Of a stretch of 64,000 nucleotides of DNA, positions 1 through 64,000 are shown piece after piece (the first letter of the stretch is position 1; each line of letters starts with the position of its first letter). Below the pieces are notes generated by a model that saw only the letters and a program-made list of their open reading frames with translations, had not been told where the DNA came from and made no database searches. Origin of the DNA: Halalkalicoccus tibetensis. GTDB taxonomy: Archaea; Halobacteriota; Halobacteria; Halobacteriales; Halalkalicoccaceae. The stretch covers positions 1 to 64,000 of the forward strand of contig NZ_JBBMXV010000001.1 in NCBI RefSeq assembly GCF_037996645.1. Direction: 5' to 3'. The position numbers and the translations under genes are program-made.

Positions 1-87
1 GAACTGATCGAGCGCGACGCCGAACGCGGACTGGCGACGCTCTGTGTCGGCTTCGGGCAGGGCGCGGCCATCGAGTTCTCCCGATAA
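1..87 (+). CDS. Thiolase (acetyl-CoA acetyltransferase family), C-terminal end only
   Basis: The window opens inside this gene; the last 28 codons and a TAA are visible. They read ...GLATLCVGFGQGAAIEFSR, which resembles the C-terminus of thiolases, where the conserved C-x-G-x-G loop carries the second catalytic cysteine. In this family the enzyme condenses or cleaves acyl-CoA thioesters in the cytoplasm. The substrate cannot be judged from this fragment. An acyl-CoA ligase gene lies about 10 kb away but is not part of the same operon. Confidence 0.7.
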   Translation, partial: ELIERDAERGLATLCVGFGQGAAIEFSR

Positions 88-236
88 CCCCCGCGACCGG
101 CGGGGCGTCTTCCTTTCTCCTCGCCATCGTTTAGTATCGACCCGGAACGTTCCTTATCAATACCCATCGATCGCCGGCCGGGGCTTCGTTTCGGCGAAAG
201 TGGTTCGTGACATCACGGATCGCGTGATCACGACCC

Positions 237-1247
237 ATGACAGGACCACCTCTCACACGGCGGGCGGCCCTGCGGGCCGGTGCCGGCATTGCCAGCGCTG
301 GCTCGTTCGCCCTCGCGGGCTGTCTCGGCGGGGCCGACGAGGGAACGGGCGAGCTGACGATCGCCAGCTCCTTCGAGCCCGACCACGTCAACGTCATCGC
401 CGCCGAGCGCTTCGCCGAGCGGATCGAGGAGGGGACCGACGGGCGGCTCTCGATCGAGATCGTCGCGGGCGGGGCCTACGGTTCCGAGGACGAGATCAGC
501 GAGATCGTCAACCAGGGCGGCGTCGAGGCCCACGCGGCCGGTAGCGTCCCCTACTACCTCTACGCGCCCGAGTACTGGTTCTTCGGCTGCCCGCTCGTGA
601 TCGACGACTACGAGCATCTGCTCGAGCTGACCGAGGGCGAGGCGTTCTCGGAGGCCCGTGAGCTGTTGGCCGAGCGGGGCAACCAGCGCCCGATCGGCCG
701 GCAGATCTACCGTGGCGAGCGTCACACCACCGCCAACCGGCCGATCAGGGAGCCCGACGACCTCGCCGGGCTGGACCTCCGGCTCCCCGAGTTCGACCCC
801 TGGGTCGCGATCTGGCAGGCGATCGGCGCCCAGCCGACGCCGATCGCGCTCGACGAGCTCTACAGCGCGCTGCAGGTCGGCACCGTCGACGCGACCGAGG
901 GCGACGCCGACCAGATCAGTTCCGTCCAGCTGAACGAGGTCCAGACCCACCTGAGCATGACGGCCCATCAGATCGCCAACGGCAACCTCTACGTCAACGA
1001 CGGGTTCTTCCGGGGGCTCGACGAGGCGTATCGGGAGCTCTTCTTCGAGGCCGGCCACGAGGCGACCGTCGAGGCCACCGAGCTGGCCATGGAGCGCGAG
1101 CAGGAGCTGCTCGACGAGCTCGCCGACTCGGGAATGACGATCGTCGACGACGTCGACCGGGAGGCGTTCCGCGAGGCCGCGCGGCCGGCGATCGAGGAGT
1201 TGTTCGAGACCGACTGGGCGGGCAGCTGGGAGGGCATCCGTGGGTAG
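237..1247 (+). CDS. dctP: TRAP transporter substrate-binding protein (DctP family)
   Basis: 336 aa extracytoplasmic receptor of a tripartite ATP-independent periplasmic (TRAP) transporter. The N-terminus has a twin-arginine pair (R8-R9), a hydrophobic stretch and a lipobox LAGC with Cys29, so export by Tat and lipid anchoring outside the membrane is expected. The rest matches the DctP fold: start of the mature domain near 'ELTIASSFEPDHVN', and the 'LRLPE...ALDELYSALQVGTVDATEG' segment typical of ligand-binding TRAP receptors. Its stop overlaps the next start by 8 nt, and DctQ and DctM follow, so this is one operon. Ligands of the family are organic anions such as carboxylates; the substrate here is unknown. 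Confidence 0.92.
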   Translation: MTGPPLTRRAALRAGAGIASAGSFALAGCLGGADEGTGELTIASSFEPDHVNVIAAERFAERIEEGTDGRLSIEIVAGGAYGSEDEISEIVNQGGVEAHAAGSVPYYLYAPEYWFFGCPLVIDDYEHLLELTEGEAFSEARELLAERGNQRPIGRQIYRGERHTTANRPIREPDDLAGLDLRLPEFDPWVAIWQAIGAQPTPIALDELYSALQVGTVDATEGDADQISSVQLNEVQTHLSMTAHQIANGNLYVNDGFFRGLDEAYRELFFEAGHEATVEATELAMEREQELLDELADSGMTIVDDVDREAFREAARPAIEELFETDWAGSWEGIRG

Positions 1248-1788
1248 CGATGCCGGCGGCAACGACTCGATGCAGGTCGACCAGGCGCTCTCGCTGCACG
1301 ACGACTCGCTCTTCGACCGGGTCGTCCTCTACGCCGCCACGGCGCTGTTCGCCTCGACGATCGCGCTCGCGACGGTGCAGGTCGCCGTTCGGCAGTTCGG
1401 CCTCGAGCTGTTCGGGCTGGCCCACTGGACCGAGCCCGCCGCGCGCTACGTGCTGATCGTCGCGACTTACCTCGGGGCCGCGGTCGCCTCCCGGAACGGC
1501 GAACACATCAAGATGGAGTTCCTGCTCGATCGCCTGGAGAACCACTACCCCCGGGTGCGGCGCGTCCTGGACCTGCTGGTGGCGGCGCTGGTCGCGACCT
1601 TCGTCGCGGTCGCGCTGCGGGGCACCGCCGGCAGCGCCGCGGCGGGCTGGGAGACCTCGATCGGCGGCATCGGCTTCGTCACCGCCGGAACGCTCTATCT
1701 GGGCATCGCCTGCGGCCTCGCGGTGATGCTGGTCTACGAGCTGGGGAACCTCGCCGATCGCCTGCGGGCACTGGGGGGTGAGGGCTGA
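1240..1788 (+). CDS. dctQ: TRAP transporter small permease (DctQ family)
   Basis: 182 aa membrane protein with about four hydrophobic segments, between the receptor and the large permease genes, as in DctPQM operons. It starts with GTG inside the end of dctP, and its TGA shares one base with the ATG of dctM at 1788. The segment 'AARYVLIVATYLGAAVASRNGEHIKMEFL' is the recognisable core of the family. DctQ forms the small membrane subunit of a sodium-coupled secondary transporter. Tight overlaps on both sides indicate translational coupling. Confidence 0.9.
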   Translation: MGSDAGGNDSMQVDQALSLHDDSLFDRVVLYAATALFASTIALATVQVAVRQFGLELFGLAHWTEPAARYVLIVATYLGAAVASRNGEHIKMEFLLDRLENHYPRVRRVLDLLVAALVATFVAVALRGTAGSAAAGWETSIGGIGFVTAGTLYLGIACGLAVMLVYELGNLADRLRALGGEG

Positions 1789-3083
1789 TGGAGCTCGCGA
1801 TCATCGGCCTGCTCTTTCTGGGGACGCTGCTCGCGCTGTACGCCGCGGGCATGCCCGTCGCGGTCGCGATGGGGCTGACCTGTCTGGTGATCATGGTCTC
1901 GCCGTACGGCGACGGGATCAACTACGGGCTAATCAGCACGCAGCTGCTGTTCGGGCTCAACAGCTTCACGCTGCTCGCGATCCCCTTTTACCTGCTTTTG
2001 GGCCGGCTGATGAACCACATCGGGATGACCCAGCGCATCTTCCGGTTCGCGGGCGCGCTCGTCGGGCAGTTCCGCGGCGGGATCGCACAGGTCAACGTCC
2101 TCGCCAGCATGATCTTCTCGGGGATGTCCGGGCTGGCGCTTGCCGACGCCGCCGGGCTGGGCCGCGTCGAGTACCGCGCGATGCGCGACCACGGCTACGA
2201 CAAGGGCATCTCGCTGGGCGTCTCGGGGTCGTCGGCGATCATCGGCCCGATCATCCCGCCGAGCGTCCCGATCATCATCTACGCGGTGCTCGCCGAGGAG
2301 TCGATCGGCGAGCTGTTCCTCGCGGGGATCGTCCCCGGCCTGCTGCTCGGCCTGCTGTTGATGGCGCTGGTGTACGCCCTCGTGGTCCGCCGGGAGTACG
2401 ACGCGCGCGAGCCCTTCGACCCCGAGGAGCTGAAAGAGAGCTTCATCGGGGCGGCCGCGGCGATCCTCACGCCGCTGATCATCGTGCTCGGCATCCTCTC
2501 GGGCTACTTCACCGCGACCGAGGCCGGCGCGGTCTCGGTGGTCTACGTGATCCTCGTGGGGATCGCCTACGGCGAGCTCACCGCGGGCGGGCTGTATCGC
2601 GAGCTGCGCGACAGCGCCGTCGAGACGTTCTCGCTGACGTTCATCGTCGCGGTCGCGGCGCTCTACGGGCTGATCGCGCTCCAGCTCCAGCTGCCGACGC
2701 TGCTAGCTGAGGGAATCGGCGCGGTGACGACCGACCCCGTCGGGGCGCTGTTGTTGATCGTGCTCCTGTTGCTCGTCGTCGGGACGTTTATGGAGACGAT
2801 CGCCGCGATCACGATCCTCGTCCCGATCCTGCTGCCGGTGATCGAGCTGACGGGGATCGACCCGGTCCACTTCGGGATCGTGATGATCCTCACGCTGATG
2901 CTCGGGCTCCTGACCCCGCCGTTCGGCGTGATACTGTTCGTCCTCGAGAAGGTGACCGACGCCAGCCTCGAGGAGGTGATGTACGCCGTGATCCCGTTCT
3001 ACCTCCCGATCCTGGTCGTGCTGCTGCTGGTCGTGCTGTTCCCCGGGCTCGCGACCTACGTCCCCGGGCTGATGCCCGGATAG
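1788..3083 (+). CDS. dctM: TRAP transporter large permease (DctM family)
   Basis: 431 aa, about 12 membrane segments, the catalytic transport subunit of the TRAP system. Recognisable signatures are 'LAIPFYLLLGRLMN', 'GMSGLALADAAGLGRVEYRAM' and 'SSAIIGPIIPPSVPIIIYAVLAEESIGELFLAGIVPG', followed by 'LGLLTPPFGVILFVLEKVTDASLEEVMYAVIPFY' near the end. These are standard in DctM/SiaM proteins that move the substrate with a sodium gradient. It is the last gene of the operon; the next gene runs the other way and ends 49 nt downstream. Confidence 0.95.
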   Translation: MELAIIGLLFLGTLLALYAAGMPVAVAMGLTCLVIMVSPYGDGINYGLISTQLLFGLNSFTLLAIPFYLLLGRLMNHIGMTQRIFRFAGALVGQFRGGIAQVNVLASMIFSGMSGLALADAAGLGRVEYRAMRDHGYDKGISLGVSGSSAIIGPIIPPSVPIIIYAVLAEESIGELFLAGIVPGLLLGLLLMALVYALVVRREYDAREPFDPEELKESFIGAAAAILTPLIIVLGILSGYFTATEAGAVSVVYVILVGIAYGELTAGGLYRELRDSAVETFSLTFIVAVAALYGLIALQLQLPTLLAEGIGAVTTDPVGALLLIVLLLLVVGTFMETIAAITILVPILLPVIELTGIDPVHFGIVMILTLMLGLLTPPFGVILFVLEKVTDASLEEVMYAVIPFYLPILVVLLLVVLFPGLATYVPGLMPG

Positions 3084-3131
3084 GGCGGGAACGGGAAGGG
3101 AATCGAACGGGCTCCCCGCACCCGCGCGGTC

Positions 3132-4802
3132 TCAGTCGTCCGCGGAGGCGCCGGCCGAGACGGTGCCGTCGTCGTTCCAGCCTCGGACCGCGTAGTACTC
3201 CGTGAGGGCGTCGTCGAACCCGTCGAGCTGGTCGGCGTACGGCAGGGTGTCGTCGCTTCTGTCGAAGCCGCGCTCGTTGTTGAACTCGCGCTCCATCTCG
3301 ACCACGCGCGCGCCGACCTCGAGCAGCTCCTCGTGGTCGACCCCGAACAGGCCCTCGTAGCGCTCGGGGTTCATGACGCCTCTCGAGAAGCGACAGACGA
3401 TGCCGCAGTCCTCCAGCGCGCGGGCGTTCTCCTGTTCGACGATCGCCTCGGGCTTGCCCTCGAAGCCGCCCTGCGGGAAGGCGTCGTCCTTCCCAACTAA
3501 CGGATACTCCCAGGCGTAAAAGGTCGAGTACATGTGGTCCGCCCCTCGGTTCGCGACCGCGTAGGCGAGCCCCTGCCCGTGGAGGGTTCGGCCCTCGTGG
3601 CCTGCAAAGGAGAGGTGCTTCACCGTCCAGTTGCCGACGCCGAGCTCCTCGTGGGCGCGGCTGATCCCCTCGGCGAGGGTGTCGCCGATCCCCTCCCGGT
3701 GGGCGATCTTCTCGACCGTCTCGTGGATCAGCTCGGCGTCGCCGAAGGCGTCCTCGCTCGCGAGATAGCCGGCGACGGTGTTGCCACACGAGATGGTGTC
3801 CATGCCGAGCTCGTCACAGAGCTCGTTCGACTGCATCACGTCGACGATGTCGTCGATCGCGCAGTTCGAGCCGAAGGCCATGACGGTCTCGAACTCGGGA
3901 CCCTCGGTCTCGAGGCCGCTCTCCTCGTCCTTCGTCGGGAGCTTACAGGCGAAGGCACACGCCGAACAGGTCCCCTTCTTGAACTTCTTCTCCTCGACGC
4001 GGTCGCCGTTGATCCCCTCCGCGCCCTCGAACTGCTGCTCGGAGAAGTATCGAGTGGGAAGGCCGTTGACCTCGTTCGCCAGGTCCGTCACCGAGGTGGT
4101 ACCCTGGCGTTTCATGATGTGATCCGTGGTGGCGGCCTCGCGATGGACGTCGTTCTGGACGTTGGGGATCTCGATCTCGGGATGCGAATCGCCGTCGAAG
4201 GTGATCGCCTTGACGTTCTTCGAGCCGAGGACGGCACCGAGCCCGCCCCGGCCGAACGCGCGGGACTCGGTGGTCATGATGGAGGCGAACCGCACGAGGT
4301 TCTCGCCGGCGGGGCCGATCGCGACGGCGTGTTCCTCGTTCAGGTCGCGTTCGTCCTCGACGTACTCCGTTACCTCGGAGACGAGCGCGCCCTCCAGATC
4401 GGGGACCGGATCGAACTCGATTCCTTCATCGGTGATGTGGATCGCGACCGGCTCGTCGCTCTCTCCTTTGAGTTCGATCGCGCCGTAGCCCGTCCCGGCG
4501 AGGTTCCGGGAGACGAACCCGCCGGCGTTCGAGGAGACCAGTCCCTCAGTCAAGGGTGAGAGCGCGGTCGCGTTCGTCCGCCCGGTGTAGCTCATCCGGC
4601 TGGCCTGCATCGGGCCGGTGGTGAAGAACAGTCGGTTCTCGGGTCCGAGCGGGTCGGCGTCGAACGGCGTTCGTTCGAAGGCGAGCTTCGTCCCGACGCC
4701 CCGCCCGCCGATGAACTCCGAGAGAGCGTCGTCGATCTCCTCGGTCTCGTGGGTCTGCTCGGTCAGGTCGACCGACAGCAGCGGCCCCTCTGCGTGAAGC
4801 AT
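3132..4802 (-). CDS. aor: Aldehyde:ferredoxin oxidoreductase (tungstopterin enzyme family)
   Basis: 556 aa with the AOR architecture. The N-terminal domain holds 'FIGGRGVGTKLAFERTP' and 'NRLFFTTGPM', 'AFGRGGLGAVLGSKNVKAI' is the pterin-binding region, and 'CSACAFAC' supplies three ligands of the [4Fe-4S] cluster, with the fourth likely in 'EDCGIVC' near the C-terminus. Members oxidise aldehydes to carboxylates with ferredoxin as acceptor, using a tungsten (or molybdenum) bis-pterin cofactor in the cytoplasm. The start was set at the ATG at 4802, where homology begins ('MLHAEGPLLSVDL'); the open frame upstream is only readthrough of a symporter scar. The aldehyde substrate is unknown. Confidence 0.93.
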   Translation of the reverse strand: MLHAEGPLLSVDLTEQTHETEEIDDALSEFIGGRGVGTKLAFERTPFDADPLGPENRLFFTTGPMQASRMSYTGRTNATALSPLTEGLVSSNAGGFVSRNLAGTGYGAIELKGESDEPVAIHITDEGIEFDPVPDLEGALVSEVTEYVEDERDLNEEHAVAIGPAGENLVRFASIMTTESRAFGRGGLGAVLGSKNVKAITFDGDSHPEIEIPNVQNDVHREAATTDHIMKRQGTTSVTDLANEVNGLPTRYFSEQQFEGAEGINGDRVEEKKFKKGTCSACAFACKLPTKDEESGLETEGPEFETVMAFGSNCAIDDIVDVMQSNELCDELGMDTISCGNTVAGYLASEDAFGDAELIHETVEKIAHREGIGDTLAEGISRAHEELGVGNWTVKHLSFAGHEGRTLHGQGLAYAVANRGADHMYSTFYAWEYPLVGKDDAFPQGGFEGKPEAIVEQENARALEDCGIVCRFSRGVMNPERYEGLFGVDHEELLEVGARVVEMEREFNNERGFDRSDDTLPYADQLDGFDDALTEYYAVRGWNDDGTVSAGASADD

Positions 4803-4843
4803 GTCCCGGGGTTCGGCACCCTCACCAATAAAGATACGCAGGC

Positions 4844-4990
4844 CTACTCGACGGTCGGCTCCGGGGACGTGTCGGCGAGCCACTGCTCGAGCTTCTCCTG
4901 CGGCGGCGGGCCGGTGAGGAGGCCCACGCCGACGAAGAGGACGAGGCTCGTCGCAGCCCGTAAACGGTCGAACGTATAACTGGATGCCCG
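4844..4990 (-). pseudogene. C-terminal scar of a sodium:solute symporter (SSS family)
   Basis: On the minus strand one frame reads SYTFDRLRAATSLVLFVGV followed by GLLTGPPPQEKLEQWLADTS, ending at a TAG. This resembles the last helix and tail of SSS-family symporters, where a 'DRLR..TS..LFVGVGLLT.PPP.EKLE.W' pattern is usual. The frame is closed upstream by a TGA at 4991-4993, and no further symporter sequence is seen, so only about 48 codons of what would be a roughly 500-aa protein remain. It sits between the AOR and agmatinase genes. The intact symporter at 21091 has a different C-terminus, so this is not a recent copy of it. Confidence 0.6.
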
Positions 4991-5042
4991 TCATCGAATC
5001 AGACATGCACGAACCCGACGACGGCAGGACGGAGGCCGAGCG

Positions 5043-6041
5043 ATGAGCGACACCCCCGCCGCGCGGTTCCGGGAACGGGTGCCCGAATCGGACGTCGAGC
5101 TCGCCTACGCCGGGCTGAACACCTTCCTCAAGGGCGAGCCATGCGACGTCGAGGAGCTTTCGGGAGCGGACGTCGGCGTGCTCGGCGCGCCCTACGACGG
5201 CGCGGTGAGCAATCGCCCGGGCGCGCGCTACGGCCCCGAGGCGATCCGCCGGGCCAGCGCCTGGTGGGCGTACCTCTCGGGCTACAAGGGCGGGCTGACG
5301 AACATGGGAACCGGGGAACAAGTGGACTTCTCGAAGATCTCGATCGCCGACTGCGGCGACGTTCCCGTCTTCCCGATGGACCGCGAGACGACCGCCGAGA
5401 GCATCACCGCCCACGTCGCGACGGTCGCCAAGCGGGCGTTCCCGGTCGTGCTGGGCGGTGATCACTACTGTACGTACCCCGCCGTCCGGGGGTTCGCCGA
5501 GGGGATCGACGCCGATTCGGTTGGGCTCGTCCAGATCGACGCCCACACCGACACCGTTTCCGAGAGCGCCGTCTTCGGCGAACACTTCCACGGCTCGAGC
5601 ACCCACCACATCGCTGACTCCCCCTACGCGGAGTACGAAAACGTCAGTCAGGTCGCGATCCGGGGCTACGAGAGCCCCGCGTTCTTCGACTTTGCCGACG
5701 AGGTGGGCCTGAACCTCTTCACGATGAACGAGGTGCGCGAGGACGGTATCAAGCGCGTGGTCGAACGGGCCGTCGCGGCCGCCGCCGAGGGCACCGACGC
5801 CGTCTACGTCACCTTCGACATCGACGCGGTCGATCCGTCCGTGGCTCCCGGGACGGGGACGCCGGTTCCGGGCGGGCTCTCCGCCGAGCAGGCGCTCTCG
5901 ACGATGGACGTTCTCGGGAGCAGCGATGCGGTCGGGGCGGTCGACCTGATGGAGGTCGCGCCGACCTACGACCCGACCGAGGGGACCGGGCGACTGGCAG
6001 CGTATCTGTTGGTTCGATTTTTGGAGCGGAAGTTCGCCTAA
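5043..6041 (+). CDS. speB: Agmatinase/arginase-family ureohydrolase
   Basis: 332 aa with all metal-ligand motifs of the ureohydrolase family: 'VVLGGDHYCTYP' (His), 'QIDAHTDT' (Asp-His-Asp) and 'TFDIDAVDPSVAPGTGTPVPGG' (two Asp). These bind two Mn2+ ions that activate water to split a guanidino group and release urea. Agmatine is the usual guess, but guanidinobutyrate or a related compound is equally possible; 'GGDHYCT' replaces the more common 'GGDHSIT'. The ATG overlaps the stop of a 13-codon reading frame beginning at 5005, which may be a coupled leader or chance. Confidence 0.88.
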   Translation: MSDTPAARFRERVPESDVELAYAGLNTFLKGEPCDVEELSGADVGVLGAPYDGAVSNRPGARYGPEAIRRASAWWAYLSGYKGGLTNMGTGEQVDFSKISIADCGDVPVFPMDRETTAESITAHVATVAKRAFPVVLGGDHYCTYPAVRGFAEGIDADSVGLVQIDAHTDTVSESAVFGEHFHGSSTHHIADSPYAEYENVSQVAIRGYESPAFFDFADEVGLNLFTMNEVREDGIKRVVERAVAAAAEGTDAVYVTFDIDAVDPSVAPGTGTPVPGGLSAEQALSTMDVLGSSDAVGAVDLMEVAPTYDPTEGTGRLAAYLLVRFLERKFA

Positions 6042-6268
6042 ACGCTCGATACTTCTTCGACAACGATCGCGGTCGCTCGTTCATAGGCGTCGTCGAAGCT
6101 ATCGACATCACTCAAACGGATCCAGCGGCTGGAGAACTGCCGACCGCACCCTGTATCGCGATCGCACTCGAGAACGACTTTCCAGCCGGATGCCTCGTCT
6201 TTCAGGCCGTATAAGATTCGCTCGTTACACCGAGGACAACGTGCAGATTCGTGTCGGTAGAGGTACAT
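6038..6268 (-). CDS. Small zinc-ribbon protein divergent from the EVE-McrBC genes
   Basis: 76 aa, MYLYRHESARCPRCNERILY..., with CPRC near residue 11 and a second pair in 'LECDRDTGCGRQF', a plausible four-cysteine zinc ribbon. The start at 6268 was preferred over the upstream ATG at 6361 because a TATA-like element (agttttagaa, minus strand, about 28 nt upstream) fits a leaderless transcript beginning there, and because 6361 would overlap the mcrB start. Its stop overlaps the end of the agmatinase gene by 4 nt. No family is recognised. A role next to a restriction system (DNA or protein contact) is only inferred from position. Confidence 0.6.
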   Translation of the reverse strand: MYLYRHESARCPRCNERILYGLKDEASGWKVVLECDRDTGCGRQFSSRWIRLSDVDSFDDAYERATAIVVEEVSSV

Positions 6269-6359
6269 CGGAACTTCTGGTCCCCTGTTCACTTCTAAAA
6301 CTTCGGACGAGAGTAGAGGAAAGCTAAAGGCACCGTGTCGAGGAGAGAATTGAAAGGAC

Positions 6360-7886
6360 ATGTCCTACGATGGTCCCCGGATATTTCAAGCGCCGTACGG
6401 GAACAAGGCGGCACTGGAGAACTTTCGGAGAACTGTTATCGACGGTATTCCGGTGGACCAGATCGAGCAGTATACGGATCGGAGCTTCGAGACCGATCGA
6501 GCTCGACTCTGGGGCACGAAGGAGACTGTTCGAGGGAAGTGGAAAGGGATCGAACCGGGCGACTTCCTGATCTTCTACCGGAACGGTACGTACGAATACG
6601 CGGTAGAAGTCGTCGCTACCGAGGAGAACGAACCGCTCGGGCGAGCCGTCTGGCCGAACCACGGAGATGGCAGCCCATGGATCTGTATCATCTATCTCAA
6701 CGAACCGATCGAGCTCGGTATCGATTCAAGTCTTGTTCACGACCTCGCCGGTTACGACATCGACTACCCGATGGGGTTCAGCCCGCTGAACGAGATGGGG
6801 ATCGGCGGCATCAGGGGGAAGTTCGGTTCGGTGGAGGAGTTCGTTCACGGATCGGAGCCCGAATCCGGTAGAACGGCTCTCGATCCTCGAAAGCAGGTAC
6901 GGGCGAACGTTCCGGAATCGGCCCTGTCGGAACTGTATTTTCCCAACGATGGGGCGGCAGAACTCGTCGAACAGATCAACGCCGCGATCAACGCGGGAAA
7001 ACATCTCGTCTTCACCGGACCTCCCGGGACTGGAAAAACGGAGATCGCCCGCCGGGTGTCCGAACACCTCGTCGACGAACACGGCGACCTCTACACCGAT
7101 TACCAGCTCACGACGGCGACGGCCGACTGGTCGACGTTCGAAACCGTGGGCGGGTACATGCCCGAAGAGACGGGCGACGGCGACCTATCGTTCGAACCCG
7201 GACAGGTTCTTCGACGCTTCAAACGAGGTGGTGAACAACGAAACGAACTGCTGATCGTCGACGAGATCAATCGCGCGGATATCGACAAATCGTTCGGTCA
7301 GCTGTTCACGCTGCTTTCGGGGCAAGCGGTTCAACTGCCATATAAGCGTGGAGGCGAGGAAATCGAGATCTTGCCGGCGGATCGAACCGAAGGGGAGCCG
7401 AGTGTTCATGAGTACGTCATGCCGACGTCGTGGCGGATCCTGGCGACGATGAATAGCTACGATAAAACCTCGCTCTACGAGCTCTCGTATGCGTTCATGC
7501 GTCGATTCGCATTCATCCACGTTGACGCACCCGACATACCCGAGAAACCGGATCAGCGACTCGAGTTGCTGCAGAGATATGCCGATATGTGGCAACTCGA
7601 ACCGGACGAAGAGACCCTCCGAATCGTTGGCGGGGTATGGAGGGCGACCAACTCGACCATCGACGGTCGGAAGATAGGCCCTGCGATCGTACGGGACATA
7701 CTCGCTCACGTTCTCGGCTCCGATGCCGGGGTCGAAGCGGCGAGTACGCAGGCCGTGACCAACTACGTGTTCCCTCAACTGGAGGGCGTCCCCAAACGAG
7801 AACAGATCGTCACAGAGATAGCGAGGGTCGACGGGATCGACGAGACGCGGCTGGAACGACTGGGACGCGACGTACTGGGGGTTTGA
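6360..7886 (+). CDS. mcrB: EVE-domain McrB-type AAA+ GTPase (modification-dependent restriction)
   Basis: 508 aa. Residues about 45-165 look like an EVE (PUA/YTH-related) module ('GDFLIFYRNGTYEYAVEVVATEENEPLGRAVWPN...WICIIYLNEPIEL'), which in this family reads modified bases such as 5-methylcytosine derivatives. The AAA+ domain follows: Walker A GPPGTGKT at 220-227, Walker B LLIVDEINRAD at 297-307, 'LATMNSYDKTS' at 361-371 in the position of the McrB GTP-specificity motif, and the 'MRRF' arginine region at 380-383. McrB hexamers hydrolyse GTP and translocate DNA for the McrC nuclease. The mcrC gene starts 6 nt downstream. Base composition is clearly less GC-rich than the housekeeping genes, consistent with transfer. 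Confidence 0.9.
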   Translation: MSYDGPRIFQAPYGNKAALENFRRTVIDGIPVDQIEQYTDRSFETDRARLWGTKETVRGKWKGIEPGDFLIFYRNGTYEYAVEVVATEENEPLGRAVWPNHGDGSPWICIIYLNEPIELGIDSSLVHDLAGYDIDYPMGFSPLNEMGIGGIRGKFGSVEEFVHGSEPESGRTALDPRKQVRANVPESALSELYFPNDGAAELVEQINAAINAGKHLVFTGPPGTGKTEIARRVSEHLVDEHGDLYTDYQLTTATADWSTFETVGGYMPEETGDGDLSFEPGQVLRRFKRGGEQRNELLIVDEINRADIDKSFGQLFTLLSGQAVQLPYKRGGEEIEILPADRTEGEPSVHEYVMPTSWRILATMNSYDKTSLYELSYAFMRRFAFIHVDAPDIPEKPDQRLELLQRYADMWQLEPDEETLRIVGGVWRATNSTIDGRKIGPAIVRDILAHVLGSDAGVEAASTQAVTNYVFPQLEGVPKREQIVTEIARVDGIDETRLERLGRDVLGV

Positions 7887-7892
7887 TCTGGA

Positions 7893-9236
7893 ATGGATAG
7901 GCAGGAACTCCTTGACCAGCTGACTCAGGACGTTCTCGCGTACGTGATGCACGGCGGGTTCTCCGAGGACCGACTGGCCAGCGAGATCAAACCCGACGGC
8001 TTAGACGAACGGTTCGATGACTACGAGAGCTTGATCCGACTTCACTTCGTCCTCCAACCGGACGTCGTCGATTTCGTCGAATCGCTGCCCCAGCGTCTGC
8101 GTAGCGTGAAGACTCAGACGAAGAACACAACCAGAACGAGTCGTGGCCGAGTCGACGGACGTATCGACTGGTCCGCGACGGTTCGGAAGCGCAACTCCAG
8201 AAACCCTCGTGACACGTCGTTATTCGTCTGCCAGAACCGATCGGAGAGCTACGACACCGATGAGAACGTCGTTCTGAAGCAGCTCCTCTCAGTTATCTAC
8301 ACGACGCTGATCGACTGCGAGCAGTACTTCAAACGGGAGTACGAGTGGGTGACCGACCGCTGGCGGGAGAACCTCGAACTGGTCGATACCATGACCGACC
8401 TGTTCGAACGAAACGTACACGTCACGAGGATTAGGGAGCCGGAGGAGTACGAGCCGACCGAACGGATGCTGCAGCGTACTGCTGGCTCCAGGGAACCGAT
8501 CTATCGGGAAGCGGTAGATCTCCTGCGGACGTATCGAAGCAGTCTCGCCGGAGAGGAAGCAGCGATTCGGGAGCTACTCGATGAGACGGCTATCACACCG
8601 AACGACGAGGAGACGCTGCTCGAACTGTTCGTTCTGTTCCGTTTCATTTCCACGATAGAAGATCTCCGTGGCGACGAGTTTCGTCTTCGAACGATCGAGT
8701 CGGGTTCCCAGGAGGTCGCCCGGATGGGAGGCGAGGACGCGGAGGTCGTCCTGTACCACGACAACTCCGCCTACGACCGCGGGCTTCGTTTTGCACCATC
8801 CGAACCGGACAAGGAACGTTCGAGCCTCTCTCGTGCAGAGATGGTGAAGCGGGAGGCACGAGAGGTGGCAGCGGAATATTTCGGGACGGACGTTTCGTCA
8901 GTGTGGACGAAGCGGCCCGATGTAATCGTTCTCGAGGTTCAGGGGGGCGACCGAACGGAGTACCTGATCACGGAGATCAAGAACTCCTCGAGACGGGAGA
9001 CGATTCAACAGGGAATCGAGGAGACGCTCGAATATCTCGCGTTCCTCCAACAGGATCACGAGTTCGTTTACGAGGACGACACCGATTACTTCGGTCCTGG
9101 CTGGAACGGTCTTCTGGTGGTTCAGGACATCGAGGAAGAGACGAGAGACCTCCAAAACCAACGGTCGATCAGAATCCTACAGGCAAGCGAAGTCCAGGAG
9201 CGACTCGAAGAGGTCCTCCGGAACGTCGCGATATAG
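7893..9236 (+). CDS. mcrC: McrC-like nuclease subunit (DUF2357 plus PD-(D/E)XK)
   Basis: 447 aa. The N-terminal two thirds resemble the DUF2357-type adaptor of McrC proteins. The C-terminus carries a PD-(D/E)XK nuclease: 'KRPDVIVLEV' supplies the Asp near residue 342, 'YLITEIKNSS' the E-x-K near 361-363, followed by a conserved helix 'IQQGIEETLEYLAFLQ'. In McrBC systems McrC stimulates the GTPase of McrB and cuts DNA after translocation between modified sites. It lies 6 nt after mcrB and shares its composition. All catalytic residues seem present, so the system looks intact. Confidence 0.87.
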   Translation: MDRQELLDQLTQDVLAYVMHGGFSEDRLASEIKPDGLDERFDDYESLIRLHFVLQPDVVDFVESLPQRLRSVKTQTKNTTRTSRGRVDGRIDWSATVRKRNSRNPRDTSLFVCQNRSESYDTDENVVLKQLLSVIYTTLIDCEQYFKREYEWVTDRWRENLELVDTMTDLFERNVHVTRIREPEEYEPTERMLQRTAGSREPIYREAVDLLRTYRSSLAGEEAAIRELLDETAITPNDEETLLELFVLFRFISTIEDLRGDEFRLRTIESGSQEVARMGGEDAEVVLYHDNSAYDRGLRFAPSEPDKERSSLSRAEMVKREAREVAAEYFGTDVSSVWTKRPDVIVLEVQGGDRTEYLITEIKNSSRRETIQQGIEETLEYLAFLQQDHEFVYEDDTDYFGPGWNGLLVVQDIEEETRDLQNQRSIRILQASEVQERLEEVLRNVAI

Positions 9237-9433
9237 ACCCCGAGGAGCGAAAGCGCCTGCAGGCGGAGATCGACGCGGCGGCGTTCCACGCCTACGGGCT
9301 GGATAGTGAGGAAACGCGGTTCGTTTGTGACGATTTCCACCGGGTTCAGAATCCTCGATTGATGACCGACGACTACTTCGACCTCGTCGTGGAGAACTAT
9401 GACGCACTGGCCGAGGAAGGGCCGAAGCCGTAG
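9237..9433 (+). pseudogene. C-terminal scar of a large DNA methylase (Eco57I/PglX-like)
   Basis: Directly after the mcrC stop, in another frame, the sequence reads PEERKRLQAEIDAAAFHAYG then LDSEETRFVCDDFHRVQN and ends at a TAG. This pattern ('R..L.AE.DA..FH.YGL..EE...V.D.F') is typical of the C-terminus of large N6-adenine methylases of type IIG/BREX-PglX kind. No start codon or upstream methylase sequence is present, so it is a remnant of about 65 codons. It suggests that mcrBC replaced, or was inserted over, an older modification system. Confidence 0.55.
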
Positions 9434-9516
9434 AGTGGATTCGAGCGCGGTGGTGGGCCACGTGTTGCTCCCGCGAGCGAGGAACGGAGTGGCGAGGGAC
9501 ACAACTGTTATATGCT

Positions 9517-9532
9517 GTATAACGCGTTATAC
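9517..9532. promoter_or_regulatory. Perfect 16-bp palindrome, candidate operator of the MNT-HEPN pair
   Basis: The sequence gtataacgcgttatac is a perfect inverted repeat centred 20 nt before the start codon of the antitoxin-like gene at 9545. Related half-sites flank it: gttata at 9507-9512 and gtgtaac at 9536-9542. The gene downstream encodes a winged-helix domain fused to the nucleotidyltransferase, so autorepression at this site is a simple reading. The overlap with a TATA-like stretch would let a bound protein block transcription factor access. Confidence 0.6.
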
Positions 9533-9544
9533 CAGGTGTAACGG

Positions 9545-10204
9545 ATGTACGTCGAACTACGGCTCCCGCTCCCGGACGAGCAGGTCTTCCGGTACGAGGC
9601 GATGGACGACGTCCTTGAGATCACGGCGACGAACCCAACGACGGAGTTCTCGAACCGTGACCTCCAGTCGCTCACGGGGTTCGGCGGTCCGAGCGTCAGC
9701 AAAGCCCTCTCGCTGCTCGAAGCGATGGGGCTTCTCCACAGGCGCGACACCAGCACGAAGTCGCTCTACCGGATCGACGAGCGCCGGCTCCACGACCCCG
9801 AGGATCCGTTTCTCGCGATCCCACAGGCCGAGTTTCGCACGCCGCTCGAACGGTTCGCAGAGCGGATCCGCGAGAACGTGCCGATGGTCGTCGGCATCGT
9901 CTGCTTCGGGAGCGTCGCACGGGGCGAGGCCGATCGCGCGAGCGACCTCGACGTGTTCGTCCTCGTCGAGGAGGACGACACGCTGGTGAGCGCACGGCGA
10001 TCGATCGCCGAGATCAAGCGCGACCTCGAATCGGAACGGATCGACGGCCAGCGCTACGAGTTCGAGGTGTTCGTCGAGTCCGTCGAGAGCGCCCGTCGTC
10101 GGGGCGAGGACCTCCTCCCGATCCTCGGAGGGGGGGTCGTCCTCTACGAAACCGACGCCTTCCGACGAGTGACGGCGGAGCTGTTCGGTGGTGAGACGGC
10201 GTGA
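9545..10204 (+). CDS. MNT-type nucleotidyltransferase with N-terminal winged helix (antitoxin of MNT-HEPN pair)
   Basis: 219 aa. Residues about 20-80 form a winged-helix domain ('TEFSNRDLQSLTGFGGPSVSKALSLLEAMGLL'). The minimal nucleotidyltransferase core follows, with GSVARGEADRASDLD at 122-136, where the two aspartates bind metal. In MNT-HEPN modules this protein AMPylates and silences the HEPN RNase. The HEPN gene overlaps its end by 4 nt (GTGA). The fused DNA-binding domain and the palindrome upstream suggest autoregulation. It adjoins the restriction genes, as toxin-antitoxin pairs often do in defence islands. Confidence 0.85.
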   Translation: MYVELRLPLPDEQVFRYEAMDDVLEITATNPTTEFSNRDLQSLTGFGGPSVSKALSLLEAMGLLHRRDTSTKSLYRIDERRLHDPEDPFLAIPQAEFRTPLERFAERIRENVPMVVGIVCFGSVARGEADRASDLDVFVLVEEDDTLVSARRSIAEIKRDLESERIDGQRYEFEVFVESVESARRRGEDLLPILGGGVVLYETDAFRRVTAELFGGETA

Positions 10205-10692
10205 CGTCGAAGCCTCTCGACGCCGCGCTCGCGGACGCGGAGGACGCCTTTCAGCGAACCCCGGAGAACCCCGAATCCGGACTCGAACATATCACCGACC
10301 CGGCCGTTCTCCAGCTCCGAAAGGCGTGTCGACTCCTCGATGCGGCGCGGTTTCTCCTCGATCGGAACGGGCATTTCACCGTCGTTATCGAGACGTCGTT
10401 CGTTGCGATCGAACGATCGATACAGTTCTATGTCGAAGAGAAGGGCCACGACGTCGCCGGGCAGCGCCATACCGAAGTGTACGAACTTGGGGTACGGACC
10501 GGACTGTTCTCGGAGGAGATCGCGGATCGGCTCGAAACGCTCTGGACGGAGAACCGCTCCGAGTCGTACTATCGAACCGGGATCGCCGGTGAGTATCGGG
10601 CGACCACGATGTACGACGTCGCCGAAGCCGTTCACGACGAAGTCGTCGCGCTCACGAGAACGCGGGACTGTCTCTGTGAGGGAACACTGTAA
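10201..10692 (+). CDS. HEPN-domain protein (putative RNase toxin of MNT-HEPN pair)
   Basis: 163 aa, mostly helical, starting with GTG overlapping the TGA of the MNT gene. The helical core 'LRKACRLLDAARFLLDRNGHFTVVIETSFVAIERSIQFYV' resembles HEPN proteins that pair with MNT nucleotidyltransferases. The usual RNase motif R-x(4-6)-H is imperfect: residues 119-125 read RSESYYR, with a tyrosine where the histidine is expected. Either the toxin is inactive, or it uses the variant seen in some MNT-linked members, where a tyrosine is the AMPylation target. Its action as a toxin is inferred from the pairing only. Confidence 0.75.
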   Translation: MTSKPLDAALADAEDAFQRTPENPESGLEHITDPAVLQLRKACRLLDAARFLLDRNGHFTVVIETSFVAIERSIQFYVEEKGHDVAGQRHTEVYELGVRTGLFSEEIADRLETLWTENRSESYYRTGIAGEYRATTMYDVAEAVHDEVVALTRTRDCLCEGTL

Positions 10693-10825
10693 CCATCGAA
10701 CGGGGACGGTCTTCGTCAGCGAGACAGAGGGTTCCCACCGCTCGCGAGTGCGACGTGGCGGCGGCTCACCGCGACCTCGATGTCCTGTTCGAGAGGGGTC
10801 GGGCGCCGAGCAGTCCTCTCCGGAG

Positions 10826-12826
10826 CTACTCCCCGTAGATCGCCTCGATCTCGTCGGCGAACCGATCCAGGATGTTGCGGCGTTTCTTCTTCATCGTCGG
10901 CGTCAGCATGTCGTTGTCCTCGGTGAACTCCTCGGGGATCACGCGGAACTGCTTGATGCGTTCGTGGGACTCGAAGCCCTCGTTGACGCGCTCGACCTCC
11001 TCATCGATGCGCTCCTTGACTCGCTCGTCACGACAGAGCTCGCGCTCCTCGTCGGGGAGGTCGATCCCCTCCGTCTCGGCCCACTCGCGGACGCCCTCGA
11101 CGTTGGGGACGATCAGCGCGCTGATGAACTTCCGGCCGTCGCCCATCACCATACACTGCTCGACGACCTCGCTCGCGGCGAAGGCGTCCTCGATGGGCCC
11201 GGGCGCGACGTTCTTGCCCGTCGAGAGCACGATGATCTGTTTCGCGCGCTCGCGGAAGACGATGTAGTCGTCCGGGCGGACCTCGACGACGTCGCCCGTG
11301 CGGAACCACTTCCCGGAGTCCCCGGAGCCGCCGGCCGATCCCGCCTCCGGGTCGGCCCCCGGCACCTCGTCGGCGAACGCCTCCGCGGTGGCCTCCTCGT
11401 CGTTCCAGTAGCCGCGGGTGACGTTCGGGCCCCTGACCAGCAGCTCGCCGACCTCGCCCGCGGCCTCGCGGCGCTGGCGCTCGCCGACGACCCCTTCGTC
11501 GACGGCGATCTCGACGTCGGGCAGCGGCGGGCCGATCGTGCCGATCTCGGGGGCCTCGATCGGGTTGACCGAGACCACCGGCGCGGTCTCGGTCAGGCCG
11601 TAGCCCTCCAGGATGGGCATCCCCATCCCGTGATACAGCGCACAGAGCTCGGGGGAGAGGCTGCCCCCGCCGCTGATGAGGAACTCGATCTCCCCGCCCA
11701 GCGCCTCCTTGACCTGGCCGAAGACGAGCCTGTCGGCGAGCGCCTGCTTGCCTTTGAGAACCGGCCCCGGCGAGGGGGTTCGGTGGAACTCCTTGCCGAC
11801 CTCGACGGCCCACTCGAAGATCCGCCGTTTGACGTCGGACTCGCTCGCCTGCGAGCGGATCGCGTCGTAGATCTTCTCGTAGACCCGCGGGACGCTCGTA
11901 CTCGTCGTGGGCTGTACGGTTTGGAAGTCCTCCTGGAGGGTGTCCGGGCTCTCGGCGTACGCCACCGACGCGCCGCTGGCGAACATCAGGAAGTGGCCGG
12001 CGGTCCGCTCGAGGACGTGTGCGAGCGGCAGGAACGAGACCGCCCGCGTCTCGGGGGTGATCGAGGGCAGCCCCGCCGCCTCCTTGTCGGGGCGGGGACC
12101 GAACCGTTTGCGACACTGGTTGACGTTCGCCCGGAGGTTCCGGTGGGTGAGCTCGACGCCCTTGGGCCGGCCCGTCGTCCCCGAGGTGTAGATCAACGTC
12201 GCGAGGTCCTCGGGCTCGGTCGCGTCGATCCGCTCCTCGTAGGCCTCACGATCGAACGCCGCCTCGCCCCGGTCGTGGAGCTCCGCGAGCGTCAGGACGT
12301 CCTCCCGGTCGTCGTAGCCCTCGACCCGGTCCATGACGACGACGAACTCGAGGTCGAGCTCGTTCTCGACCGCGAGCACCCGCTCGAGGGTCTCTCCGTT
12401 CTCGACGACGACGCCCCTCGCGCCGGCGTCGGAGAGGAGATACTCGGCCTGGTTGGGCGAGGAGCCGGCATAGACGGTCGTGACGACCGCGCCCGCGGCG
12501 AGCAGCCCGAAGTCCGTCTGGGCCCACTCCATGCGGGTGTCGGCGAAGATCCCCACACGGTCGCCCCGTTCGACGCCGAGTTCGCGAAAGCCCGCCGCGA
12601 GGTTCCGAACGACCGACGCCATCCCGTCGTAGGTCAGCTCCGCGAACTCGCCGTCGCCGGCCCGCGGGATAACGCCCGTCGTCAGCGACCGATCGTAGAC
12701 GCCGCCCTTGTACTGCTGGGCGACCTCCTCGCCGTTCCGGGCGACGCTCTCCTCGAAGGCCCGGGGCAGCGTCGACTCTCCGATCACCTCGTCGGTGTAC
12801 TCGCGTTCGGCTTCCCGCCAGTGCAT
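10826..12826 (-). CDS. fadD: Long-chain acyl-CoA synthetase (AMP-forming)
   Basis: 666 aa, the usual length of FadD15-type long-chain fatty acid:CoA ligases. The ATP/AMP signature YTSGTTGRPKG is at 213-223. Later come 'GGGSLSPELCALYHGMGMPILEGYGLTET' and 'WFRTGDVVEVRPDDYIVFRERAKQIIVLSTGKNVAPGPIE', which are the adenylate-forming core and the hinge and C-terminal lysine region. It activates a fatty acid to acyl-CoA through an acyl-adenylate. The gene stands alone; the gene upstream (AEC transporter) ends 131 nt away on the same strand. Confidence 0.93.
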   Translation of the reverse strand: MHWREAEREYTDEVIGESTLPRAFEESVARNGEEVAQQYKGGVYDRSLTTGVIPRAGDGEFAELTYDGMASVVRNLAAGFRELGVERGDRVGIFADTRMEWAQTDFGLLAAGAVVTTVYAGSSPNQAEYLLSDAGARGVVVENGETLERVLAVENELDLEFVVVMDRVEGYDDREDVLTLAELHDRGEAAFDREAYEERIDATEPEDLATLIYTSGTTGRPKGVELTHRNLRANVNQCRKRFGPRPDKEAAGLPSITPETRAVSFLPLAHVLERTAGHFLMFASGASVAYAESPDTLQEDFQTVQPTTSTSVPRVYEKIYDAIRSQASESDVKRRIFEWAVEVGKEFHRTPSPGPVLKGKQALADRLVFGQVKEALGGEIEFLISGGGSLSPELCALYHGMGMPILEGYGLTETAPVVSVNPIEAPEIGTIGPPLPDVEIAVDEGVVGERQRREAAGEVGELLVRGPNVTRGYWNDEEATAEAFADEVPGADPEAGSAGGSGDSGKWFRTGDVVEVRPDDYIVFRERAKQIIVLSTGKNVAPGPIEDAFAASEVVEQCMVMGDGRKFISALIVPNVEGVREWAETEGIDLPDEERELCRDERVKERIDEEVERVNEGFESHERIKQFRVIPEEFTEDNDMLTPTMKKKRRNILDRFADEIEAIYGE

Positions 12827-12956
12827 ACCCCACCCGTTCTCGGGGCGCCGGCAAAAGTATGCCGTTAACTCGATACATCGATCATGGAGTTTATTCGGAA
12901 CCGACCGACGGCAGCACCGGGTCGAGCGAAACCCCGTCAGTATCGGCGCGCTACCG

Positions 12957-13865
12957 TCACCCGATCAGCGTGATGAGCACGAACAGCGTCGCGACCGAGA
13001 CGAGCGTCGTCCCGAAGACGTTCAGCGAGGCGAACTCCCTGTCACCCCCGAGCTCGGTCGCGAAGACGTACGTCGAGACGGCCGTCGGCGTCCCGAGCAT
13101 CACGACGCTGGCGGTGAAGGTCGCGGGATCGACCGCCAGCGTCGAGAAGACGATCCAGGCCAGAACCGGCATGCAGACGATCTTCAGCCCGATCACCGAG
13201 CCCGTCGCGCCGAAGTCGATCGACGAGGCGTCGACCTGCAGGGAGGCGCCGACACAGAGCAGGGCGAGGGGAAGCGCGAGCGAGCCGACGGCGTCGAGGC
13301 CGACCGCGACGGTCCCGGGAACGACGATCCCCGAGGAGCCGACCGCGAGCCCCACGAACAGCGAGAGCAGGACGGGGTTCTTGATCAGCCCCGTCAGCTC
13401 GCCCGCGATCGCGGCGTCGGCGTCGTTCATGACGACGAGGATCAGGACGGTGAGGGGCACCTGCACCAGCGAGACCACCCCGAGGATCACGCTCGCGACC
13501 GCGGTCACGTCCGCGCCGAACGTCGCGGCGACCAGCGGCAGGCCCAGATAGCCGAGGTTCGAGTGGTACGACTGGACGACTGCGACGCTCCGGCGGGCCG
13601 TCGAGGAGCGCTCGCGGTGGATCAGCCAGGCGATCGCGGCCGTCGCGAACAGCACGGCCATCAGCCCGCCCAGCAGCCGCACGGAAAGCAGCTCGCCGAT
13701 CGCCTGGTCGTAGGTCGAGACGAAGATCAGCGCCGGGAGCGCGCCGTAGTAGGCGGCGGCGTTGAGCCATTCGGTCCGCTCGTCGTCGAGGACGCCCGAC
13801 GAGCGCAGCCCCGCCCCTACGAGCAGGACGGCGAGCAGCGCCAACAGTCTGATGAGGACCTCCAT
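12957..13865 (-). CDS. AEC-family transporter (auxin efflux carrier superfamily)
   Basis: 302 aa, about ten hydrophobic segments in two halves. The family pattern is visible in 'LLAVLLVGAGLRSSGVLDDERTEWLNAAAYYGALPALIF' at the N-terminus and 'GTPTAVSTYVFATELGGDREFASLNVFGTTLVSVATLF' at the C-terminus. Prokaryotic AEC proteins export or take up carboxylates such as malate; the substrate here is unknown. It is a single gene between the acyl-CoA ligase and the ASRT/oxidase cluster. Confidence 0.85.
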   Translation of the reverse strand: MEVLIRLLALLAVLLVGAGLRSSGVLDDERTEWLNAAAYYGALPALIFVSTYDQAIGELLSVRLLGGLMAVLFATAAIAWLIHRERSSTARRSVAVVQSYHSNLGYLGLPLVAATFGADVTAVASVILGVVSLVQVPLTVLILVVMNDADAAIAGELTGLIKNPVLLSLFVGLAVGSSGIVVPGTVAVGLDAVGSLALPLALLCVGASLQVDASSIDFGATGSVIGLKIVCMPVLAWIVFSTLAVDPATFTASVVMLGTPTAVSTYVFATELGGDREFASLNVFGTTLVSVATLFVLITLIG

Positions 13866-13943
13866 GGGTATCGTACCGTGTTCGCGTCCGTTACCGTTCG
13901 GATCCGTGGGGAGGGTTCCCGCGACCCCGGCGGTCGATCGCGA

Positions 13944-14351
13944 TCACTCCCCTCCCCGCTCGTCCCCGCTTTCGCCGTAGGCGACCGTCGAGAACGTCGC
14001 GTTCTCCGACTGGCGGCTGTCCCCCCGGCTGAACTGGACGACGATCGGCACGTCCGACTCGACGACGGCCCCGTAGCCCTCGCCCAGCGGCGGCGCGTAC
14101 GGGTCGATGAGGTCGTTGATCCGGACGTGTCGAACGCGCCGGGGCGCGACGGTGAGCGGGTAGGGCCCCGCTTCGTGCCCGTCGACGTAGTGGAGCGTGA
14201 GTTCGACCGTCGCCATCTCCCCGCCGGCGTTCAACAGACAGAGCCGGTCGTGGCTGACCATCTCCGGCTCGGGGCCGGTGCTGTCGGTCGGGACGTGCCC
14301 GCCGGGCACCTCCCAGCGTCGCTTCCCGATCGGCTCGTCGGGGTCGCTCAT
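13944..14351 (-). CDS. Sensory-rhodopsin-transducer (ASRT) family protein, copy 1
   Basis: 135 aa. The body reads 'KRRWEVPGGHVPTDSTGPEPEMVSHDRLCLLNAGGEMATVELTLHYVDGHEAGPYPLTVAPRRVRHVRINDL' and 'VVESDVPIVVQFSRGDSRQSENATFST', which matches the small beta-sandwich family founded by the Anabaena sensory rhodopsin transducer. No rhodopsin gene is in the window. The start at 14351 overlaps the stop of the FAD oxidase gene by 4 nt, so the two are coupled. With a second family member upstream of that oxidase, a role in carbohydrate metabolism or sensing is more likely than photosensing; that is inference. Confidence 0.85.
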   Translation of the reverse strand: MSDPDEPIGKRRWEVPGGHVPTDSTGPEPEMVSHDRLCLLNAGGEMATVELTLHYVDGHEAGPYPLTVAPRRVRHVRINDLIDPYAPPLGEGYGAVVESDVPIVVQFSRGDSRQSENATFSTVAYGESGDERGGE

Positions 14352-15616
14352 CCCCGGACCCCCCCGCTCGGGGCCGTTCGGTCGGCCGCCACGCCCCCCA
14401 GGAGATCGGCGAGGTACTCGGAGGTGAACACGCCCTCGGGGTCCAGTTCGCGCCGGACCTCCTGGAACCGGTCCCACTCGGGATACAGCTCGCTGAGCTC
14501 GGGTGCCCGGAGCGTGTGGTTCTTCCCCCAGTGGGGCCGGCCGTCGTACTCCCGGAAGATCGGCTCGATGTCCTCGAAGTACTCCTCGTGATCGAGCTCG
14601 GCGTTCTGGATGCAGGAGATCGTCACCGTCTCGCGGTCGTACTCCGTCGAGAGGTAGGTCTCGTCGGCCGCGACGGTCCGCACGAGCAGCCGCCAGCCGA
14701 CGTCGCTTCGCCAGCGCTCCTTCACCCGGTCGCGCACCTCGAGGAAACACTCCTCGCCGACCTCCCGCGGGACGGCGTACTCCATCTCCTCGAACTTCCG
14801 GCCGATCTCGTTGTGTGCGGGGATGGCCTCGTGCCACCAGTTGGTGTCGAGCTCGACGAGCGTCGCGTACTCGAGGTCCGACGCGTCGGTGCCGCCGCCG
14901 GGCGGGTTGAGCAGCCGGAGCTTGACCTCGTCCGATCGGGGGTACCAGTAGAAGTCGAAGTTGCGGTTCTCCTCGACCAGCTCCTCGAAATGCCCCCAGG
15001 CGTCCTCGAAGCGTGCGCAGTACTCCCGGCGCTGGAGCTTGTAGGTCGGCCGCACGTCGAGGCGCAGCTCGGTGAGGATCCCCAGCGAGCCGAGCGACAC
15101 CCGCACGGCGTCGAGCAGGTCGGGGTCGCTTTCCGCGTCGAACTCGCGGACCTCGCCGGTCCCGGTGACCAGCCGCCCGCCGACGAGCGAGCCCGCGAGG
15201 TTCTCGAACGCCGGCCCCGTCCCGTGGGTGCCGGTGCCGACCGCGCCCGCGACCTTCTGGAGGGTCACGTCGCCCAGGTTCTCCATCGCGAGGTTCCGCT
15301 CGTGGAGCTCCGTCACGGCCTCGTCGAGCGTCGTCCCGCCCCGGACCGTCGCCGTCCCCGCGTCGGCATCACAGGAGACCAGTCCGGTCATGTTCCCGAG
15401 CGAGACGACGACGTCGTCGGTCTCGACGACCGGCGTCCACGAGTGGCCCTCGCCGGCGACCCGGACGGTCCGCCCCTCCTCCGCACAGCGGCGCACGATC
15501 GCCCGGAGCTCGTCCTCGTTCTCGGGTTCGAGGATCCGGTCCGGTTCGAAGGAGACGCTCCCCGACCAGTTCGTCCACGTCGCGTTCGCTTCCTCGTCGC
15601 GTGGTTCTTCGTCCAT
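14348..15616 (-). CDS. FAD-linked oxidoreductase of the sugar lactone/alditol oxidase type
   Basis: 422 aa. The N-terminal FAD domain of the PCMH/VAO type is clear: 'VRVAGEGHSWTPVVETDDVVVSLGNMTGL', 'ATVRGGTTLDEAVTELHERNLAMENLGDVTLQKVAGAVGTGTHGTG'. The C-terminal half ('FDFYWYPRSDEVKLRLLNPP', 'HWGKNHTL' and 'LYPEWDRFQEVRRELDPEGVFTSEYLADLLG') matches D-arabinono-1,4-lactone oxidase/alditol oxidase proteins. It would oxidise a sugar, sugar alcohol or aldonolactone, passing electrons to oxygen or another acceptor. ASRT-family genes lie directly on either side on the same strand. The exact substrate is unknown. Confidence 0.88.
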   Translation of the reverse strand: MDEEPRDEEANATWTNWSGSVSFEPDRILEPENEDELRAIVRRCAEEGRTVRVAGEGHSWTPVVETDDVVVSLGNMTGLVSCDADAGTATVRGGTTLDEAVTELHERNLAMENLGDVTLQKVAGAVGTGTHGTGPAFENLAGSLVGGRLVTGTGEVREFDAESDPDLLDAVRVSLGSLGILTELRLDVRPTYKLQRREYCARFEDAWGHFEELVEENRNFDFYWYPRSDEVKLRLLNPPGGGTDASDLEYATLVELDTNWWHEAIPAHNEIGRKFEEMEYAVPREVGEECFLEVRDRVKERWRSDVGWRLLVRTVAADETYLSTEYDRETVTISCIQNAELDHEEYFEDIEPIFREYDGRPHWGKNHTLRAPELSELYPEWDRFQEVRRELDPEGVFTSEYLADLLGGVAADRTAPSGGVRG

Positions 15617-15667
15617 AGTAGAGTCCTGAGGGAAACGGTCGTTCGTCCTCGCTGTCGACGCCGTCCG

Positions 15668-16039
15668 CTATGAGTCGCCCGGGTGGGCGATCGTCGAGAG
15701 CAGCGCGTTCTCGGCCTGTCGGGAGTCCAGCCGGGTGTGCTGGCAGACCACCGGAACGTCCGACTCGATCACAGTTGCGAAGTCCTCGCCCCGCGGGATC
15801 GGCTCGGGCTCCTCGAGGTCGTTGAAGCGGATGTGGCTGGTCCGCTCGGCCGGCACCGTCTCCTCGTAGGGGCCGACCGGCTCGCGGTCGGTGAAGTAGA
15901 CGGTGATCTCGACGGTCGCGTCCTCCTCTTGAGTGTTCAGCACGCAGACGGTGCCGTGGCTGGTCATCTCGGGCTCGGGGCCGGTGCTCCCCTCGGGGAT
16001 GAACCCCTCCGGGATCGCCCAGCTGTGTTTGCCGACCAT
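15668..16039 (-). CDS. Sensory-rhodopsin-transducer (ASRT) family protein, copy 2
   Basis: 123 aa, plainly a paralogue of the product at 13944-14351: both contain a '.W..P.G..P..STGPEPEM.SH....LN' block, then 'VGPY' / 'AGPY', 'H.R.NDL', 'VVESDVPIV' / 'VIESDVPVV' and 'DSRQ.EN'. Family members form small oligomeric beta-sandwich proteins. It is the first gene of the ASRT-oxidase-ASRT cluster, 51 nt before the oxidase. It is slightly shorter, lacking the acidic C-terminal tail of copy 1. The function is not established. Confidence 0.85.
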   Translation of the reverse strand: MVGKHSWAIPEGFIPEGSTGPEPEMTSHGTVCVLNTQEEDATVEITVYFTDREPVGPYEETVPAERTSHIRFNDLEEPEPIPRGEDFATVIESDVPVVCQHTRLDSRQAENALLSTIAHPGDS

Positions 16040-16120
16040 GGTTCTCGGTTCGGACGAGGCCCGACGGCCGCATAAGACGTCGGCCTGTGTCCGCAGGCAG
16101 GGCCCGCTCCGGGTCGGGGC

Positions 16121-17020
16121 TCAGGAGCCCAGATAGACGAGCGCGCCCCGAACGTTGAGGCGCTCCTCGGCGCGGGCCTTGTGCTCGCCCCAGACGTCGG
16201 CCATGTCGGTCTCCTCGGCGAAGTGCTCGATCACCGCCTCGTCGTCGTCCAGCTCGGCGCGCTTCTCCTCGACGCGTTCGACCCAGTCGGTCAGGGTTCG
16301 CCGGTAGTCGTCGAGCAGCTCGTCGCTCGCGGGCGCGGGCCCGAAGTGGCCGAACAGCAGGGTGTCGGGACCGAGCGCCCGGAGCGTCTCGACGTCCGCG
16401 AGACAGCCCTCCAGGTCGAAGTTCGGCGGCGGGGAGGTCTGGCGGACCTCGCCGCGATCGGGCACCCAGATCCCCCCGGCGTCGCCCGTCGCCACCGCCC
16501 CCGCGTCGGGATCGTGGTAGACCACCTGGTGGGGCGCGTGGCCGGGCGCGTGGTGGACGTCCAGCGCCCGGTCGCCGAGGTCGATCGTGTCGCCGTCGGA
16601 GAGTTCCGTGATCCGGTCCTCGGGGACCGGCTCGGGCTCGACGTAGTACTGCCACTGGTCGCCGACCGCCCGCTTGGTCCCCTCGATCAGCCGCTCGGGA
16701 TCCGCGAGGTGGGGCGCGCCGATCTCGTGGACGTATACCTCGGCGTTCGGGCACTCCGCAGCGAGGTAGCCCGCCCCGCCCGCGTGGTCGAGGTGGACGT
16801 GCGTCGGCGCGATGACTTCCAGCTCCTCGGGAGCGATGCCGGTCCCTTCGAGCGCTTCCAGGATCCGCTCGTAGTTGGTCCCGATCCCGGTGTCGATCAC
16901 CGCGGGGCGCTCGGCGTCCACGATATAGACCGAGCCGTAGCCCGCGGTGTCGTACATGCCGGTATCGAGGTAGTAGTAGTCCGGACAGCTCTCGACGGGA
17001 CGGTAGTCACCGATTGCCAT
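16121..17020 (-). CDS. MBL-fold metallo-hydrolase
   Basis: 299 aa. Metallo-beta-lactamase metal motif THVHLDHAGG (H-x-H-x-D-H), then 'HAPGHAPHQVVYHDPDAGAVATGDAGGIWV' with the third His and the bridging Asp, and 'LLFGHFGPA' with the last His, giving a two-zinc site. The fold and C-terminal helices resemble glyoxalase-II-like hydrolases. Members hydrolyse thioesters, lactones or phosphoesters. It is a single gene, 81 nt upstream of the ASRT copy 2 gene on the same strand, so it could belong to that cluster (for example a lactonase next to a lactone oxidase), but this is speculative. Confidence 0.85.
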   Translation of the reverse strand: MAIGDYRPVESCPDYYYLDTGMYDTAGYGSVYIVDAERPAVIDTGIGTNYERILEALEGTGIAPEELEVIAPTHVHLDHAGGAGYLAAECPNAEVYVHEIGAPHLADPERLIEGTKRAVGDQWQYYVEPEPVPEDRITELSDGDTIDLGDRALDVHHAPGHAPHQVVYHDPDAGAVATGDAGGIWVPDRGEVRQTSPPPNFDLEGCLADVETLRALGPDTLLFGHFGPAPASDELLDDYRRTLTDWVERVEEKRAELDDDEAVIEHFAEETDMADVWGEHKARAEERLNVRGALVYLGS

Positions 17021-17113
17021 ACCCGAACCGCGAGCCGAGGGCTAATAGGGATTGATCATCCGACCCCGAGGCCGATACGCTCTTCTCCCCGGGCGCAGAA
17101 GCGGGGGCCAAGA

Positions 17114-18493
17114 ATGCTCGACCGGACGATTCTCCGCGAGGACCCCGAGACGGTGCGGTGGGCGCTCGACGCCAAGGGCGTCGACGTCGACTTCGACGAG
17201 GTCCTCGCCGTCGACGAGGAGTGGCGCGAACTGAAGGCCGAGGGCGACTCGCTTCGCCACGAGCGAAACGAGGTCAGCAGCGAGATCGGCCAGCTCAAGG
17301 CGGAGGGCGAGGAGGAGGCGGCCCAGGAGGCGATCGATCGGTCGAGCGAGCTGAAGGCCGAACTCCAGGAACTCGAGGAGCGCGCCGACGAGCTCGAGGA
17401 ACGCTTGGAGGAGGCGCTTCTGGAGCTCCCGCAGATCCCCCACGACTCGGTGCCCGTCGGCGACGACGAATCGGACAACGTCGAGCGCTACCGCGAGGGC
17501 TTTTCGGACCTCCGCGAACTCCCCGAGGAGGTCGTCCCCCACTACGACATCGGCGAGGAGATGGACCTGCTCGACTTCGAGCGCGGCGCGAAGGTCACCG
17601 GCGGGGGGTATCAGTTCGTCAAGGGCGACGGCGCCCGGCTCGAACACGCGCTGGTCCAGTTCATGCTCGACGTCCACCGCGAGCAGGGCTACACCGATGT
17701 GTTCCCGCCGATCCCGGTCAACAGCGCCTCGATGCGGGGCACCGGCCAGCTCCCGAAGTTCGCCGAGGACGCCTACCGCGTCGGCGCCCGCCAGGACGAC
17801 GCGTACGACGACGACGACCTCTGGCTGCTCCCCACGGCGGAGGTCCCCGTCACGAACATGTACCGCGACGAGATCCTGCTCAACGAGGACCTCCCGCTCA
17901 AACACCAGGCGTTCACCCCGAACTTCCGCCGGGAGGCCGGCGAGCACGGCACCGAGACCCGCGGGTACGTCCGGGTCCACCAGTTCAACAAGGTCGAGCT
18001 CGTCAACTTCGTCCGGCCCGAGGAGAGCTACGAGCGCCTGGAGAGCCTCCTGAACGAGGCCGAGGAGGTCCTCGAACGTCTGGAGCTGCCCTACCGCGTG
18101 CTCGACATGTGCACCGGCGACATGGGCTTCACCCAGGCGAAGAAGTACGACGTCGAGGTGTGGGCGCCCGGCGACGACATGGACGAGGGCCCCGAGGAGG
18201 GCGGGCGCTGGCTCGAGGTCTCGTCGGTCTCGAACTTCGAGGACTTCCAGGCCCGGCGTGCGGGCATCCAGTTCCGCCCCGAGCACCACGAGTCCGCCCA
18301 GTACCTCCACACGCTCAACGGTTCTGGAGTAGCTGTCCCGCGCGTGATGGTCGCGATCCTCGAGTACTACCAGAACGACGACGGCACCGTCACCGTTCCC
18401 GAGGCGCTCCGCTCCTACATGGGCGGCCAGGAACTGATCGAGGGCCACGACCCCGTCGGCGAGAGCGCGCTCGGGACGGGCGACGGGGAGTGA
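17114..18493 (+). CDS. serS: Seryl-tRNA synthetase
   Basis: 459 aa class II synthetase. Residues 1-110 are the long coiled-coil tRNA-binding arm ('ELKAELQELEERADELEERLEEALLELP'). The catalytic domain has motif 2 'FRREAGEHGTETRGYVRVHQFNKVELVNF' and motif 3 'LHTLNGSGVAVPRVMVAILE'. It charges tRNA-Ser in the cytoplasm and also feeds selenocysteine pathways where present. It is the common bacterial-like type rather than the rare methanogen type. The ATG at 17114 is chosen because homology starts with MLDRTILREDPETVR; the in-frame sequence upstream is antisense to the MBL gene and not coding. Confidence 0.97.
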   Translation: MLDRTILREDPETVRWALDAKGVDVDFDEVLAVDEEWRELKAEGDSLRHERNEVSSEIGQLKAEGEEEAAQEAIDRSSELKAELQELEERADELEERLEEALLELPQIPHDSVPVGDDESDNVERYREGFSDLRELPEEVVPHYDIGEEMDLLDFERGAKVTGGGYQFVKGDGARLEHALVQFMLDVHREQGYTDVFPPIPVNSASMRGTGQLPKFAEDAYRVGARQDDAYDDDDLWLLPTAEVPVTNMYRDEILLNEDLPLKHQAFTPNFRREAGEHGTETRGYVRVHQFNKVELVNFVRPEESYERLESLLNEAEEVLERLELPYRVLDMCTGDMGFTQAKKYDVEVWAPGDDMDEGPEEGGRWLEVSSVSNFEDFQARRAGIQFRPEHHESAQYLHTLNGSGVAVPRVMVAILEYYQNDDGTVTVPEALRSYMGGQELIEGHDPVGESALGTGDGE

Positions 18494-18561
18494 GCTGAAC
18501 GAAACCGGACGAATCGATCGCGACGCGGAGCTATTTAGCCCCTGGATCAGTGGCCCGGCAT

Positions 18562-19710
18562 ATGGAGCGTCGCACCCGATGGACGGCCGCGATATTCCTT
18601 TTCGTCGCGCTCGACGCCGCGAGCCTGCAGATACGGGGCGCGCTCCTCCCGCAGTTCGAGGCGACCTTCGACGTCTCGCCGAGCCTGCTCGGGCTGGTCG
18701 CGCCCGCGGGCACGGCCGGGCTCTTCCTCACCGTCCTCGTGGTCGGGCTCGCGGCCGGCCGGATCCGAGTCCATCGAACGCTTCTGATCGCCGTCCTCGG
18801 ATCGGGGGGATTTCTGTTGGTCATGAGCGGCGCGCCGGTCTATCCCCTCTTCCTGGGCGCGCTGTTCCTCCACGGGCTCTCGCTGGGCGGCGTTCGCGCG
18901 CTGGATCGCGCGCTGTTGAGCCACCTCTACCCCGACCGGCGTGGCCGGCTGTTCACGCTGCACTCGCTGGCGTGGGCGATCGGCGCCGTCTCCGGGCCGG
19001 CGTTCGCGGCGCTCGTCGTCGCGTTCGCCGACTGGCGGGTCGTCTTCGCCTTGCTGGGGCTCGCGTTTCTCCCGATCGCGTTCTCGATCCGGGGACTCGA
19101 CTTGCCCGAGCGCATGGAAAACGAGCGCCCGATCTCCCTGGAGGGGGCCGCCGACCTGGTCCGCGATCCGACGATCCTCGGGATGGCGGGCGCGCTGTTG
19201 CTCGTCGGCGGGATCGAGGGCGCGGTCTTCACCTGGCTGCCCTACTACGCCGGGACGTCGCTGCCGGCGGCGCTCGCGCCGTTGGCCCTCTCCGCGTACC
19301 TGCTCGCGTACGTCCCCGGCCGGGTGGCCTACACCGTGCTCGCCGAGCGGGTGGGCTACGCGCGCCTCTCGCTCGCCCTCGTCCTGCCGGCGATCCCGGC
19401 GATGTACGTCGCGTTCGTCCTGACGGAGGGGTACGCAATGCTCGCGGCGGTGTTCGTCCTCGGGCTGTTCATGTCCGGGCAGTTCCCCCTCCTGTCGGCG
19501 GTCGGCGTCGAGGCCGCAAGCGAGTACAGCGGCCCCGTGAACGCGATCTCGACGAGCGCGATCTACGTCGGGATGGCGGTCGTTCCCACCGTCATGGGCG
19601 TGATCGTGGGCGCTTACGGGATCGGGGTCGCGATGCTCGTCCCGGTCGCCCTCGTCGTCGGGGCGACCCTCCTGATCGCGGCGACCTGGTTCGCCGATCA
19701 GCGGGTGTAG
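18562..19710 (+). CDS. Major facilitator superfamily transporter
   Basis: 382 aa, about 12 hydrophobic segments in two six-helix halves, with 'GLAAGRIRVHRTLLI' in the loop between helices 2 and 3. The ATG at 18562 is preferred to the GTG at 18550 because a TATA-like box (ctatttag, about 18531) lies about 27 nt upstream, as in leaderless haloarchaeal genes. The substrate is unknown. Its last 13 nt overlap the end of the SnoaL-like gene on the other strand. Confidence 0.85.
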   Translation: MERRTRWTAAIFLFVALDAASLQIRGALLPQFEATFDVSPSLLGLVAPAGTAGLFLTVLVVGLAAGRIRVHRTLLIAVLGSGGFLLVMSGAPVYPLFLGALFLHGLSLGGVRALDRALLSHLYPDRRGRLFTLHSLAWAIGAVSGPAFAALVVAFADWRVVFALLGLAFLPIAFSIRGLDLPERMENERPISLEGAADLVRDPTILGMAGALLLVGGIEGAVFTWLPYYAGTSLPAALAPLALSAYLLAYVPGRVAYTVLAERVGYARLSLALVLPAIPAMYVAFVLTEGYAMLAAVFVLGLFMSGQFPLLSAVGVEAASEYSGPVNAISTSAIYVGMAVVPTVMGVIVGAYGIGVAMLVPVALVVGATLLIAATWFADQRV

Positions 19711-20015
19711 GTGTGGATCGCCGCGATCCCCTCGTCAGCGAGTTCGAAGACGTCGACGAACCCGAACAGCTCCTCCCCGTCGGCGTCGAGCAGCCGTCCC
19801 CGGACGGCGACGCCCGCCTCGGACTCGAAGACGGCCCCGACCTCGTGACTGGTGTCGGTCATCGGCCTGTCATCGCGCATGAACCCGACGAACGCCTCGC
19901 GGCCCTCGATCGTCCGATCGGGGCGGTGGTGGGTGAACCCCGGCGCCAGCAGCGCGGCGAGTTCGTCGTAGGCGTGGGCGTCGATCGCGCGGTAGTACTC
20001 GCGGGCGGCGTCCAT
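19698..20015 (-). CDS. SnoaL-like/NTF2-fold protein
   Basis: 105 aa with the pattern '[57 protein letters not shown]', typical of SnoaL-like cone-shaped alpha+beta proteins (NTF2 superfamily), ending '...[18 protein letters not shown]'. Members include polyketide cyclases, isomerases and many small-ligand-binding proteins without a known reaction. The neighbours give no pathway. Convergent with the MFS gene, overlapping by 13 nt. Confidence 0.82.
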
Positions 20016-20091
20016 ACCCCGTCCTCGCAGCGGCGCGAAAAGAGGGTGTCGGGACGAGGGGCTTTTGACTCCCGGCCGCCTCCCCCCGGTA

Positions 20092-20598
20092 GTGCAGATT
20101 CACGTCCGCTACGAGGGCGACGACGATCCCGAGAAATGCACGGCCCGCAAGCTCGCGCGCTTCGACCTCGCGGAGCTCCACCGTTCGGACCGCGCGACCC
20201 CCTACGGGATCGTCCTCAACCCCCACGCCGAGCGGGCGCTCTCGCCCGCGGACCGCGGGAAAACCGACCGGCTCGTCGCGCTCGACTGCTCGTGGGAGAG
20301 TGCGGGCGAGGCGCTGTTCTCGATGGCCGGCGAGCACCGCGCACTGCCCTATCTGGTCGCCGCCAACCCCGTGAACTTCGGCCGGCCGTTCGAGCTCACG
20401 ACCGTCGAGGCGCTCGCGGCGGGGTTGATCGTCCTCGGCGAGCGTGAGCACGCGGAGGCGATCCTCGCGAAGTTCCGGTGGGGCCACACCTTTCTCGAAC
20501 TCAACGACGAACCCCTCCGGCGCTACGCCGACTGTGCGGACTCGAGCGAGGTGGTCGAGGTCCAGGGCGAGTACCTCGACCGCGGCGAGGAGGCCTGA
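20092..20598 (+). CDS. tsr3: 16S rRNA aminocarboxypropyltransferase Tsr3 (DUF367)
   Basis: 168 aa. Hallmarks of Tsr3 are '[26 protein letters not shown]' (N-terminal RLI-like domain), '[16 protein letters not shown]', '[10 protein letters not shown]', '[34 protein letters not shown]' and '[18 protein letters not shown]'. The enzyme transfers the 3-amino-3-carboxypropyl group from S-adenosylmethionine to a uridine of small-subunit rRNA late in ribosome maturation. The start is taken as GTG at 20092 (VQIHVRYEG), where homology begins. Confidence 0.92.
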
Positions 20599-20651
20599 TC
20601 GCCACGTCGCCCGGCCGCCCGATTTATTCCCCCTCGCGTCGAGAGCGAGGT

Positions 20652-20782
20652 ATGACAGTCGAATCCGGAGCCGGAGCGTGAGCGAGCCGAAACGGATCCC
20701 GCTCGGTCGCCGGCTGGGCTCCCCCTCGAAGCTCGACCGCAGCCCGGCGTTCCTCGACCCCCTCCCCGGAGCGGATCGGTAG
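20652..20782 (+). other. Two overlapping very short reading frames after a TATA-like box
   Basis: A TATA-like element (gatttattcc, about 20620-20629) precedes ATG 20652 by about 30 nt, the spacing of leaderless genes here. The first frame is MTVESGAGA (stop 20679-20681). A GTG at 20678 overlaps that stop (GTGA) and opens a 34-codon frame, SEPKRIPLGRRLGSPSKLDR and onward to TAG at 20780. The second peptide is basic, unusual for this proteome. They could be a coupled leader and small protein, one gene with a frameshift, or chance. No family is recognised. Confidence 0.3.
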
Positions 20783-20881
20783 CCCGCCGCCGATCCACCT
20801 ATGAAGAAAAAATCTATTCAATATAGTGTATAGAAGGTGTTAGTAACTCTTATAACCGAGTAGTCGGTCGAACAACCAACG

Positions 20882-21094
20882 ATGGTGTCGACATACGAGC
20901 GATACACGTGGGGTATCGTGTTCGTTCTGTTGATCGTCTTCGCGGTCCCGTGGTTCCTCTGGGGCTCCTCGACGGTGGTCGCCGGGTTGCCGGTCTGGCT
21001 GTGGTGGCATATCGGCTGGATGGTGCTGGCCTCGTTCGTCTTCTGGCTGTTCTCGCGGCGTGCCTGGGGGCTCTGGATCGAGGGGACGCCATGA
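20882..21094 (+). CDS. DUF3311-type small membrane protein, partner of the symporter
   Basis: 70 aa with two hydrophobic segments ('YTWGIVFVLLIVFAVPWFLWG', 'LPVWLWWHIGWMVLASFVFWLFSRRAWGLW'). Short proteins of this type (DUF3311) are regularly encoded just before sodium:solute symporters and are thought to be an accessory subunit. The stop overlaps the symporter start as ATGA, so the two are translationally coupled. Upstream, at 20813-20866, lies an AT-rich stretch with short inverted repeats (ctat..atag, actc..gagt) that probably contains the promoter. Confidence 0.8.
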   Translation: MVSTYERYTWGIVFVLLIVFAVPWFLWGSSTVVAGLPVWLWWHIGWMVLASFVFWLFSRRAWGLWIEGTP

Positions 21095-22551
21095 GCCTCG
21101 GGATCCAGCTCGGGATCATCGTCGGCTACCTGGTCCTGGCGCTGCTGATCGGGGTCGCGGCCTACCGCCTGACCGACCGCACCGCCGAGGACTACTACCT
21201 CGCGAGCCGCACCTTCGGCACCGTCGTCCTCCTCTTTACGACGTTCGCGACGCTGCTTTCGGCCTTCACGTTCTTTGCCGGCCCCAACACCGCGTATTGG
21301 GAGGGACCCGAGTGGATCCTCGTCATGGGCGTGATGGACGGGATTCTCTTTGCCGTCCTCTGGTACCTGATCGGCTACAAACAGTGGCTCATCGGGCGCG
21401 ACCGGGGCTATCTCACGTTGGGCGAGATGCTCGGCGATCGCTTCGGCTCGCCCCGTCTGCGGGCGCTCGTCGCCGGGATCAGTCTCTTCTGGCTCTTCCC
21501 ATATGTGATGCTCCAGCAGATGGGCGCGGGCACCGCCCTGGAGGCGCTGACCAACGGCGCGCTGCCCTACTGGGCCGGCGCGGGGCTGATCACGGTCTTC
21601 ATGATCGTCTACGTCGTGCTGGCGGGGATGCGCGGGATCGCCTGGACCGACACCCTGCAGGGGGCATTCATGCTCGTCATGGTCTGGATCGCCCTCCTGT
21701 GGATCATGGTCTCGGTCGGCGGGCCGTCGGCCGCAACCGAGGGGCTCGCCGCCGATCCCGACTTCCTCGCGCTCGGCGACGACTACTACACCCCGGCGTT
21801 CATCATCACTGAGGCCGTCGCCATCGCCTTCGGGGTGGCGATGTTTCCCCAAGTGAACCAGCGCTTCTTCGTCGCCCAGTCGAAGACCGTGCTCAAACGG
21901 ACGTTCGCGCTGTGGCCCGTGCTCGTGCTCGCGCTGTTCGTCCCCGCGTTCATGCTCGGCGCGTGGGCCCGCGGGCTGGGGGTCGAGGCAGCGGAGGGCG
22001 CGAACGTCCTCCCCCTGCTGCTCGCGGAGTACACGCCGGTCTGGTTCGCCGCGCTCGTGATCGCCGGCGCGGTCGCCGCGATGATGTCCTCCTCGGATTC
22101 GATGCTGCTGTCGGGCTCGTCGTACTTCACCCGGGACGTCTATCGACCGTTCGTCAACCCCACGGCCAGCGAGCGCCGCGAGGACCTGCTGGGCCGCGTG
22201 GGTGTGGTGGTCTTCGCGATAGGGTCGTTCCTCGCAAGCCTGCTCCAGCCCGCGAGCCTGCTCGAGGTCGGCTCGACGGCCTTCGGCGGGTTCGCCCAGC
22301 TCGCGCTGCCCGTGATGGTCGCGCTCTACTGGACGGGCACGACGAGGGCGGGGATCGCCGCCGGAATCGCCGGCTCCCAGCTGTTCTATCTGGCGAGCGT
22401 CTTCCTCCCGTTCGTGCCCGGCTCGTACGCCGGCTGGGGGGCCTCGCTGTTCGGGATGGCGATCGGGCTCGTCCTCACGCTCGGGGTCTCGTGGGCGACG
22501 ACGCCCGCCGACGGGGAGGAGCGGGCGGTCTACTTCGACCTGGCGGACTGA
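21091..22551 (+). CDS. Sodium:solute symporter (SSS family)
   Basis: 486 aa, about 13 hydrophobic segments. The SSS pattern is clear in '[53 protein letters not shown]', '[23 protein letters not shown]' and '[27 protein letters not shown]', where the last segment holds the serines of the second sodium site. It imports a small solute with Na+. The substrate is unknown; acetate, proline and pantothenate carriers belong to the same family. It is coupled to the upstream DUF3311 gene. Confidence 0.92.
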
Positions 22552-22621
22552 CCGTCGGGCCGATCCGGGTCGACACCGCGGGGAGAGAAGCCTTAACTAC
22601 GCCGGCGGGGAAACGGGGGGT

Positions 22622-22771
22622 ATGGCATCATTCGAGACCGCGGAACGGCGTATGCTCGAGCGACAGATCTGCATGAAGTGCAACGCGCGCAACTCCCGGG
22701 AGGCCGAGCGCTGCCGGAAATGTGGCTACGGCAACCTCCGGCCCAAGGCCAAGGAACGCCGTTCCGTCTGA
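22622..22771 (+). CDS. rpl40e: Large ribosomal subunit protein eL40
   Basis: 49 aa: [20 protein letters not shown] then [20 protein letters not shown] with a basic tail. The four cysteines (C-x2-C...C-x2-C) form the zinc ribbon of L40e, which in archaea is encoded without the ubiquitin fusion of eukaryotes. It is found by its own ATG at 22622. A run of hairpins follows it immediately. Confidence 0.95.
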
Positions 22772-22799
22772 GGGACCTTTTTCGTCGTCGGGTGTCCTC

Positions 22800-22979
22800 G
22801 CGCCCTTCGGGCGCTGCGGGCACCACTCCTCGAAAAATCTCCTCCATTGCCGGACTACGTCCGGCAGGCAGTCAGAGCTTTGCTCTGACTACATCACCAG
22901 AACGCGAAGCGTTCTGGTTAGCAGCCAGAAACCGGCGGTTTCTGGCGACAAAAAGGCTGGCACGGCGGAGCCGCGCCAG
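22800..22979. repeat. Array of six consecutive hairpins between rpl40e and tRNA-Leu
   Basis: Six inverted repeats follow one another, each with a different stem and a 3-nt loop: 22800-22814 (gcgccc, loop ttc), 22849-22865 (gccggac, tac), 22870-22890 (agtcagagc, ttt), 22897-22917 (ccagaacgc, gaa), 22924-22946 (gccagaaacc, ggc) and 22957-22979 (ctggcacggc, gga; one mismatch). All but the last are perfect. There is no open frame of interest. This occupies most of the gene-free stretch 22772-23065. Similar arrays lie at 50954-51119 and 61630-61720. Confidence 0.8.
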
Positions 22980-23065
22980 TCCGCCCGTTGTCTGGTCGGT
23001 AGCCGTCGCTTCCTCTATTCACGGACCGAAACGCACTTTTGAACGACGGAGAGAGGACAGTATGC

Positions 23066-23150
23066 GCGAGGGTGGCTGAGCCTGGCCAAAAGTGGCGGGC
23101 TTAAGACCCGCTCCCGTAGGGGTTCGAGGGTTCAAATCCCTTCCCTCGCA
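23066..23150 (+). tRNA. tRNA-Leu (anticodon UAA)
   Basis: 85 nt with a long variable arm, as in leucine tRNAs. The acceptor stem gcgaggg pairs with ccctcgc (23143-23149) followed by discriminator A. The anticodon arm is gcggg-cttaaga-cccgc with anticodon TAA. The T arm contains ggttcaaatccc. CCA is not encoded and no intron is seen. An AT-rich island starts directly after its 3' end, as expected for an integration hotspot. Confidence 0.95.
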
Positions 23151-23235
23151 CTTTTGAACTACCAGATAATAATTATTTAGAAAATAGACTACAGTTAGTA
23201 ACAATTATAAAGACAACTGTGGCTCAATTCTACCT

Positions 23236-24816
23236 ATGATCTATACACTATTAGCTCTCTTGGCCATTTTTATACCCTTTGTACTGTCTATTTTATTAGT
23301 ACTTGACGTGATCCTTAAACGCCTCCATCTATACTGGTGGGTCTATTTTGTATCTGGATTACTTGGTCTCCTATCATTCTCTTTTTCCATTTACGGAGAT
23401 AGTAATAGATATCTGAATATTATCGGTTTTATATTAATTTATATATCAATGTTATCTGGGAATAACATTCAAGAACGAATTCTTGCCTTGTTAGATCGGC
23501 TAGGATATTGGGCTTTAGTGTGGTCTGGATTATTGATTGTGATCTTTGTCATACTATTTGTAGGATATAAACCTCTCTTCTTAGATCTCCTTTATATATT
23601 TGATATCATTCATATTTTATTCATCATTTTTGCTATGTTTGTTGTTTCACTCTTAGTATTCATACTTCCTATTTGGCTTTTAACTTGGGGCCAAAGCACA
23701 AGGCTCGTCACTAACCCTGTTAATTCTCTACACTTTCGGTCATGGTATATATTATTACGAACTATTTTCCAATTCGGACTTTCTGGATTACTTATCGGTA
23801 TCTATGCATCTGGTAAGGGAGCTGCCAGGAGGCTCCCCTCGTTAGGAATAATCTCATACGCTTATTTACCAATTATATTATTATTGGTTGCTGCAATCAC
23901 TTTTGGTTTCTTTAGCGAAGATGCTTCTTTAGACATAATTGAGGTAAATACTTTTATACCTGTATTTATTGGGATAATAACTATCAGTACAGCCGTATAT
24001 ACATTTCTTATAAATCAGCTAAACAATAATGTGGGAACTGGGCAGGTTTCTGAGTACCTTTCGATAAATGTGTTTTTAATGAGGTCTATACTGATTACTT
24101 CTGTTTTGGGTCTCATAGTTGCAGCCTTCGGGGCTTTAGAAGGGATAGCTGAAGAGCTACTGGCTCTACTCATAGCCTTTTTTGCCGGGATATCTATTAT
24201 TCTCTCCCTCATCCTTATTGAAAGATCGATGGGGTTAGGACTAAAAGACCCTCTTGGTTTACAAACTACAATTGTCCGGAAATCATCAACAGAATTTATA
24301 ATGAACGAGTTACGCAGGAATATTTCACGAGAAATTTTAGATAAGAAAACAAATAAACACGACAATGATACATCGAATATAGTACGAGCAAAAAATATTG
24401 GAATAAAAAATAATGTTTATATCACTGATATTGATCTCTCTAATTTGCCGAAAGAGATCACTATTACAGATTGGGATATCTCAATCGGCAGCCGAATTAG
24501 TTCTCCAAACGACCCTGTATTTCGCATAGGAGCAGATAAGCATGTTAAAGAAAGAGATATCGGATTTATAAAGTATGACTCCTGTCAATCGTTACAAAGC
24601 ATTAATATCCCTAGGAAAAACTTAGAGACAGTCCTCTATAGGATCAAAAAAACTGGAATTGAATGCATACACGAAGATAACGAGCTACGTTTGAAAGAGT
24701 GTATGGATCGATTTGAATTGATCGGAAGGGATCTATCAGAACCTATGGTAGCACTACAACCAAACTATACAAACAATTCTAACGTAGTTCCTACTCTATT
24801 TTTACCACATATCTGA
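23236..24816 (+). CDS. Polytopic membrane protein of unknown function on an AT-rich island
   Basis: 526 aa. The first 330 or so residues contain about ten strongly hydrophobic segments; the rest (about 190 aa) is soluble. In the soluble part 'NVYITDIDLSNLPKEITITDWDISIGSRISSPNDPVFRIG' loosely recalls the beta-rich C-terminal domain of DUF2254-type membrane proteins, but the similarity is weak. The gene is very AT-rich, rich in Ile, Leu, Asn and Lys, and uses codons unlike its neighbours, so it is almost certainly acquired. It begins 86 nt after tRNA-Leu. Location and composition would suit a defence or mobile-element gene. No function can be assigned. Confidence 0.7.
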   Translation: MIYTLLALLAIFIPFVLSILLVLDVILKRLHLYWWVYFVSGLLGLLSFSFSIYGDSNRYLNIIGFILIYISMLSGNNIQERILALLDRLGYWALVWSGLLIVIFVILFVGYKPLFLDLLYIFDIIHILFIIFAMFVVSLLVFILPIWLLTWGQSTRLVTNPVNSLHFRSWYILLRTIFQFGLSGLLIGIYASGKGAARRLPSLGIISYAYLPIILLLVAAITFGFFSEDASLDIIEVNTFIPVFIGIITISTAVYTFLINQLNNNVGTGQVSEYLSINVFLMRSILITSVLGLIVAAFGALEGIAEELLALLIAFFAGISIILSLILIERSMGLGLKDPLGLQTTIVRKSSTEFIMNELRRNISREILDKKTNKHDNDTSNIVRAKNIGIKNNVYITDIDLSNLPKEITITDWDISIGSRISSPNDPVFRIGADKHVKERDIGFIKYDSCQSLQSINIPRKNLETVLYRIKKTGIECIHEDNELRLKECMDRFELIGRDLSEPMVALQPNYTNNSNVVPTLFLPHI

Positions 24817-24831
24817 GATTTATTATACGAA

Positions 24832-25005
24832 GTGTCGAAGAAAAACCACCGAAATAATAGAATAAAAACTGAACAATTCCTCATTCCTATTTATACGACT
24901 ATTATTTATCTATCTAATTTAGAAGTTGTTGACAATAAAGATGATCTTTTGGAGCTTATAGATGACACAGATGATGGAAATATTTCTATTGATAATCTAC
25001 GTTAG
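24832..25005 (+). CDS. Possible small AT-rich gene or gene remnant, 57 aa
   Basis: A GTG-initiated frame 15 nt after the membrane-protein gene. It reads VSKKNHRNNRIKTEQFLIPI, then a short hydrophobic stretch (YTTIIYLSN), then an acidic tail 'VVDNKDDLLELIDDTDDGNISIDNLR' to TAG 25003-25005. The change from basic to hydrophobic to acidic looks protein-like, and the spacing would suit co-transcription. It could also be the end of a deleted larger gene. The remaining sequence to about 25060 is AT-rich and shows nothing else. Confidence 0.35.
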   Translation: MSKKNHRNNRIKTEQFLIPIYTTIIYLSNLEVVDNKDDLLELIDDTDDGNISIDNLR

Positions 25006-25059
25006 TTGTTCTTCAACATATTACAGAAGGCATTAAATACTAGATCCAAAATATAGATT

Positions 25060-25287
25060 GTGTTTCTACTCCAGGTCGAGGGCACCTACACCTTCGTCGG
25101 CGTGTTCGTCCTCATGCTGCTCGCCGGCTCGACGGGCTACTGGACCTACATCGACGGCGCCAATCGGGGAGTCGACCGCGCGCCGTGGTGGGGCTCCGGC
25201 GTCTTCTGGGGCTTCCTGCTGGGCGTGCTTCCGGGGCTCCTCGTCCTCGGGATCTACCTCTCGAAACGCCCCGCTCGCCTCGACTGA
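25060..25287 (+). CDS. Small membrane protein whose 5' end meets the AT-rich island
   Basis: 75 aa with two hydrophobic segments ('YTFVGVFVLMLLAGSTGYWTYIDGANRG' and 'GVFWGFLLGVLPGLLVLGIYLSKRP'), GC-rich like the chromosome. The composition changes from AT-rich to GC-rich at about 25070, within the first few codons. The GTG at 25060 therefore lies in island sequence, and the native start and promoter may have been lost. The family is not recognised; short two-helix proteins like this are common in haloarchaea. A strong terminator hairpin follows. Confidence 0.55.
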   Translation: MFLLQVEGTYTFVGVFVLMLLAGSTGYWTYIDGANRGVDRAPWWGSGVFWGFLLGVLPGLLVLGIYLSKRPARLD

Positions 25288-25308
25288 TCGGCCCGACCAC
25301 GTGGCGGA

Positions 25309-25338
25309 CCGGCGCGGCTTCGCCGCGCCGGCTTTTTT
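25309..25338 (+). terminator. GC-rich hairpin followed by a T run
   Basis: Perfect 9-bp stem ccggcgcgg / ccgcgccgg with loop cttcg, followed by cttttttgt. It lies 22 nt after the stop of the small membrane protein and before the convergent phoU gene. This fits transcription termination from the left. Confidence 0.75.
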
Positions 25339-25388
25339 GTAGGGGGTTCGAGCGAACGGAGTGAGCGAGGACCTCCTGTAAAAAGGCC

Positions 25389-26069
25389 CTAGAACAGGAG
25401 TTCGTCGTCGTTCTCGGCCATATACAGGGTGCGTGCGGCGATGTTGACCGCGTGGTCGCCGACACGTTCCAGATCACGGATCGTCAACAGGAGCCGCGAG
25501 ACGTCCTGGAGCATGTTTTCGACCTCGGTCTCGTCGGTGCCGTTGCCGAGCTCGGTCTCGATCAGGTCCCGGACGACGATCTCGCTGGCGCGTTCACACC
25601 GTTCGTCGAGGTCGTCGTCCCGGTCGTTGATCGCATAGCAGGCCTCGACGTCCTCGTCGGCGTAGGCGGCCAGCGCGCTTTCGATCATCTCCAGGGTGAC
25701 GCTGCCGATCCCCTGAACGTCGACGTCGGGGTAGAGGTCGCGGGTCGCCTGTTTGGTGTAGTTTCCCAGGTTGGTCGCGAGGTCGGCGATCCGTTCGAGG
25801 TCGGTGATGATCTTGAAGGAGGCGGCGATGAAGCGCAGGTCGCCGGCGACGGGCTGCTGGAGCGCGATCAGGTCCGTACATTTCCGCTCGAGCTCGAGGT
25901 ACATCTCGTTGACCTCGTAGTCGCGCTCGATCACCTCGTTGGCCAGCTCGTCGTCCTTGCTCTCGAGGGCCGCGAGCCCCATCCGCAGGCGCTCCTGGAC
26001 GACCTCGCCCATGTAGAGGACGTCCTCGCGCAGCTCGTCGAGCTTCTGTTGGTATTCCTTGCGTGGCAT
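25389..26069 (-). CDS. phoU: Phosphate-signalling complex protein PhoU
   Basis: 226 aa, all helical, two repeats of the PhoU three-helix bundle with metal-binding 'E..D..N' motifs: 'VIERDYEVNEMYLELERKCTDLIALQQPVAGDLRFIAASFKIITDLERIADLATNLGNY' and 'INDRDDDLDERCERASEIV...LLTIRDLERVGDHAVNIAARTLY'. PhoU restrains uptake by the Pst transporter when phosphate is sufficient. It is the last gene of the pst operon, 2 nt after pstB. Confidence 0.95.
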   Translation of the reverse strand: MPRKEYQQKLDELREDVLYMGEVVQERLRMGLAALESKDDELANEVIERDYEVNEMYLELERKCTDLIALQQPVAGDLRFIAASFKIITDLERIADLATNLGNYTKQATRDLYPDVDVQGIGSVTLEMIESALAAYADEDVEACYAINDRDDDLDERCERASEIVVRDLIETELGNGTDETEVENMLQDVSRLLLTIRDLERVGDHAVNIAARTLYMAENDDELLF

Positions 26070-26071
26070 TC

Positions 26072-26890
26072 TTATCCGAACTTACCGGTGATATAGTCTT
26101 CAACCCGTTGGTTCTCGGGGTTCTCGAAGATCGTGTTGGTGTTGCCGAACTCGACGAGCTCGCCCCCGGTGAGGAAGACGGCGGTCTTGTCGCTGATCCG
26201 CGCCGCCTGCTGCATGTTGTGGGTAACGATCACGACCGTGTAGTCCCGCGAGAGCTCCTCGATCAGGTCCTCGATCTGGCTGGTCGCGACGGGGTCGAGC
26301 GCGCTCGCGGGCTCGTCCATCAGGATCACTTCGGGGTCGGGCGCGATCGCCCGGGCGATACAGAGACGCTGCTGTTGGCCCCCCGAGAGGTCGAGCCCGG
26401 AGGTGTCGAGCTTGTCCTTGACCTCGTCCCACAGCGCCGCCCGCTTGAGCGCCTGCTCGACCTGCGCGTCGACGTCGTCGTCCTTGCCCTGGATCTTCAG
26501 GCCGTAGGCGACGTTGTCCCGGATCGATTTCGGGAAGGGGTTCGGTTTCTGGAAGACCATCCCGATCTTCCGGCGCAGCGCGACGGGGTCGACGTCCTCG
26601 TCGTAGACGTTCTTGCCCTTGAACCGGATCTCGCCCTCGACGCGTGCGACGTCGATCAGGTCGTTCATTCGGTTGATACACCGGAGGTACGTCGACTTCC
26701 CGCAGCCCGAGGGCCCGATGATCGCCGTGACCTGTTTTTCGGGGATCTCCATCGAGGTGGGCTGGAGCGCCTGCTCGTCGCCGTAGTAGACGGCGAGCTC
26801 GTCGGACTCGACGACCGTCGTGTCGCCAGTGGCGCGGTCGGTCTCGGCGTCGATGCTGGTATCGATCGAGGGGGTGTCTGTGTCGCTCAT
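26072..26890 (-). CDS. pstB: Phosphate ABC transporter ATPase PstB
   Basis: 272 aa. Walker [10 protein letters not shown], signature LSGGQQQR, Walker B VILMDEP and the switch His in '[15 protein letters not shown]'. '[25 protein letters not shown]' is specific for PstB. It powers import of inorganic phosphate with PstSCA. A start at 26890 gives an acidic 30-residue N-terminal extension typical of halophiles and overlaps the end of pstA by 4 nt. Confidence 0.97.
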
Positions 26891-27798
26891 AGTTGGGTCT
26901 CGAAGCGGTGGCGGATGTAGATCGCGACGGCGTTCATCGCGAGCAGCACGGTGAGAAGGACGACGATCCCGGCGGCCGCGACGTGCTGGAAGTCGTCCTG
27001 TGGCAGGCGCGCCCAGTCGAAGATCTGCATCGGCATCGCGCTGAACGGGCCGGTCAGGCTGTACGGTGCGGTGAACATCGAGGTCGCCGCGCCGACCATC
27101 AGGATCGGTGCGGTCTCGCCGATGGCCCTCGAAAGGGCGAGGATCGTCCCGGTCATGATGCCGGGCATCGCCGACGGGAGCACCACGTCGCGGATCACCT
27201 CCCACTGGGTCGCGCCGACGCCGTAGGCCGCCCGGCGCTGGGAGTCGGGCACCGCCCGCAGCGACTCCTGGGCCGAGACGATGACGATCGGCAGGATCAG
27301 CAGGGTGAGGGTGAGCGCCCCGGCGATGAGGCTCGAGCCCAGCTGGAAGGCCCGGACGAAGATCGCCAGTCCCAGCAGGCCGTAGACGATCGAGGGGACG
27401 CCCGCGAGGTTCGAGATGTTCGCCTCGATGAAGCTCGTAAAGCGGCTGTCGGGGGCGTACTCCTCGAGGTAGACCGCCGCGCCGACGCCGAGGAAGACGG
27501 TGAAGATCGCCGTCAGCGCGATCAGGAGGATCGAGCCGATCAGTGCGGGGAAGATCCCCGCGCCGCGTCCCCCGGGCAGGTAGTTCTCGATGGTGCGCGA
27601 GGGCGGGTAGGTCAGGAATTCCCAGGTGACCCAGCCCCACGACTCGTAGGCGACGTCGGCGAGCAACAACCCGAGCGCGACGATGCCCACGAGCGTCGAG
27701 AGGAAGCACATCCCGACGAAGACCCGCCCGATCAGGTGCTTGCGGTCGACGTCGCCGGCGGAGGCGAAGGGACTCTCGGAGCCGGTGTCCGTACTCAT
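26887..27798 (-). CDS. pstA: Phosphate ABC transporter permease PstA
   Basis: 303 aa with six or more membrane helices. The inner-membrane permease signature is visible in '[42 protein letters not shown]', which contains the EAA loop that contacts PstB. '[22 protein letters not shown]' is typical of PstA. It lies between pstC (55 nt upstream) and pstB (4-nt overlap) in the operon. Confidence 0.96.
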
Positions 27799-27853
27799 TC
27801 GAACCCCCCCTGTGCGATCCGCGTGGGCTGGGCGTCGTTCCGTACGACGGAAT

Positions 27854-28768
27854 TCATTGGTACTCCTCCCGGTAGCGCGAGCGTACCCACATGCTGAAGA
27901 CGTTCATGGACAGGGTCAGGACGAACAGCGTCATGCCGACCGCGAACAGCGACTGGTAGCCGATCGAGCCCACCGAGACGTCGCTGATGCCGACCTGGAC
28001 CATGTAGGCGGTCATCGTCTGGATGGGCTCTAAGGGGTTGAACGTGATGTTCGGGCTCATTCCCGCCGCGAGCGTCACGGCCATCGTCTCGCCGATCGCC
28101 CGGCTGATCGCGAGCACGTAGGAGGCGAGCACGCCCGAGATCGAGGCGGGCACGACGACCTGCGTCGAGACCTCGTACTCGGTCGCGCCCAGCCCGTAGG
28201 CCGCCTCCCGCAGCGAGTCGGGGACGGCGCTCATGGCGTCCTCCGACAGCGAGGAGACCATCGGGATGATCATCACGCCGACGACGATCGCGCCCGCGGC
28301 GGCGTTGAACGTCCCCGTCTGGGGGAAGACGCCCTGGAGCCGCGGCGTGATGAAGGAGAGCGCGAAGAAGCCGTAGACGATCGTCGGGATCCCCGCGAGG
28401 ATCTCCAGGGTGGGCTTGACGATCGAGCGGACCCGCGAGCTCGCGTACTCCGAGAGGTAGATCGCGGTCGCCGTTCCGACGGGGATCGCGACCAGCGCCG
28501 AACCGACGGTGATGATCAGCGTGCCCCAGATCAGCGGGAGGATTCCGTAACTTCTCGGCTGGATGATCGGCGACCACTCGGTGGTGGTGAAGAACTCGAC
28601 GATCGAGACGTCGCCGAAGAAGTCGATCGAGCCCTCGATCAGCACGAGCGCGATCGCGAACGTCGTCAGGATCGACAGCGCCGCACACGCGAAGAACACC
28701 CAGCGGACCGCGTCGTTCCGCCGGCTGTTGATGTCGCTCCCCCCGCGAGTGAGGTCCGCGCCGCTCAT
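27854..28768 (-). CDS. pstC: Phosphate ABC transporter permease PstC
   Basis: 304 aa, about six membrane helices. Family features are '[18 protein letters not shown]', '[34 protein letters not shown]' and the EAA loop '[45 protein letters not shown]'. With PstA it forms the membrane channel for phosphate. The ATG at 28768 overlaps the pstS stop by 4 nt. Confidence 0.96.
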
Positions 28769-29763
28769 TGGACCTCCTCGATCGTGTCCTCGAGCTCCCG
28801 GCTGCTCTCCTCGACGGTCTCCTCGGGGATCGCGTAGAAGCCGACGCTCCGCGCGGCGGTCTGGGTGTAGGTCAGCCCCTCGTCGTCGGTCTCGTCCTCC
28901 TCGAAGTAGAACCGGGCGAACGCCCGGAACTCCTCGCGTGTGAGCTGATCTCGTCGGAGGTAGACGTACATCGGCCGGCTCAACGGCGTGTAGCTCTCGT
29001 CCTCGATGCTCTCGGTGGTGGGTCGAACACAGCCCTCGCCGTCGTCGACGCCCAGCAGCTTGAGGTCGTCCTCGTTCTCGTAGTAGTAGCCCGCGCCGCC
29101 GAAGCCGAGCGCGTACTGGTTGCCCCGCACCCCACGGACGATCACGTTGGTGTCGGCGCTCTCGGAGTAGTCCGTCCGGATGTTCCCGTACTCGCCGTTG
29201 ATCGCCTCGGTGAAGTAGTCGAAGGTGCCCGACGCCGAGTCCCGCCCGTAGAGGGCGATCTCCTCGTCGGGCCACTCATCGCGGACGTCGCTCCAGGTCT
29301 CGACGGTCGAGCCGGACTCCCAGATCGCGTTGAGCTCCTCGACGGTGAGACAGTCACACCAGTCGTTCTCGGGGTTGGCCCAGACCGCGATCCCGTCGAG
29401 CAGCGCCTCGATCTCGAGGTACTCGATGCCGTTCTCCGCCGCCAGCTCCTCCTCCTCGGGGAGGATCTCCCGGCTGGCGTTCTGGATGTCGGTCTCGCCG
29501 GTACAGAACCGCTGGAAGCCGGCGCCCGTCCCCGAACCCTGGACCGGGATCTGGACCCGGTTGTTCTGCCACTGGAACTCCTCGGCGACGGCGGCACTGT
29601 GGGGCAACACGGTGTTGCTCCCGTCGATGTTGATCTCGCCCTCGAGCCCGCTGTCCTCGCCGCGCGCGAGACAGCCGGCCGAGCCGGCGAGCCCGACCCC
29701 GACGGTCGAAAGCAACGCCCGACGTGTCACCCCCCGTTCGTGCCATGCGGACTCCGCCATCAT
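28765..29763 (-). CDS. pstS: Phosphate-binding lipoprotein PstS
   Basis: 332 aa. Tat signal with R14-R15 and lipobox 'GSAGC' (Cys31). The mature protein starts near 'LEGEINIDGSNTVLPHSAAVAEEF' and has 'VQIPVQGSGTGAGFQRFCTGETDIQNASREI' and 'LYGRDSASGTFDYFTEAING', the phosphate-contacting loops of PstS. It binds phosphate outside the membrane and delivers it to PstCA. It is the first gene of pstSCAB-phoU. A TATA-like element (agtatttagag on the minus strand, 29783-29793) about 25 nt upstream fits a leaderless start. Confidence 0.95.
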   Translation of the reverse strand: MMAESAWHERGVTRRALLSTVGVGLAGSAGCLARGEDSGLEGEINIDGSNTVLPHSAAVAEEFQWQNNRVQIPVQGSGTGAGFQRFCTGETDIQNASREILPEEEELAAENGIEYLEIEALLDGIAVWANPENDWCDCLTVEELNAIWESGSTVETWSDVRDEWPDEEIALYGRDSASGTFDYFTEAINGEYGNIRTDYSESADTNVIVRGVRGNQYALGFGGAGYYYENEDDLKLLGVDDGEGCVRPTTESIEDESYTPLSRPMYVYLRRDQLTREEFRAFARFYFEEDETDDEGLTYTQTAARSVGFYAIPEETVEESSRELEDTIEEVQ

Positions 29764-29782
29764 CGGCTAGGAGCCGACATAC

Positions 29783-29793
29783 CTCTAAATACT
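29783..29793 (-). promoter_or_regulatory. TATA-like box of the pst operon
   Basis: The minus strand reads agtatttagag, 20-30 nt upstream of the pstS ATG at 29763, the normal spacing for leaderless haloarchaeal transcripts. The 181-nt gap to the divergent PhoU/AbrB gene also holds an AT-rich palindromic stretch (gatcgatatatag, from about 29801) that could be a regulator site for both directions. Confidence 0.45.
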
Positions 29794-29913
29794 CTACTAT
29801 GATCGATATATAGTGATATGTATTGTGGGGATCGACACGCCACACCCGCCGGAGATGCGAACGAAACCCATAGTCGGGCCGGCGACTCGGTACCGATCTA
29901 TAGCTCCTGGTGT

Positions 29914-29920
29914 GTTTATT
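29914..29920 (+). promoter_or_regulatory. TATA-like box of the AbrB-PhoU gene
   Basis: The sequence gtttatt lies 25-31 nt before ATG 29945. This supports the choice of that start and a leaderless transcript. Confidence 0.5.
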
Positions 29921-29944
29921 GTGCTGTGGCCGCGAGGGGTCCGT

Positions 29945-30943
29945 ATGGATACGAGGAAGGTACAGGTCACCGGGGGGTCGACGTTCACCGTCTCGATCCC
30001 CAAGGAGTGGGCGACCGAGAACGGCGTCGAGGCGGGGACGGAAGTCGCGTTCTACCCCGACGGCGAGTCGCTGTTGCTCTCGCCGCGCCGGGGCGACGAG
30101 GCCGTCGAGGGCTCGCTCGACATCGGCGACCTCCACGGACGGGACCTCACGCGGGCGGTAGTGACGATGTACGTCAGCGGTTTCGACGTCATCCACCTCG
30201 AGACGGACCAGATCACGGCCGACCAACGGCGCAGCGTCCGCGACGCGACCCAGGCGCTCGTCGGCCTCGAGGTCGTCGAGGAGACCGGCGAGAACGTCGT
30301 GCTTCAGGACCTGCTCGATTCGGGCCAGCTCTCGGTGCACAACGCCGTCACGCGGATGCGCCTGATCGCGACGACGATGCTCGCCGACGCCGTCGAGGCG
30401 CTGATCGAGGACGACGACGAGCTCGCGGCCGACGTCATCGAGCGCGACGACGACGTCGACCGGCTCTGGTTCATGGTCTCGCGGGTCTTCCGCTCCACCC
30501 TCCGAAACCCCGGTGCCGCTGCGGAGATCGGGCTCGGCCGGGAGGCGTGTTTCGACTACCACTCGAGCGCCCGCCAGCTCGAGCGGATCGCCGACCACTC
30601 CTCGAAGATCGCGACGATCGCGCTCGACCTCGGGGAGATCCCCGAGGAGGTCGCCGAGGCGCTGACGGCGCTGCACGAGGACAGCGTCGCCGTCGTCGAG
30701 GAGTCGATGGACGCCTTCCTCGAGGACGACAGCGGGCGGGCGACCCGGCTCGCGAACCAGGCCCGCGAGGACGTCGAGGCGCTCGATGAACACACCCGGA
30801 CGGTCGACGACGAGATCCGCGAGCTCGACGACGCCCACCAGGCGCAGTTCCTCGGGCTGGTCGTCGACTCGCTCTCCAGAACGGCGGACTACGGGGGCAA
30901 CATCGCCGAGACGGCTCTCCAGAAGGCCGCGCCGCGGCCGTAG
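29945..30943 (+). CDS. PhoU-family regulator with N-terminal AbrB-type domain
   Basis: 332 aa. Residues 1-45 are a SpoVT/AbrB-like DNA-binding swapped hairpin ('KVQVTGGSTFTVSIPKEWATENGVEAGTEVAFYPDGESLLLSP'). The rest is two PhoU bundles with 'VIERDDDVDRLWFMVSRVFR' and 'ARQLERIADHSSKIATIALDLG'. In haloarchaea such fusions are thought to act as transcription regulators of phosphate genes, unlike the short PhoU at 25389. It faces the pst operon across 181 nt, which points to control of pst and itself. Confidence 0.9.
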   Translation: MDTRKVQVTGGSTFTVSIPKEWATENGVEAGTEVAFYPDGESLLLSPRRGDEAVEGSLDIGDLHGRDLTRAVVTMYVSGFDVIHLETDQITADQRRSVRDATQALVGLEVVEETGENVVLQDLLDSGQLSVHNAVTRMRLIATTMLADAVEALIEDDDELAADVIERDDDVDRLWFMVSRVFRSTLRNPGAAAEIGLGREACFDYHSSARQLERIADHSSKIATIALDLGEIPEEVAEALTALHEDSVAVVEESMDAFLEDDSGRATRLANQAREDVEALDEHTRTVDDEIRELDDAHQAQFLGLVVDSLSRTADYGGNIAETALQKAAPRP

Positions 30944-30982
30944 CTGACGGGCGAAGAAGGATCGGATCGCAGAAACGGGCGA

Positions 30983-31354
30983 CTACTCCTCGAGGACGGC
31001 GTTGACCTGGCCGTCCTGGCCGGGACGGGAGGTGACGCGGGCGGGACCCTCCGAGGTCTCGATCAGCGCGCCCTTCGTGATGATGTTCCGGCGGACGTAG
31101 TTGGGGTTCGCGGGGTTCTCGACGACGTCCTGGATCGACGCGCTTCGGACCTCGCCGTCGACCGAGACGCTCGCGACGTCGGTCGCGATCGCGCGGACCT
31201 TCCGGCTGTTGCCCCGGGCGTCGATGGTCTTGAACTTCTTCTCGCCGACCTGCGTCTCGGTGGGGCCGCGCCCGATCTGGTGTTTCTTTCGCTTCTTCAT
31301 CGGTCGCAGTCGCCCGCCGGTCCGCTTCCGCGTCGAACGGCCGTGATCGTTCAT
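30983..31354 (-). CDS. rps8e: Small ribosomal subunit protein eS8
   Basis: 123 aa, MNDHGRSTRKRTGGRLRPMK followed by 'KRKKHQIGRGPTETQVGEKKFKTIDARGNSRKVRAIATDVASV' and 'VVENPANPNYVRRNIITKGALIETSEGPARVTSRPGQDGQVNAVL', the full S8e sequence pattern. Component of the archaeal 30S subunit. It is a single gene whose stop lies 37 nt from the end of the AbrB-PhoU gene. Confidence 0.97.
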   Translation of the reverse strand: MNDHGRSTRKRTGGRLRPMKKRKKHQIGRGPTETQVGEKKFKTIDARGNSRKVRAIATDVASVSVDGEVRSASIQDVVENPANPNYVRRNIITKGALIETSEGPARVTSRPGQDGQVNAVLEE

Positions 31355-31433
31355 GGATGGGAGAACAGCCGGTGGCTACTAAAGTGGATCGCATCCGAAC
31401 CGCTTAGGGCCCTCGCCGCGCCACCGTCGGGAA

Positions 31434-31886
31434 ATGAGTCTGCGGGTCGCCGTCGCCGCGCCGTTCCAGGGCGCCGGGACGGGCCGGATGGAGGAGAGCC
31501 GCTTCGTCGTCGCCCTCTCGCTGGATCGCGATTGGTTCTCGCCGGATCAGGCCAAACGCCTGATCGACGTCGCCGTGAGCGAGGGGCTGCTCGAACGGGA
31601 CGACGGCGAGCTGGCGGCCACCTTTTCCGTCGAGGACGTCGAGGTGCCCGAGGGGTTCGCGCCCGACGAGGACGTGCTCGTCGAGCGATCGCCGTTCGAG
31701 CGCGTCCTCGAACGGGTCGTCGCCGGCGGCGTCGAGAAACGGGCCGCCGTCGCCCGGATCAACGAGCTCCAGGGCGAGCTCGGGGTCACCATCGAGGTCG
31801 CGGCGGTGGTCTTCGCGCGCCGCGAGGGGATCGACGTGAGCGAGGAGCTGCCCGCGATCCGCGCGACGCTGAACCGGGAGGGCTAA
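31434..31886 (+). CDS. DUF2240 family protein
   Basis: 150 aa: 'SLRVAVAAPFQGAGTGRMEESRFVVALSLDRDWFSPDQAKRLIDVAVSEGLLE' followed by a C-terminal helical part with 'VVAGGVEKRAAVARINELQGELGVTIEVAAVVFARREGIDVSEE'. The pattern corresponds to the archaeal DUF2240 proteins, which are conserved in haloarchaea with no known role. The N-terminal half looks like a winged helix. It starts 79 nt from the divergent rps8e gene and is followed 24 nt later by another small gene. Confidence 0.75.
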   Translation: MSLRVAVAAPFQGAGTGRMEESRFVVALSLDRDWFSPDQAKRLIDVAVSEGLLERDDGELAATFSVEDVEVPEGFAPDEDVLVERSPFERVLERVVAGGVEKRAAVARINELQGELGVTIEVAAVVFARREGIDVSEELPAIRATLNREG

Positions 31887-31910
31887 CCCGCCTGCGACGG
31901 TACGTCGGGT

Positions 31911-32309
31911 ATGGTCGAGGAACGCCTGAAGAGCGGGACCCGGATCGCCCAGCTGCTCGCGAGCGAACTCGACGGCCGGGACGACGGGCCGCTCGCCTCC
32001 CTCTCGGTGGTCGAGGCGAACCACGACGTCGAGCCGACCGCCGAGGGGGCGTTCGCCTACGCGATCGAGTTCGGGCAGGAACAGGGGGAGCCGGGCGACG
32101 ACCGCCAGCTCTGTTCGGTCTACGTTCACCCCGACCGCGCGCACGTCGAGCTCGCGGCGAGCGAGGAAGTCGTGGAAGTCGCCGAGGATGAGGGACTGCG
32201 GGTGCGGCCGAAGGGGACTCGCCCCCCGAAGACGCTCGTGTTCGTCGAGAACGGGGCGGAGGTCAAGCGTGCCGTGTCGGTCGTCGGGTGGGCGGCTCAG
32301 TCGAACTGA
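31911..32309 (+). CDS. Conserved haloarchaeal hypothetical protein
   Basis: 132 aa acidic protein, MVEERLKSGTRIAQLLASEL then 'LASLSVVEANHDVEPTAEGAFAYAIEF...QLCSVYVHPDRAHVELAASEEVVEVAEDEGLRVRPKGTRPPKTLVFVENGAEVKRAVSVV'. It has an alternating beta pattern and no membrane segment. No family name is recognised. It probably forms an operon with the DUF2240 gene. Its 3' end overlaps the HAD gene on the other strand by 13 nt. Confidence 0.65.
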   Translation: MVEERLKSGTRIAQLLASELDGRDDGPLASLSVVEANHDVEPTAEGAFAYAIEFGQEQGEPGDDRQLCSVYVHPDRAHVELAASEEVVEVAEDEGLRVRPKGTRPPKTLVFVENGAEVKRAVSVVGWAAQSN

Positions 32310-32953
32310 GCGACGACCTCGGGGAGCTCCTCGACGAGGTCCCCCCGGTCGACGTGGGCGTCCGCGCGCGGGTCGGGGTCGGGCCCGCCGGGGTAAAGCA
32401 CCTGGACGACGGTGATGCCGGCCTCGGCGGCGCCGGCGACGTCGGCCTCGACGCTGTCGCCGACGTAGACCGCCTCCTCGGGCGGGACCTCCAGGGCCTC
32501 CAGGATCGCCTCGAACGCCCTCGGGTGGGGTTTGCCCTCCTCGAGCTCGCCCGTGATGACGGCCGCGTCGAACAACCCCTCCCAGCCGAGCGTCCGGAGC
32601 TTGTCGCGCTGGGCCTCGATCGGCCCGTTGGTGAGCAGGCCGACCGCGTACCGCTCCCCGAGCTCCGCGATCAGCGACTCGGCCCCGTCGATCGGCTCGA
32701 GGCAGTCGGCGATCGCGTTCCGGTAGGCCTCCGCGAGGGCCTCGCCCGACTCCCCCTCCCCGAGCAGCTCCGCGAAGATCGGGCCGCGCGTCTCGTGGGC
32801 GTGGGCCCGCTGGTGGGCCGCGCCGTACTCCTCCCGGGAGAACCCCACGGGGATCCCGGTCGTCTCCGAGGCCTCCGCCAGCAGCGTCGACCGGTCGCGA
32901 GACACCACGGCGAGGGTGTAATCGAGATCGAACACGACCGCTCTGAGTGCCAT
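32297..32953 (-). CDS. HAD-superfamily hydrolase
   Basis: 218 aa. HAD motifs I-IV in order: 'VVFDLDYTL' (nucleophile Asp), 'VGLLTNGP' (Thr), 'GKPHPRAFEAIL' (Lys) and 'AVYVGDSVEADVAGA' (acidic pair). The C1 helical cap between motifs I and II is of the phosphoglycolate-phosphatase-like type. It hydrolyses small phosphate esters; the substrate is unknown. The start at 32953 (MALRAVVFDLDYTL) is preferred to upstream ATGs because it places motif I at the usual distance. Confidence 0.88.
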   Translation of the reverse strand: MALRAVVFDLDYTLAVVSRDRSTLLAEASETTGIPVGFSREEYGAAHQRAHAHETRGPIFAELLGEGESGEALAEAYRNAIADCLEPIDGAESLIAELGERYAVGLLTNGPIEAQRDKLRTLGWEGLFDAAVITGELEEGKPHPRAFEAILEALEVPPEEAVYVGDSVEADVAGAAEAGITVVQVLYPGGPDPDPRADAHVDRGDLVEELPEVVAQFD

Positions 32954-33030
32954 ATCACCCATATGGGCCCCCTGCATTTGAGCGTGTCCGAACGGGAAGC
33001 TTGTAGTCGCCGCCCCGCGAGGCGCGAGGT

Positions 33031-33855
33031 ATGACCGCGACGTTCTTCGACCGGCTCGGCGAGCGGATCCGCGAGCGCGATTCGGTCCTCTGTGTCGGCC
33101 TCGACCCCGACCCGAGCAGGCTCCCCGACCATCTCCGGGACCGCGACCTGCCCCGGTGGGCGTTCAACCGCCGGATCATCGACGCGACTCACGAGCACGC
33201 CGCCGCCTACAAGCCCAACGCCGCCTTCTACGAGGACGACGACGGATGGCGCGCGCTGACCGAGACGATCGCCTACGCCCACGGCAAGGGCGTTCCCGTC
33301 GTGCTCGACGCCAAGCGCGCCGACATCGGCAACACCGCCCGTCAGTACGCGGGGCTCGTTGGCGACCGCGCCCACGCCGCGGACGCCATCACCGTCAACC
33401 CCTACATGGGCCGCGACTCTCTAGAGCCGTTCCTCTCGCGGGAGGGTGCGGGCGTGTTCGTGCTCTGTCGGACCTCGAACCCCGGGGGGAGCGACCTCCA
33501 GGACCTCGAACTGGCCTCCGGCGAGGCCGTCTACGAGCGGGTCGCCGCGCTCGCGGACCTCTGGAACGGCAACGGCAACGTCGGGCTGGTGGTCGGCGCG
33601 ACCGCACCCGAGGAGCTCGAGGAACTCAGGGAACAGGTTCCGGACCTGCCCTTCCTCGTGCCCGGCGTCGGCTCGCAGGGCGGGGACGCAGAGGCCGCGG
33701 TCGAGTTCGGGCTCGCTGAGGGGGTGGGGCTAGTCAACTCCTCGCGGGGGATCATCTTCGCGGCGGAGGGCGGGCCCAACGAGGACGAGGGGTTCGAGAA
33801 GGCCGCCGGCGAGGCCGCGAAACGCCTCAAAAAGCGTCTGAACCGCTACCGGTAG
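33031..33855 (+). CDS. pyrF: Orotidine 5'-phosphate decarboxylase (type 2)
   Basis: 274 aa, the length of the longer OMP decarboxylase type. The catalytic D-x-K-x-x-D-I array is seen in 'VVLDAKRADIGNTARQYA'. 'SVLCVGLDPDPSRLP' opens the barrel, and 'FLVPGVGSQGGDAEAAV' plus 'LVNSSRGIIFA' form the phosphate-binding loops. It makes UMP, the last step of pyrimidine synthesis. The 3' end overlaps the convergent HD-domain gene by 29 nt. Confidence 0.95.
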   Translation: MTATFFDRLGERIRERDSVLCVGLDPDPSRLPDHLRDRDLPRWAFNRRIIDATHEHAAAYKPNAAFYEDDDGWRALTETIAYAHGKGVPVVLDAKRADIGNTARQYAGLVGDRAHAADAITVNPYMGRDSLEPFLSREGAGVFVLCRTSNPGGSDLQDLELASGEAVYERVAALADLWNGNGNVGLVVGATAPEELEELREQVPDLPFLVPGVGSQGGDAEAAVEFGLAEGVGLVNSSRGIIFAAEGGPNEDEGFEKAAGEAAKRLKKRLNRYR

Positions 33856-35017
33856 CCCCCTCGTCGATCCCGAGGACGCGCCGGGCGGCCGCCTCGACCG
33901 CCCCGACCTCGCCCTCGGGAGCGTAGACGCCGAGGCGCCAGCCGTCGCGGACGCAGGCGTCGAGCCCCGAGACCAGCGAGGAGGCATCCGAGAGGGGCTC
34001 GACCCGGTCGCCGACCACGACGCGTATCCCGGCCTCGGGCATCGAGGGCCGGGCGGGGACGTCGAGGATCACCTCGCGGCGGTCACAGCCGGCAGCCGCC
34101 GCGATCTCGCCCTCGAGTTCCCGCACCGTCCCGTACTCGAGGTCGACCAGCTCGCCGGGGACCGCCTCCCAGTCGAGCCAGAGCGCGCGCTTATAGAGGT
34201 CGCGCCCGCGCAGCCGGCGGGCGAACCCGGCCGTCTCCCCGCGGGCCGCGAGCGCGTCGAGCAGCTCGTGATCCGTGAAGCGGGCGAACCGCTCGGGGTC
34301 GCACGCGCCCGCCTCGAGCAGCCCCTCCGAGGCCCGGTCGAGCATCGCGCCCGCGATCCGCGAGACGTGGTGGCAATAGACCGTCGCGGTCATCAGGGTG
34401 CGCGCGATCAGGACGCTCTCGGCGGTCCGGAGGTTCCCCGCCGCGAGCACGAGGTCGCCGTCGCGAAAGCGAAGCGCCCGCAGCACCCGCCCGTGGTCGA
34501 TCGTGCCGTAGGGGACGCCGGTGTGGTGGGCGTCGCGCACCAGGTAGTCGAGGCGATCGACGTCCAGATCGCCCGAGATCAGGTCCCCGTACCGTCCCTC
34601 GCCGGCGACCAGGGCCGCGACCCCCTCGGGATCGTGCCCGTGAGCCTCGAGGACCTTGCCGACCTCGCCCGCCAGGAGGTCGCCGACCTCGTCGTGGTGT
34701 CGGCCCAGCCGGCGCTCGATCACCCCTTCGGTCTGGTGGCCGTAGGGGCCGTGACCGACGTCGTGCAGCAGGGCGGCGGCCCGCACCCGTTCGGCGTCCC
34801 CGGGGTCGAGCCCGAGGCGGTCGGCCGCGACGCGTGCGAGGTGGTACACCCCCAGGGAGTGTTCGAATCGGGTGTGGTTCGCGGAGGGGTAGACCAGCGA
34901 GACGGTGCTGAGCTGGCGGACGTGGCGGAGCCGCTGGACGGGGGCGGTGTCGAGCAGCTCCCGGGAGAGCCCGTCGAGTTCGATGTAGTCGTGGATGCCG
35001 TCCTTGATCGCCTGCAT
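33827..35017 (-). CDS. HD-domain phosphohydrolase (dNTPase/SAMHD1-like)
   Basis: 396 aa. Metal ligands of the HD family: 'NHTRFEHSLGVYHLARVA' (His), 'AALLHDVGHGPYGHQTEGV' (His-Asp) and 'LDVDRLDYLVRDAHHTGVPYG' (Asp). The arrangement matches the archaeal and bacterial relatives of dGTP triphosphohydrolase and SAMHD1. It probably removes triphosphate from deoxynucleotides or acts on another nucleotide. It is divergent from the IMPase gene (65 nt). Confidence 0.88.
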   Translation of the reverse strand: MQAIKDGIHDYIELDGLSRELLDTAPVQRLRHVRQLSTVSLVYPSANHTRFEHSLGVYHLARVAADRLGLDPGDAERVRAAALLHDVGHGPYGHQTEGVIERRLGRHHDEVGDLLAGEVGKVLEAHGHDPEGVAALVAGEGRYGDLISGDLDVDRLDYLVRDAHHTGVPYGTIDHGRVLRALRFRDGDLVLAAGNLRTAESVLIARTLMTATVYCHHVSRIAGAMLDRASEGLLEAGACDPERFARFTDHELLDALAARGETAGFARRLRGRDLYKRALWLDWEAVPGELVDLEYGTVRELEGEIAAAAGCDRREVILDVPARPSMPEAGIRVVVGDRVEPLSDASSLVSGLDACVRDGWRLGVYAPEGEVGAVEAAARRVLGIDEGATGSGSDAF

Positions 35018-35082
35018 GTCCCGGGGTTCGCGCCCGCGGACAAAAGCGGGCTGATTATGGTGATCGCCGCGCCCGTGCCCGT

Positions 35083-35880
35083 ATGGACGACCTGACCCGC
35101 AGAGCCGAAGTCGCCGAACGCGCCGCCCGCGCCGGCGGCGAGCTCGCGCTCTCGCGCTTTCGCGACGACATCGCCGTCGAGACGAAGGACGGGAAGACCG
35201 ACGTCGTGACCCAGGCCGACCGGGACGCCCAGTCCGAAGTGATCGAGGTGATCCGCGAGGAGTTCCCCGACGACGCGATCGTCGGCGAGGAGGAGGACGA
35301 GCTCAAGGAAGTGCCCGAGGAGGGGCCCGCCTGGGTGATCGACCCGATCGACGGCACCAACAACTTCGTGCGGGACATCCGGGTCTGGGCGACCAGCGTC
35401 GCCGCGACGATCGACGGCGAGCCCGTCGCCGCGACCAACGCGATGCCCGCGCTCGACGACTACTACGTCGCCGACAGCGAGGGGACCCGACTGAACGGCG
35501 AGCCCGTGAGCGTCAGCGACCGGACCGACCCCGAAACCGCCACCGTCTCGCCGACGCTGTGGTGGGACTTCGACCACCGCGAGGACTACGCGGACGCGGT
35601 GCGGGCGATCGTCGAGCGCTTCGGCGACATGCGCCGCTTCGGCTGTGCGCAGGCCACCCTGGGCATGGTCGCGACCGGCGCGCTCGACGGGACGCTGAGC
35701 GACATCCGTCCGAACCCCTGGGATACCGTCGCGGGCGTCCACCTCGTGCGGAACGCCGGCGGGAAAGCCACGGACGTCGAGGGCGAGCGCTGGCGCCACG
35801 ACAGCCAGGGGCTCGTCGTCTCGAACGGTCGTGTACACGAATCCGTTCTCGAAGCCGTTCGCGCCGTCAGTCATCCTTAG
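35083..35880 (+). CDS. Inositol monophosphatase / fructose-1,6-bisphosphatase family
   Basis: 265 aa. Metal site motifs 'VGEEEDE' and 'WVIDPIDGTNNFVRDI' (DPIDGT signature), and the second signature 'WDTVAGVHLVRNAGG' near the C-terminus. In archaea members dephosphorylate inositol-1-phosphate, fructose-1,6-bisphosphate or related sugars. It is followed 69 nt later by the phosphonate-type transporter operon on the same strand, which may link it to phosphorus supply, though that is only positional. Confidence 0.9.
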   Translation: MDDLTRRAEVAERAARAGGELALSRFRDDIAVETKDGKTDVVTQADRDAQSEVIEVIREEFPDDAIVGEEEDELKEVPEEGPAWVIDPIDGTNNFVRDIRVWATSVAATIDGEPVAATNAMPALDDYYVADSEGTRLNGEPVSVSDRTDPETATVSPTLWWDFDHREDYADAVRAIVERFGDMRRFGCAQATLGMVATGALDGTLSDIRPNPWDTVAGVHLVRNAGGKATDVEGERWRHDSQGLVVSNGRVHESVLEAVRAVSHP

Positions 35881-35958
35881 GAGAGGGCGTTTGTCAGTAT
35901 ATACCGATAGTAGCTGTTCATAGAAAGAATATTACCCGCCGAAACGGACATGGGGGTA

Positions 35959-36981
35959 ATGCGTCAGATCAGCGGCGACGGACGGGGGCGACGGGCGTTC
36001 TTGAAAACGGCGGGGGCGGTCGGGATCGCCGGCCTGGCCGGCTGTAGCGGCGAGGACGGCGGAAACGGCGGGGACGACGGCGTCGACGAGGACGCCGACC
36101 CGGAGGAGGACAACGTCATCCGGTTCATCCTCAACCCCGCCGAGTCCGACGTGGACATGGAACAGCAGTACGCGCCGCTGTTCGACTACCTCGAGGAGGA
36201 GACCGGCGCGGAGGTCGACTCGACGCTGACGAGCAGCTACAGCGCGACGCTGTCGGCGATCCGCGACGGCCACGGCGAGATCGCCGACGCCTCGCCCTCG
36301 GTGGCGATCGCCGGCAGCGACATCGTCGACGTGATCGGGATTCGGGTGGCCTACGGCGCCGATCGGTACTTCTCGCTGATCGGGACGACCCCCGATAGCG
36401 GGATCGAGGAGCTGTCGGATCTCGAGGGCGAGAACGTCGGCTTCGCGGACAACCTCTCGGTCAGCGGGAGCCTCTTCCCGCTGTCCATGCTCCAGGAGGG
36501 CGGCCTCGACGTCGGGAACGCCCCCGACGGCGACCCGGTCGACTTCACCGCCGAGTACTCGGACCACGACCAGGCCCGCGAGACGCTGATCAACCGCGAC
36601 GAGGTCGCCGCCGCGGGGGTGGGCGCGTTCTCGCTGACGCCCCACATCCCCGAGGAGCAGTTCCCCGACGAGTTCATGGAGATCTCCGCTGAGGCCGACA
36701 ACGCCGGCACGGCCGTCGACGAGGCCGAGCTCCGGCTGCTCGACGTGAGCGATCCGATCCCCCGCGCGCCGCTGCTCTCGCGCTCGGACTGGGAGGGCGA
36801 CCTCCGGGACGACGTCGAGGAGGCGCTGCTCTCGGCGACCGAGGAGGACCTCATCGACGAGGACGCCGAGGAGGACGAACAGCTCTGGTTCACCGGCGTC
36901 GAGGAGGGCTCCATCGACGACTACGAGCCGATCCAGGACGTGATGGACGCGCTGGACCTGGAGTTCGGCGACATCGAGTAG
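35959..36981 (+). CDS. phnD: Phosphonate/phosphite-type ABC transporter binding lipoprotein (PhnD family)
   Basis: 340 aa from ATG 35959 (an ATG at 35950 adds three residues). Tat signal RRAFLKTAGAVGIAGLAGCS with a lipobox Cys. The mature domain shows PhnD features: 'IRFILNPAESDVDMEQQYAPLFDYLEEETGAEVD', 'GDGHGEIADASPSVA'-like region and 'LSDLEGENVGFADNLSVSGSLFPLSML'. The protein binds phosphonate, phosphite or a phosphate ester outside the cell. PhnC and PhnE genes follow directly. The linker after the Cys is rich in Gly, Asp and Glu. Confidence 0.9.
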   Translation: MRQISGDGRGRRAFLKTAGAVGIAGLAGCSGEDGGNGGDDGVDEDADPEEDNVIRFILNPAESDVDMEQQYAPLFDYLEEETGAEVDSTLTSSYSATLSAIRDGHGEIADASPSVAIAGSDIVDVIGIRVAYGADRYFSLIGTTPDSGIEELSDLEGENVGFADNLSVSGSLFPLSMLQEGGLDVGNAPDGDPVDFTAEYSDHDQARETLINRDEVAAAGVGAFSLTPHIPEEQFPDEFMEISAEADNAGTAVDEAELRLLDVSDPIPRAPLLSRSDWEGDLRDDVEEALLSATEEDLIDEDAEEDEQLWFTGVEEGSIDDYEPIQDVMDALDLEFGDIE

Positions 36982-37030
36982 TCGACCGAAATCAACCCAT
37001 TCTTAGGACCGCCATGCGAGGATCACGCCA

Positions 37031-37801
37031 ATGAGTTCGATACGGGTCGAGGGGCTGACCAAACGGTTCGGCGACACGGTCGCGCTCCGGGACGTCTCCT
37101 TCGAGATCCCCGAGGGCGAGTTCGTGGTCGTCCTCGGGACGTCGGGGTCGGGGAAGTCGACGCTGCTTCGGTGTCTGAACGGGCTGACGCGGGCGACTGA
37201 GGGCGAGATCTTCATCGGCGACGAGCCGGTGACCGGACCGCGCGAGGACGTCTCGATGGTGTTCCAGCAGCACAACATCATCGGCCAGATGAGCGCCTAC
37301 GGCAACGCGCTGACGGGCTCGCTCGCGCGGACGCCCTTCCTCCGGAGCCTCCTGCAGATGAACAGCCGCGAGGACAAGCTCCGCGCGCTCGAGGCCCTCG
37401 AGACCGTCGGGCTGCTCGAGGAGTCGCGCCAACGCGCCCGCCAGATGAGCGGCGGGCAACAACAGCGCGTGGGGATCGCCCGCGCGCTCGTCCAGGAGTC
37501 CTCGACGCTGCTGGCCGACGAGCCGGTCGCGAGCCTCGACCCCGCGAGCGCGGGGACGGTCATGGAGTACCTCCGAACGGCCGCCACCGAGCGCGGGCTC
37601 ACCGCGCTGGTGAGCCTCCATCAGGTGAACCTCGCCCGGCAGTTCGGCCAGCGCTTCATCGGACTTTCCGACGGCGAGCTCGTCTTCGACGGCTACCGCG
37701 ACGAGTTCACCGTCGACGAGATCGACCGGATCTACGGCGAGATCGACACCGAGAGCCTGATCAGCGACTCCGACGACGCCTCGGAGGCGGTCACCTCGTG
37801 A
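37031..37801 (+). CDS. phnC: Phosphonate-type ABC transporter ATPase PhnC
   Basis: 256 aa. Walker A GTSGSGKST, 'VFQQHNIIGQMSAYGNALTGSLARTPFLRSLL' (characteristic of PhnC), signature MSGGQQQR, Walker B with 'LLADEPVASLDPASAG' and the switch His in 'LVSLHQVNLARQF'. The Walker-B strand reads STLLADEP rather than the usual hydrophobic run plus Asp-Glu, but the DE pair is kept. It energises uptake with PhnE; its stop overlaps the phnE start (GTGA). Confidence 0.94.
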   Translation: MSSIRVEGLTKRFGDTVALRDVSFEIPEGEFVVVLGTSGSGKSTLLRCLNGLTRATEGEIFIGDEPVTGPREDVSMVFQQHNIIGQMSAYGNALTGSLARTPFLRSLLQMNSREDKLRALEALETVGLLEESRQRARQMSGGQQQRVGIARALVQESSTLLADEPVASLDPASAGTVMEYLRTAATERGLTALVSLHQVNLARQFGQRFIGLSDGELVFDGYRDEFTVDEIDRIYGEIDTESLISDSDDASEAVTS

Positions 37802-38772
37802 GCACCGACACCGCCGCGAGCGACCGCGTCCTCGAGAAGTACGAGGAGATAAAACGTGCCCGCCGGATCCGCGCCGCCGGCGCGGGCGTCCTGATCGCGG
37901 TCGTCGCGCTGCTGTTCAGCCGGGCGCTCTCTGACGTGGGCTTCTCGGTCGGCGAGCTGCTCTACTACCTCCCGACGTTCGCCGAGGCGCTCAACCAGTA
38001 CTTCCCGGTGACGACCTACTACGGGATCCCGTTCATCGACGTCGGCGCCTACTGGGAGTTCATCGACGACCGAAACCTGATCTACGGCGGCTACGGCGGC
38101 GAGGTGCCGTTCCTGGGTGAGGCCGGGATCACGCTCGCGATGGGCTTTGCGGGGACGATCCTCGGGTTCCCGCTCGCGCTGCTGTTCGGCGTGCTCGGCA
38201 GCGAGCGCGTCACGCCGTTCCCCTTCAACTTCATCTTCCGGGGCGTCATGTCCTCGATCCGCGCGATCCCCGCGCTGGTCTGGGCGCTGATCTACGTCCC
38301 GCTCGGCGGAATCACCCCCTTCACGGCGACGCTCGCGATCGCGACCGACACGATCGGCAACCTGGGGCGGCTCTTCACCGACGAACTCGAGGAGGTCGAG
38401 GACGGCCCGATCGAGGCGATCCAGACCACCGGCGCGAACGAGCGCCAGACGATCGCCTTCGGGATGCTCAGCCAGGTCTCGACGCCGTTCATCGCCTGGA
38501 CGCTCTACATCTTCGAGATCAACGTCCGCATCGCCGTCACCCTCGGGATCATCGGCGGGGGTGGCCTGGGCGAGATCCTGACCGTCCAGCAGGGGCTGTT
38601 CAACTACACCAACATGATGGCGACGATCCTGGTGATCCTCGTGCTGATCATCTCCGTCGAGATGTTCAGCCAGCGGATCCGCTCGCACCTGCGCGCGGAC
38701 GACGAGCCGATGGGGCTCCTCGAGCTGCTCAAGGGCTTCCCGCGGCGGATGGCCGAGTCGCTCGCGAAGTAG
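37798..38772 (+). CDS. phnE: Phosphonate-type ABC transporter permease PhnE
   Basis: 324 aa with about six membrane helices, starting with GTG overlapping phnC. The permease core reads 'IRAIPALVWALIYVPLGGITPFTATLAIATDTIGNLGRLFTDELEEVEDGPIEAIQTTGANERQTIAFGMLSQVSTPFIAWTLYIFEINVRIAVTLGIIGGGGLGEILT', with the EAA loop and the PhnE-specific 'GGGGLG'. No C-P lyase genes follow, so the transported compound may be phosphite or a phosphate ester rather than a phosphonate that is cleaved here. Confidence 0.93.
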   Translation: MSTDTAASDRVLEKYEEIKRARRIRAAGAGVLIAVVALLFSRALSDVGFSVGELLYYLPTFAEALNQYFPVTTYYGIPFIDVGAYWEFIDDRNLIYGGYGGEVPFLGEAGITLAMGFAGTILGFPLALLFGVLGSERVTPFPFNFIFRGVMSSIRAIPALVWALIYVPLGGITPFTATLAIATDTIGNLGRLFTDELEEVEDGPIEAIQTTGANERQTIAFGMLSQVSTPFIAWTLYIFEINVRIAVTLGIIGGGGLGEILTVQQGLFNYTNMMATILVILVLIISVEMFSQRIRSHLRADDEPMGLLELLKGFPRRMAESLAK

Positions 38773-38913
38773 CTACCCCATCCCGACCGAACAGCTCGCA
38801 CACTCCCTCCTACCCCGGTCGAAATGGCGCTCACAGACGAGGCTCCCGCAGTTCGGACAAGTGTGGCTCGCGGGTGCGCTCTCGCAGTGTTGACAGAGAC
38901 CCGACTGGCTCAT
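38773..38913 (-). CDS. Very small zinc-finger protein, 46 aa
   Basis: MSQSGLCQHCESAPASHTCP then NCGSLVCERHFDRGRRECAS and a short tail. There are four C/H pairs (C7/C10, C20/C23, C27/H30, C36/C39), enough for two zinc sites in a cross-brace. The stop lies directly against the phnE stop on the other strand. Such micro-proteins are common in haloarchaea, and for a few a role in RNA, DNA or protein binding has been shown. No function can be given for this one. Confidence 0.75.
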   Translation of the reverse strand: MSQSGLCQHCESAPASHTCPNCGSLVCERHFDRGRRECASCSVGMG

Positions 38914-38986
38914 ATTCCCCCTCTGCCGGGAGGACCCTTTACTCTCCCGGCGGGACGTTTACGGTGCCCGCTTCCCTAACTGATCC

Positions 38987-39469
38987 GTGACCGGATCGCG
39001 GCTGCTCGTCGGGCTCGCCTCGGTGTTCGCCGGGACCGCCGTCGTCATGGTCGTGCTGTCGTCGGCCTACCGGACGCCGGTTCCGTTAGCGATCGCGCTG
39101 CCCTTCGGCGCAACCGGCTACCTGCTGTGGTACCAGGGAACCGGCCGGCTCGCCGCCCGGATGCGCGAACGCGCCAGCCGGCCCGACGACCGAAGCCGAG
39201 CCCGGACGGGGGCGGACCAGCGTGCCGCCGGCCGCCAGCGAGCCCGGGGCGGTGCCCGTTCTCGCCGGGGCCGCGGGCGTGCTCCCCCCACCTCCTCGGG
39301 CCCGACCCGCCGCGAGGCCTACCGAACGCTGGACCTCGACCCCGGCGCCGGGGAGGGCGAGATCAAGCGCGCCTACCGCGAGAAGGTCAAGGCCACCCAT
39401 CCCGATCGGGGCGGCAGCGAGGAGGCGTTCAAGGAGGTCTCGAACGCTTACGACCGGCTGACCGACTGA
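38987..39469 (+). CDS. Membrane-anchored J-domain protein
   Basis: 160 aa from GTG 38987. Two hydrophobic segments at the N-terminus ('LLVGLASVFAGTAVVMVVLSSAY', 'PLAIALPFGATGYLLWY'), then an Arg-rich linker of about 50 residues. The C-terminal J domain follows: 'REAYRTLDLDPGAGEGEIKRAYREKVKATHPDRGGSEEAFKEVSNAYDRLTD', with the HPD motif needed to stimulate Hsp70 ATPase. It probably recruits DnaK to the membrane. Confidence 0.85.
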   Translation: MTGSRLLVGLASVFAGTAVVMVVLSSAYRTPVPLAIALPFGATGYLLWYQGTGRLAARMRERASRPDDRSRARTGADQRAAGRQRARGGARSRRGRGRAPPTSSGPTRREAYRTLDLDPGAGEGEIKRAYREKVKATHPDRGGSEEAFKEVSNAYDRLTD

Positions 39470-39552
39470 GTATGGACGTCACGGAACCGGTACTGTGTGC
39501 AATGGTACCACGAAGCGAGTAGTTTTTGTCATCCTCCCGCTAACCCCTGTCC

Positions 39553-41169
39553 ATGAGCCCCGACCGAGCCGTGTTGCGCGAGGCGATCGAACACGGCGAG
39601 AGGGAGGGTGGGCGCGTCGAGTTCAAGGAACGGCTCACCCGGACCGAGCACCTCCAAGAAGGCCGAATGGAGAGTCTGGCCGCACAGCTGCGCCATCGCG
39701 TGCTGTCGGGCGATGGCGAGGCGACCTACGTCGTCGGCGTCACCGACGCGGGCGGGATCGCCGGCATCAGCCCCGACGCCTTCTCCGAGTCGATGGACGT
39801 CCTCTCGCTGCTCGCCGAGGAGGCGAGCGCCCACATCCACGACGTCCAGACGTGGGGGGTGGACAGCGCGGACGGCGGGGACGGACTCGTGGGAGTCGCG
39901 ACCCTCCGAAACGGCGCGATGCTCGAGACCGACGACGACCACGTCGTGATCGGCACCGCCGGCCACGTCGACCACGGCAAGAGCACGCTCGTGGGGTCGC
40001 TGGTGACCGGCCAGCGCGACGACGGCGAGGGCAGCACCCGCGGCTTCCTCGACGTCCAGCCCCACGAGGTCGAGCGCGGCCTCTCGGCGGACCTCTCCTA
40101 TGCCGTCTACGGCTTTCGCGACGGCGAGCCCGTCCGGATGGACAACCCCCACCGCAAGGACGACCGCGCGAACGTCGTTCGGGAATCCGACCGGCTGGTC
40201 TCGTTCGTCGACACCGTGGGCCACGAGCCGTGGCTCCGAACCACGATTCGAGGCTTGGTCGGTCAGAAGCTCGATTACGGGCTGCTGACGGTGGCGGCCG
40301 ACGACGGGCCCACCCGGACCACCCGCGAGCATCTGGGCGTCCTGCTGGCGACCGACCTGCCGACGATCGTCGCGATCACGAAGGCCGACCTGGTGGACGA
40401 GGAGCGCCTCGACGAGGTGGCCCGCGAGGTCGAGCGCCTGCTCCGGGACGTGGGGCGTACCCCCCTGCCGGTGGCACGCTACGGCGTGAGCGCGGCCCTC
40501 GAGGAGATCGACGAGACGGTCGTGCCGATCCTCCGGACGAGCGCCGTCACCGGCCAGGGGATCGACTCGATGGACGCGATCCTCGAACGGCTCCCCAAGC
40601 GCGCGAGCGAGGACGGCGAGTTCCGGATGTACATCGACCGCACCTACTCCGTCACCGGCGTCGGCGCGGTCGCCTCGGGCACCGTCAAGTCGGGCGTCGT
40701 CGAGGCCGGCGACGAGCTCCTCCTCGGTCCGCTGGCCGACGGCTCGTTCGCGGAGGTCGAGGCCCGATCGATCGAGATGCACTACCACCGCGTCGACGAG
40801 GCCCGCTCGGGGCGGATCGTCGGGATCGCGCTCAAGGGGGTCAGGGAAGCCGACATCGAACGGGGGATGGTGCTCCTCCCTCGGGAAGCCGACCCCGAAC
40901 CCGTCCGGGAGTTCGAGGCCGAGGTGATGGTGCTCAACCACCCGACCCGGATCGGGACGGGCTACGAACCGGTGATCCACCTCGAGACCATCAGCGAGGC
41001 GGGGGTCTTCACGCCCTCGGAGGGACGCCTGCTCCCGGGCGATACCGGCACCACGCGGGTGCGCTTCAAGTTCCGGCCCTACCTCGTCGAGGAGGGCCAG
41101 CGCTTCGTCTTCCGCGAGGGCCAGAGCAAGGGCGTCGGCACCGTCACCGGCGTGAACCCGACCGACTGA
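39553..41169 (+). CDS. GTPBP1-like translational GTPase
   Basis: 538 aa. After a 130-residue N-terminal domain comes an EF-Tu-type G domain: G1 GHVDHGKS at 137-144, G3 'DTVGHE' and a G4-like 'TKAD' (rather than NKxD), followed by 'SAVTGQGID' (G5). Two beta-barrel domains follow ('YIDRTYSVTGVGAVASGTVKSG', 'IHLETISEAGVFTP'). It resembles the GTPBP1/2-type proteins of archaea and eukaryotes, which act on ribosomes or mRNA decay. Its exact role in haloarchaea is not known. Confidence 0.88.
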   Translation: MSPDRAVLREAIEHGEREGGRVEFKERLTRTEHLQEGRMESLAAQLRHRVLSGDGEATYVVGVTDAGGIAGISPDAFSESMDVLSLLAEEASAHIHDVQTWGVDSADGGDGLVGVATLRNGAMLETDDDHVVIGTAGHVDHGKSTLVGSLVTGQRDDGEGSTRGFLDVQPHEVERGLSADLSYAVYGFRDGEPVRMDNPHRKDDRANVVRESDRLVSFVDTVGHEPWLRTTIRGLVGQKLDYGLLTVAADDGPTRTTREHLGVLLATDLPTIVAITKADLVDEERLDEVAREVERLLRDVGRTPLPVARYGVSAALEEIDETVVPILRTSAVTGQGIDSMDAILERLPKRASEDGEFRMYIDRTYSVTGVGAVASGTVKSGVVEAGDELLLGPLADGSFAEVEARSIEMHYHRVDEARSGRIVGIALKGVREADIERGMVLLPREADPEPVREFEAEVMVLNHPTRIGTGYEPVIHLETISEAGVFTPSEGRLLPGDTGTTRVRFKFRPYLVEEGQRFVFREGQSKGVGTVTGVNPTD

Positions 41170-41629
41170 CGTACTCCCCGTCCCGACGCTCCGCCAGCCC
41201 GACCAGCACCAGCCAGTCGAGCAGCCGTTCGACCCGTTCGCGCCAGACGGCCTCGGGGTCGCGGTGGTGGTGGCGCTCCCAGCGCGGTATCGCGTCGAAG
41301 CGTTCGGCGACCTCCTCGGCGGCAAGCACCTCCCCGGCCTCCTCGAGGATCTCCCGGACCTCGCGGGCGCCGTAGACGCCCGAGAGCAGTGCCTCCCCGA
41401 GATCGGGATCCTCGCGCGTCCGGTGAAAGCCCGACTCGCTTTCCCGAACGAGCTCCAGGCCCTTGAGAAACGTCAGCCAGTCGCTCGCTGCCTCGGGATC
41501 GATCGCGGTGCTCGCCGCGAGCCGGTCACAGCAGCTCGCCTCGGGTTCGGGAACCAGCGGGACGGCCCGCCGGATCGCCCCGAGGGCGTCGATCGAGCCG
41601 GGCGGCTCGGGCACCGACTTGACCCTCAT
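41144..41629 (-). CDS. Conserved haloarchaeal protein, possible winged helix
   Basis: 161 aa. The C-terminal half, 'VREILEEAGEVLAAEEVAERFDAIPRWERHHHRDPEAVWRERVERLLDWLVLVGLAERRDGEYVSR', has the helix-helix-wing layout of a winged-helix domain. The N-terminal half contains another short helical unit with a Cys-Cys pair ('ASCCDRLAAS'). It is coupled to mch (4-nt overlap) and ends inside the GTPase gene (26-nt tail overlap). No family name is recognised. Confidence 0.65.
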   Translation of the reverse strand: MRVKSVPEPPGSIDALGAIRRAVPLVPEPEASCCDRLAASTAIDPEAASDWLTFLKGLELVRESESGFHRTREDPDLGEALLSGVYGAREVREILEEAGEVLAAEEVAERFDAIPRWERHHHRDPEAVWRERVERLLDWLVLVGLAERRDGEYVSRSGSRR

Positions 41630-42558
41630 AGCCCGAAGCTACTGGTGAGGAGCTCCTCGTTTCGCTCGCCGTAGTGGTAGGTCTCGCCGCCTAGAACGTC
41701 GACCGTCACCTCCGCTGGCGCGAAGATCGACTCGGGGACGTCGTAGAGTTCCCAGTCGACGTCGTCGAAGATCTCGACGAACGGCCGGCCGTACTCCTCG
41801 GAGGCGGTCGAGGCCACTTCGGAAAAGCGGTCGAACTCCTCGCGGACGACGACGTGGGCCCGGCCGCCGTAGGCCAGCGCGTCGTTGGTCCGACCGATGG
41901 CGGCCTCCTCGCTCCCGGCGACGGGCGCGACGGGCGCGCTCGCGCTCGCGCTGACGACGTCGAGCGGGTCGTAGCCCAGTTCGGAGAGCCGGAAGACCGC
42001 GAGTTCGGCGGCCCGGGCGGCCATGTTGACGCTGCCGGTGAGGCTCGCCGTCGAGAACGCCGGCAGGAAGACCGCGCCGGGGTCGACGCCGGTCAGCTCG
42101 GCGACCTGCTTTGCGGCGGCCGCGGTCGGGAGGTTCTCGCTCTCGACGGCCAGCACCGCGAACTCGAAGACGTCCTCGTAGCCCACGCGGGCGAACTCCT
42201 CCTCCTCGGCGACCAGCGCGCGGGCCGGTCCTGAGCCCAGCCCCTCGAAGTCCTCGACGCCGAGCTCCCAGCCGGCCTTCTGCGAGCAGAGCACCGCCAG
42301 CTCGGGCTGGTCGGTCGAGAACTCGACGAAGGGCATCGGAACGCCCCCGACCTCGTCCATGCGGGTCTGGACGGTCGCCAGGCCCGCCGTCTGGATCTCG
42401 ACGAGCAACAGGCCGGCCTCGAGCCCGCCGTCGGACTCCACGCCGAAGTCGAGGACCGTGGTTTCGGTGTCGAGCTCCGAGACGAAGACGTCGAGCTCGT
42501 CGGCGAAGTCGATCGCCTCGTCGACGAGCTCCAGCGACATGCGGTTCAGACTGTCCAT
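41626..42558 (-). CDS. mch: Methenyltetrahydromethanopterin cyclohydrolase
   Basis: 310 aa, matching the Mch family along its length: 'SLNRMSLELVDEAIDFADEL', 'EIQTAGLATVQTRMDEVGGVPMPFVEFSTDQPELAVLCSQKAGWEL', 'SGPARAL', 'AVFRLSELGYDPLDVVSASASAPVAPVAGSEEAAIGRTNDALAYGG'. It interconverts 5,10-methenyl- and 10-formyl-type forms of tetrahydromethanopterin-like C1 carriers. In non-methanogenic haloarchaea this gene may act in a folate-like C1 pathway. The start was placed at 42558 (MDSLNRMS). Confidence 0.95.
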   Translation of the reverse strand: MDSLNRMSLELVDEAIDFADELDVFVSELDTETTVLDFGVESDGGLEAGLLLVEIQTAGLATVQTRMDEVGGVPMPFVEFSTDQPELAVLCSQKAGWELGVEDFEGLGSGPARALVAEEEEFARVGYEDVFEFAVLAVESENLPTAAAAKQVAELTGVDPGAVFLPAFSTASLTGSVNMAARAAELAVFRLSELGYDPLDVVSASASAPVAPVAGSEEAAIGRTNDALAYGGRAHVVVREEFDRFSEVASTASEEYGRPFVEIFDDVDWELYDVPESIFAPAEVTVDVLGGETYHYGERNEELLTSSFGL

Positions 42559-42599
42559 ACCCCCGACTGCGCGGCCGTTCCCCTTGGTCGTGACGGTCG

Positions 42600-42908
42600 T
42601 CAGTCGCCCCGGGGCTCGCGGCCCAGCGCCTCCTCGACGTCCGCGACCTTCTGGTCGGCGCTCGCGTCGCTCGAGCGCTTGTCGTCGATCTTCAGCACGG
42701 TGCTCACCCGGTCGCCGTCGACCGCCTCGTGGGCCGCCTGCGCGGCGGCGAACAGCTCGTCGGTGGTCTCGGCCTCGATGACGGTGCCCATCGGGTTGGT
42801 CTCGTAGCTCACGTCGAACTCCTCGAGGGCCTCGACGGCCTTCGCGACCTCGTCGGCCATGCCCTCCTCGGTGACTGGCGCGACGCTCAGCAGCGCGATC
42901 ACTGTCAT
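42600..42908 (-). CDS. MTH1187-family thiamine-binding protein
   Basis: 102 aa: 'TVIALLSVAPVTEEGMADEVAKAVEALEEFDVSYETNPMGTVIEAETTDELFAAAQAAHEAV', the ferredoxin-like fold of the MTH1187/YkoF-type family, for which thiamine binding has been reported. It lies 41 nt upstream of mch on the same strand, so co-transcription is likely. The C-terminus is acidic. Confidence 0.88.
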   Translation of the reverse strand: MTVIALLSVAPVTEEGMADEVAKAVEALEEFDVSYETNPMGTVIEAETTDELFAAAQAAHEAVDGDRVSTVLKIDDKRSSDASADQKVADVEEALGREPRGD

Positions 42909-42981
42909 GCCCGGTTCGAGACGATCCAGCCACCTAAAACCGGACGGTGATCACGAAAGCCCCGAGCCGGTGACGCTGGCC

Positions 42982-44550
42982 TCAGGCGTTCGTCTCGTGA
43001 TCGAAGAACGCGTCGAGCAGCTTCCGTTCGGCCACCCGGAGGTGCTGGTGGAGCGTCGAGGGGGTGATCCCGAGCGATTCTGCGACCTCCTCGCCGGTGC
43101 TCTCGCGGGGCCAGCCGAAGAAGCCCGAGAGGTACGCCGCCCGCAGCACCTCGCGCTGGCGCTCGGTGAGGTTGGTCTCGAGGGCCGCGCGGAACGCCCG
43201 GCGGGTCGTCCCCGAACGCTCGACCTGGCGCTGTGCACGCAGCTCCCCGTCGGGATGGCCCGCGAGGATCCCCTCGACCACCGTCCTGACCGCGACCGAA
43301 CGTGACAGCGTCACCACGACCCGACACTCGCCCCCGCTGATCTCCAGGGACTCGACGGTCGCGCCCTGGTCGGCGAACTCGGCGAGCAGCGAGTCCGCGA
43401 CCCGCAGCTCGACCAGCGTCGCCCCGTCGTCGTCGCCGACGACCCTGAGCCCGCCGATCGCCGGGTCGTCGGCGAGCCGGTCGCGGACGGCCTCGTCGAA
43501 CCCTTCGATCCCGTAGAACTCGAGCAGGTCGCCGTCGTTGTCGGCGACGGTCCCCTCGAAGGAGACGTCGTGGCCGTCGTTCGAGAGGGCGACCAGCGGC
43601 GCGGGCGTCCCGTCGAACCCGAACCGGAGCTCGGTGACGGTGTCGGCGAACAGCGCCCGCTTGCTCCGGGCGGCGTCGATCGCGTGGCCGATCGTCCCGC
43701 CGAGCTCCTCGAGCACCGCCCGCTCCCCGTCGCTGAACGCCCCCTCGCGGTCCGAGTAGACGCCCAGCACGCCGTAGACCGTCTCGCCGTACGTCAACGG
43801 GATCGCGGCGACCGCGCGGTACTCCCGTTCGAGGGCCGCCCCGCCCCACTCCCCGTCGGCCCGATCGGGACGGACGAACCGCGCCTCGCCGTCGGCGAGG
43901 GCCGCCCCGGTCGGCTCCGTCCCGTCGAGGCGGACCGGGGCGTCGAGATACCCCTCCTCGACGCCCGCGGCGGTCCGGGGCTCGATCGCCCCGCCCGTCA
44001 CCGCGCGCTCGCCGATCCAGGCGAAACGATACGGCGGGGCCTCGGCGAGCTGCTCGCAGACCTCGCGCTCGATCCCCTCGCGGGTGACGGCGGTCACGAG
44101 CGCCCCGTTGACCGACCGGATGGCGGCGTTGATGTGGTTGAGCGTCCGCAGCTCGTCGTTCCTGTCCCGGAGATCGAGCGAGAGCTCGCGGGTCCGAAGC
44201 AGGCTCTCGATCCGGCCGTGGAGCTCCGTCTTCTTCACGGGGGCGGTGATCAGCTCGTCGACGCCCTCCTGGACGACGGCGTCGACCCGCGACCAGACCT
44301 CCGTGCTGATCTCCCCGAGCTGCTGTCGGGAGACGACGAGCAGGAACGGGAGGAAGACCGGCTCCACGGCGTCCTTCCGGCTCGCGAGCGCCGCCTCGTG
44401 GCGCTGGAGCGAGCACTGGTCCATGATACAGAGGTCCGGCGACCGGATGTCGTCGGGGATCGATCCGACGACCTCGTGTCCGTCCGACAGCCACTCGTCG
44501 AGCAGCCGCCGGTTCTCCTCGCGATCGATCAGCAGGAGGATCTCCGCCAT
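42982..44550 (-). CDS. Bacterio-opsin-activator-type regulator (receiver-like, GAF, BAT, HTH-10)
   Basis: 522 aa. Residues 1-125 look like a receiver domain ('EILLLIDREENRRLLDEWL', Asp44 in 'PDLCIMDQ', Lys in 'APVKKTEL'). A coiled linker is followed by a GAF domain with '..AAIPLTYGETVYGVLGVYSDREGAFSDGERAVLEELGGTIGHAI' (about 225-300) and a BAT domain. The C-terminal HTH reads 'LTERQREVLRAAYLSGFFGWPRESTGEEVAESLGITPSTLHQHLRVAERKLLDAF'. Members are DNA-binding regulators that respond to light, redox or small ligands. The target is unknown. Its ATG is directly adjacent to the stop of the upstream small gene. Confidence 0.9.
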   Translation of the reverse strand: MAEILLLIDREENRRLLDEWLSDGHEVVGSIPDDIRSPDLCIMDQCSLQRHEAALASRKDAVEPVFLPFLLVVSRQQLGEISTEVWSRVDAVVQEGVDELITAPVKKTELHGRIESLLRTRELSLDLRDRNDELRTLNHINAAIRSVNGALVTAVTREGIEREVCEQLAEAPPYRFAWIGERAVTGGAIEPRTAAGVEEGYLDAPVRLDGTEPTGAALADGEARFVRPDRADGEWGGAALEREYRAVAAIPLTYGETVYGVLGVYSDREGAFSDGERAVLEELGGTIGHAIDAARSKRALFADTVTELRFGFDGTPAPLVALSNDGHDVSFEGTVADNDGDLLEFYGIEGFDEAVRDRLADDPAIGGLRVVGDDDGATLVELRVADSLLAEFADQGATVESLEISGGECRVVVTLSRSVAVRTVVEGILAGHPDGELRAQRQVERSGTTRRAFRAALETNLTERQREVLRAAYLSGFFGWPRESTGEEVAESLGITPSTLHQHLRVAERKLLDAFFDHETNA

Positions 44551-44898
44551 CTACCCGGCCCCGATCGGAACGCCGGCCCGCCCCGGCCGTCGGGGCTCCG
44601 ACGGGCGGCTCATCACCGCTCGACCCCCGCGTCCCTGCCGTCGGCGCACCTGCTTTCGGAACTGGTAGCCGTCGGGCGCGAGAGCTCGCAGCTGGGTCAG
44701 CGGGTCGACGAACGCCCGGTCGGGCATCAGCGTCTCGACGCGATCCGCGACCGCCGCCGTGAGCGACTCCTGTTCGACCTCGTCGGGGCTGAAGACGTCG
44801 TCCGAGAGGTCCCGTGAGAAGGACTCCGAGTCCGGACCGAGCTCGATCCCGTCGACGCCGGTAGAAACCCGCTCTCCGGTTGCCTCCTCGGTCTCCAT
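44551..44898 (-). CDS. Small haloarchaeal protein encoded before the BAT-type regulator
   Basis: 115 aa; the N-terminal half is acidic ('SFSRDLSDDVFSPDEVEQESLTAAVADRVETLMPDRAFVDPLTQLRALAPDGYQF') and the C-terminal 40 residues are basic. It ends exactly where the regulator begins, so the two are coupled. The start has an unusually good Shine-Dalgarno (gaggtg, minus strand) about 8 nt before ATG. A TATA-like run (tatattatata) lies some 40-50 nt upstream, so this gene has a leadered mRNA. It may be a partner or antagonist of the regulator; no family is recognised. Confidence 0.65.
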   Translation of the reverse strand: METEEATGERVSTGVDGIELGPDSESFSRDLSDDVFSPDEVEQESLTAAVADRVETLMPDRAFVDPLTQLRALAPDGYQFRKQVRRRQGRGGRAVMSRPSEPRRPGRAGVPIGAG

Positions 44899-44986
44899 AC
44901 GGTTTCACCTCTTCCTACCTGTACATAACTTCTGTGGCATATATAATATACTGAAAAGAAGCGATACGAAGAACGAGCGGCCGGGG

Positions 44987-47212
44987 TTACTGGAAGCCGA
45001 TCCGGCTGCCCTGGCGCCCGCGGTTGGGCTCGGTCGTTCCGCCGGCGAACTCGTCCTCGATCTGCTCGTAGTAGTCGAGGATGTCGTCGGTGATGGTCGG
45101 TCGGACCGAGTCCATCGCCTGGCGGAAGTGGCGCATCTCGACGATATCGGCCTCGTGGTCCTCCCGGAGGGCGGTCATCGCCGCCTCGCGGGCGATCGAT
45201 TCGAGGTCGCTGCCGACGAAGCCGTCGGTGATCTCGGCGAGCTCGCGCAGGCTGACGTCGGCCGCAATCGGGATGTCGCCGGTGTGGATGCGGAGGATCT
45301 CCTCGCGGCCCTCCTCGCTAGGCTGGCCGACCATCACGAGCCGGTCGAACCGTCCCGAGCGAAGCAGCGCGGGGTCGATCATGTCCGGCCGGTTGGTCGC
45401 GGCGATCACCATCACGTTCTCCATCTCCTCGAGGCCGTCGAGCTCCGTCAGCAGCTGGTTGACGACCCGCTCGGAGACGTTCGAACCGACCTCGCCGCCC
45501 CGCGCGGGCGCGAGCGCGTCGAGCTCGTCGAAGAAGATCACTGTCGGACTGACCTGCCGGGCCTTCCGGAAGGTCTGACGGATCGCCTTCTCCGACTCGC
45601 CGACCCACTTCGAGAGCAGTTGGGGCCCGCGGATCGAGATGAAGTTGGCGTTGGTCTCGTTCGCCACCGCTTTGGCCATCAGCGTCTTGCCCGTCCCGGG
45701 CGGGCCGTAGAGCAGGACGCCCGCCGGCGGGTCGATCCCCAGCCGGGCGAACCGGCCGGGGTTGGTCAGCGGCCACTCGACGCTCTCCTTCACGTCGTCG
45801 GTGGCGTCCTCGAGCCCGCCGATGTCGTCCCACGAGACCTTCGGCAGCTCGACGAGCACCTCGCGCATGGCGCTGGGCTCGACCTCGCCGAGCGCCCCGC
45901 GGAAGTCCCCGCGCTTGACGATCATCCGGTCGATCAGCTCGGGGGGCACCTCCTCCTCGTCGAGGTTGATCTCGGGGAGGTAGCGCCGGAGCGCGCGCAT
46001 CGCCGCCTCCTTGGTGAGGCTCTCGACGTCCGCGCCGACGAAGCCGTGGGTGTCGTCGGCGAGCTCCGAGAGGCTCACGTCGTCCGACAGCGGCATTCCT
46101 CTGGTATGGATCTGGAGGATCTCCTCGCGCCCGGTCTCGTCGGGCACGTCGATCGAGATCTCCCGGTCGAACCGGCCCGGGCGGCGCAGCGCAGGGTCGA
46201 CCGAATCGACCCGGTTGGTCGCCGCGATGACGATGACCTGGCCCCGACTTTCGAGGCCGTCCATCATCGTCAGCAGCTGGGCGACGACGCGCCGTTCGAC
46301 CTCGCCGGTGACGTCCTCGCGTTTGGGCGCGATCGAGTCGAGCTCGTCGATGAAGATGATCGCGGGCGACTCCTCGCTCGCGTCCTCGAAGATCTCCCTG
46401 AGTTGCTGTTCGCTCTCCCCGTAGTACTTCGAGATGATCTCCGGTCCCGCAATGGAGAAGAAGCTCGCGGAGGTCTCGTTCGCGACCGCCTTCGCCAGCA
46501 GGGTCTTCCCCGTGCCGGGCGGGCCGTGTAGCAGGACGCCCTGCGGGGGCTCGATCCCCAGCTTCTTGAAGATCTGGGGGTGTTTCATCGGCAGCTCGAC
46601 CATCTCCCGGACGCGCTGGATCTCGTTCTGGAGGCCGCCGATGTCCTCGTAGGTGATGCCCGAACCGGCCTTCTCGAAGCCGCTGATGGGCTCCTCGCGC
46701 AGCTCGACGTCGGTGTCCTCGGTGATGAGACAGACCCCCTCGGGCTCGGTCTCGACGGCGATGAGGGGGATCGCCTGGCCGGGCGAGCGCATGAACGGGT
46801 GGTTCGTCGAGGACATGACGGGAACGATGTCGCGTTCGACGACGGGGCGCTTGAGGATCTGGCGTTTGACCATGCCCGCCGCGTCCGAGCCGAACTGGAC
46901 CGACGCCTCCTCCGGGGGCGCGAGGACGAGCTTCTCGGCCTTCGTCGCCTCGGCCTTCCGGATGGTCACGCGTTCGCCGATGCCGACGTCGGCGTTCTGG
47001 CGGGTGAAGCCGTCGATGCGGACGGTGTCGGTGTTCCAGTCCTGGCGGTCGGCGCGCCAGACCTTCGCGGCGGTGGTGTCGCCGCCCTCGATCTCGATGA
47101 TGTCTCCGGGGCTCAGCTTCAGGTGCAACAACGTGTCCGGGTCGAGGCGGGCGATGCCTCTCCCCGAGTCGTTCGGGTAGGCTTTCGCCACCTCGAGTTG
47201 TACTTCGTTCAT
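44987..47212 (-). CDS. cdc48: Cdc48/VAT-type AAA+ ATPase
   Basis: 741 aa with the N-D1-D2 layout of VCP/Cdc48/VAT. The N domain starts '[40 protein letters not shown]'. Both AAA domains have Walker A GPPGTGKT and Walker B ('[12 protein letters not shown]', '[12 protein letters not shown]'), plus the second region of homology ('[22 protein letters not shown]', '[22 protein letters not shown]'). The hexamer unfolds proteins for degradation by the proteasome or for remodelling. The gene stands alone with larC divergent upstream. Confidence 0.97.
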
Positions 47213-47385
47213 GATGGGGCTGCGGGGATGGTTGTGTGTCCGATTGCAGCGCCGATAGGTCTTGTGTTACCCCTACCGGGCTACTGTGTCATTTCTTCGC
47301 ATGGTATGCTACGTACGAGGGGATACAAAACCCTATTGCTTGGGAACATCGTGCGCTTTTTGCCCGCGAGCGCGAGGGATGGGGT

Positions 47386-48660
47386 ATGAGGACGCTTGCG
47401 TTCGACGGCCGGCTCGGTGCGAGCGGCGACATGATCCTGGGGGCGCTTCTCGCCGCCGGCGCGGACCCCGACGCGCTCGTCCCGGCCGAGGACGCGCTCG
47501 ACGTGCGTTACGAGGCCAGCGAGGTCGTGAAGCGGGGGATCCGGGCGACCAGCGTGGACGTGCTGCTCGCCGACGAACACGACCACCACGATCGCGACGG
47601 GAACGGTGAGGCGAGTCATGGTCACGACGAGGACCACGACGACCACACGCACGCCGAGGGCGCGGGGCCACACCGTTCCTATCGGGAGGTGTGCGAGCTC
47701 GTCGAGTCGATGGGACTCCCGGGAGCGGTCGAGGAGCGCGCCGTCGAGGCCTTTACCGTTCTCGGCGAGGCCGAGGCGAGCGTCCACGGCGAGGAGCTCG
47801 ACTCCATCCACTTCCACGAGGTCGGCGCCGACGACGCCATCGCCGACGTCGTGGGCGCCGCGCTGTTGCTCGCCGATCTCGACCCCGACCGGGTGGTCAC
47901 GACGCCGCTCTCGGCCGGCGGCGGCACGGTGGAGATGAGCCACGGCACCTACCCCGTTCCCGGGCCAGCGACCGTCGAGATCGCCGAGCGCGCCGACTGG
48001 TCGATCCGGGGCGGGCCCGTCGAGGCCGAGCTGCTCACCCCGACGGGGGCGGCGATCCTCGCGGTCGTCGCCGACGGGGTCGAGACGCTTCCCGGCCTGC
48101 GGGTGACGAGCTCGGGGTACGGCGCGGGCGACCGCGACCTCGCGGACCGCCCGAACGTGCTCCGGGCGATCCTGGGGGAGGAAGCGGGGCTCACGCGCGA
48201 GGAGATCGTCGTTCTCGAGACCAACGTCGACGACGTCGCCCCGGAGGTGCTGGGCGGGCTCCAGACCACCCTCGCGGAGGTCGGTGCTCGCGACGTGACG
48301 GTGCTGCCGGCGACGATGAAGAAGTCCCGGCCGGGCCACCTCGTGAAGGTGATCTGTCGGCCCGAGGACGCCGAACGGGTGGCCCGCCGGCTGGCCGAGG
48401 AGACGGGCACCCTGGGGGTCCGTTCGGTCCCCGGGACCCACCGCTGGGTCGCGAGCCGGGAGATCGAGAGCGTGACCCTCGAACTCGATGACGGGACTCA
48501 CGAGATCGACGTGAAGGTCGCGAGCGACGAGTCGGGCGCGGTCTACGACGTCAGCGCCGAGTACGACGACGCGGCGGCCGCCGCGGGCGAGGCCGGGCTG
48601 GCGATCCGGGAGGTAGCATCGCTCGCGGAGTCGGCGTGGCGGGACGCGAACGGCGGCTAG
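47386..48660 (+). CDS. larC: Nickel-pincer cofactor biosynthesis protein LarC
   Basis: 424 aa from ATG 47386 (MRTLAFDGRLGASGDMILGALLAAG). It has the full LarC pattern: 'DSIHFHEVGADDAIADVVGAALLLADL', 'TTPLSAGGGTVEMSHGTYPVPGPATVEI', 'ELLTPTGAAILA' and 'LETNVDDVAPEVLGGL...DVTVLPATMKKSRPGHLVKVIC'. LarC inserts nickel into the pyridinium dithioacid precursor of the lactate racemase cofactor. A His-rich loop at about 65-92 (HDHHDRD...HGHDEDHDDHTH) probably gathers Ni2+. In many bacteria larC needs a frameshift; here it is one frame. larB and larE are not in the window. Confidence 0.93.
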   Translation: MRTLAFDGRLGASGDMILGALLAAGADPDALVPAEDALDVRYEASEVVKRGIRATSVDVLLADEHDHHDRDGNGEASHGHDEDHDDHTHAEGAGPHRSYREVCELVESMGLPGAVEERAVEAFTVLGEAEASVHGEELDSIHFHEVGADDAIADVVGAALLLADLDPDRVVTTPLSAGGGTVEMSHGTYPVPGPATVEIAERADWSIRGGPVEAELLTPTGAAILAVVADGVETLPGLRVTSSGYGAGDRDLADRPNVLRAILGEEAGLTREEIVVLETNVDDVAPEVLGGLQTTLAEVGARDVTVLPATMKKSRPGHLVKVICRPEDAERVARRLAEETGTLGVRSVPGTHRWVASREIESVTLELDDGTHEIDVKVASDESGAVYDVSAEYDDAAAAAGEAGLAIREVASLAESAWRDANGG

Positions 48661-48737
48661 TACCCGTATAAACACATGGTACAGTCATATTCATATCAGG
48701 AGAACGGTTATACGGACCGGGAAGTTCGATACGGGCA

Positions 48738-48866
48738 ATGACGGCGACGCACGAACCATCGGCGGCGATCGAGGGGACGGCCACCGAGCGCGGCATCTGC
48801 TCGGCCTGTGGCGGCGTGGCGATCAACGTTCAGGGGCTGCTCGACTGTCCGGACTGCGGGGTCTGA
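48738..48866 (+). CDS. Very small zinc-ribbon protein, 42 aa
   Basis: MTATHEPSAAIEGTATERGI then CSACGGVAINVQGLLDCPDCGV. Two C-x2-C knuckles, 14 residues apart, would bind one zinc. The ATG lies about 78 nt after larC. The AT-rich stretch before it (atattcatatcag, around 48690) may be its promoter. Short single-ribbon proteins of this kind are common in haloarchaea. Function unknown. Confidence 0.7.
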   Translation: MTATHEPSAAIEGTATERGICSACGGVAINVQGLLDCPDCGV

Positions 48867-48868
48867 GC

Positions 48869-49594
48869 TCACTCCTCGCGGTGTTCCTCCAGCGCCTCCT
48901 CGACGGTGAGCTCGCCGCGGGCGACCCGTTTCGCCAGCCCCGCGTCGATCTCCCGGTTCTCCGGCGAACGCTCGCGTGAGCGGCGCTTTATTACGGTGAG
49001 CTCGCCCTCGGTGGGCTCGATCTCGCGGCTCTCGACCGCCTCGCCCTCCATCCGGGCGATGTTGACCGCCGCGAGCACGTCGCCCATGCCGCGGGTGCCG
49101 GTACCGAGAGAGGGGGTCGTACCGGTCTCGTCGACGAGCTCGACCCGGGCGTCCTCGAGGGCGTTGATCATCGTCGCGCCCTTGAGGCGTGCCCCGTCGC
49201 CGATCCGCACGACGGGATCGACGCCCCCTGCCACCTCCTCGCGGACGACGTCGGCGGCCTCCGCGAGCGGCACCTGGAACGCCGCGACGACGGTCTCGCC
49301 CGACAGGATCGCGATCCCCGGCCGGTCGCCCGGATCGACGCCGACGACCGTCCGGCCGTCGCCCGCCCGCAGCGTCGAGAGGGCTGTCTCGACGGCCTCA
49401 CGGGGGTTCTCGGGATCGGCCCGGACGTACTCGACGCCCGTCGGCGGGTCGTCCTCGGGCCCGGTGATGACGGTCTCGGTACCCTCGGGCAGCTCATCGT
49501 CGGGCTCGACCGTCGTGAACGCGACCCCGCGCTCGCGGAGCTCGCCCACGACGCCGTGATAGACCTCGAAGTCCCCCGTGGCGACGACGATCAC
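48869..49594 (-). CDS. RNase H-fold protein resembling RuvC/YqgF resolvases
   Basis: 241 aa. After an N-terminal domain of about 75 residues the sequence reads 'TVVGVDPGDRPGIAIL' (Asp87), a typical first strand of RuvC/YqgF-type nucleases, then 'VELVDETGTTPSLG' (155-164; compare the 'DER.TT' motif of YqgF) and 'GDVLAAVNIA' with Asp172. These three acidic positions could form the metal site. The gene is divergent from radB with a 77-nt gap. This supports a role in recombination or repair, but nuclease activity is an inference from motifs. Confidence 0.65.
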   Translation of the reverse strand: MIVVATGDFEVYHGVVGELRERGVAFTTVEPDDELPEGTETVITGPEDDPPTGVEYVRADPENPREAVETALSTLRAGDGRTVVGVDPGDRPGIAILSGETVVAAFQVPLAEAADVVREEVAGGVDPVVRIGDGARLKGATMINALEDARVELVDETGTTPSLGTGTRGMGDVLAAVNIARMEGEAVESREIEPTEGELTVIKRRSRERSPENREIDAGLAKRVARGELTVEEALEEHREE

Positions 49595-49671
49595 GCCGGG
49601 GGTTCGCGGCCGGCTCGCTAAACGCTTTCGCGGACCGGGGCGTTTTTGGCCCCATCGTCCGACTCCCCGGC

Positions 49672-50376
49672 GTGAACGACGCCATCCCCGTCGGCTGCCC
49701 CCCGATCGACGAGCTGCTCGGCGGCGGTCTCGAGCGCGGGGCCGTCACCCAGCTCTACGGCCCCCCCGCCGCCGGCAAGACGAACCTCGCGCTGTGTGCG
49801 GCCGTCGAGTGCGCCGCGGCCGGCGAGCGCGTCGCCTACATCGACACCGAGGGGCTCTCGCCCGACCGCTTCGAGCAGCTGCTTCGTGCGAACGCCGGCG
49901 ACGAGGAGATCGAGAGCCTCTCCTCGCGGATCGTGATCAGCGAGGCCCACACGTTCGACGAACAGGAGGAAGCGGTGCGGGACGTCGAGGAGCTCGCGAG
50001 CGGGGTCTCGCTGATCGTCCTCGACAGCGCCACCGGCTTCTACAGGCTCCAGCGCACCGAGGACGAGCGCGAGGGTGACGCCCTGCGGGCGGTCGCCCGC
50101 CAGATCACCCACCTGCTCGCGCTCGCCCGGAAACACGATCTGGCCGTCGCGATCACCAACCAGGTCTTCTCGGACCCCGACGCGGACATGACCCGCGCGC
50201 TGGGGGGCAACACGCTCGAACACTGGACCGGAACGGTGCTGCGAATCGACCGGTTCCGGGGAGGCAAGCGACGCGCGACGCTGGAGAAACACCGCGCGAA
50301 GCCCGCCGGCGAGAGCGTCCAGTTCCGGATCACCGACGACGGGCTGGAGGAGATCGACGAGATGGTCGGGGACTGA
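49672..50376 (+). CDS. radB: DNA repair protein RadB
   Basis: 234 aa RecA-family paralogue of archaea, starting with GTG. Walker A GPPAAGKT is at 30-37, Walker B 'SLIVLDSATGFYR' and 'VAITNQVFSDPDADMTRALGGNTLEHWTGTVLRIDRFRGGKRRATLEKHRAKPAG' follow. It lacks the N-terminal helix-hairpin-helix domain of RadA, as expected. RadB is thought to be a recombination mediator helping RadA. It is divergent from the RuvC-like gene and followed 50 nt later by a small membrane-protein gene. Confidence 0.95.
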   Translation: MNDAIPVGCPPIDELLGGGLERGAVTQLYGPPAAGKTNLALCAAVECAAAGERVAYIDTEGLSPDRFEQLLRANAGDEEIESLSSRIVISEAHTFDEQEEAVRDVEELASGVSLIVLDSATGFYRLQRTEDEREGDALRAVARQITHLLALARKHDLAVAITNQVFSDPDADMTRALGGNTLEHWTGTVLRIDRFRGGKRRATLEKHRAKPAGESVQFRITDDGLEEIDEMVGD

Positions 50377-50426
50377 TCGGTCGTCCAGGGGCGAACGTTT
50401 TTGTGGACCGTTCGACCAGTTCGACC

Positions 50427-50822
50427 ATGGACGAGGCCCGACTGCGCGCCCTCAGCTTCGGCGGTGCCGTCGCCGCCACGCTCGTCCTCGGCGTCGCGTT
50501 CGCGGCTCTGGCCGCCGCCTTCGGGACCGGGAGCGCGGCCATGGCCCTCTTCGTGGTCCTGTTCGTCGTCGCGATAGCCTACGAGAGCATCTACCACCAG
50601 CTCGAGGAAGCCCTCGGTCGCGACGCGGACCCCGACTCCGTCGCCGAGGACGCCCTCGAGACGCTCCGGCTGCGATACGCCCGCGACGAGATCACGGAGG
50701 CGGAGTTCGAACGGAAGCTCGAAACGCTGCTCGAAACTGAGACGACCGCGGATGCCGAGCGCTACGTCGGGGCGGCTTCGGAGCCGGACGAGGACCACGA
50801 GTTCGAGCGTGAGCGCTGGTGA
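50427..50822 (+). CDS. Membrane protein with C-terminal SHOCT-type domain
   Basis: 131 aa from ATG 50427 (the upstream GTG at 50403 would add 8 residues). Two adjacent hydrophobic segments ('SFGGAVAATLVLGVAFAALAAAFG', 'AAMALFVVLFVVAIAYESIY') are followed by 'ALETLRLRYARDEITEAEFERKLETLLE', the short helical SHOCT motif found at the ends of many membrane proteins. The tail is acidic. The role is unknown; it probably shares a transcript with radB. Confidence 0.75.
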   Translation: MDEARLRALSFGGAVAATLVLGVAFAALAAAFGTGSAAMALFVVLFVVAIAYESIYHQLEEALGRDADPDSVAEDALETLRLRYARDEITEAEFERKLETLLETETTADAERYVGAASEPDEDHEFERERW

Positions 50823-50935
50823 GGAGAAGCGAACCGCGAGCGAGCGTTCCGCGGCGAAGTGTCGGCCAGATAGATGGTGCGGACCGCGAGCAGCGAAGCT
50901 GCGAGCGGTAGCGCGGAGCGACTGTAAGGAGCGAT

Positions 50936-51119
50936 GCGCGCTTTTGGTGGCTCGCAGGACGCCTCGCGTCCTGCGGCACGCGCGGGACCTACGGTCCCGC
51001 AAGACAGCTTTTGCCGAGTGAGCGGTCCGAAGGACCGCGAACGTGGTTCGAGATGGCAAAGCCATCTCGTCATTACGAGAGATGCTCCGCATCTCTCGAA
51101 CGACAGCGCAAAAGGTGCG
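50936..51119. repeat. Array of five hairpins with shared boundary motifs, before rps24e
   Basis: Gene-free stretch 50823-51171. Three motifs shared with the copy at 61656-61720 frame it: gcgcttttggtg (50938-50949), agcttttgccgag (51006-51018) and agcgcaaaaggtgcg (51105-51119). Between them are perfect hairpins: 50954-50974 (gcaggacg, loop cctcg), 50982-51000 (gcgggacc, tac), 51022-51038 (gcggtcc, gaa), 51049-51069 (cgagatggc, aaa) and 51076-51098 (cgagagatgc, tcc). Stem sequences differ from each other. Upstream, 50823-50930, is GC-rich filler with gcgagc repeats and no gene. Confidence 0.8.
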
Positions 51120-51171
51120 TCCCGAAATCCTTTTACGCGCTTCAGCGGGAAGTATGAGGTAACTGAGTATC

Positions 51172-51495
51172 ATGGACATCGAAATCGTTTCGGAGGAGGA
51201 GAACCCGATGTTGCACCGCACCGACGTGACCTTCGATATCACCCACGACGAGGCCACCCCCGAGCGCCTCTCCGTGCGCGACAGCCTCGCGGCGAAGCTC
51301 AACAAGGACGCCGAGGAGGTCGTCATCCGCGAGATGAACACCAAGTTCGGGATGCGCACGACCGTCGGCTACGCGAAGGTCTACGAGAGCCCCGACTTCG
51401 CGCGCGACGTCGAGCAGGAGCACATGCTCGAGCGCAACAAGATCACCGCCGGCGACGCCGAGGGCGAGGGCGCCGACGAGGGTGAGGGGGCATAA
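51172..51495 (+). CDS. rps24e: Small ribosomal subunit protein eS24
   Basis: 107 aa: 'MDIEIVSEEENPMLHRTDVTFDITHDEATPERLSVRDSLAAKLNKDAEEVVIREMNTKFGMRTTVGYAKVYES', the S24e core, with an acidic halophile tail. Its stop overlaps the start of rps27ae (TAATG). The order S24e-S27ae-Kae1/Bud32 is conserved in archaea. Confidence 0.97.
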   Translation: MDIEIVSEEENPMLHRTDVTFDITHDEATPERLSVRDSLAAKLNKDAEEVVIREMNTKFGMRTTVGYAKVYESPDFARDVEQEHMLERNKITAGDAEGEGADEGEGA

Positions 51496-51629
51496 TGGCC
51501 CGACACGAGCTCTACGGCGAGGACGGCTCGACCGAGCGCGAGCAGTGTCCCCGCTGTGGCGACGCGTTCCTCGGCGACTACGGCGACCGCATGCACTGCG
51601 GGCGCTGTAGCTACACCGAGTGGCAGTAA
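51495..51629 (+). CDS. rps27ae: Small ribosomal subunit protein eS31 (S27ae)
   Basis: 44 aa: MARHELYGEDGSTEREQCPR then CGDAFLGDYGDRMHCGRCSY and TEWQ. Four cysteines (C-x2-C...C-x2-C) form the zinc ribbon of S27ae, encoded in archaea without ubiquitin. The ATG shares one base with the rps24e stop, so the genes are coupled; kae1-bud32 follows 20 nt later. Confidence 0.95.
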   Translation: MARHELYGEDGSTEREQCPRCGDAFLGDYGDRMHCGRCSYTEWQ

Positions 51630-51649
51630 CGCCGCGGTAGAACCACGAA

Positions 51650-53263
51650 ATGCGCGTTCTCGGAATCGAAGGCACCGCCTGGGCAGCCAGCGCCGCGTAT
51701 TTCGACTCCGAAACCGACGAGGTGTTCATCGAGTCCGACCCCTATCAGCCCGCAAGCGGCGGCATCCACCCCCGCGAGGCCGCCGAACACATGGCCGGGG
51801 CGATCCCCGAGGTGATCGAGCGGGCGCTCGTGGAGGCCGAGTCGGTCGACGCGGTCGCGTTCTCCCGTGGACCCGGGTTGGGTCCCTGCCTGCGGATCGT
51901 CGCCAGCGCCGCCCGCGCGCTGGCCCAGAGCCTCGACGTGCCGCTGGTGGGGGTGAACCACATGGTCGCCCATCTCGAGATCGGGCGCCACCGGTCGGGG
52001 TTCGCGAACCCGGTCTGTCTGAACGCGAGCGGTGCGAACGCCCACGTGCTTGGCTATCACGACGGCCGGTATCAGGTGCTCGGCGAGACGATGGACACCG
52101 GGGTCGGTAACGCCCTCGATAAGTTCGCCCGGCACCTCGACTGGTCGCATCCGGGCGGGCCGAAGGTCGAGGAGGCGGCTCGCGAGGGCGAGTACGTCGA
52201 ACTGCCGTACGTCGTCAAGGGGATGGACTTCTCCTTTTCGGGGATCATGAGCGCCGCGAAGGCCGCCGTCGAAGCTCCTTCGACTGGCAACCGGGACTCG
52301 AAGAGTTCCGGTGACGCCGTCGACTCGGGCGAGCGCGTTGAGGACGTCTGTTTCTCGCTGCAGGAGACCGTCTTCGCGATGCTCACCGAAGTGGCCGAGC
52401 GCGCCCTCTCGCTGACCGGAAGCGACGAGCTCGTTCTGGGTGGCGGGGTCGGCCAGAACGCCCGGCTGCGCGGGATGCTCGAAACGATGTGCGAGGCCCG
52501 CGGGGCGTCCTTTTTCGCCCCCGAGCCCCGCTTCCTGCGGGACAACGCGGGCATGATCGCGGTGCTGGGCGCGAAGATGGCCGCCGCGGGCGACACCCTC
52601 GCGATCGAGGACTCGCGCGTGGACTCGAACTTCCGGCCCGACCAGGTCGACGTGACCTGGCGCGGCGAGGAGTCGGTCTCCCGGCCCGCGGGCGACGGCG
52701 AGGTGGTCGGCGCGGAGGCCGTCGTCGAGATCGGCGACGTCGTTCGAAAGCGCCGGCTCGCGAAGGAGTATCGCCACCCCGCGCTCGACGAGCGGCTGCG
52801 CCGCGAGCGCACCGCGAGCGAGGCGCGCCTGACGAGCCTCGCGCGCCGCGAGGGGGTTCCGACGCCGGTCGTCCGGGACGTCGATCCCCGGGAGGGGACC
52901 CTCACTCTCGAACGGGTAGGGCGGGCGGATCTGAGCGCGGAGCTCACCCCCGAGCGGGTCCGCGAGCTCGGGCGCCACCTCGCGACCCTCCACCGGGCGG
53001 GGTTCGTCCACGGCGACCCGACGCCGCGCAACGCCCGCCTTTCAGAGGATCGGCTCTACTGCATCGACTTCGGGCTCGGCTATCACACCGACGAGGCCGA
53101 GGACCACGCGATGGACCTCCACGTCTTCGAGCGCTCGCTCGCGGGCACCGCGGCCGACTTCGAGGCCTGCCGGGAGGCCGTCGAGGCCGGCTACCGCGAG
53201 GACGGCGAGCCGGCGGTCCTCGAGCGCCTCCGGGAGATCGAGGGGCGGGGCCGCTATCGGTAG
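51650..53263 (+). CDS. kae1-bud32: Kae1-Bud32 fusion, tRNA t6A synthesis (KEOPS)
   Basis: 537 aa. Residues 1-330 are Kae1 (TsaD/Kae1 family): 'LGIEGTAWAASAAYF', 'GVNHMVAHLEIGRH' (metal-binding His pair), 'LVLGGGVGQNARLRGMLETMC'. Residues about 345-537 are the Bud32 kinase/ATPase: 'VVRKRRLAKEYRHPALDERLRRERTASEARL', 'GFVHGDPTPRN' and 'CIDFGLGYH'. Together they transfer threonylcarbamoyl to A37 of ANN-decoding tRNAs. The fusion is usual in many archaea. It is downstream of the S24e and S27ae genes in one operon. Confidence 0.97.
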   Translation: MRVLGIEGTAWAASAAYFDSETDEVFIESDPYQPASGGIHPREAAEHMAGAIPEVIERALVEAESVDAVAFSRGPGLGPCLRIVASAARALAQSLDVPLVGVNHMVAHLEIGRHRSGFANPVCLNASGANAHVLGYHDGRYQVLGETMDTGVGNALDKFARHLDWSHPGGPKVEEAAREGEYVELPYVVKGMDFSFSGIMSAAKAAVEAPSTGNRDSKSSGDAVDSGERVEDVCFSLQETVFAMLTEVAERALSLTGSDELVLGGGVGQNARLRGMLETMCEARGASFFAPEPRFLRDNAGMIAVLGAKMAAAGDTLAIEDSRVDSNFRPDQVDVTWRGEESVSRPAGDGEVVGAEAVVEIGDVVRKRRLAKEYRHPALDERLRRERTASEARLTSLARREGVPTPVVRDVDPREGTLTLERVGRADLSAELTPERVRELGRHLATLHRAGFVHGDPTPRNARLSEDRLYCIDFGLGYHTDEAEDHAMDLHVFERSLAGTAADFEACREAVEAGYREDGEPAVLERLREIEGRGRYR

Positions 53264-53309
53264 CGGCGCGGCCTGAGGCTTTATAAGATAGGCGACCGTT
53301 TGTCGAGAC

Positions 53310-53588
53310 ATGGCTGAGAAACCGGATTCCGGAACGCTGTTCGGACTGCCGTACAACTTCGAGCGACCGAGCGTCGGCCGACTGCTGGCGGCGTACTGGC
53401 AGCCCGGCAAGGGAATGCTCGTCGAGAAGCCCTTCGGCGTCGGTTACACGCTGAACCTCGCGAGCTGGCGCTCGTGGATCGTCCTCCTGGTCGCCGCAGC
53501 CCTGCTCATGAACGAGCGAAGCGGCACCGAGGAGGTCGAGGAGGCCGACGAGGAGGAAGAACCCGTCGAAGTCGTCGTCGACGACTGA
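53310..53588 (+). CDS. DUF5808-type haloarchaeal membrane protein
   Basis: 92 aa: 'LFGLPYNFERPSVGRLLAAYWQPGKGMLVEKPFGVGYTLNLASWRSWIVLLVAAALLM' then a highly acidic tail ('TEEVEEADEEEEPVEVVVDD'). The 'P.NFERPS..R....YWQPG.GMLVEKPFGVGYTLNL..WRSW' block is recognisable as the DUF5808 family. One hydrophobic segment. Function unknown. It sits between Kae1-Bud32 and RdgB on the same strand. Confidence 0.8.
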   Translation: MAEKPDSGTLFGLPYNFERPSVGRLLAAYWQPGKGMLVEKPFGVGYTLNLASWRSWIVLLVAAALLMNERSGTEEVEEADEEEEPVEVVVDD

Positions 53589-53631
53589 GCCCGATCGACG
53601 CCGATTTCCGTTCTCGCCGCCCCGTTTCGGT

Positions 53632-54162
53632 ATGTTGCGCTTCGTGACGAGCAACCCCGGCAAGGCCCGCGAGGCCCGCGAGTATCTCCCCAGCGAGGTC
53701 GAACGGGTCGACTACGACTACCCCGAGATCCAATCGGAGAGCCTCGCGGAGGTCGCCGCGGCGGGCGCGCGCGACGCCTACCGCGAGCTCGGCGAGCCGG
53801 TGTTCGTCGACGACGCCGGCCTGTTCATCGACGCCTTCGACGGCTTCCCGGGGCCCTACTCCTCGTACGTCGAGGGGAAGCTCGGGATCGAGCGCGTCCA
53901 GGCGCTCGCCGAGCGCGAGGAGAGCCAGCGGGCGCGCTTCCGGGCGGTCGTCGCGTACGCCGATAGCGAGGGGATCGAAACGTTCGAGGGCGCCGTCCGG
54001 GGCCGGATCGTCCCCGCCCGCGGCTCGGGTGGCTTCGGCTACGACCCGATCTTCGAACACCGCGGGAGCACGTTCGCGGAGATGGACACCGAGGAGAAGA
54101 ACGCCGTCTCCCACCGGGGGCGGGCGCTCGCGAAGTTCGGCGACTGGCTCGCCGAGCGCTGA
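53632..54162 (+). CDS. rdgB: XTP/dITP diphosphatase (RdgB/HAM1)
   Basis: 176 aa. HAM1 family motifs: 'LRFVTSNPGKAREAREYLP' (substrate loop), 'PVFVDDAGLFIDAFDGFPGPYSSYVEGKLGIERV' (catalytic acidic residues), 'GSGGFGYDPIFEHRGSTFAEMDTEEKNAVSHRGRALAKF'. It hydrolyses non-canonical purine nucleotides such as XTP and ITP, keeping them out of nucleic acids. It is the last gene of the rps24e-kae1 group by strand; a small membrane gene ends directly against it. Confidence 0.95.
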   Translation: MLRFVTSNPGKAREAREYLPSEVERVDYDYPEIQSESLAEVAAAGARDAYRELGEPVFVDDAGLFIDAFDGFPGPYSSYVEGKLGIERVQALAEREESQRARFRAVVAYADSEGIETFEGAVRGRIVPARGSGGFGYDPIFEHRGSTFAEMDTEEKNAVSHRGRALAKFGDWLAER

Positions 54163-54354
54163 TCACTCCAGCGTCAGCGCGAACGCGGCGATCAGCGCGC
54201 CGCCCATGGCGATGGGCGGGCCGGCGTAACTCCCGATCCCGATGCCGATCAGCCCGACGATCGCGACGGCCACGAGCACGCCCAACAGCCCGACCGCCGT
54301 CGGTCCGACCAGCACCGGCGTCCGATCTCTCCGTTCTACTAGGTTTACTTTCAT
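54163..54354 (-). CDS. Small two-helix membrane protein, 63 aa
   Basis: MKVNLVERRDRTPVLVGPTA then 'VGLLGVLVAVAIVGLIGIGIGSYAGPPIAMGGALIAAFALTLE': a basic N-terminus and two hydrophobic Gly-rich segments. The stop abuts the stop of rdgB. Upstream an AT-rich stretch (54355-54395) may hold its promoter. No family is recognised; the coding status rests on composition and the clean fit between genes. Confidence 0.55.
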   Translation of the reverse strand: MKVNLVERRDRTPVLVGPTAVGLLGVLVAVAIVGLIGIGIGSYAGPPIAMGGALIAAFALTLE

Positions 54355-54395
54355 ACTAATTCTGTTATTAAACAGGTATGATATATGTTTTGTGG

Positions 54396-54866
54396 CTACC
54401 TGCGGGGGTCTCGGTCGGGGCCGGGATACTCTCCCCCCTCGACGACCGGGTAGAGGCGCTCGGGGTCGAAGACCGCGAGGAAGGCGTCGGGGGTGCGAAC
54501 GCTCGTCGCGACGTGCGGGCGGAGCGTCGCGCCGGTGTGAGCGCTCGCGAGCCCCTCGTCGAACGAGAGGAGCTGTGCGGCGTCCCCGCGGTGGGCGGCC
54601 GCGAGCGCGGGGTGGTCGCCCGGCTCCTGGTCGACGACGGTCGCGAGCTCCTCGGTCCGCGCGCGCCAGGCCAGCGCGACGTCCTCGTCGGCGAACTCGG
54701 CGATGACCGCCTCGGCGTCCGCGAGCAACCGTGGGGTGCAGACCAGCGTGAGCCAGGAGTGGCCCCGGAGGACGTCCATCGCCTCGCGGGCCGAGCCGCC
54801 CGAGAGGAGGTCCGCGGCGAGCACGTCCGCGTCCGCGACGACGCGGGTCGGGTCAGGCTCGCTCAT
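54396..54866 (-). CDS. PIN-like domain protein
   Basis: 156 aa. 'TRVVADADVLAADLLSGG' gives the first PIN aspartate (D12), and 'HRGDAAQLLSFDEGLASA' and 'TSVRTPDAFLAVFD' give later acidic positions, the usual layout of the PIN nuclease fold. It could be a VapC-like RNase or a haloarchaeal-specific PIN relative. A 38-aa gene overlaps its start by 14 nt on the same strand, as small antitoxins do. Nuclease activity is inferred. Confidence 0.65.
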   Translation of the reverse strand: MSEPDPTRVVADADVLAADLLSGGSAREAMDVLRGHSWLTLVCTPRLLADAEAVIAEFADEDVALAWRARTEELATVVDQEPGDHPALAAAHRGDAAQLLSFDEGLASAHTGATLRPHVATSVRTPDAFLAVFDPERLYPVVEGGEYPGPDRDPRR

Positions 54867-54969
54867 CGCGGAGGGCCGCTAGGCATCGCTCGACCTGGTC
54901 CCGTTCGACGGGCTCTACTCGCTCGAACAGCTCGTGCCAGCTGATATGTGTCGTGCGATCGTCTGACAT
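54853..54969 (-). CDS. Small acidic-basic protein, possible antitoxin of the PIN protein, 38 aa
   Basis: MSDDRTTHISWHELFERVEP then VERDQVERCLAALRDERA. One amphipathic helical unit, ending inside the start of the PIN gene (14-nt overlap), indicating coupled translation. The size and position recall small antitoxins, but it lacks a recognisable DNA-binding motif. No family is known to me. Confidence 0.5.
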   Translation of the reverse strand: MSDDRTTHISWHELFERVEPVERDQVERCLAALRDERA

Positions 54970-55033
54970 AATCTTAAGCCCCGATGGGTCGATCGACTGG
55001 GAGGGCGCGGGCTCTCCCCGTTCCACCCACACG

Positions 55034-55708
55034 TCACGCGCCCGCCCGCTCCTCCGCGCCGAGGAGCGCCGCCCTGACTCCCTCGACGCTCTCCTGCTCG
55101 ACGATGACGGCGACCCGGTCGCCGGACTCGACCGTGGTCCGCGGCAGCGGGATCGTCATCGCCTCGCTCCCCGAGCCGTGGGCGTAGATCCGCGCCCCCT
55201 CGGGGAGCTCGATCTCGCTCACGCGCTTTCCGAGCGCCTCCGATCCCTCGCGGACGGTGATCGTGATGAGCTGGAGCCGTTCGGTGAGGTCGGCGACGAG
55301 GTTGAAATCGCCGCCCAGCAGCGCCGTCTTCGCCCCGGCCGCGCCCAGGCGCTCGGGATAGACGATCTCGTCGACGTCGCCCGCGTACTTCTGGTAGATC
55401 TCCTCGCGATAGTCGTTATCGATACGCATGACCGTCCGACAGTCGTAGTGTTTGCCGACCATGCACGCCGCGAAGTTGACGTTCAGGTCGCCGGTCAGCC
55501 CCGCGAGCGCGTCGGCGTTCCCGACGCCGGCCTCCTCGAGGACGCCCTCGTCGCCGCCGTCGCCCTCGACGACGGTAAATCCCGACTCCCGGGCGCGCTC
55601 GGCCTTGTTGTGGTCGGTGTCGACGACGGAAACCTCGTGGCCTTCCTCGTCGAGGATGCGCGCAGTCCGGATCCCGACGCGCCCGTACCCAACGATAACG
55701 AACTTCAT
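55034..55708 (-). CDS. trkA: TrkA-family potassium-channel/transport regulator (RCK N and C domains)
   Basis: 224 aa. The N-terminal RCK domain is a Rossmann fold with 'KFVIVGYGRVGIRTARILDEEGHEVSVVDTD' (G-x-G-x-x-G and the ribose-binding Asp) and 'GDGGDEGVLEEAGVGNADALAGLTGDLNVNFAACMVGKHY'. A C-terminal TrkA-C domain ends '..GARIYAHGSGSEAMTIPLPRTTVESGDRVAVIVEQESVEGVRAAL'. Such proteins bind NAD(H) or ATP and gate K+ uptake. No partner membrane subunit is adjacent. Confidence 0.92.
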   Translation of the reverse strand: MKFVIVGYGRVGIRTARILDEEGHEVSVVDTDHNKAERARESGFTVVEGDGGDEGVLEEAGVGNADALAGLTGDLNVNFAACMVGKHYDCRTVMRIDNDYREEIYQKYAGDVDEIVYPERLGAAGAKTALLGGDFNLVADLTERLQLITITVREGSEALGKRVSEIELPEGARIYAHGSGSEAMTIPLPRTTVESGDRVAVIVEQESVEGVRAALLGAEERAGA

Positions 55709-55739
55709 GCCTCCCCTACGATCAGGCCCTAGAAAAACG

Positions 55740-56789
55740 TTAGCCCCCGGCGGAGCTCTCGTCGGGCTCGAACGGCCGGTAGTCGATCCGGTAGTCGGAG
55801 CCCTCGCGCTCGACGCCCTCGACGGCGTACAGTCGGATGTCGCGCTCCTGTTTCGTGCGCACGGGGAAGTCGTAGTGGGTCGCCTCGTAGCCCAGTTCGT
55901 CGGCGCCGACCCGCTCGACGAACGCCTCGTGGTCCGCGAGGCGCGTCCCGAGCACCTCCCGGGAGAACCGGGGCAGGTCCCCGAGTCGCTCGGGAAAGCG
56001 CTCGATCAGGTCGCCGTTGAGCTCGTAACCCACCGAGTCCCGGCCGGCGACCATCGCCGCGAGCGTCGTCGTGCCCGTCCCCCAGAAGGGGTCACAGACC
56101 GTGTCGCCGTAGACCGAGAACATGTTGATCAGCCGGTAGGGAAGCTCGAAGGGGAAGGCCCCCGAGCGCTCGCGGACCTCGCTGTCGAGGCGCTGGTCGA
56201 CGCCCTGAATCTGGGTCCAGAGGTCCGAGAACCAGCGATTTCGCTCCTCCCAGAAGTACGCGCTCTCGTAGCGCGCCTCCGAGCGCGGTTCGAAGCTCCG
56301 GGGCCCGCCCTTGCGAAAGATCAGGACGTGTTCGTGTTCGAGCGTCGGGTAGGCGTTCGTGGGGACCATCCCCGAGCCCATGAACTTCGCGGCGCTGTTG
56401 GTCGGCTTGCGCCAGAGGATCCCCGGCAGCGAGACGAACCCCCGGTCGCGAAACGCCTCGGTGACCCGGACGTGGTTCGGGTAGGTCTGGAAGGTGTTCG
56501 TGACCGTCCGGGTGGCGTCGCCGACGTTGATGCAGGCGATCCCGCCCTCACGGAGGACGCGCTCGAGCTCGTCCCACACCTCGTCGAGCACGCCGTGCAT
56601 CAGCTCGAACGCGCGGTCGTCCTCGCCCGCCTCGAGCGCCTCGCCGACCTCGCTCTCGAGGCGCTCGAACGCTCCGTCCCACATCTCGATCATCGGGTAC
56701 GGCGGCGAGGTGACGACGAGATCGACGGAGCCGTCGGCCAGCTCGAGCCCGCGCGCGTCGCCGACGTGGAGGGCGTGGTCGGTCCGCAT
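55740..56789 (-). CDS. Solitary DNA methyltransferase (TSPPY type), candidate CTAG methylase
   Basis: 349 aa. Catalytic motif IV TSPPY at 27-31, far before the AdoMet motif 'VCDPFWGTGTTTLAAM' at 232-246, the beta-group order. TSPPY is frequent in N4-cytosine methylases. No nuclease gene is nearby, so it is an orphan. Most haloarchaea have one conserved orphan methylase that modifies CTAG (often called Zim); this protein could be it, though the target cannot be read from sequence. It is preceded by the M28 peptidase gene on the same strand. Confidence 0.82.
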   Translation of the reverse strand: MRTDHALHVGDARGLELADGSVDLVVTSPPYPMIEMWDGAFERLESEVGEALEAGEDDRAFELMHGVLDEVWDELERVLREGGIACINVGDATRTVTNTFQTYPNHVRVTEAFRDRGFVSLPGILWRKPTNSAAKFMGSGMVPTNAYPTLEHEHVLIFRKGGPRSFEPRSEARYESAYFWEERNRWFSDLWTQIQGVDQRLDSEVRERSGAFPFELPYRLINMFSVYGDTVCDPFWGTGTTTLAAMVAGRDSVGYELNGDLIERFPERLGDLPRFSREVLGTRLADHEAFVERVGADELGYEATHYDFPVRTKQERDIRLYAVEGVEREGSDYRIDYRPFEPDESSAGG

Positions 56790-56839
56790 ACACCCCCGTT
56801 CGCCGCCAGCGGGTTATATGCTACTATCGATCCGCTGAA

Positions 56840-58147
56840 TCAATACGGCCAGCGGCCGCCGCGTTTCAGCTCCTGTTCGTAGCCCGACGTGAGCCCGTCG
56901 CGGATCTCCTCTCGCGAGCGACGGGTGAAGGTGCGGTCGGCGCTCGCGGCCTCCTGCACGGCGGCCGCGACCTGGATCGCGATCGCCCGCAGGTCGCGGA
57001 CGTCGAGCTTGTCGAGGGTGTCGGCGTGGGTGTGGCCCCAGCCCCGCCCGCTGCCCTCCGAGACCGAGCCGGCGATCACGCCGGGAACGCCCTCCTGGAC
57101 GAACGCCCACTGGTCGCCGTGGGGGCTGATCGTGTCGCTGGCCTCGACCGGCGCGTCGAACTCCTCGCCCACCTCCTCGAAGAGATCATGGAGCTCCGTC
57201 GAGCCGTTCGTCCCTACCCTGAGATTCCTCGAAGTGCCCGCGCCGTCGACGTTGATGACGCATTTCACCCGGTCGAGGTCGTTCGTCTCGGCCCAGTGGT
57301 ACGCCCCGTAGAGGCCGATCTCCTCGCTGCCGAACGTGATCAGGCGCACGCCGGTCTCGAGGTCGACCCGGTTCAGGAGCCGCCCGACCTCCGCGACGAC
57401 CGCACAGCCCGCGCCGTTGTCGTTCGCCCCTTCGGCGATGTCGTGGGCATCGACGTGCGCGGTGAGCAGCACCTCCTCGTCGGTGTCGGGGCCGATCGTC
57501 GCCTCGACGTTTCGCGACTCCGTCGGCTCGTTTCGCGCCGCCACGTCGAGCGCTCCCTCAGGTTCGTCGAGACGGCGCAGGCGCGCGCCGAGCTCCTTCG
57601 AGATCCCAACCGCGGGGATCGGCCCCGGACGGTTGTGGTAGCCGATCTCGCCCGTCGCGGGCAGACAGCCCTCGACGTGGTTGCGGAAGACGAACGCCTC
57701 GGCGCCCGCGTCGGCGGCCGCCGCGTACTTCTCCATGCGGTGGAGCCACCTGTCCGAGCCGGGCGGCGAGTCGCTCGCGGCCATCGCGATCGCGCCCTCG
57801 ACGTCCGTCGCCTGGAACTCGTCGAGCGAGCCGTGGCCCACGTCGACGATCGGAGCCTCGACGCGCCCCGTGGGGGTTCCGGGGAGCCCGATGACCTCGT
57901 GGTCGCCGTCGTAGACCCGGTCGGCCGTGAGCGAGGCCTCGCCGCGCCACCAGCCCGGGACCTCGAACTCCTCGATCTGCACGTCCGCGAGGCTAGCCTC
58001 CTCGAAGGCCGACGCGACCGCCCGCGCGCCCTCCGCCTCGCCCGCCTGGCCCGCCATGCGGTTGCCCACGGCGACGAGCTCCTCGAGCAGCTCCCAGCCG
58101 AAGTCGCTCGTGTAGGCGTCGCCGACCAGTTCGTCGGGCAGTCTCAT
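56840..58147 (-). CDS. M28-family zinc peptidase
   Basis: 435 aa. M28 metal motifs: '[33 protein letters not shown]' (His, Asp), '[21 protein letters not shown]' (Glu-Glu), 'CVINVDGAG' (Asp) and '[22 protein letters not shown]' (His). A PA-type insert ('[48 protein letters not shown]') separates the N-terminal part from the catalytic core. It is probably an aminopeptidase. No signal peptide is visible with the start at 58147, so it is likely cytoplasmic. Confidence 0.9.
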
Positions 58148-58205
58148 TACCGATCCATACGGGGGCGGCGAGAAGAAACTGCGGGTCGGGGCAGGCCCCC
58201 GGCGC

Positions 58206-58484
58206 TCAGTCGTCGTCCCCGTCCTCGGGCGGGTCCTCGGCCTCGTCGGTGACGGCGTCGTCGGTTCCCTCCTCGGACTCGTCGGTGAGGTCCTCATCGG
58301 TGCCGTCGTCGTCGATCTCGTCGTCGCGGTCGGTGGTGTCGGGGTCGTCGCCCTCGGCCTCGTCGTGGTCCTCGGGGTCGTCGATCCCCTCTTCCTCGGG
58401 CTCCTCTTCCTCGTCGTCGCTGCAGCCGGCCAGCGCGATGGCGGCCGAACCCGCCAGCGCGCCGACGAAGGTCCGTCGGTTCAC
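58206..58484 (-). CDS. Small lipoprotein with an extreme Asp/Glu tail
   Basis: 92 aa. Tat-type signal [20 protein letters not shown] with the lipobox Cys immediately after, then about 70 residues made almost only of Asp, Glu, Thr and Pro ('[43 protein letters not shown]...'). No folded domain is visible, so this would be a disordered, highly negative surface chain anchored by lipid. It may be a truncated remnant of a larger lipoprotein or a cation-binding surface protein. The upstream gene is divergent (PCD). Confidence 0.65.
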
Positions 58485-58589
58485 ACCCTCTCTGGGCGAC
58501 AGCCGACGTTAGTTTTTGGGGTTGCAGCCCGGGAACGCAACCCGCGCCGGGAACGAAGATACAAGCCCTGGGAGGGGGTAGGGGAGGAC

Positions 58590-58943
58590 ATGGTACAGCA
58601 GCTCGCGGACCTGGAGTGCGAGGCGTGTCGTTCCGAGGACGACCCGCTCTTCGAGGACGAGTACGCGGAGTACTTCGAGGAACTCGATAGCGAGGTCTGG
58701 GAGGTGATCGACGAGCACCACCTGGAGGGGACCTACGAGTTCGAGGACTTCCGGGACGCCCTGGAGTTCACCTACGAGGTCGGCGAGCTCGCAGAAGAGG
58801 AGTGGCACCACCCGGACCTGCATCTCCAGTGGGGGGAGGTAGTGGTCGAGATGTGGACCCACAAGATCGATGGCCTGCACAAGAGCGACTTCGTGATGGC
58901 CGCGCGGATGGACCGGATCCACGACGACTACGCGCCGGAGTAG
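58590..58943 (+). CDS. Pterin-4a-carbinolamine dehydratase family
   Basis: 117 aa. The PCD motif is clear: '[60 protein letters not shown]' with E-x3-H-H-P. The N-terminal 30 residues carry a C-x2-C pair ('[11 protein letters not shown]'), which is unusual and may bind zinc. Members dehydrate pterin-4a-carbinolamine; without a phenylalanine hydroxylase nearby, the substrate may be another pterin, or the protein may have a regulatory role. A tiny C2H2 gene follows immediately. Confidence 0.88.
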
Positions 58944-58944
58944 G

Positions 58945-59052
58945 ATGGACCGGCAGTTCGTCTGTCAATTGTGTGGCGAGCGTTTCGAGAAGCGGGATTC
59001 GTTAGTGACGCATGGGTTGGAGGAGCATCAGGACGTGGGGGAATCGCGGTAG
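58945..59052 (+). CDS. Very small C2H2 zinc-finger protein, 35 aa
   Basis: MDRQFVCQLCGERFEKRDSL then VTHGLEEHQDVGESR. It is a textbook C-x2-C-x12-H-x4-H finger, with almost nothing else. The ATG begins 1 nt after the TAG of the PCD gene, so it is probably co-translated with it. Single C2H2 fingers of this size occur in haloarchaea and are thought to bind nucleic acid or proteins. The gene ends where the AT-rich island begins. Confidence 0.75.
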   Translation: MDRQFVCQLCGERFEKRDSLVTHGLEEHQDVGESR

Positions 59053-59110
59053 GTTCGCTACTGTTCGATCCTATCGTATGGGGGAGAGGAAATCGTCGAG
59101 GTCGTAGAAG

Positions 59111-59145
59111 GTCATTATCTAGATAATGATTATCGTGATAATGAC
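59111..59145. promoter_or_regulatory. Nested inverted repeats at the island border
   Basis: tcattatctagataatga (59112-59129) is a perfect 18-bp palindrome. The outer arms gtcattatc (59111-59119) and gataatgac (59137-59145) also form a 9-bp inverted repeat, and attatc-gt-gataat overlaps both. The site lies between the ends of two converging genes (C2H2 finger and KAP remnant). It could terminate transcription in both directions or mark a recombination border. Confidence 0.45.
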
Positions 59146-59193
59146 TTAGTGGCTCTGAGTCTAAGACAGAAATATTATTGTATGGTATGTATT

Positions 59194-61379
59194 TTAACTT
59201 TCTTCACTTCCCGAATCGAGTATCCGTTCTGAAGTACGCCATGTAGATGGGTCATCAGTAGCCGCTCCTGCTTCATAAAGTTCGAACCCTTTCTCGTATA
59301 TTCGGATTAGATCTGCCTCATCTTTTTCAAGATCTTCCTTGTCTATACTACTAACCCATTCTTTGAGATCTGACAAGTCTATTATTTTCAGTACGTATTC
59401 TATATCAACAAATGATTGCGTTCCAGATTCATACGCTGAAGCATACCTTGATTGTGAGATAAATGAATTGAGGACAACTAGCAAAGAATCGGTATCCGTT
59501 GATACATCGCTAACCCATTCTTTCGCTTGATTAGATGTAGACCACTCCTCCCATTTCAAAAGCACCCTGTCTAAATTGGGTACACTCTCCAATTGGTTCT
59601 CGTCAGCTGCTTGCTCAATTTTTGAAACTACTACGTTTTTCAGACTATCAATCTGAGACTGGGTTAGCATTCGCTGTGTTTTCTCAAGGGGCTCTGGATC
59701 GCCACCACCAACTCCGTGCTCTCTGAGTGTGGACTCTATGTAGAATACGGGCAAATATACACTGTCGCCCTCTGAAATAGCTTCATCTAGTAAACCACCT
59801 CGTACATCTCGAACCATTGACTCTAGTATGTCATCTATAAATTCGAGAATAACCCAATTGCTGCCTCTATCTAAGGCACTGTATGAGGGGTCTGCTCGTA
59901 TGAGATCGTCGCCTACAATGAATAGACTATAAAAGAAGGGCTTGACGTTCTCAATATCATTGAGACTGGTCTGATCAAGAAGTTGGTTTGCTTTCGTCCT
60001 ACCGTGCTCTCCGCCCTGTTCGACTAAATCTTCGAATGCTGAGGCGTAGTCCTCCTTATTGTCGTGTGAATGAAATGAATCAAACTCATCAATACGGAGT
60101 TTGTCATCAGGGACAACTTGACGGAGATAGTGATCTATGACTTCTGGATCACATATTCTACGTCGTTTATTATATGTTTGATTGTTCTCCCGTATCTGAA
60201 GGTTGGAAAAGCTCCTGCTCCTTGCTCTTGGAAATAAATATGATACAATCGTTTTCGCGTTTTCTATGCTTTCCTCATCTTTCTCATCACTCGGAAGTGT
60301 CTGAAACAGTTCTTCATAATCCACAGTTCTCGAAGACAAACGGTTCTGAGATTTCTTACCAACGAATTTTTCTGGATTGTCTCGGATAAGTAGATAGGCA
60401 TCTCTGTGAAATAGCCGTAAGGTTTCTAGACAAACTAGATCTACGAAGTTGATATCCCTAGAGTAAGCCATTGATGCAGAATCAACAGCGTTAGACAACC
60501 TTACTGCATCTCGTGGCGTATTAAGTGCCGGTGAGATCCCTTTTCCGAATATTCGTTGCCAATGATCCACATTAAAAATTGGATCTTCACGTTCAAGTGT
60601 TATATTGAGTCGTCTAGTAAAGAAACCTTAATTGAGTTATTCTTGGGAACTGGAATTGTTTTGGGTAGTTGGATAATCTTATCTAGGTATTCTTCTCCAT
60701 TGCTGACTCCTCTTTCTCCTTCCAATGCGGTAGACACAATTTCGTAATCAAAGGCGAGAACATAGGTAGTATTTGAGAAATCGGCAACACTATTGATAAG
60801 TCGAAACATTTGTTTAATCTCATTCTGGGTGAGGCGGTCCATATCGTCAATAAATATGTATATCCTTTGATCTAAGTCTTCAAGATCTTCTGAAATAGAT
60901 CGTTTGACTTCTTCCATATTTGGATCATCTACTTCCAAAGCCTACGAAAGAATCTCTAAGAATGGGCCAGCAGGTACACCTGTAGTTGGAGTAAATGGGA
61001 TATTTGAAGCGGCAGAAGCATATTTCGAAAGTTTGTTGCGTATTTCGCTTAATCCGTCTCTTCCATCCAAGCCAGCACCGATCTGTGAGAAGAACTTGTT
61101 AATCAAGTCGGCTTGACCAGAAAACCACCATGGATTGAACCAAATAATCATGGGGTCTTCTTCAATCTTATTCAGATAATATTCTATGAAATTGAGTACC
61201 GAGCTTTTCCCAGATCCCCAGGGTCCATACAGACCAACTACTACTGATTCTGGCGGCGACCTATCATGAACAGTCTCTGCTAGGCTCTGAGCGTAGCTGC
61301 TGTATCCTAGGGTGTCGAACTGTGGATCAGTTAAAGCAGAATCTGATAACAGATCTTGTTGATTAGTGTCTCTGGTCAT
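59194..61379 (-). pseudogene. KAP-family P-loop NTPase broken by a nonsense codon and a frameshift
   Basis: A gene for about 728 aa on the minus strand in AT-rich sequence. Part 1 (61379 to 60945) has Walker A GLYGPWGSGKSS near residue 49 and the KAP hallmark 'IIWFNPWWFSG'. An in-frame TAG at 60942-60944 then interrupts it; the same frame continues with Walker B 'IYIFIDDMDRL' and 'LINSVADFSNTTYVLAFDYEIV'. Near 60600-60620 the frame shifts by one, and part 3 runs to 59194 ('WQRIFGKGISPALNTPRDAVRLSNAV...'), a helical C-terminal domain. KAP NTPases include phage-exclusion proteins, so this looks like a decayed defence gene. Translation of the N-terminal part alone is possible. Confidence 0.8.
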
Positions 61380-61655
61380 AATCTCCCATCTACGACAATT
61401 ACGTTAAACGTGACGGTAGGAAATGAATACCGATCAGTAATATACCTGATTACCATCATAAACTAAATTTCTATATAGGTGTGAACAGATTTGAATACAC
61501 TCTAATAATCTATTCGATCCATTATCACTATTTTGTGCTGTTTGAGCGGATTTCCTTGTCTCGTAACCGGCTTTTCGTGCCCGGCTGCTAGGGACTTCAC
61601 CGCGAGTGACCGAAGGAAACGAGCGGTAGCAGAAGCCGACCATCGGGAGGCTTCT

Positions 61656-61720
61656 GCGCTTTTGGTGCAGCTTTTGCCGAGCGACTGAGCGAAGCGAAGG
61701 AGCGCAGCGCAAAAGGTGCG
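61656..61720. repeat. Third hairpin-repeat copy, beside tRNA-Thr
   Basis: Same three boundary motifs as at 50938-51119, but shorter: gcgcttttggtg (61656-61667), agcttttgccgag (61669-61681) and agcgcaaaaggtgcg (61706-61720). Just before it, cagaagcc (61630-61637) and ggcttctg (61649-61656) form an 8-bp stem. The gene-free stretch 61380-61721 otherwise holds AT-rich island sequence (to about 61550) and GC-rich filler. The element ends 1 nt before the tRNA 3' end. Confidence 0.75.
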
Positions 61721-61721
61721 A

Positions 61722-61793
61722 AGCCTAGGCCGGGATTTGAACCCGGGGTCTCGTCCTTACCAAGGACGCGCTTTACCGCTAAGCTACCCAGGC
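61722..61793 (-). tRNA. tRNA-Thr (anticodon GGU)
   Basis: 72 nt on the minus strand. Acceptor gcctggg pairs with cctaggc (one G-U), discriminator T. The anticodon arm cgtcc-ttggtaa-ggacg gives anticodon GGT, and the T arm contains ggttcaaatccc. No CCA and no intron. A hairpin repeat and the AT-rich KAP island lie directly downstream of its 3' end. Confidence 0.95.
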
Positions 61794-61860
61794 AGGCATC
61801 GCTTCCTTTCCGCGGAGCGACTTTAAGGGTTTCCATCCCGACCGGCCTCCCCTCGCACGG

Positions 61861-62502
61861 TTAGGGATCGGTCGGGGGCGGGACTTGCTCGTCGGCGTCG
61901 GGCCACAACGCCGTCCCGCGAAACAGGCTCCCGGCGTCGGCGAGCGGCTCGCCGACCTCCCGGGCGATCCCCGCGAGGGCGGCCTCGGCCTCGCTCGGCA
62001 CCGCCGGCTCGACGGCGCTCGCGCCCGCGACGCCCGCCAGTTCGAAGACGTCGCGTTCGAGGTTGGCGTCGAGCGCCTCGCGATCCGCGTCGGGCTCCCG
62101 TCGGTGGGTCTGGTCCCGGCCAAAGGCGCGGATGGTCTCGACGGCCTTCGCGGCGGCGTCGGTCATCGCGAGCAGGTAGAAGCCCCGCGAGACGAGGATG
62201 TCCGCGGCCAGCACGTCGAGGTTCGCGTCGGTGTGGTCCGCCGAGTCGGCCCAGGGCTCCTCGTGGGCGAGCCGGCGGGTCAGGCGCAGGCCCTCGTAGA
62301 TGAGCTGGACGCCCGCGGCGCGCTCCTCCAGGCTCCCGGGGTCGACCGCCGGGTCGGCGCTCCGGGCGACCAGAGGGACCAGCGCCCCGGGGGCCATCGA
62401 GCCCGCCGCGAGCACCGCGTTGATCCGGTCGGCCAGCCGCGGTGGTTCGATGTCGGCGAGGGCCTCGCGCGCGCCCCGGCGTGCCAACTCGGCCTGTTCC
62501 AT
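61861..62502 (-). CDS. Conserved haloarchaeal protein (DUF7114-like), polyprenyl-synthase-like helices
   Basis: 213 aa, all helical: 'RGAREALADIEPPRLADRINAVLAAGSMAPGALVPLVARSADP...LEERAAGVQLIYEGLRLTRRLAHEEPW...DANLDVLAADILVSRGFYLLAMTDAAAKAVETIRAFGRDQ'. The segment with 'LAADILVSRGFYLLAMT' recalls the second helix pair of polyprenyl synthases, but the DDxxD motifs are missing, so it is unlikely to be an active prenyltransferase. Probably a haloarchaeal family of unknown role. The start at 62502 (MEQAELARRG) is the most likely. Confidence 0.65.
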   Translation of the reverse strand: MEQAELARRGAREALADIEPPRLADRINAVLAAGSMAPGALVPLVARSADPAVDPGSLEERAAGVQLIYEGLRLTRRLAHEEPWADSADHTDANLDVLAADILVSRGFYLLAMTDAAAKAVETIRAFGRDQTHRREPDADREALDANLERDVFELAGVAGASAVEPAVPSEAEAALAGIAREVGEPLADAGSLFRGTALWPDADEQVPPPTDP

Positions 62503-62556
62503 TTGACGTCGGTAAGGATGGAAGGGGCAAAGACCTTTGGAAACCGCCACGGTCCC

Positions 62557-62667
62557 GTGATCAGCACCGAGTCCGCGGACGGGATCCGCCGCGTCACGAT
62601 CGACCGTCCCGAACGGCGCAACGCCCTCACGCCCGCGGGTCTCGACGAGCTCACCTGGACGGTTCGG
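62557..62667 (+). pseudogene. N-terminal scar of an enoyl-CoA hydratase (crotonase family)
   Basis: From GTG 62557 the frame reads ISTESADGIRRVTIDRPERR then NALTPAGLDELTWTV. This matches the very start of crotonase-fold enzymes ('G...ITIDRPE.RNAL....L.EL'). About 35 codons later homology stops; the rest to 62781 is open but unrelated, with a hairpin (ggcacgag / ctcgtgcc, around 62701-62728). The gene-free stretch 62503-62816 holds nothing else. A deletion has removed the rest of the gene. Confidence 0.6.
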
Positions 62668-62816
62668 GATGATCGTGACCGCGAAACGCAGGAACGACGT
62701 GAGGCACGAGCCTCCGGTGGCCTCGTGCCGACGATATCGACGTGCTGTACGAGTAGCAATAGGCCCTTCACCACTCCCTAGGCATCTTTTTCAGCAGCCC
62801 GGAGAAACGAGTCGGC

Positions 62817-63353
62817 ATGCCTGATACGGTGTTCCTCTCGGGTGATCACGTCGATCTCCGGCCGATCGAGGAGGACGACCTCGAGTTCCTCCAGCGCCAG
62901 ATCAATGATCCGCGTGTATGGCGGGCGATCGGCCGCCAGCAGCCGGTCAACGCCGCCCAGGAGCGCGAGTTCTTCGAGAACGTCGTCTGTGGCGACGAGA
63001 CGGTGAACCTCATGGTCGTCGCCGATGGGACGCCCGTGGGGACGATCGGGCTGAACTCGTTCGACTGGCCGTCCCGGTACGCCGAACTCGGCTACTGGAT
63101 CGCGCCCGAGCACCACCGGAAGGGGTACGGAGGCGAGGCGGCTCGACGAGTCGTCGGCTACGGCTTCGACCAGTTGGGCCTCCATCGTATCGCCGCGCGC
63201 GTCTTCGCGTTCAACGAGGCCTCGAGAGGACTCCTCGAGTCGATCGGCTTCACGCAGGAGGGCGTCCACCGCGACGGCGAGTTCGTCGACGGCGAGTGGC
63301 ACGACGTCCACTGGTACGGCTACCTCGAGGACGAGTGGCGTTCGCGGAGCTGA
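62817..63353 (+). CDS. GNAT N-acetyltransferase (RimJ/RimL type)
   Basis: 178 aa. Family pattern: 'LSGDHVDLRPIEEDDLEFLQRQINDPRVWRAIG', then 'MVVADGTPVGTIGLNSFDWPSRYAELGYWIAPEHHRKGYGGEAARRVVGYGFDQLGLHRIAARVFAFNEASRGLLESIGFTQEGVHRDGEFVDGEWHDVHWYGYL'. 'HHRKGYGGEA' is the acetyl-CoA pyrophosphate-binding loop (R/Q-x-x-G-x-G/A). It acetylates N-termini or small amines; the substrate is unknown. Single gene, convergent with nadE. Confidence 0.9.
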   Translation: MPDTVFLSGDHVDLRPIEEDDLEFLQRQINDPRVWRAIGRQQPVNAAQEREFFENVVCGDETVNLMVVADGTPVGTIGLNSFDWPSRYAELGYWIAPEHHRKGYGGEAARRVVGYGFDQLGLHRIAARVFAFNEASRGLLESIGFTQEGVHRDGEFVDGEWHDVHWYGYLEDEWRSRS

Positions 63354-63366
63354 TCGACCGGCGTCG

Positions 63367-64000
63367 TTAGCGCTCGGGTGCCGGGGGTACCGCGCGCTTG
63401 TGTGCGCTTCGCTCGTAGAGCGCCCGGACGTCCTCCACGACGCTCTCCTCACAGCCGACGGCCTCGCTCGTGGCCGAAACCGACAGCGGCCCGTCGATAT
63501 GCAGCGCGAGAACCCCGTCGAGGGTGTCGTAGTCGATCCCGAGCTCGCCCTCGTCGGTCTGGTCCTCCCAGAGCTCGGCGGTGGGGGTCTTCTCGGCGAG
63601 GTCCTCGGGCACGCCGACGTGGTGGGCGAGCTGGCGGACCTGCTGTTTGTAGAGGTTGCCGATGGGGTGGCAGTCGACCGCGCCGTCGCCGTACTTCGTG
63701 AAGTAGCCCACCGCGGCCTCCGCGCGGTTGCCCGTCCCCAGCACGACCCGGTTCTCGTGGTTCGCGAGCAGGTAGTTGAGCACCGCACGGGTCCGCGCGC
63801 GTGCGTTGCCGACCGCGACGTGGTCGCCCTCGACCTCGGGCACCGTCGAGACGAACGTCTCGACGATGGGGTCGATCTCGATGACGTCGTAGGTGATGCC
63901 GAGCTCCTGGGCGACCCGCTCGGCGTCGCTCATGTTCTCCTCGCTGCTCACCTTCCCGGGGAGGACGAGCCCGCGGAGGTTCTCCGCACCGAGGGCGTCG
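63367..64000 (-). CDS. nadE: NAD+ synthetase (NH3-dependent type), 5' part outside the window
   Basis: The C-terminal 210 or so residues are visible and the frame stays open to the window edge. It reads 'DALGAENLRGLVLPGKVSSEENMSDAERVAQELGITYDVIEIDPIVETF', then 'LGTGNRAEAAVGYFTKYGDGAVDCHPIGNLYKQQVRQLAHHVGVPEDLAEKTPTAELWEDQTDEGELGIDYDTLDGVL', which is the NadE core (Thr/Glu for ATP, 'FTKYGDGA.D..PI..LYK'). It makes NAD+ from deamido-NAD+ and ammonia. The N-terminal SGGIDS P-loop lies beyond 64000. Confidence 0.94.
   Translation of the reverse strand, partial: DALGAENLRGLVLPGKVSSEENMSDAERVAQELGITYDVIEIDPIVETFVSTVPEVEGDHVAVGNARARTRAVLNYLLANHENRVVLGTGNRAEAAVGYFTKYGDGAVDCHPIGNLYKQQVRQLAHHVGVPEDLAEKTPTAELWEDQTDEGELGIDYDTLDGVLALHIDGPLSVSATSEAVGCEESVVEDVRALYERSAHKRAVPPAPER

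Follow-up and report, generated by a model that had tools for sequence, protein, structure and literature searches.

A dispersed family of multi-hairpin elements with T-tracts on both strands at the edges of haloarchaeal genes

The window analysed here, a 64,000-nt stretch of the Halalkalicoccus tibetensis genome, contains three copies of a noncoding hairpin element, situated beside tRNA-Thr, upstream of the S24e gene, and between L40e and tRNA-Leu (Table 1). The copy beside tRNA-Thr ends 1 nt from the 3′ end of the convergent tRNA at 61722. Its three exact motifs, GCGCTTTTGGTG (61656-61667), CAGCTTTTGCCGAG (61668-61681) and GCGCAAAAGGTGCG (61707-61720), had been described in a first-pass annotation as a 65-nt copy; while the motifs are in place, the copy itself is longer, with its start at 61598 and an additional pair of hairpins, P1 and P2. 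Immediately after P2 comes the first T-tract (TTTT, 61660-61663), and the third stem, P3, encloses a variable hairpin (61678-61708); its A-tract is a T-tract on the opposite strand. The predicted fold has z = -4.15 on the plus strand and -2.20 on the minus strand.

The long copy upstream of S24e contains an exact match to each of the three motifs at 50938-51119, with order and orientation unchanged, as had been claimed; each of them is exact at only these two sites of the window. This copy consists of P1 (50883-50909), P2 (about 50910-50941), a T-tract (50942-50945), two cargo hairpins (50950-51004), motif 2 (51005-51018), three further cargo hairpins (about 51019-51105) and motif 3 (51106-51119). 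It stops 2 nt before the S24e promoter CCGAAATCCTTTTA, its end being the exact edge of the conserved promoter CGAAATCCTTTTA. The promoter, TTCGAAATCCTTTTA, is itself nearly invariant across the order (S24e upstream regions L256-L285).

The third copy, between L40e and tRNA-Leu, lacks the exact motifs yet preserves the frame, read on the minus strand as a hairpin (22979-22957), a T-tract (22954-22950), the cargo, a second T-tract (22837-22833) and the P3 hairpin, with AAAAAGGTCCC terminating at 22772. All the sites noted in the window are thus genuine members, the L40e/tRNA-Leu frame with its T5 tracts joining the two exact-motif sites, and T4-T5 tracts are present on both strands in all three copies.

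Table 1. Coordinates of element copies, their parts and adjoining features in the window
Feature	Position	Strand	Basis or remark
Third copy, five-T variant, four-hairpin cargo	22772..22979	-	z = -8.3
L40e gene; stop codon abuts the end of the third copy (0 nt)	22622..22771	+	
Long copy, upstream of S24e	50883..51119	+	covariance model, motifs
S24e promoter (BRE/TATA)	51122..51135	+	conserved across haloarchaea
Ribosomal protein S24e gene	51172..51495	+	translation; ortholog search
Copy beside tRNA-Thr, full extent	61598..61720	+	covariance model R1, 141.7 bits; motifs exact
Hairpin P1, ACCGC..GCGGT, 2-bp closing steps with tandem GA/GA between	61599..61627	+	
Hairpin P2, GCAGAAGCC-gaccatcggga-GGCTTCTGC	61629..61657	+	
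Stem P3, GCAGCTTTTGC (61667-61677) pairing with GCAAAAGGTGC (61709-61719)	61667..61719	+	
tRNA-Thr(GGT), convergent neighbour of the copy	61722..61793	-	

The joined 23-mer CTTTTGGTGCAGCTTTTGCCGAG, allowing up to 3 mismatches, has 9 matches in ten genomes of the window's family (seven of them in its genus) and none when the pattern is reversed, which together with the exact matches rules out plain dinucleotide chance as the origin of the motif recurrence. Nine copies gathered by sequence motif alone align over ~125 nt, and RNAalifold recovers three stems from this alignment, with compensatory double changes in 18 of 34 pairs. The common plan is an element of ~120 nt comprising hairpins P1 and P2, a T-tract, a conserved spacer, a second T-tract, one or more variable hairpins and a matching A-tract. 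P1 and P2 are built of 2-bp steps interleaved with tandem GA/GA mismatches; P2 leads into CTTTTGGT, and in P3 SCAGCTTTTGC pairs with GCAAAAGSTGSG around the variable hairpin. In a larger alignment of 63 copies from many families, 93% of cells are paired, 307 cells have double-sided changes (shuffles give 72.5), and the covariation score is 0.395 vs 0.010-0.062 when slid; this alignment, having been fitted to the structure model, leans towards that model, but the motif-only alignment agrees.

The element's stem pairs are almost exclusively Watson-Crick (4760, vs 109 G-U out of about 5200 and 51 A-C). Such rarity of G-U pairs is expected if both strands must fold, although a mutational process that perfects palindromes would explain it equally well. 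As a side observation, the ladder-like helices, in which two Watson-Crick pairs alternate with tandem GA/GA, and the near absence of G-U may reflect template-switch palindrome correction.

A covariance model found copies in at least 122 of 146 haloarchaeal genomes and in at least 47 of the 56 genera of the order. At least 14 copies (E <= 1) are present in the window's own genome, which thus holds more than those of the window, and four genomes in which more candidates were scored hold at least 72, 45, 39 and 18 (E <= 0.01). All of these counts are lower bounds, since T4 copies were used to build the model, which overlooks T5 variants, among them the copy at L40e and several at S24e. A 20-nt core pattern, run against 85,000 genomes, matched 59 loci, of which 47 are halobacterial; the model matches most of the halobacterial loci but none of the other 12, which we regard as chance. 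In Rfam, no family other than tRNA passes its gathering threshold, and a ZMP-ZTP riboswitch hit (18.4 bits, E 0.41, vs 39 bits needed) is a chance match. We found no published description of the element in the open-licence literature; apparently, this haloarchaeal family has so far gone undescribed.

To place the element relative to genes, we called the genes around 173 distinct copies with a codon-bias ORF caller and tRNAs with ARAGORN. Oriented in the element's sense, the gaps fall into 74 plus/minus, 37 minus/minus, 32 plus/plus and 12 minus/plus cases. Convergent gaps thus make up 74 of 155 (48%) with an element vs 25 of 232 (11%) without one at the same loci, while divergent gaps account for 12 of 155 vs 90 of 232, the remaining 117 element-free gaps being co-directional. 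In 76 of 103 cases, compared with 7% expected under random placement, the distance between the element's 3′ end and a convergent stop codon is -3 to +6 nt, and the commonest distance is 2-3 nt; the p-values for this abutment (1e-63) and for the gap-type contrast (5e-19) are overstated, since copies at orthologous genes are not independent. Twelve of the 173 copies abut a tRNA 3′ end, and going by this raw share, tRNAs look over-represented among abutted genes. Where a same-strand gene lies downstream, its start is 31-63 nt away in 27 of 47 cases, i.e., the element ends at the promoter edge. The 5′ side is loosely placed, mostly at 10-400 nt.

The first-pass annotation had proposed an association with translation genes. 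Positions are indeed non-random, gene 3′ ends, tRNA 3′ ends and promoters being abutted, but annotation of the neighbours rejects a link to translation only, as the abutting genes are diverse core genes including CDC48, PhoU, PCNA, RadA, DNA polymerase D, the thermosome, SdhA and antiporters.

With respect to these gene ends, T4-T5 tracts lie within ~6-10 nt on the minus strand, while on the plus strand a T-tract follows P2. The explanation that we favour, with moderate confidence, is that the element serves as an interchangeable bidirectional transcription terminator or insulator cassette that disperses in genomes. On the plus strand, P1 and P2 lead into a T-tract, the conserved spacer (RGTSCAG) and a second T-tract; on the minus strand, a gene ending at the element has SNACC-TTTT and then a stable hairpin behind it, the former at ~6-10 nt from the stop codon or the tRNA 3′ end. 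Given hairpin/T-tract signals on both strands, RNA polymerase should stop from either side, and such a stop would separate convergent genes or shield a downstream promoter. The internal hairpins are exchangeable and variable in number, and copies spread and are replaced within genomes, some of them by insertions that duplicate 30-75 bp of the target gene end.

We infer termination by likeness to Haloferax volcanii, where a T-stretch serves as the chief terminator, with T5C stopping transcription in vivo at 95%, and where hairpins precede 503 termination sites (PMC7237163). The element likewise has a T-tract after a hairpin, behind genes; however, the T-stretch terminators are short single signals, whereas the copies described here belong to one sequence family and share a conserved cassette that has several stems, exchangeable hairpins and T-tracts on either strand. 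Several features count against the terminator. In most scored copies the tract is a T4, which falls short of the T5C signal whose activity is proven; 12 copies sit in divergent gaps, into which no gene runs; and the tandem GA mismatches stabilise one strand only. Moreover, a plain terminator needs neither conserved P1 and P2 nor strict 0-4 nt abutment; the latter is not accounted for by termination alone and may reflect targeted insertion. Finally, orthologous sites are often without the element, which must therefore be dispensable at a given gene.

The strong covariation and the GA/GA-separated helices that stabilise the plus-strand RNA would also suit a structured RNA acting post-transcriptionally, as a 3′ UTR or an independent small RNA recognised via its GA-rich helices and controlling mRNA stability or processing. 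We consider this quite improbable: the minus/minus and minus/plus gaps offer no upstream gene to transcribe the plus strand, the upstream flank is weakly conserved and a shared promoter was not seen, a structure formed in RNA only would be expected to have more G-U pairs, and Rfam has no match. Strict Watson-Crick palindromes with hardly any G-U, together with convergent placement, where the supercoils of two genes meet, could instead point to a role in the DNA itself, in which a cruciform or protein-binding site lying between converging transcription units would relieve supercoils or help to organise the chromosome, as has been attributed to REPs (PMC3733652). Conservation, however, is highest in the T/A-tracts and the spacer, not in a dyad binding site, and supercoil relief needs no abutment to tRNA ends or promoters, which renders such a role more improbable still.

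Besides its possible function in termination, the element bears signs of mobility. Direct repeats of 30-75 bp flank 14 of the 173 copies (alignment scores 26.5-66.5, the next being 17), most of them representing the upstream gene's 3′ end with its stop codon, and the second repeat copy begins 0-8 nt past the element's 3′ end. From reading the sequences, we take the duplicated ends to include those of the genes for SufS, citrate synthase, a heme-binding protein and diphthine-ammonia ligase. These gene-end duplications indicate that some copies were inserted. One copy in genome G002 duplicates a gene's 5′ end at a site that is unduplicated in the congeners G001, G003 and G004. Around a G002 copy (L036, contig C2, about 1390-1720), the N-terminal coding segment of a small conserved gene stands on both sides of the element, the far duplicate being closer to the congeners' N-terminus than the near one. 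Elsewhere (L190, about 900-1400), an element copy is surrounded by several partial copies of a tRNA-Ile 3′ end, which suggests that insertion next to this tRNA happened more than once. Decayed target duplications at stop-abutting copies are in marginal excess only (p = 0.012), and most copies have none. Copies at unrelated genes of the same genome share 80% identity on average and up to 99%, vs 70% between genomes, which points to ongoing copying or gene conversion.

Comparison of orthologous sites bears out the proposal that this dispersed family keeps its frame constant and varies its hairpin cargo: the frame persists while hairpins are gained, lost or replaced. At S24e, the frame occupies the same spot in all six examined species of the genus, with differing hairpins or with T5 replacing T4; between the window and G001, the long copy's hairpins differ in a compensatory manner, e.g., GCGGGACC-tac-GGTCCCGC vs GCGGGAGC-ttc-GCTCCCGC. 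The cargo also changes at menB in another genus, where 7 of 10 species have a T4 or T5 form of the element abutting the stop codon and one species has an additional insert of ~62 nt with two hairpins within P3. In a menB copy of G093 (L318, about 1330-1490), half of the element appears to be tandemly duplicated around an N, possibly an assembly join or a copying intermediate. At the PhoU 3′ end, at least 12 genomes out of 30, belonging to different families, carry the element. SufS was considered as a further conserved site and discarded, the element being sporadic there (2-3 of 30 genomes). At tRNA-Thr, the element is present in 2 of 7 family genomes, those of the window and of one congener with nearly the same P3 hairpin, and the five remaining genomes have unrelated sequence.

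Taken by themselves, the 14 copies between direct repeats of a gene end, the near-identical copies at unrelated genes within one genome and the differing presence among related species could describe a small mobile element (REP-, PATE- or SINE-like), selfish or semi-selfish in nature, whose insertion at gene 3′ ends brings the host no gain and is only made harmless by the T-tracts and hairpins; repeat copies that differ at replacement sites, as dead duplicates would, fit as well. We hold this to be unlikely, if still worth weighing, in view of the long retention at PhoU and menB despite hairpin replacement, the compensatory changes that preserve pairing, the ~90% of copies without target duplication, and the fact that no transposase or autonomous partner was noticed. 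A possible, if doubtful, combination of both ideas is a mobile family of two-way terminators whose members arrive, by insertion or copying, exactly at the borders of genes (stop codons, tRNA 3′ ends, promoter edges), generating the gene-end duplications and swapping hairpins on a fixed T-tract frame.

In build the element resembles a terminator, and in distribution bacterial REPs. REP/BIME sequences are GTAG- and CGTC-tagged palindromes of bacteria in which G-T stem pairs have been noted (PMC3733652). Both kinds are palindromic, short and scattered outside genes, occur many times in a genome and lie mostly downstream of genes, in convergent or unidirectional gaps. However, a REP is a single palindrome of 20-40 nt with an unpaired tag, whereas the element has ~120 nt, three stems and a T/A-tract frame, and its aligned copies lack the GTAG/CGTC tag; it also differs in its strict 0-4 nt abutment, its few G-U pairs and, in this analysis, its restriction to haloarchaea. 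The haloarchaeon Haloquadratum walsbyi has PATEs and small mobile repeats (SMRs), the latter bounded by terminal inverted repeats, with SMR-A inserting into PATEs or IS605-type elements; neither type makes target duplications (PMC3119063). Like them, the element is a small, dispersed, palindromic repeat free of a transposase; unlike them, it has gene ends as its sites and duplications of 30-75 bp in 14 of 173 copies, with none in the rest. MITEs are similarly noncoding and dispersed with some target duplication, but the ends of the element, P1 and P3, are not mutual inverted copies, no terminal inverted repeats were seen, the duplications are long and variable rather than fixed and short, and the left boundary is fuzzy. 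The attC cassettes of integrons carry genes and come with recombination sites and an integrase, whereas the element's cargo was hairpins in every copy read.

If the combined reading of a mobile two-way terminator family is correct, the element would insulate transcription across the whole genome in an evolvable layer that a dedicated mechanism spreads. As a conserved, covarying element present in most of the haloarchaeal genomes sampled, with tens of copies in many, it offers a way into the question of how these archaea keep tightly packed convergent genes apart. Placement to the single nucleotide, together with the long duplications beside some copies, suggests copying of a kind that has not been described for small repeats known so far, and hairpin turnover provides a natural experiment on the effects of hairpins in archaeal termination.

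Two neighbourhoods in the window also differ in composition. Between a dehydratase-like gene and the tRNA-Thr copy lies an AT-rich island (59000-61560, ~40% GC vs 68% in the genome) with an apparent KAP-type P-loop NTPase gene split over ORFs; an att-type repeat bounding this island at the tRNA-Thr copy was sought and not found. G001 and G005 have other AT-rich sequence at the same spot, so that tRNA-Thr looks like an integration hotspot. A second AT-rich stretch (23160-25000, 33-40% GC) begins directly after tRNA-Leu.
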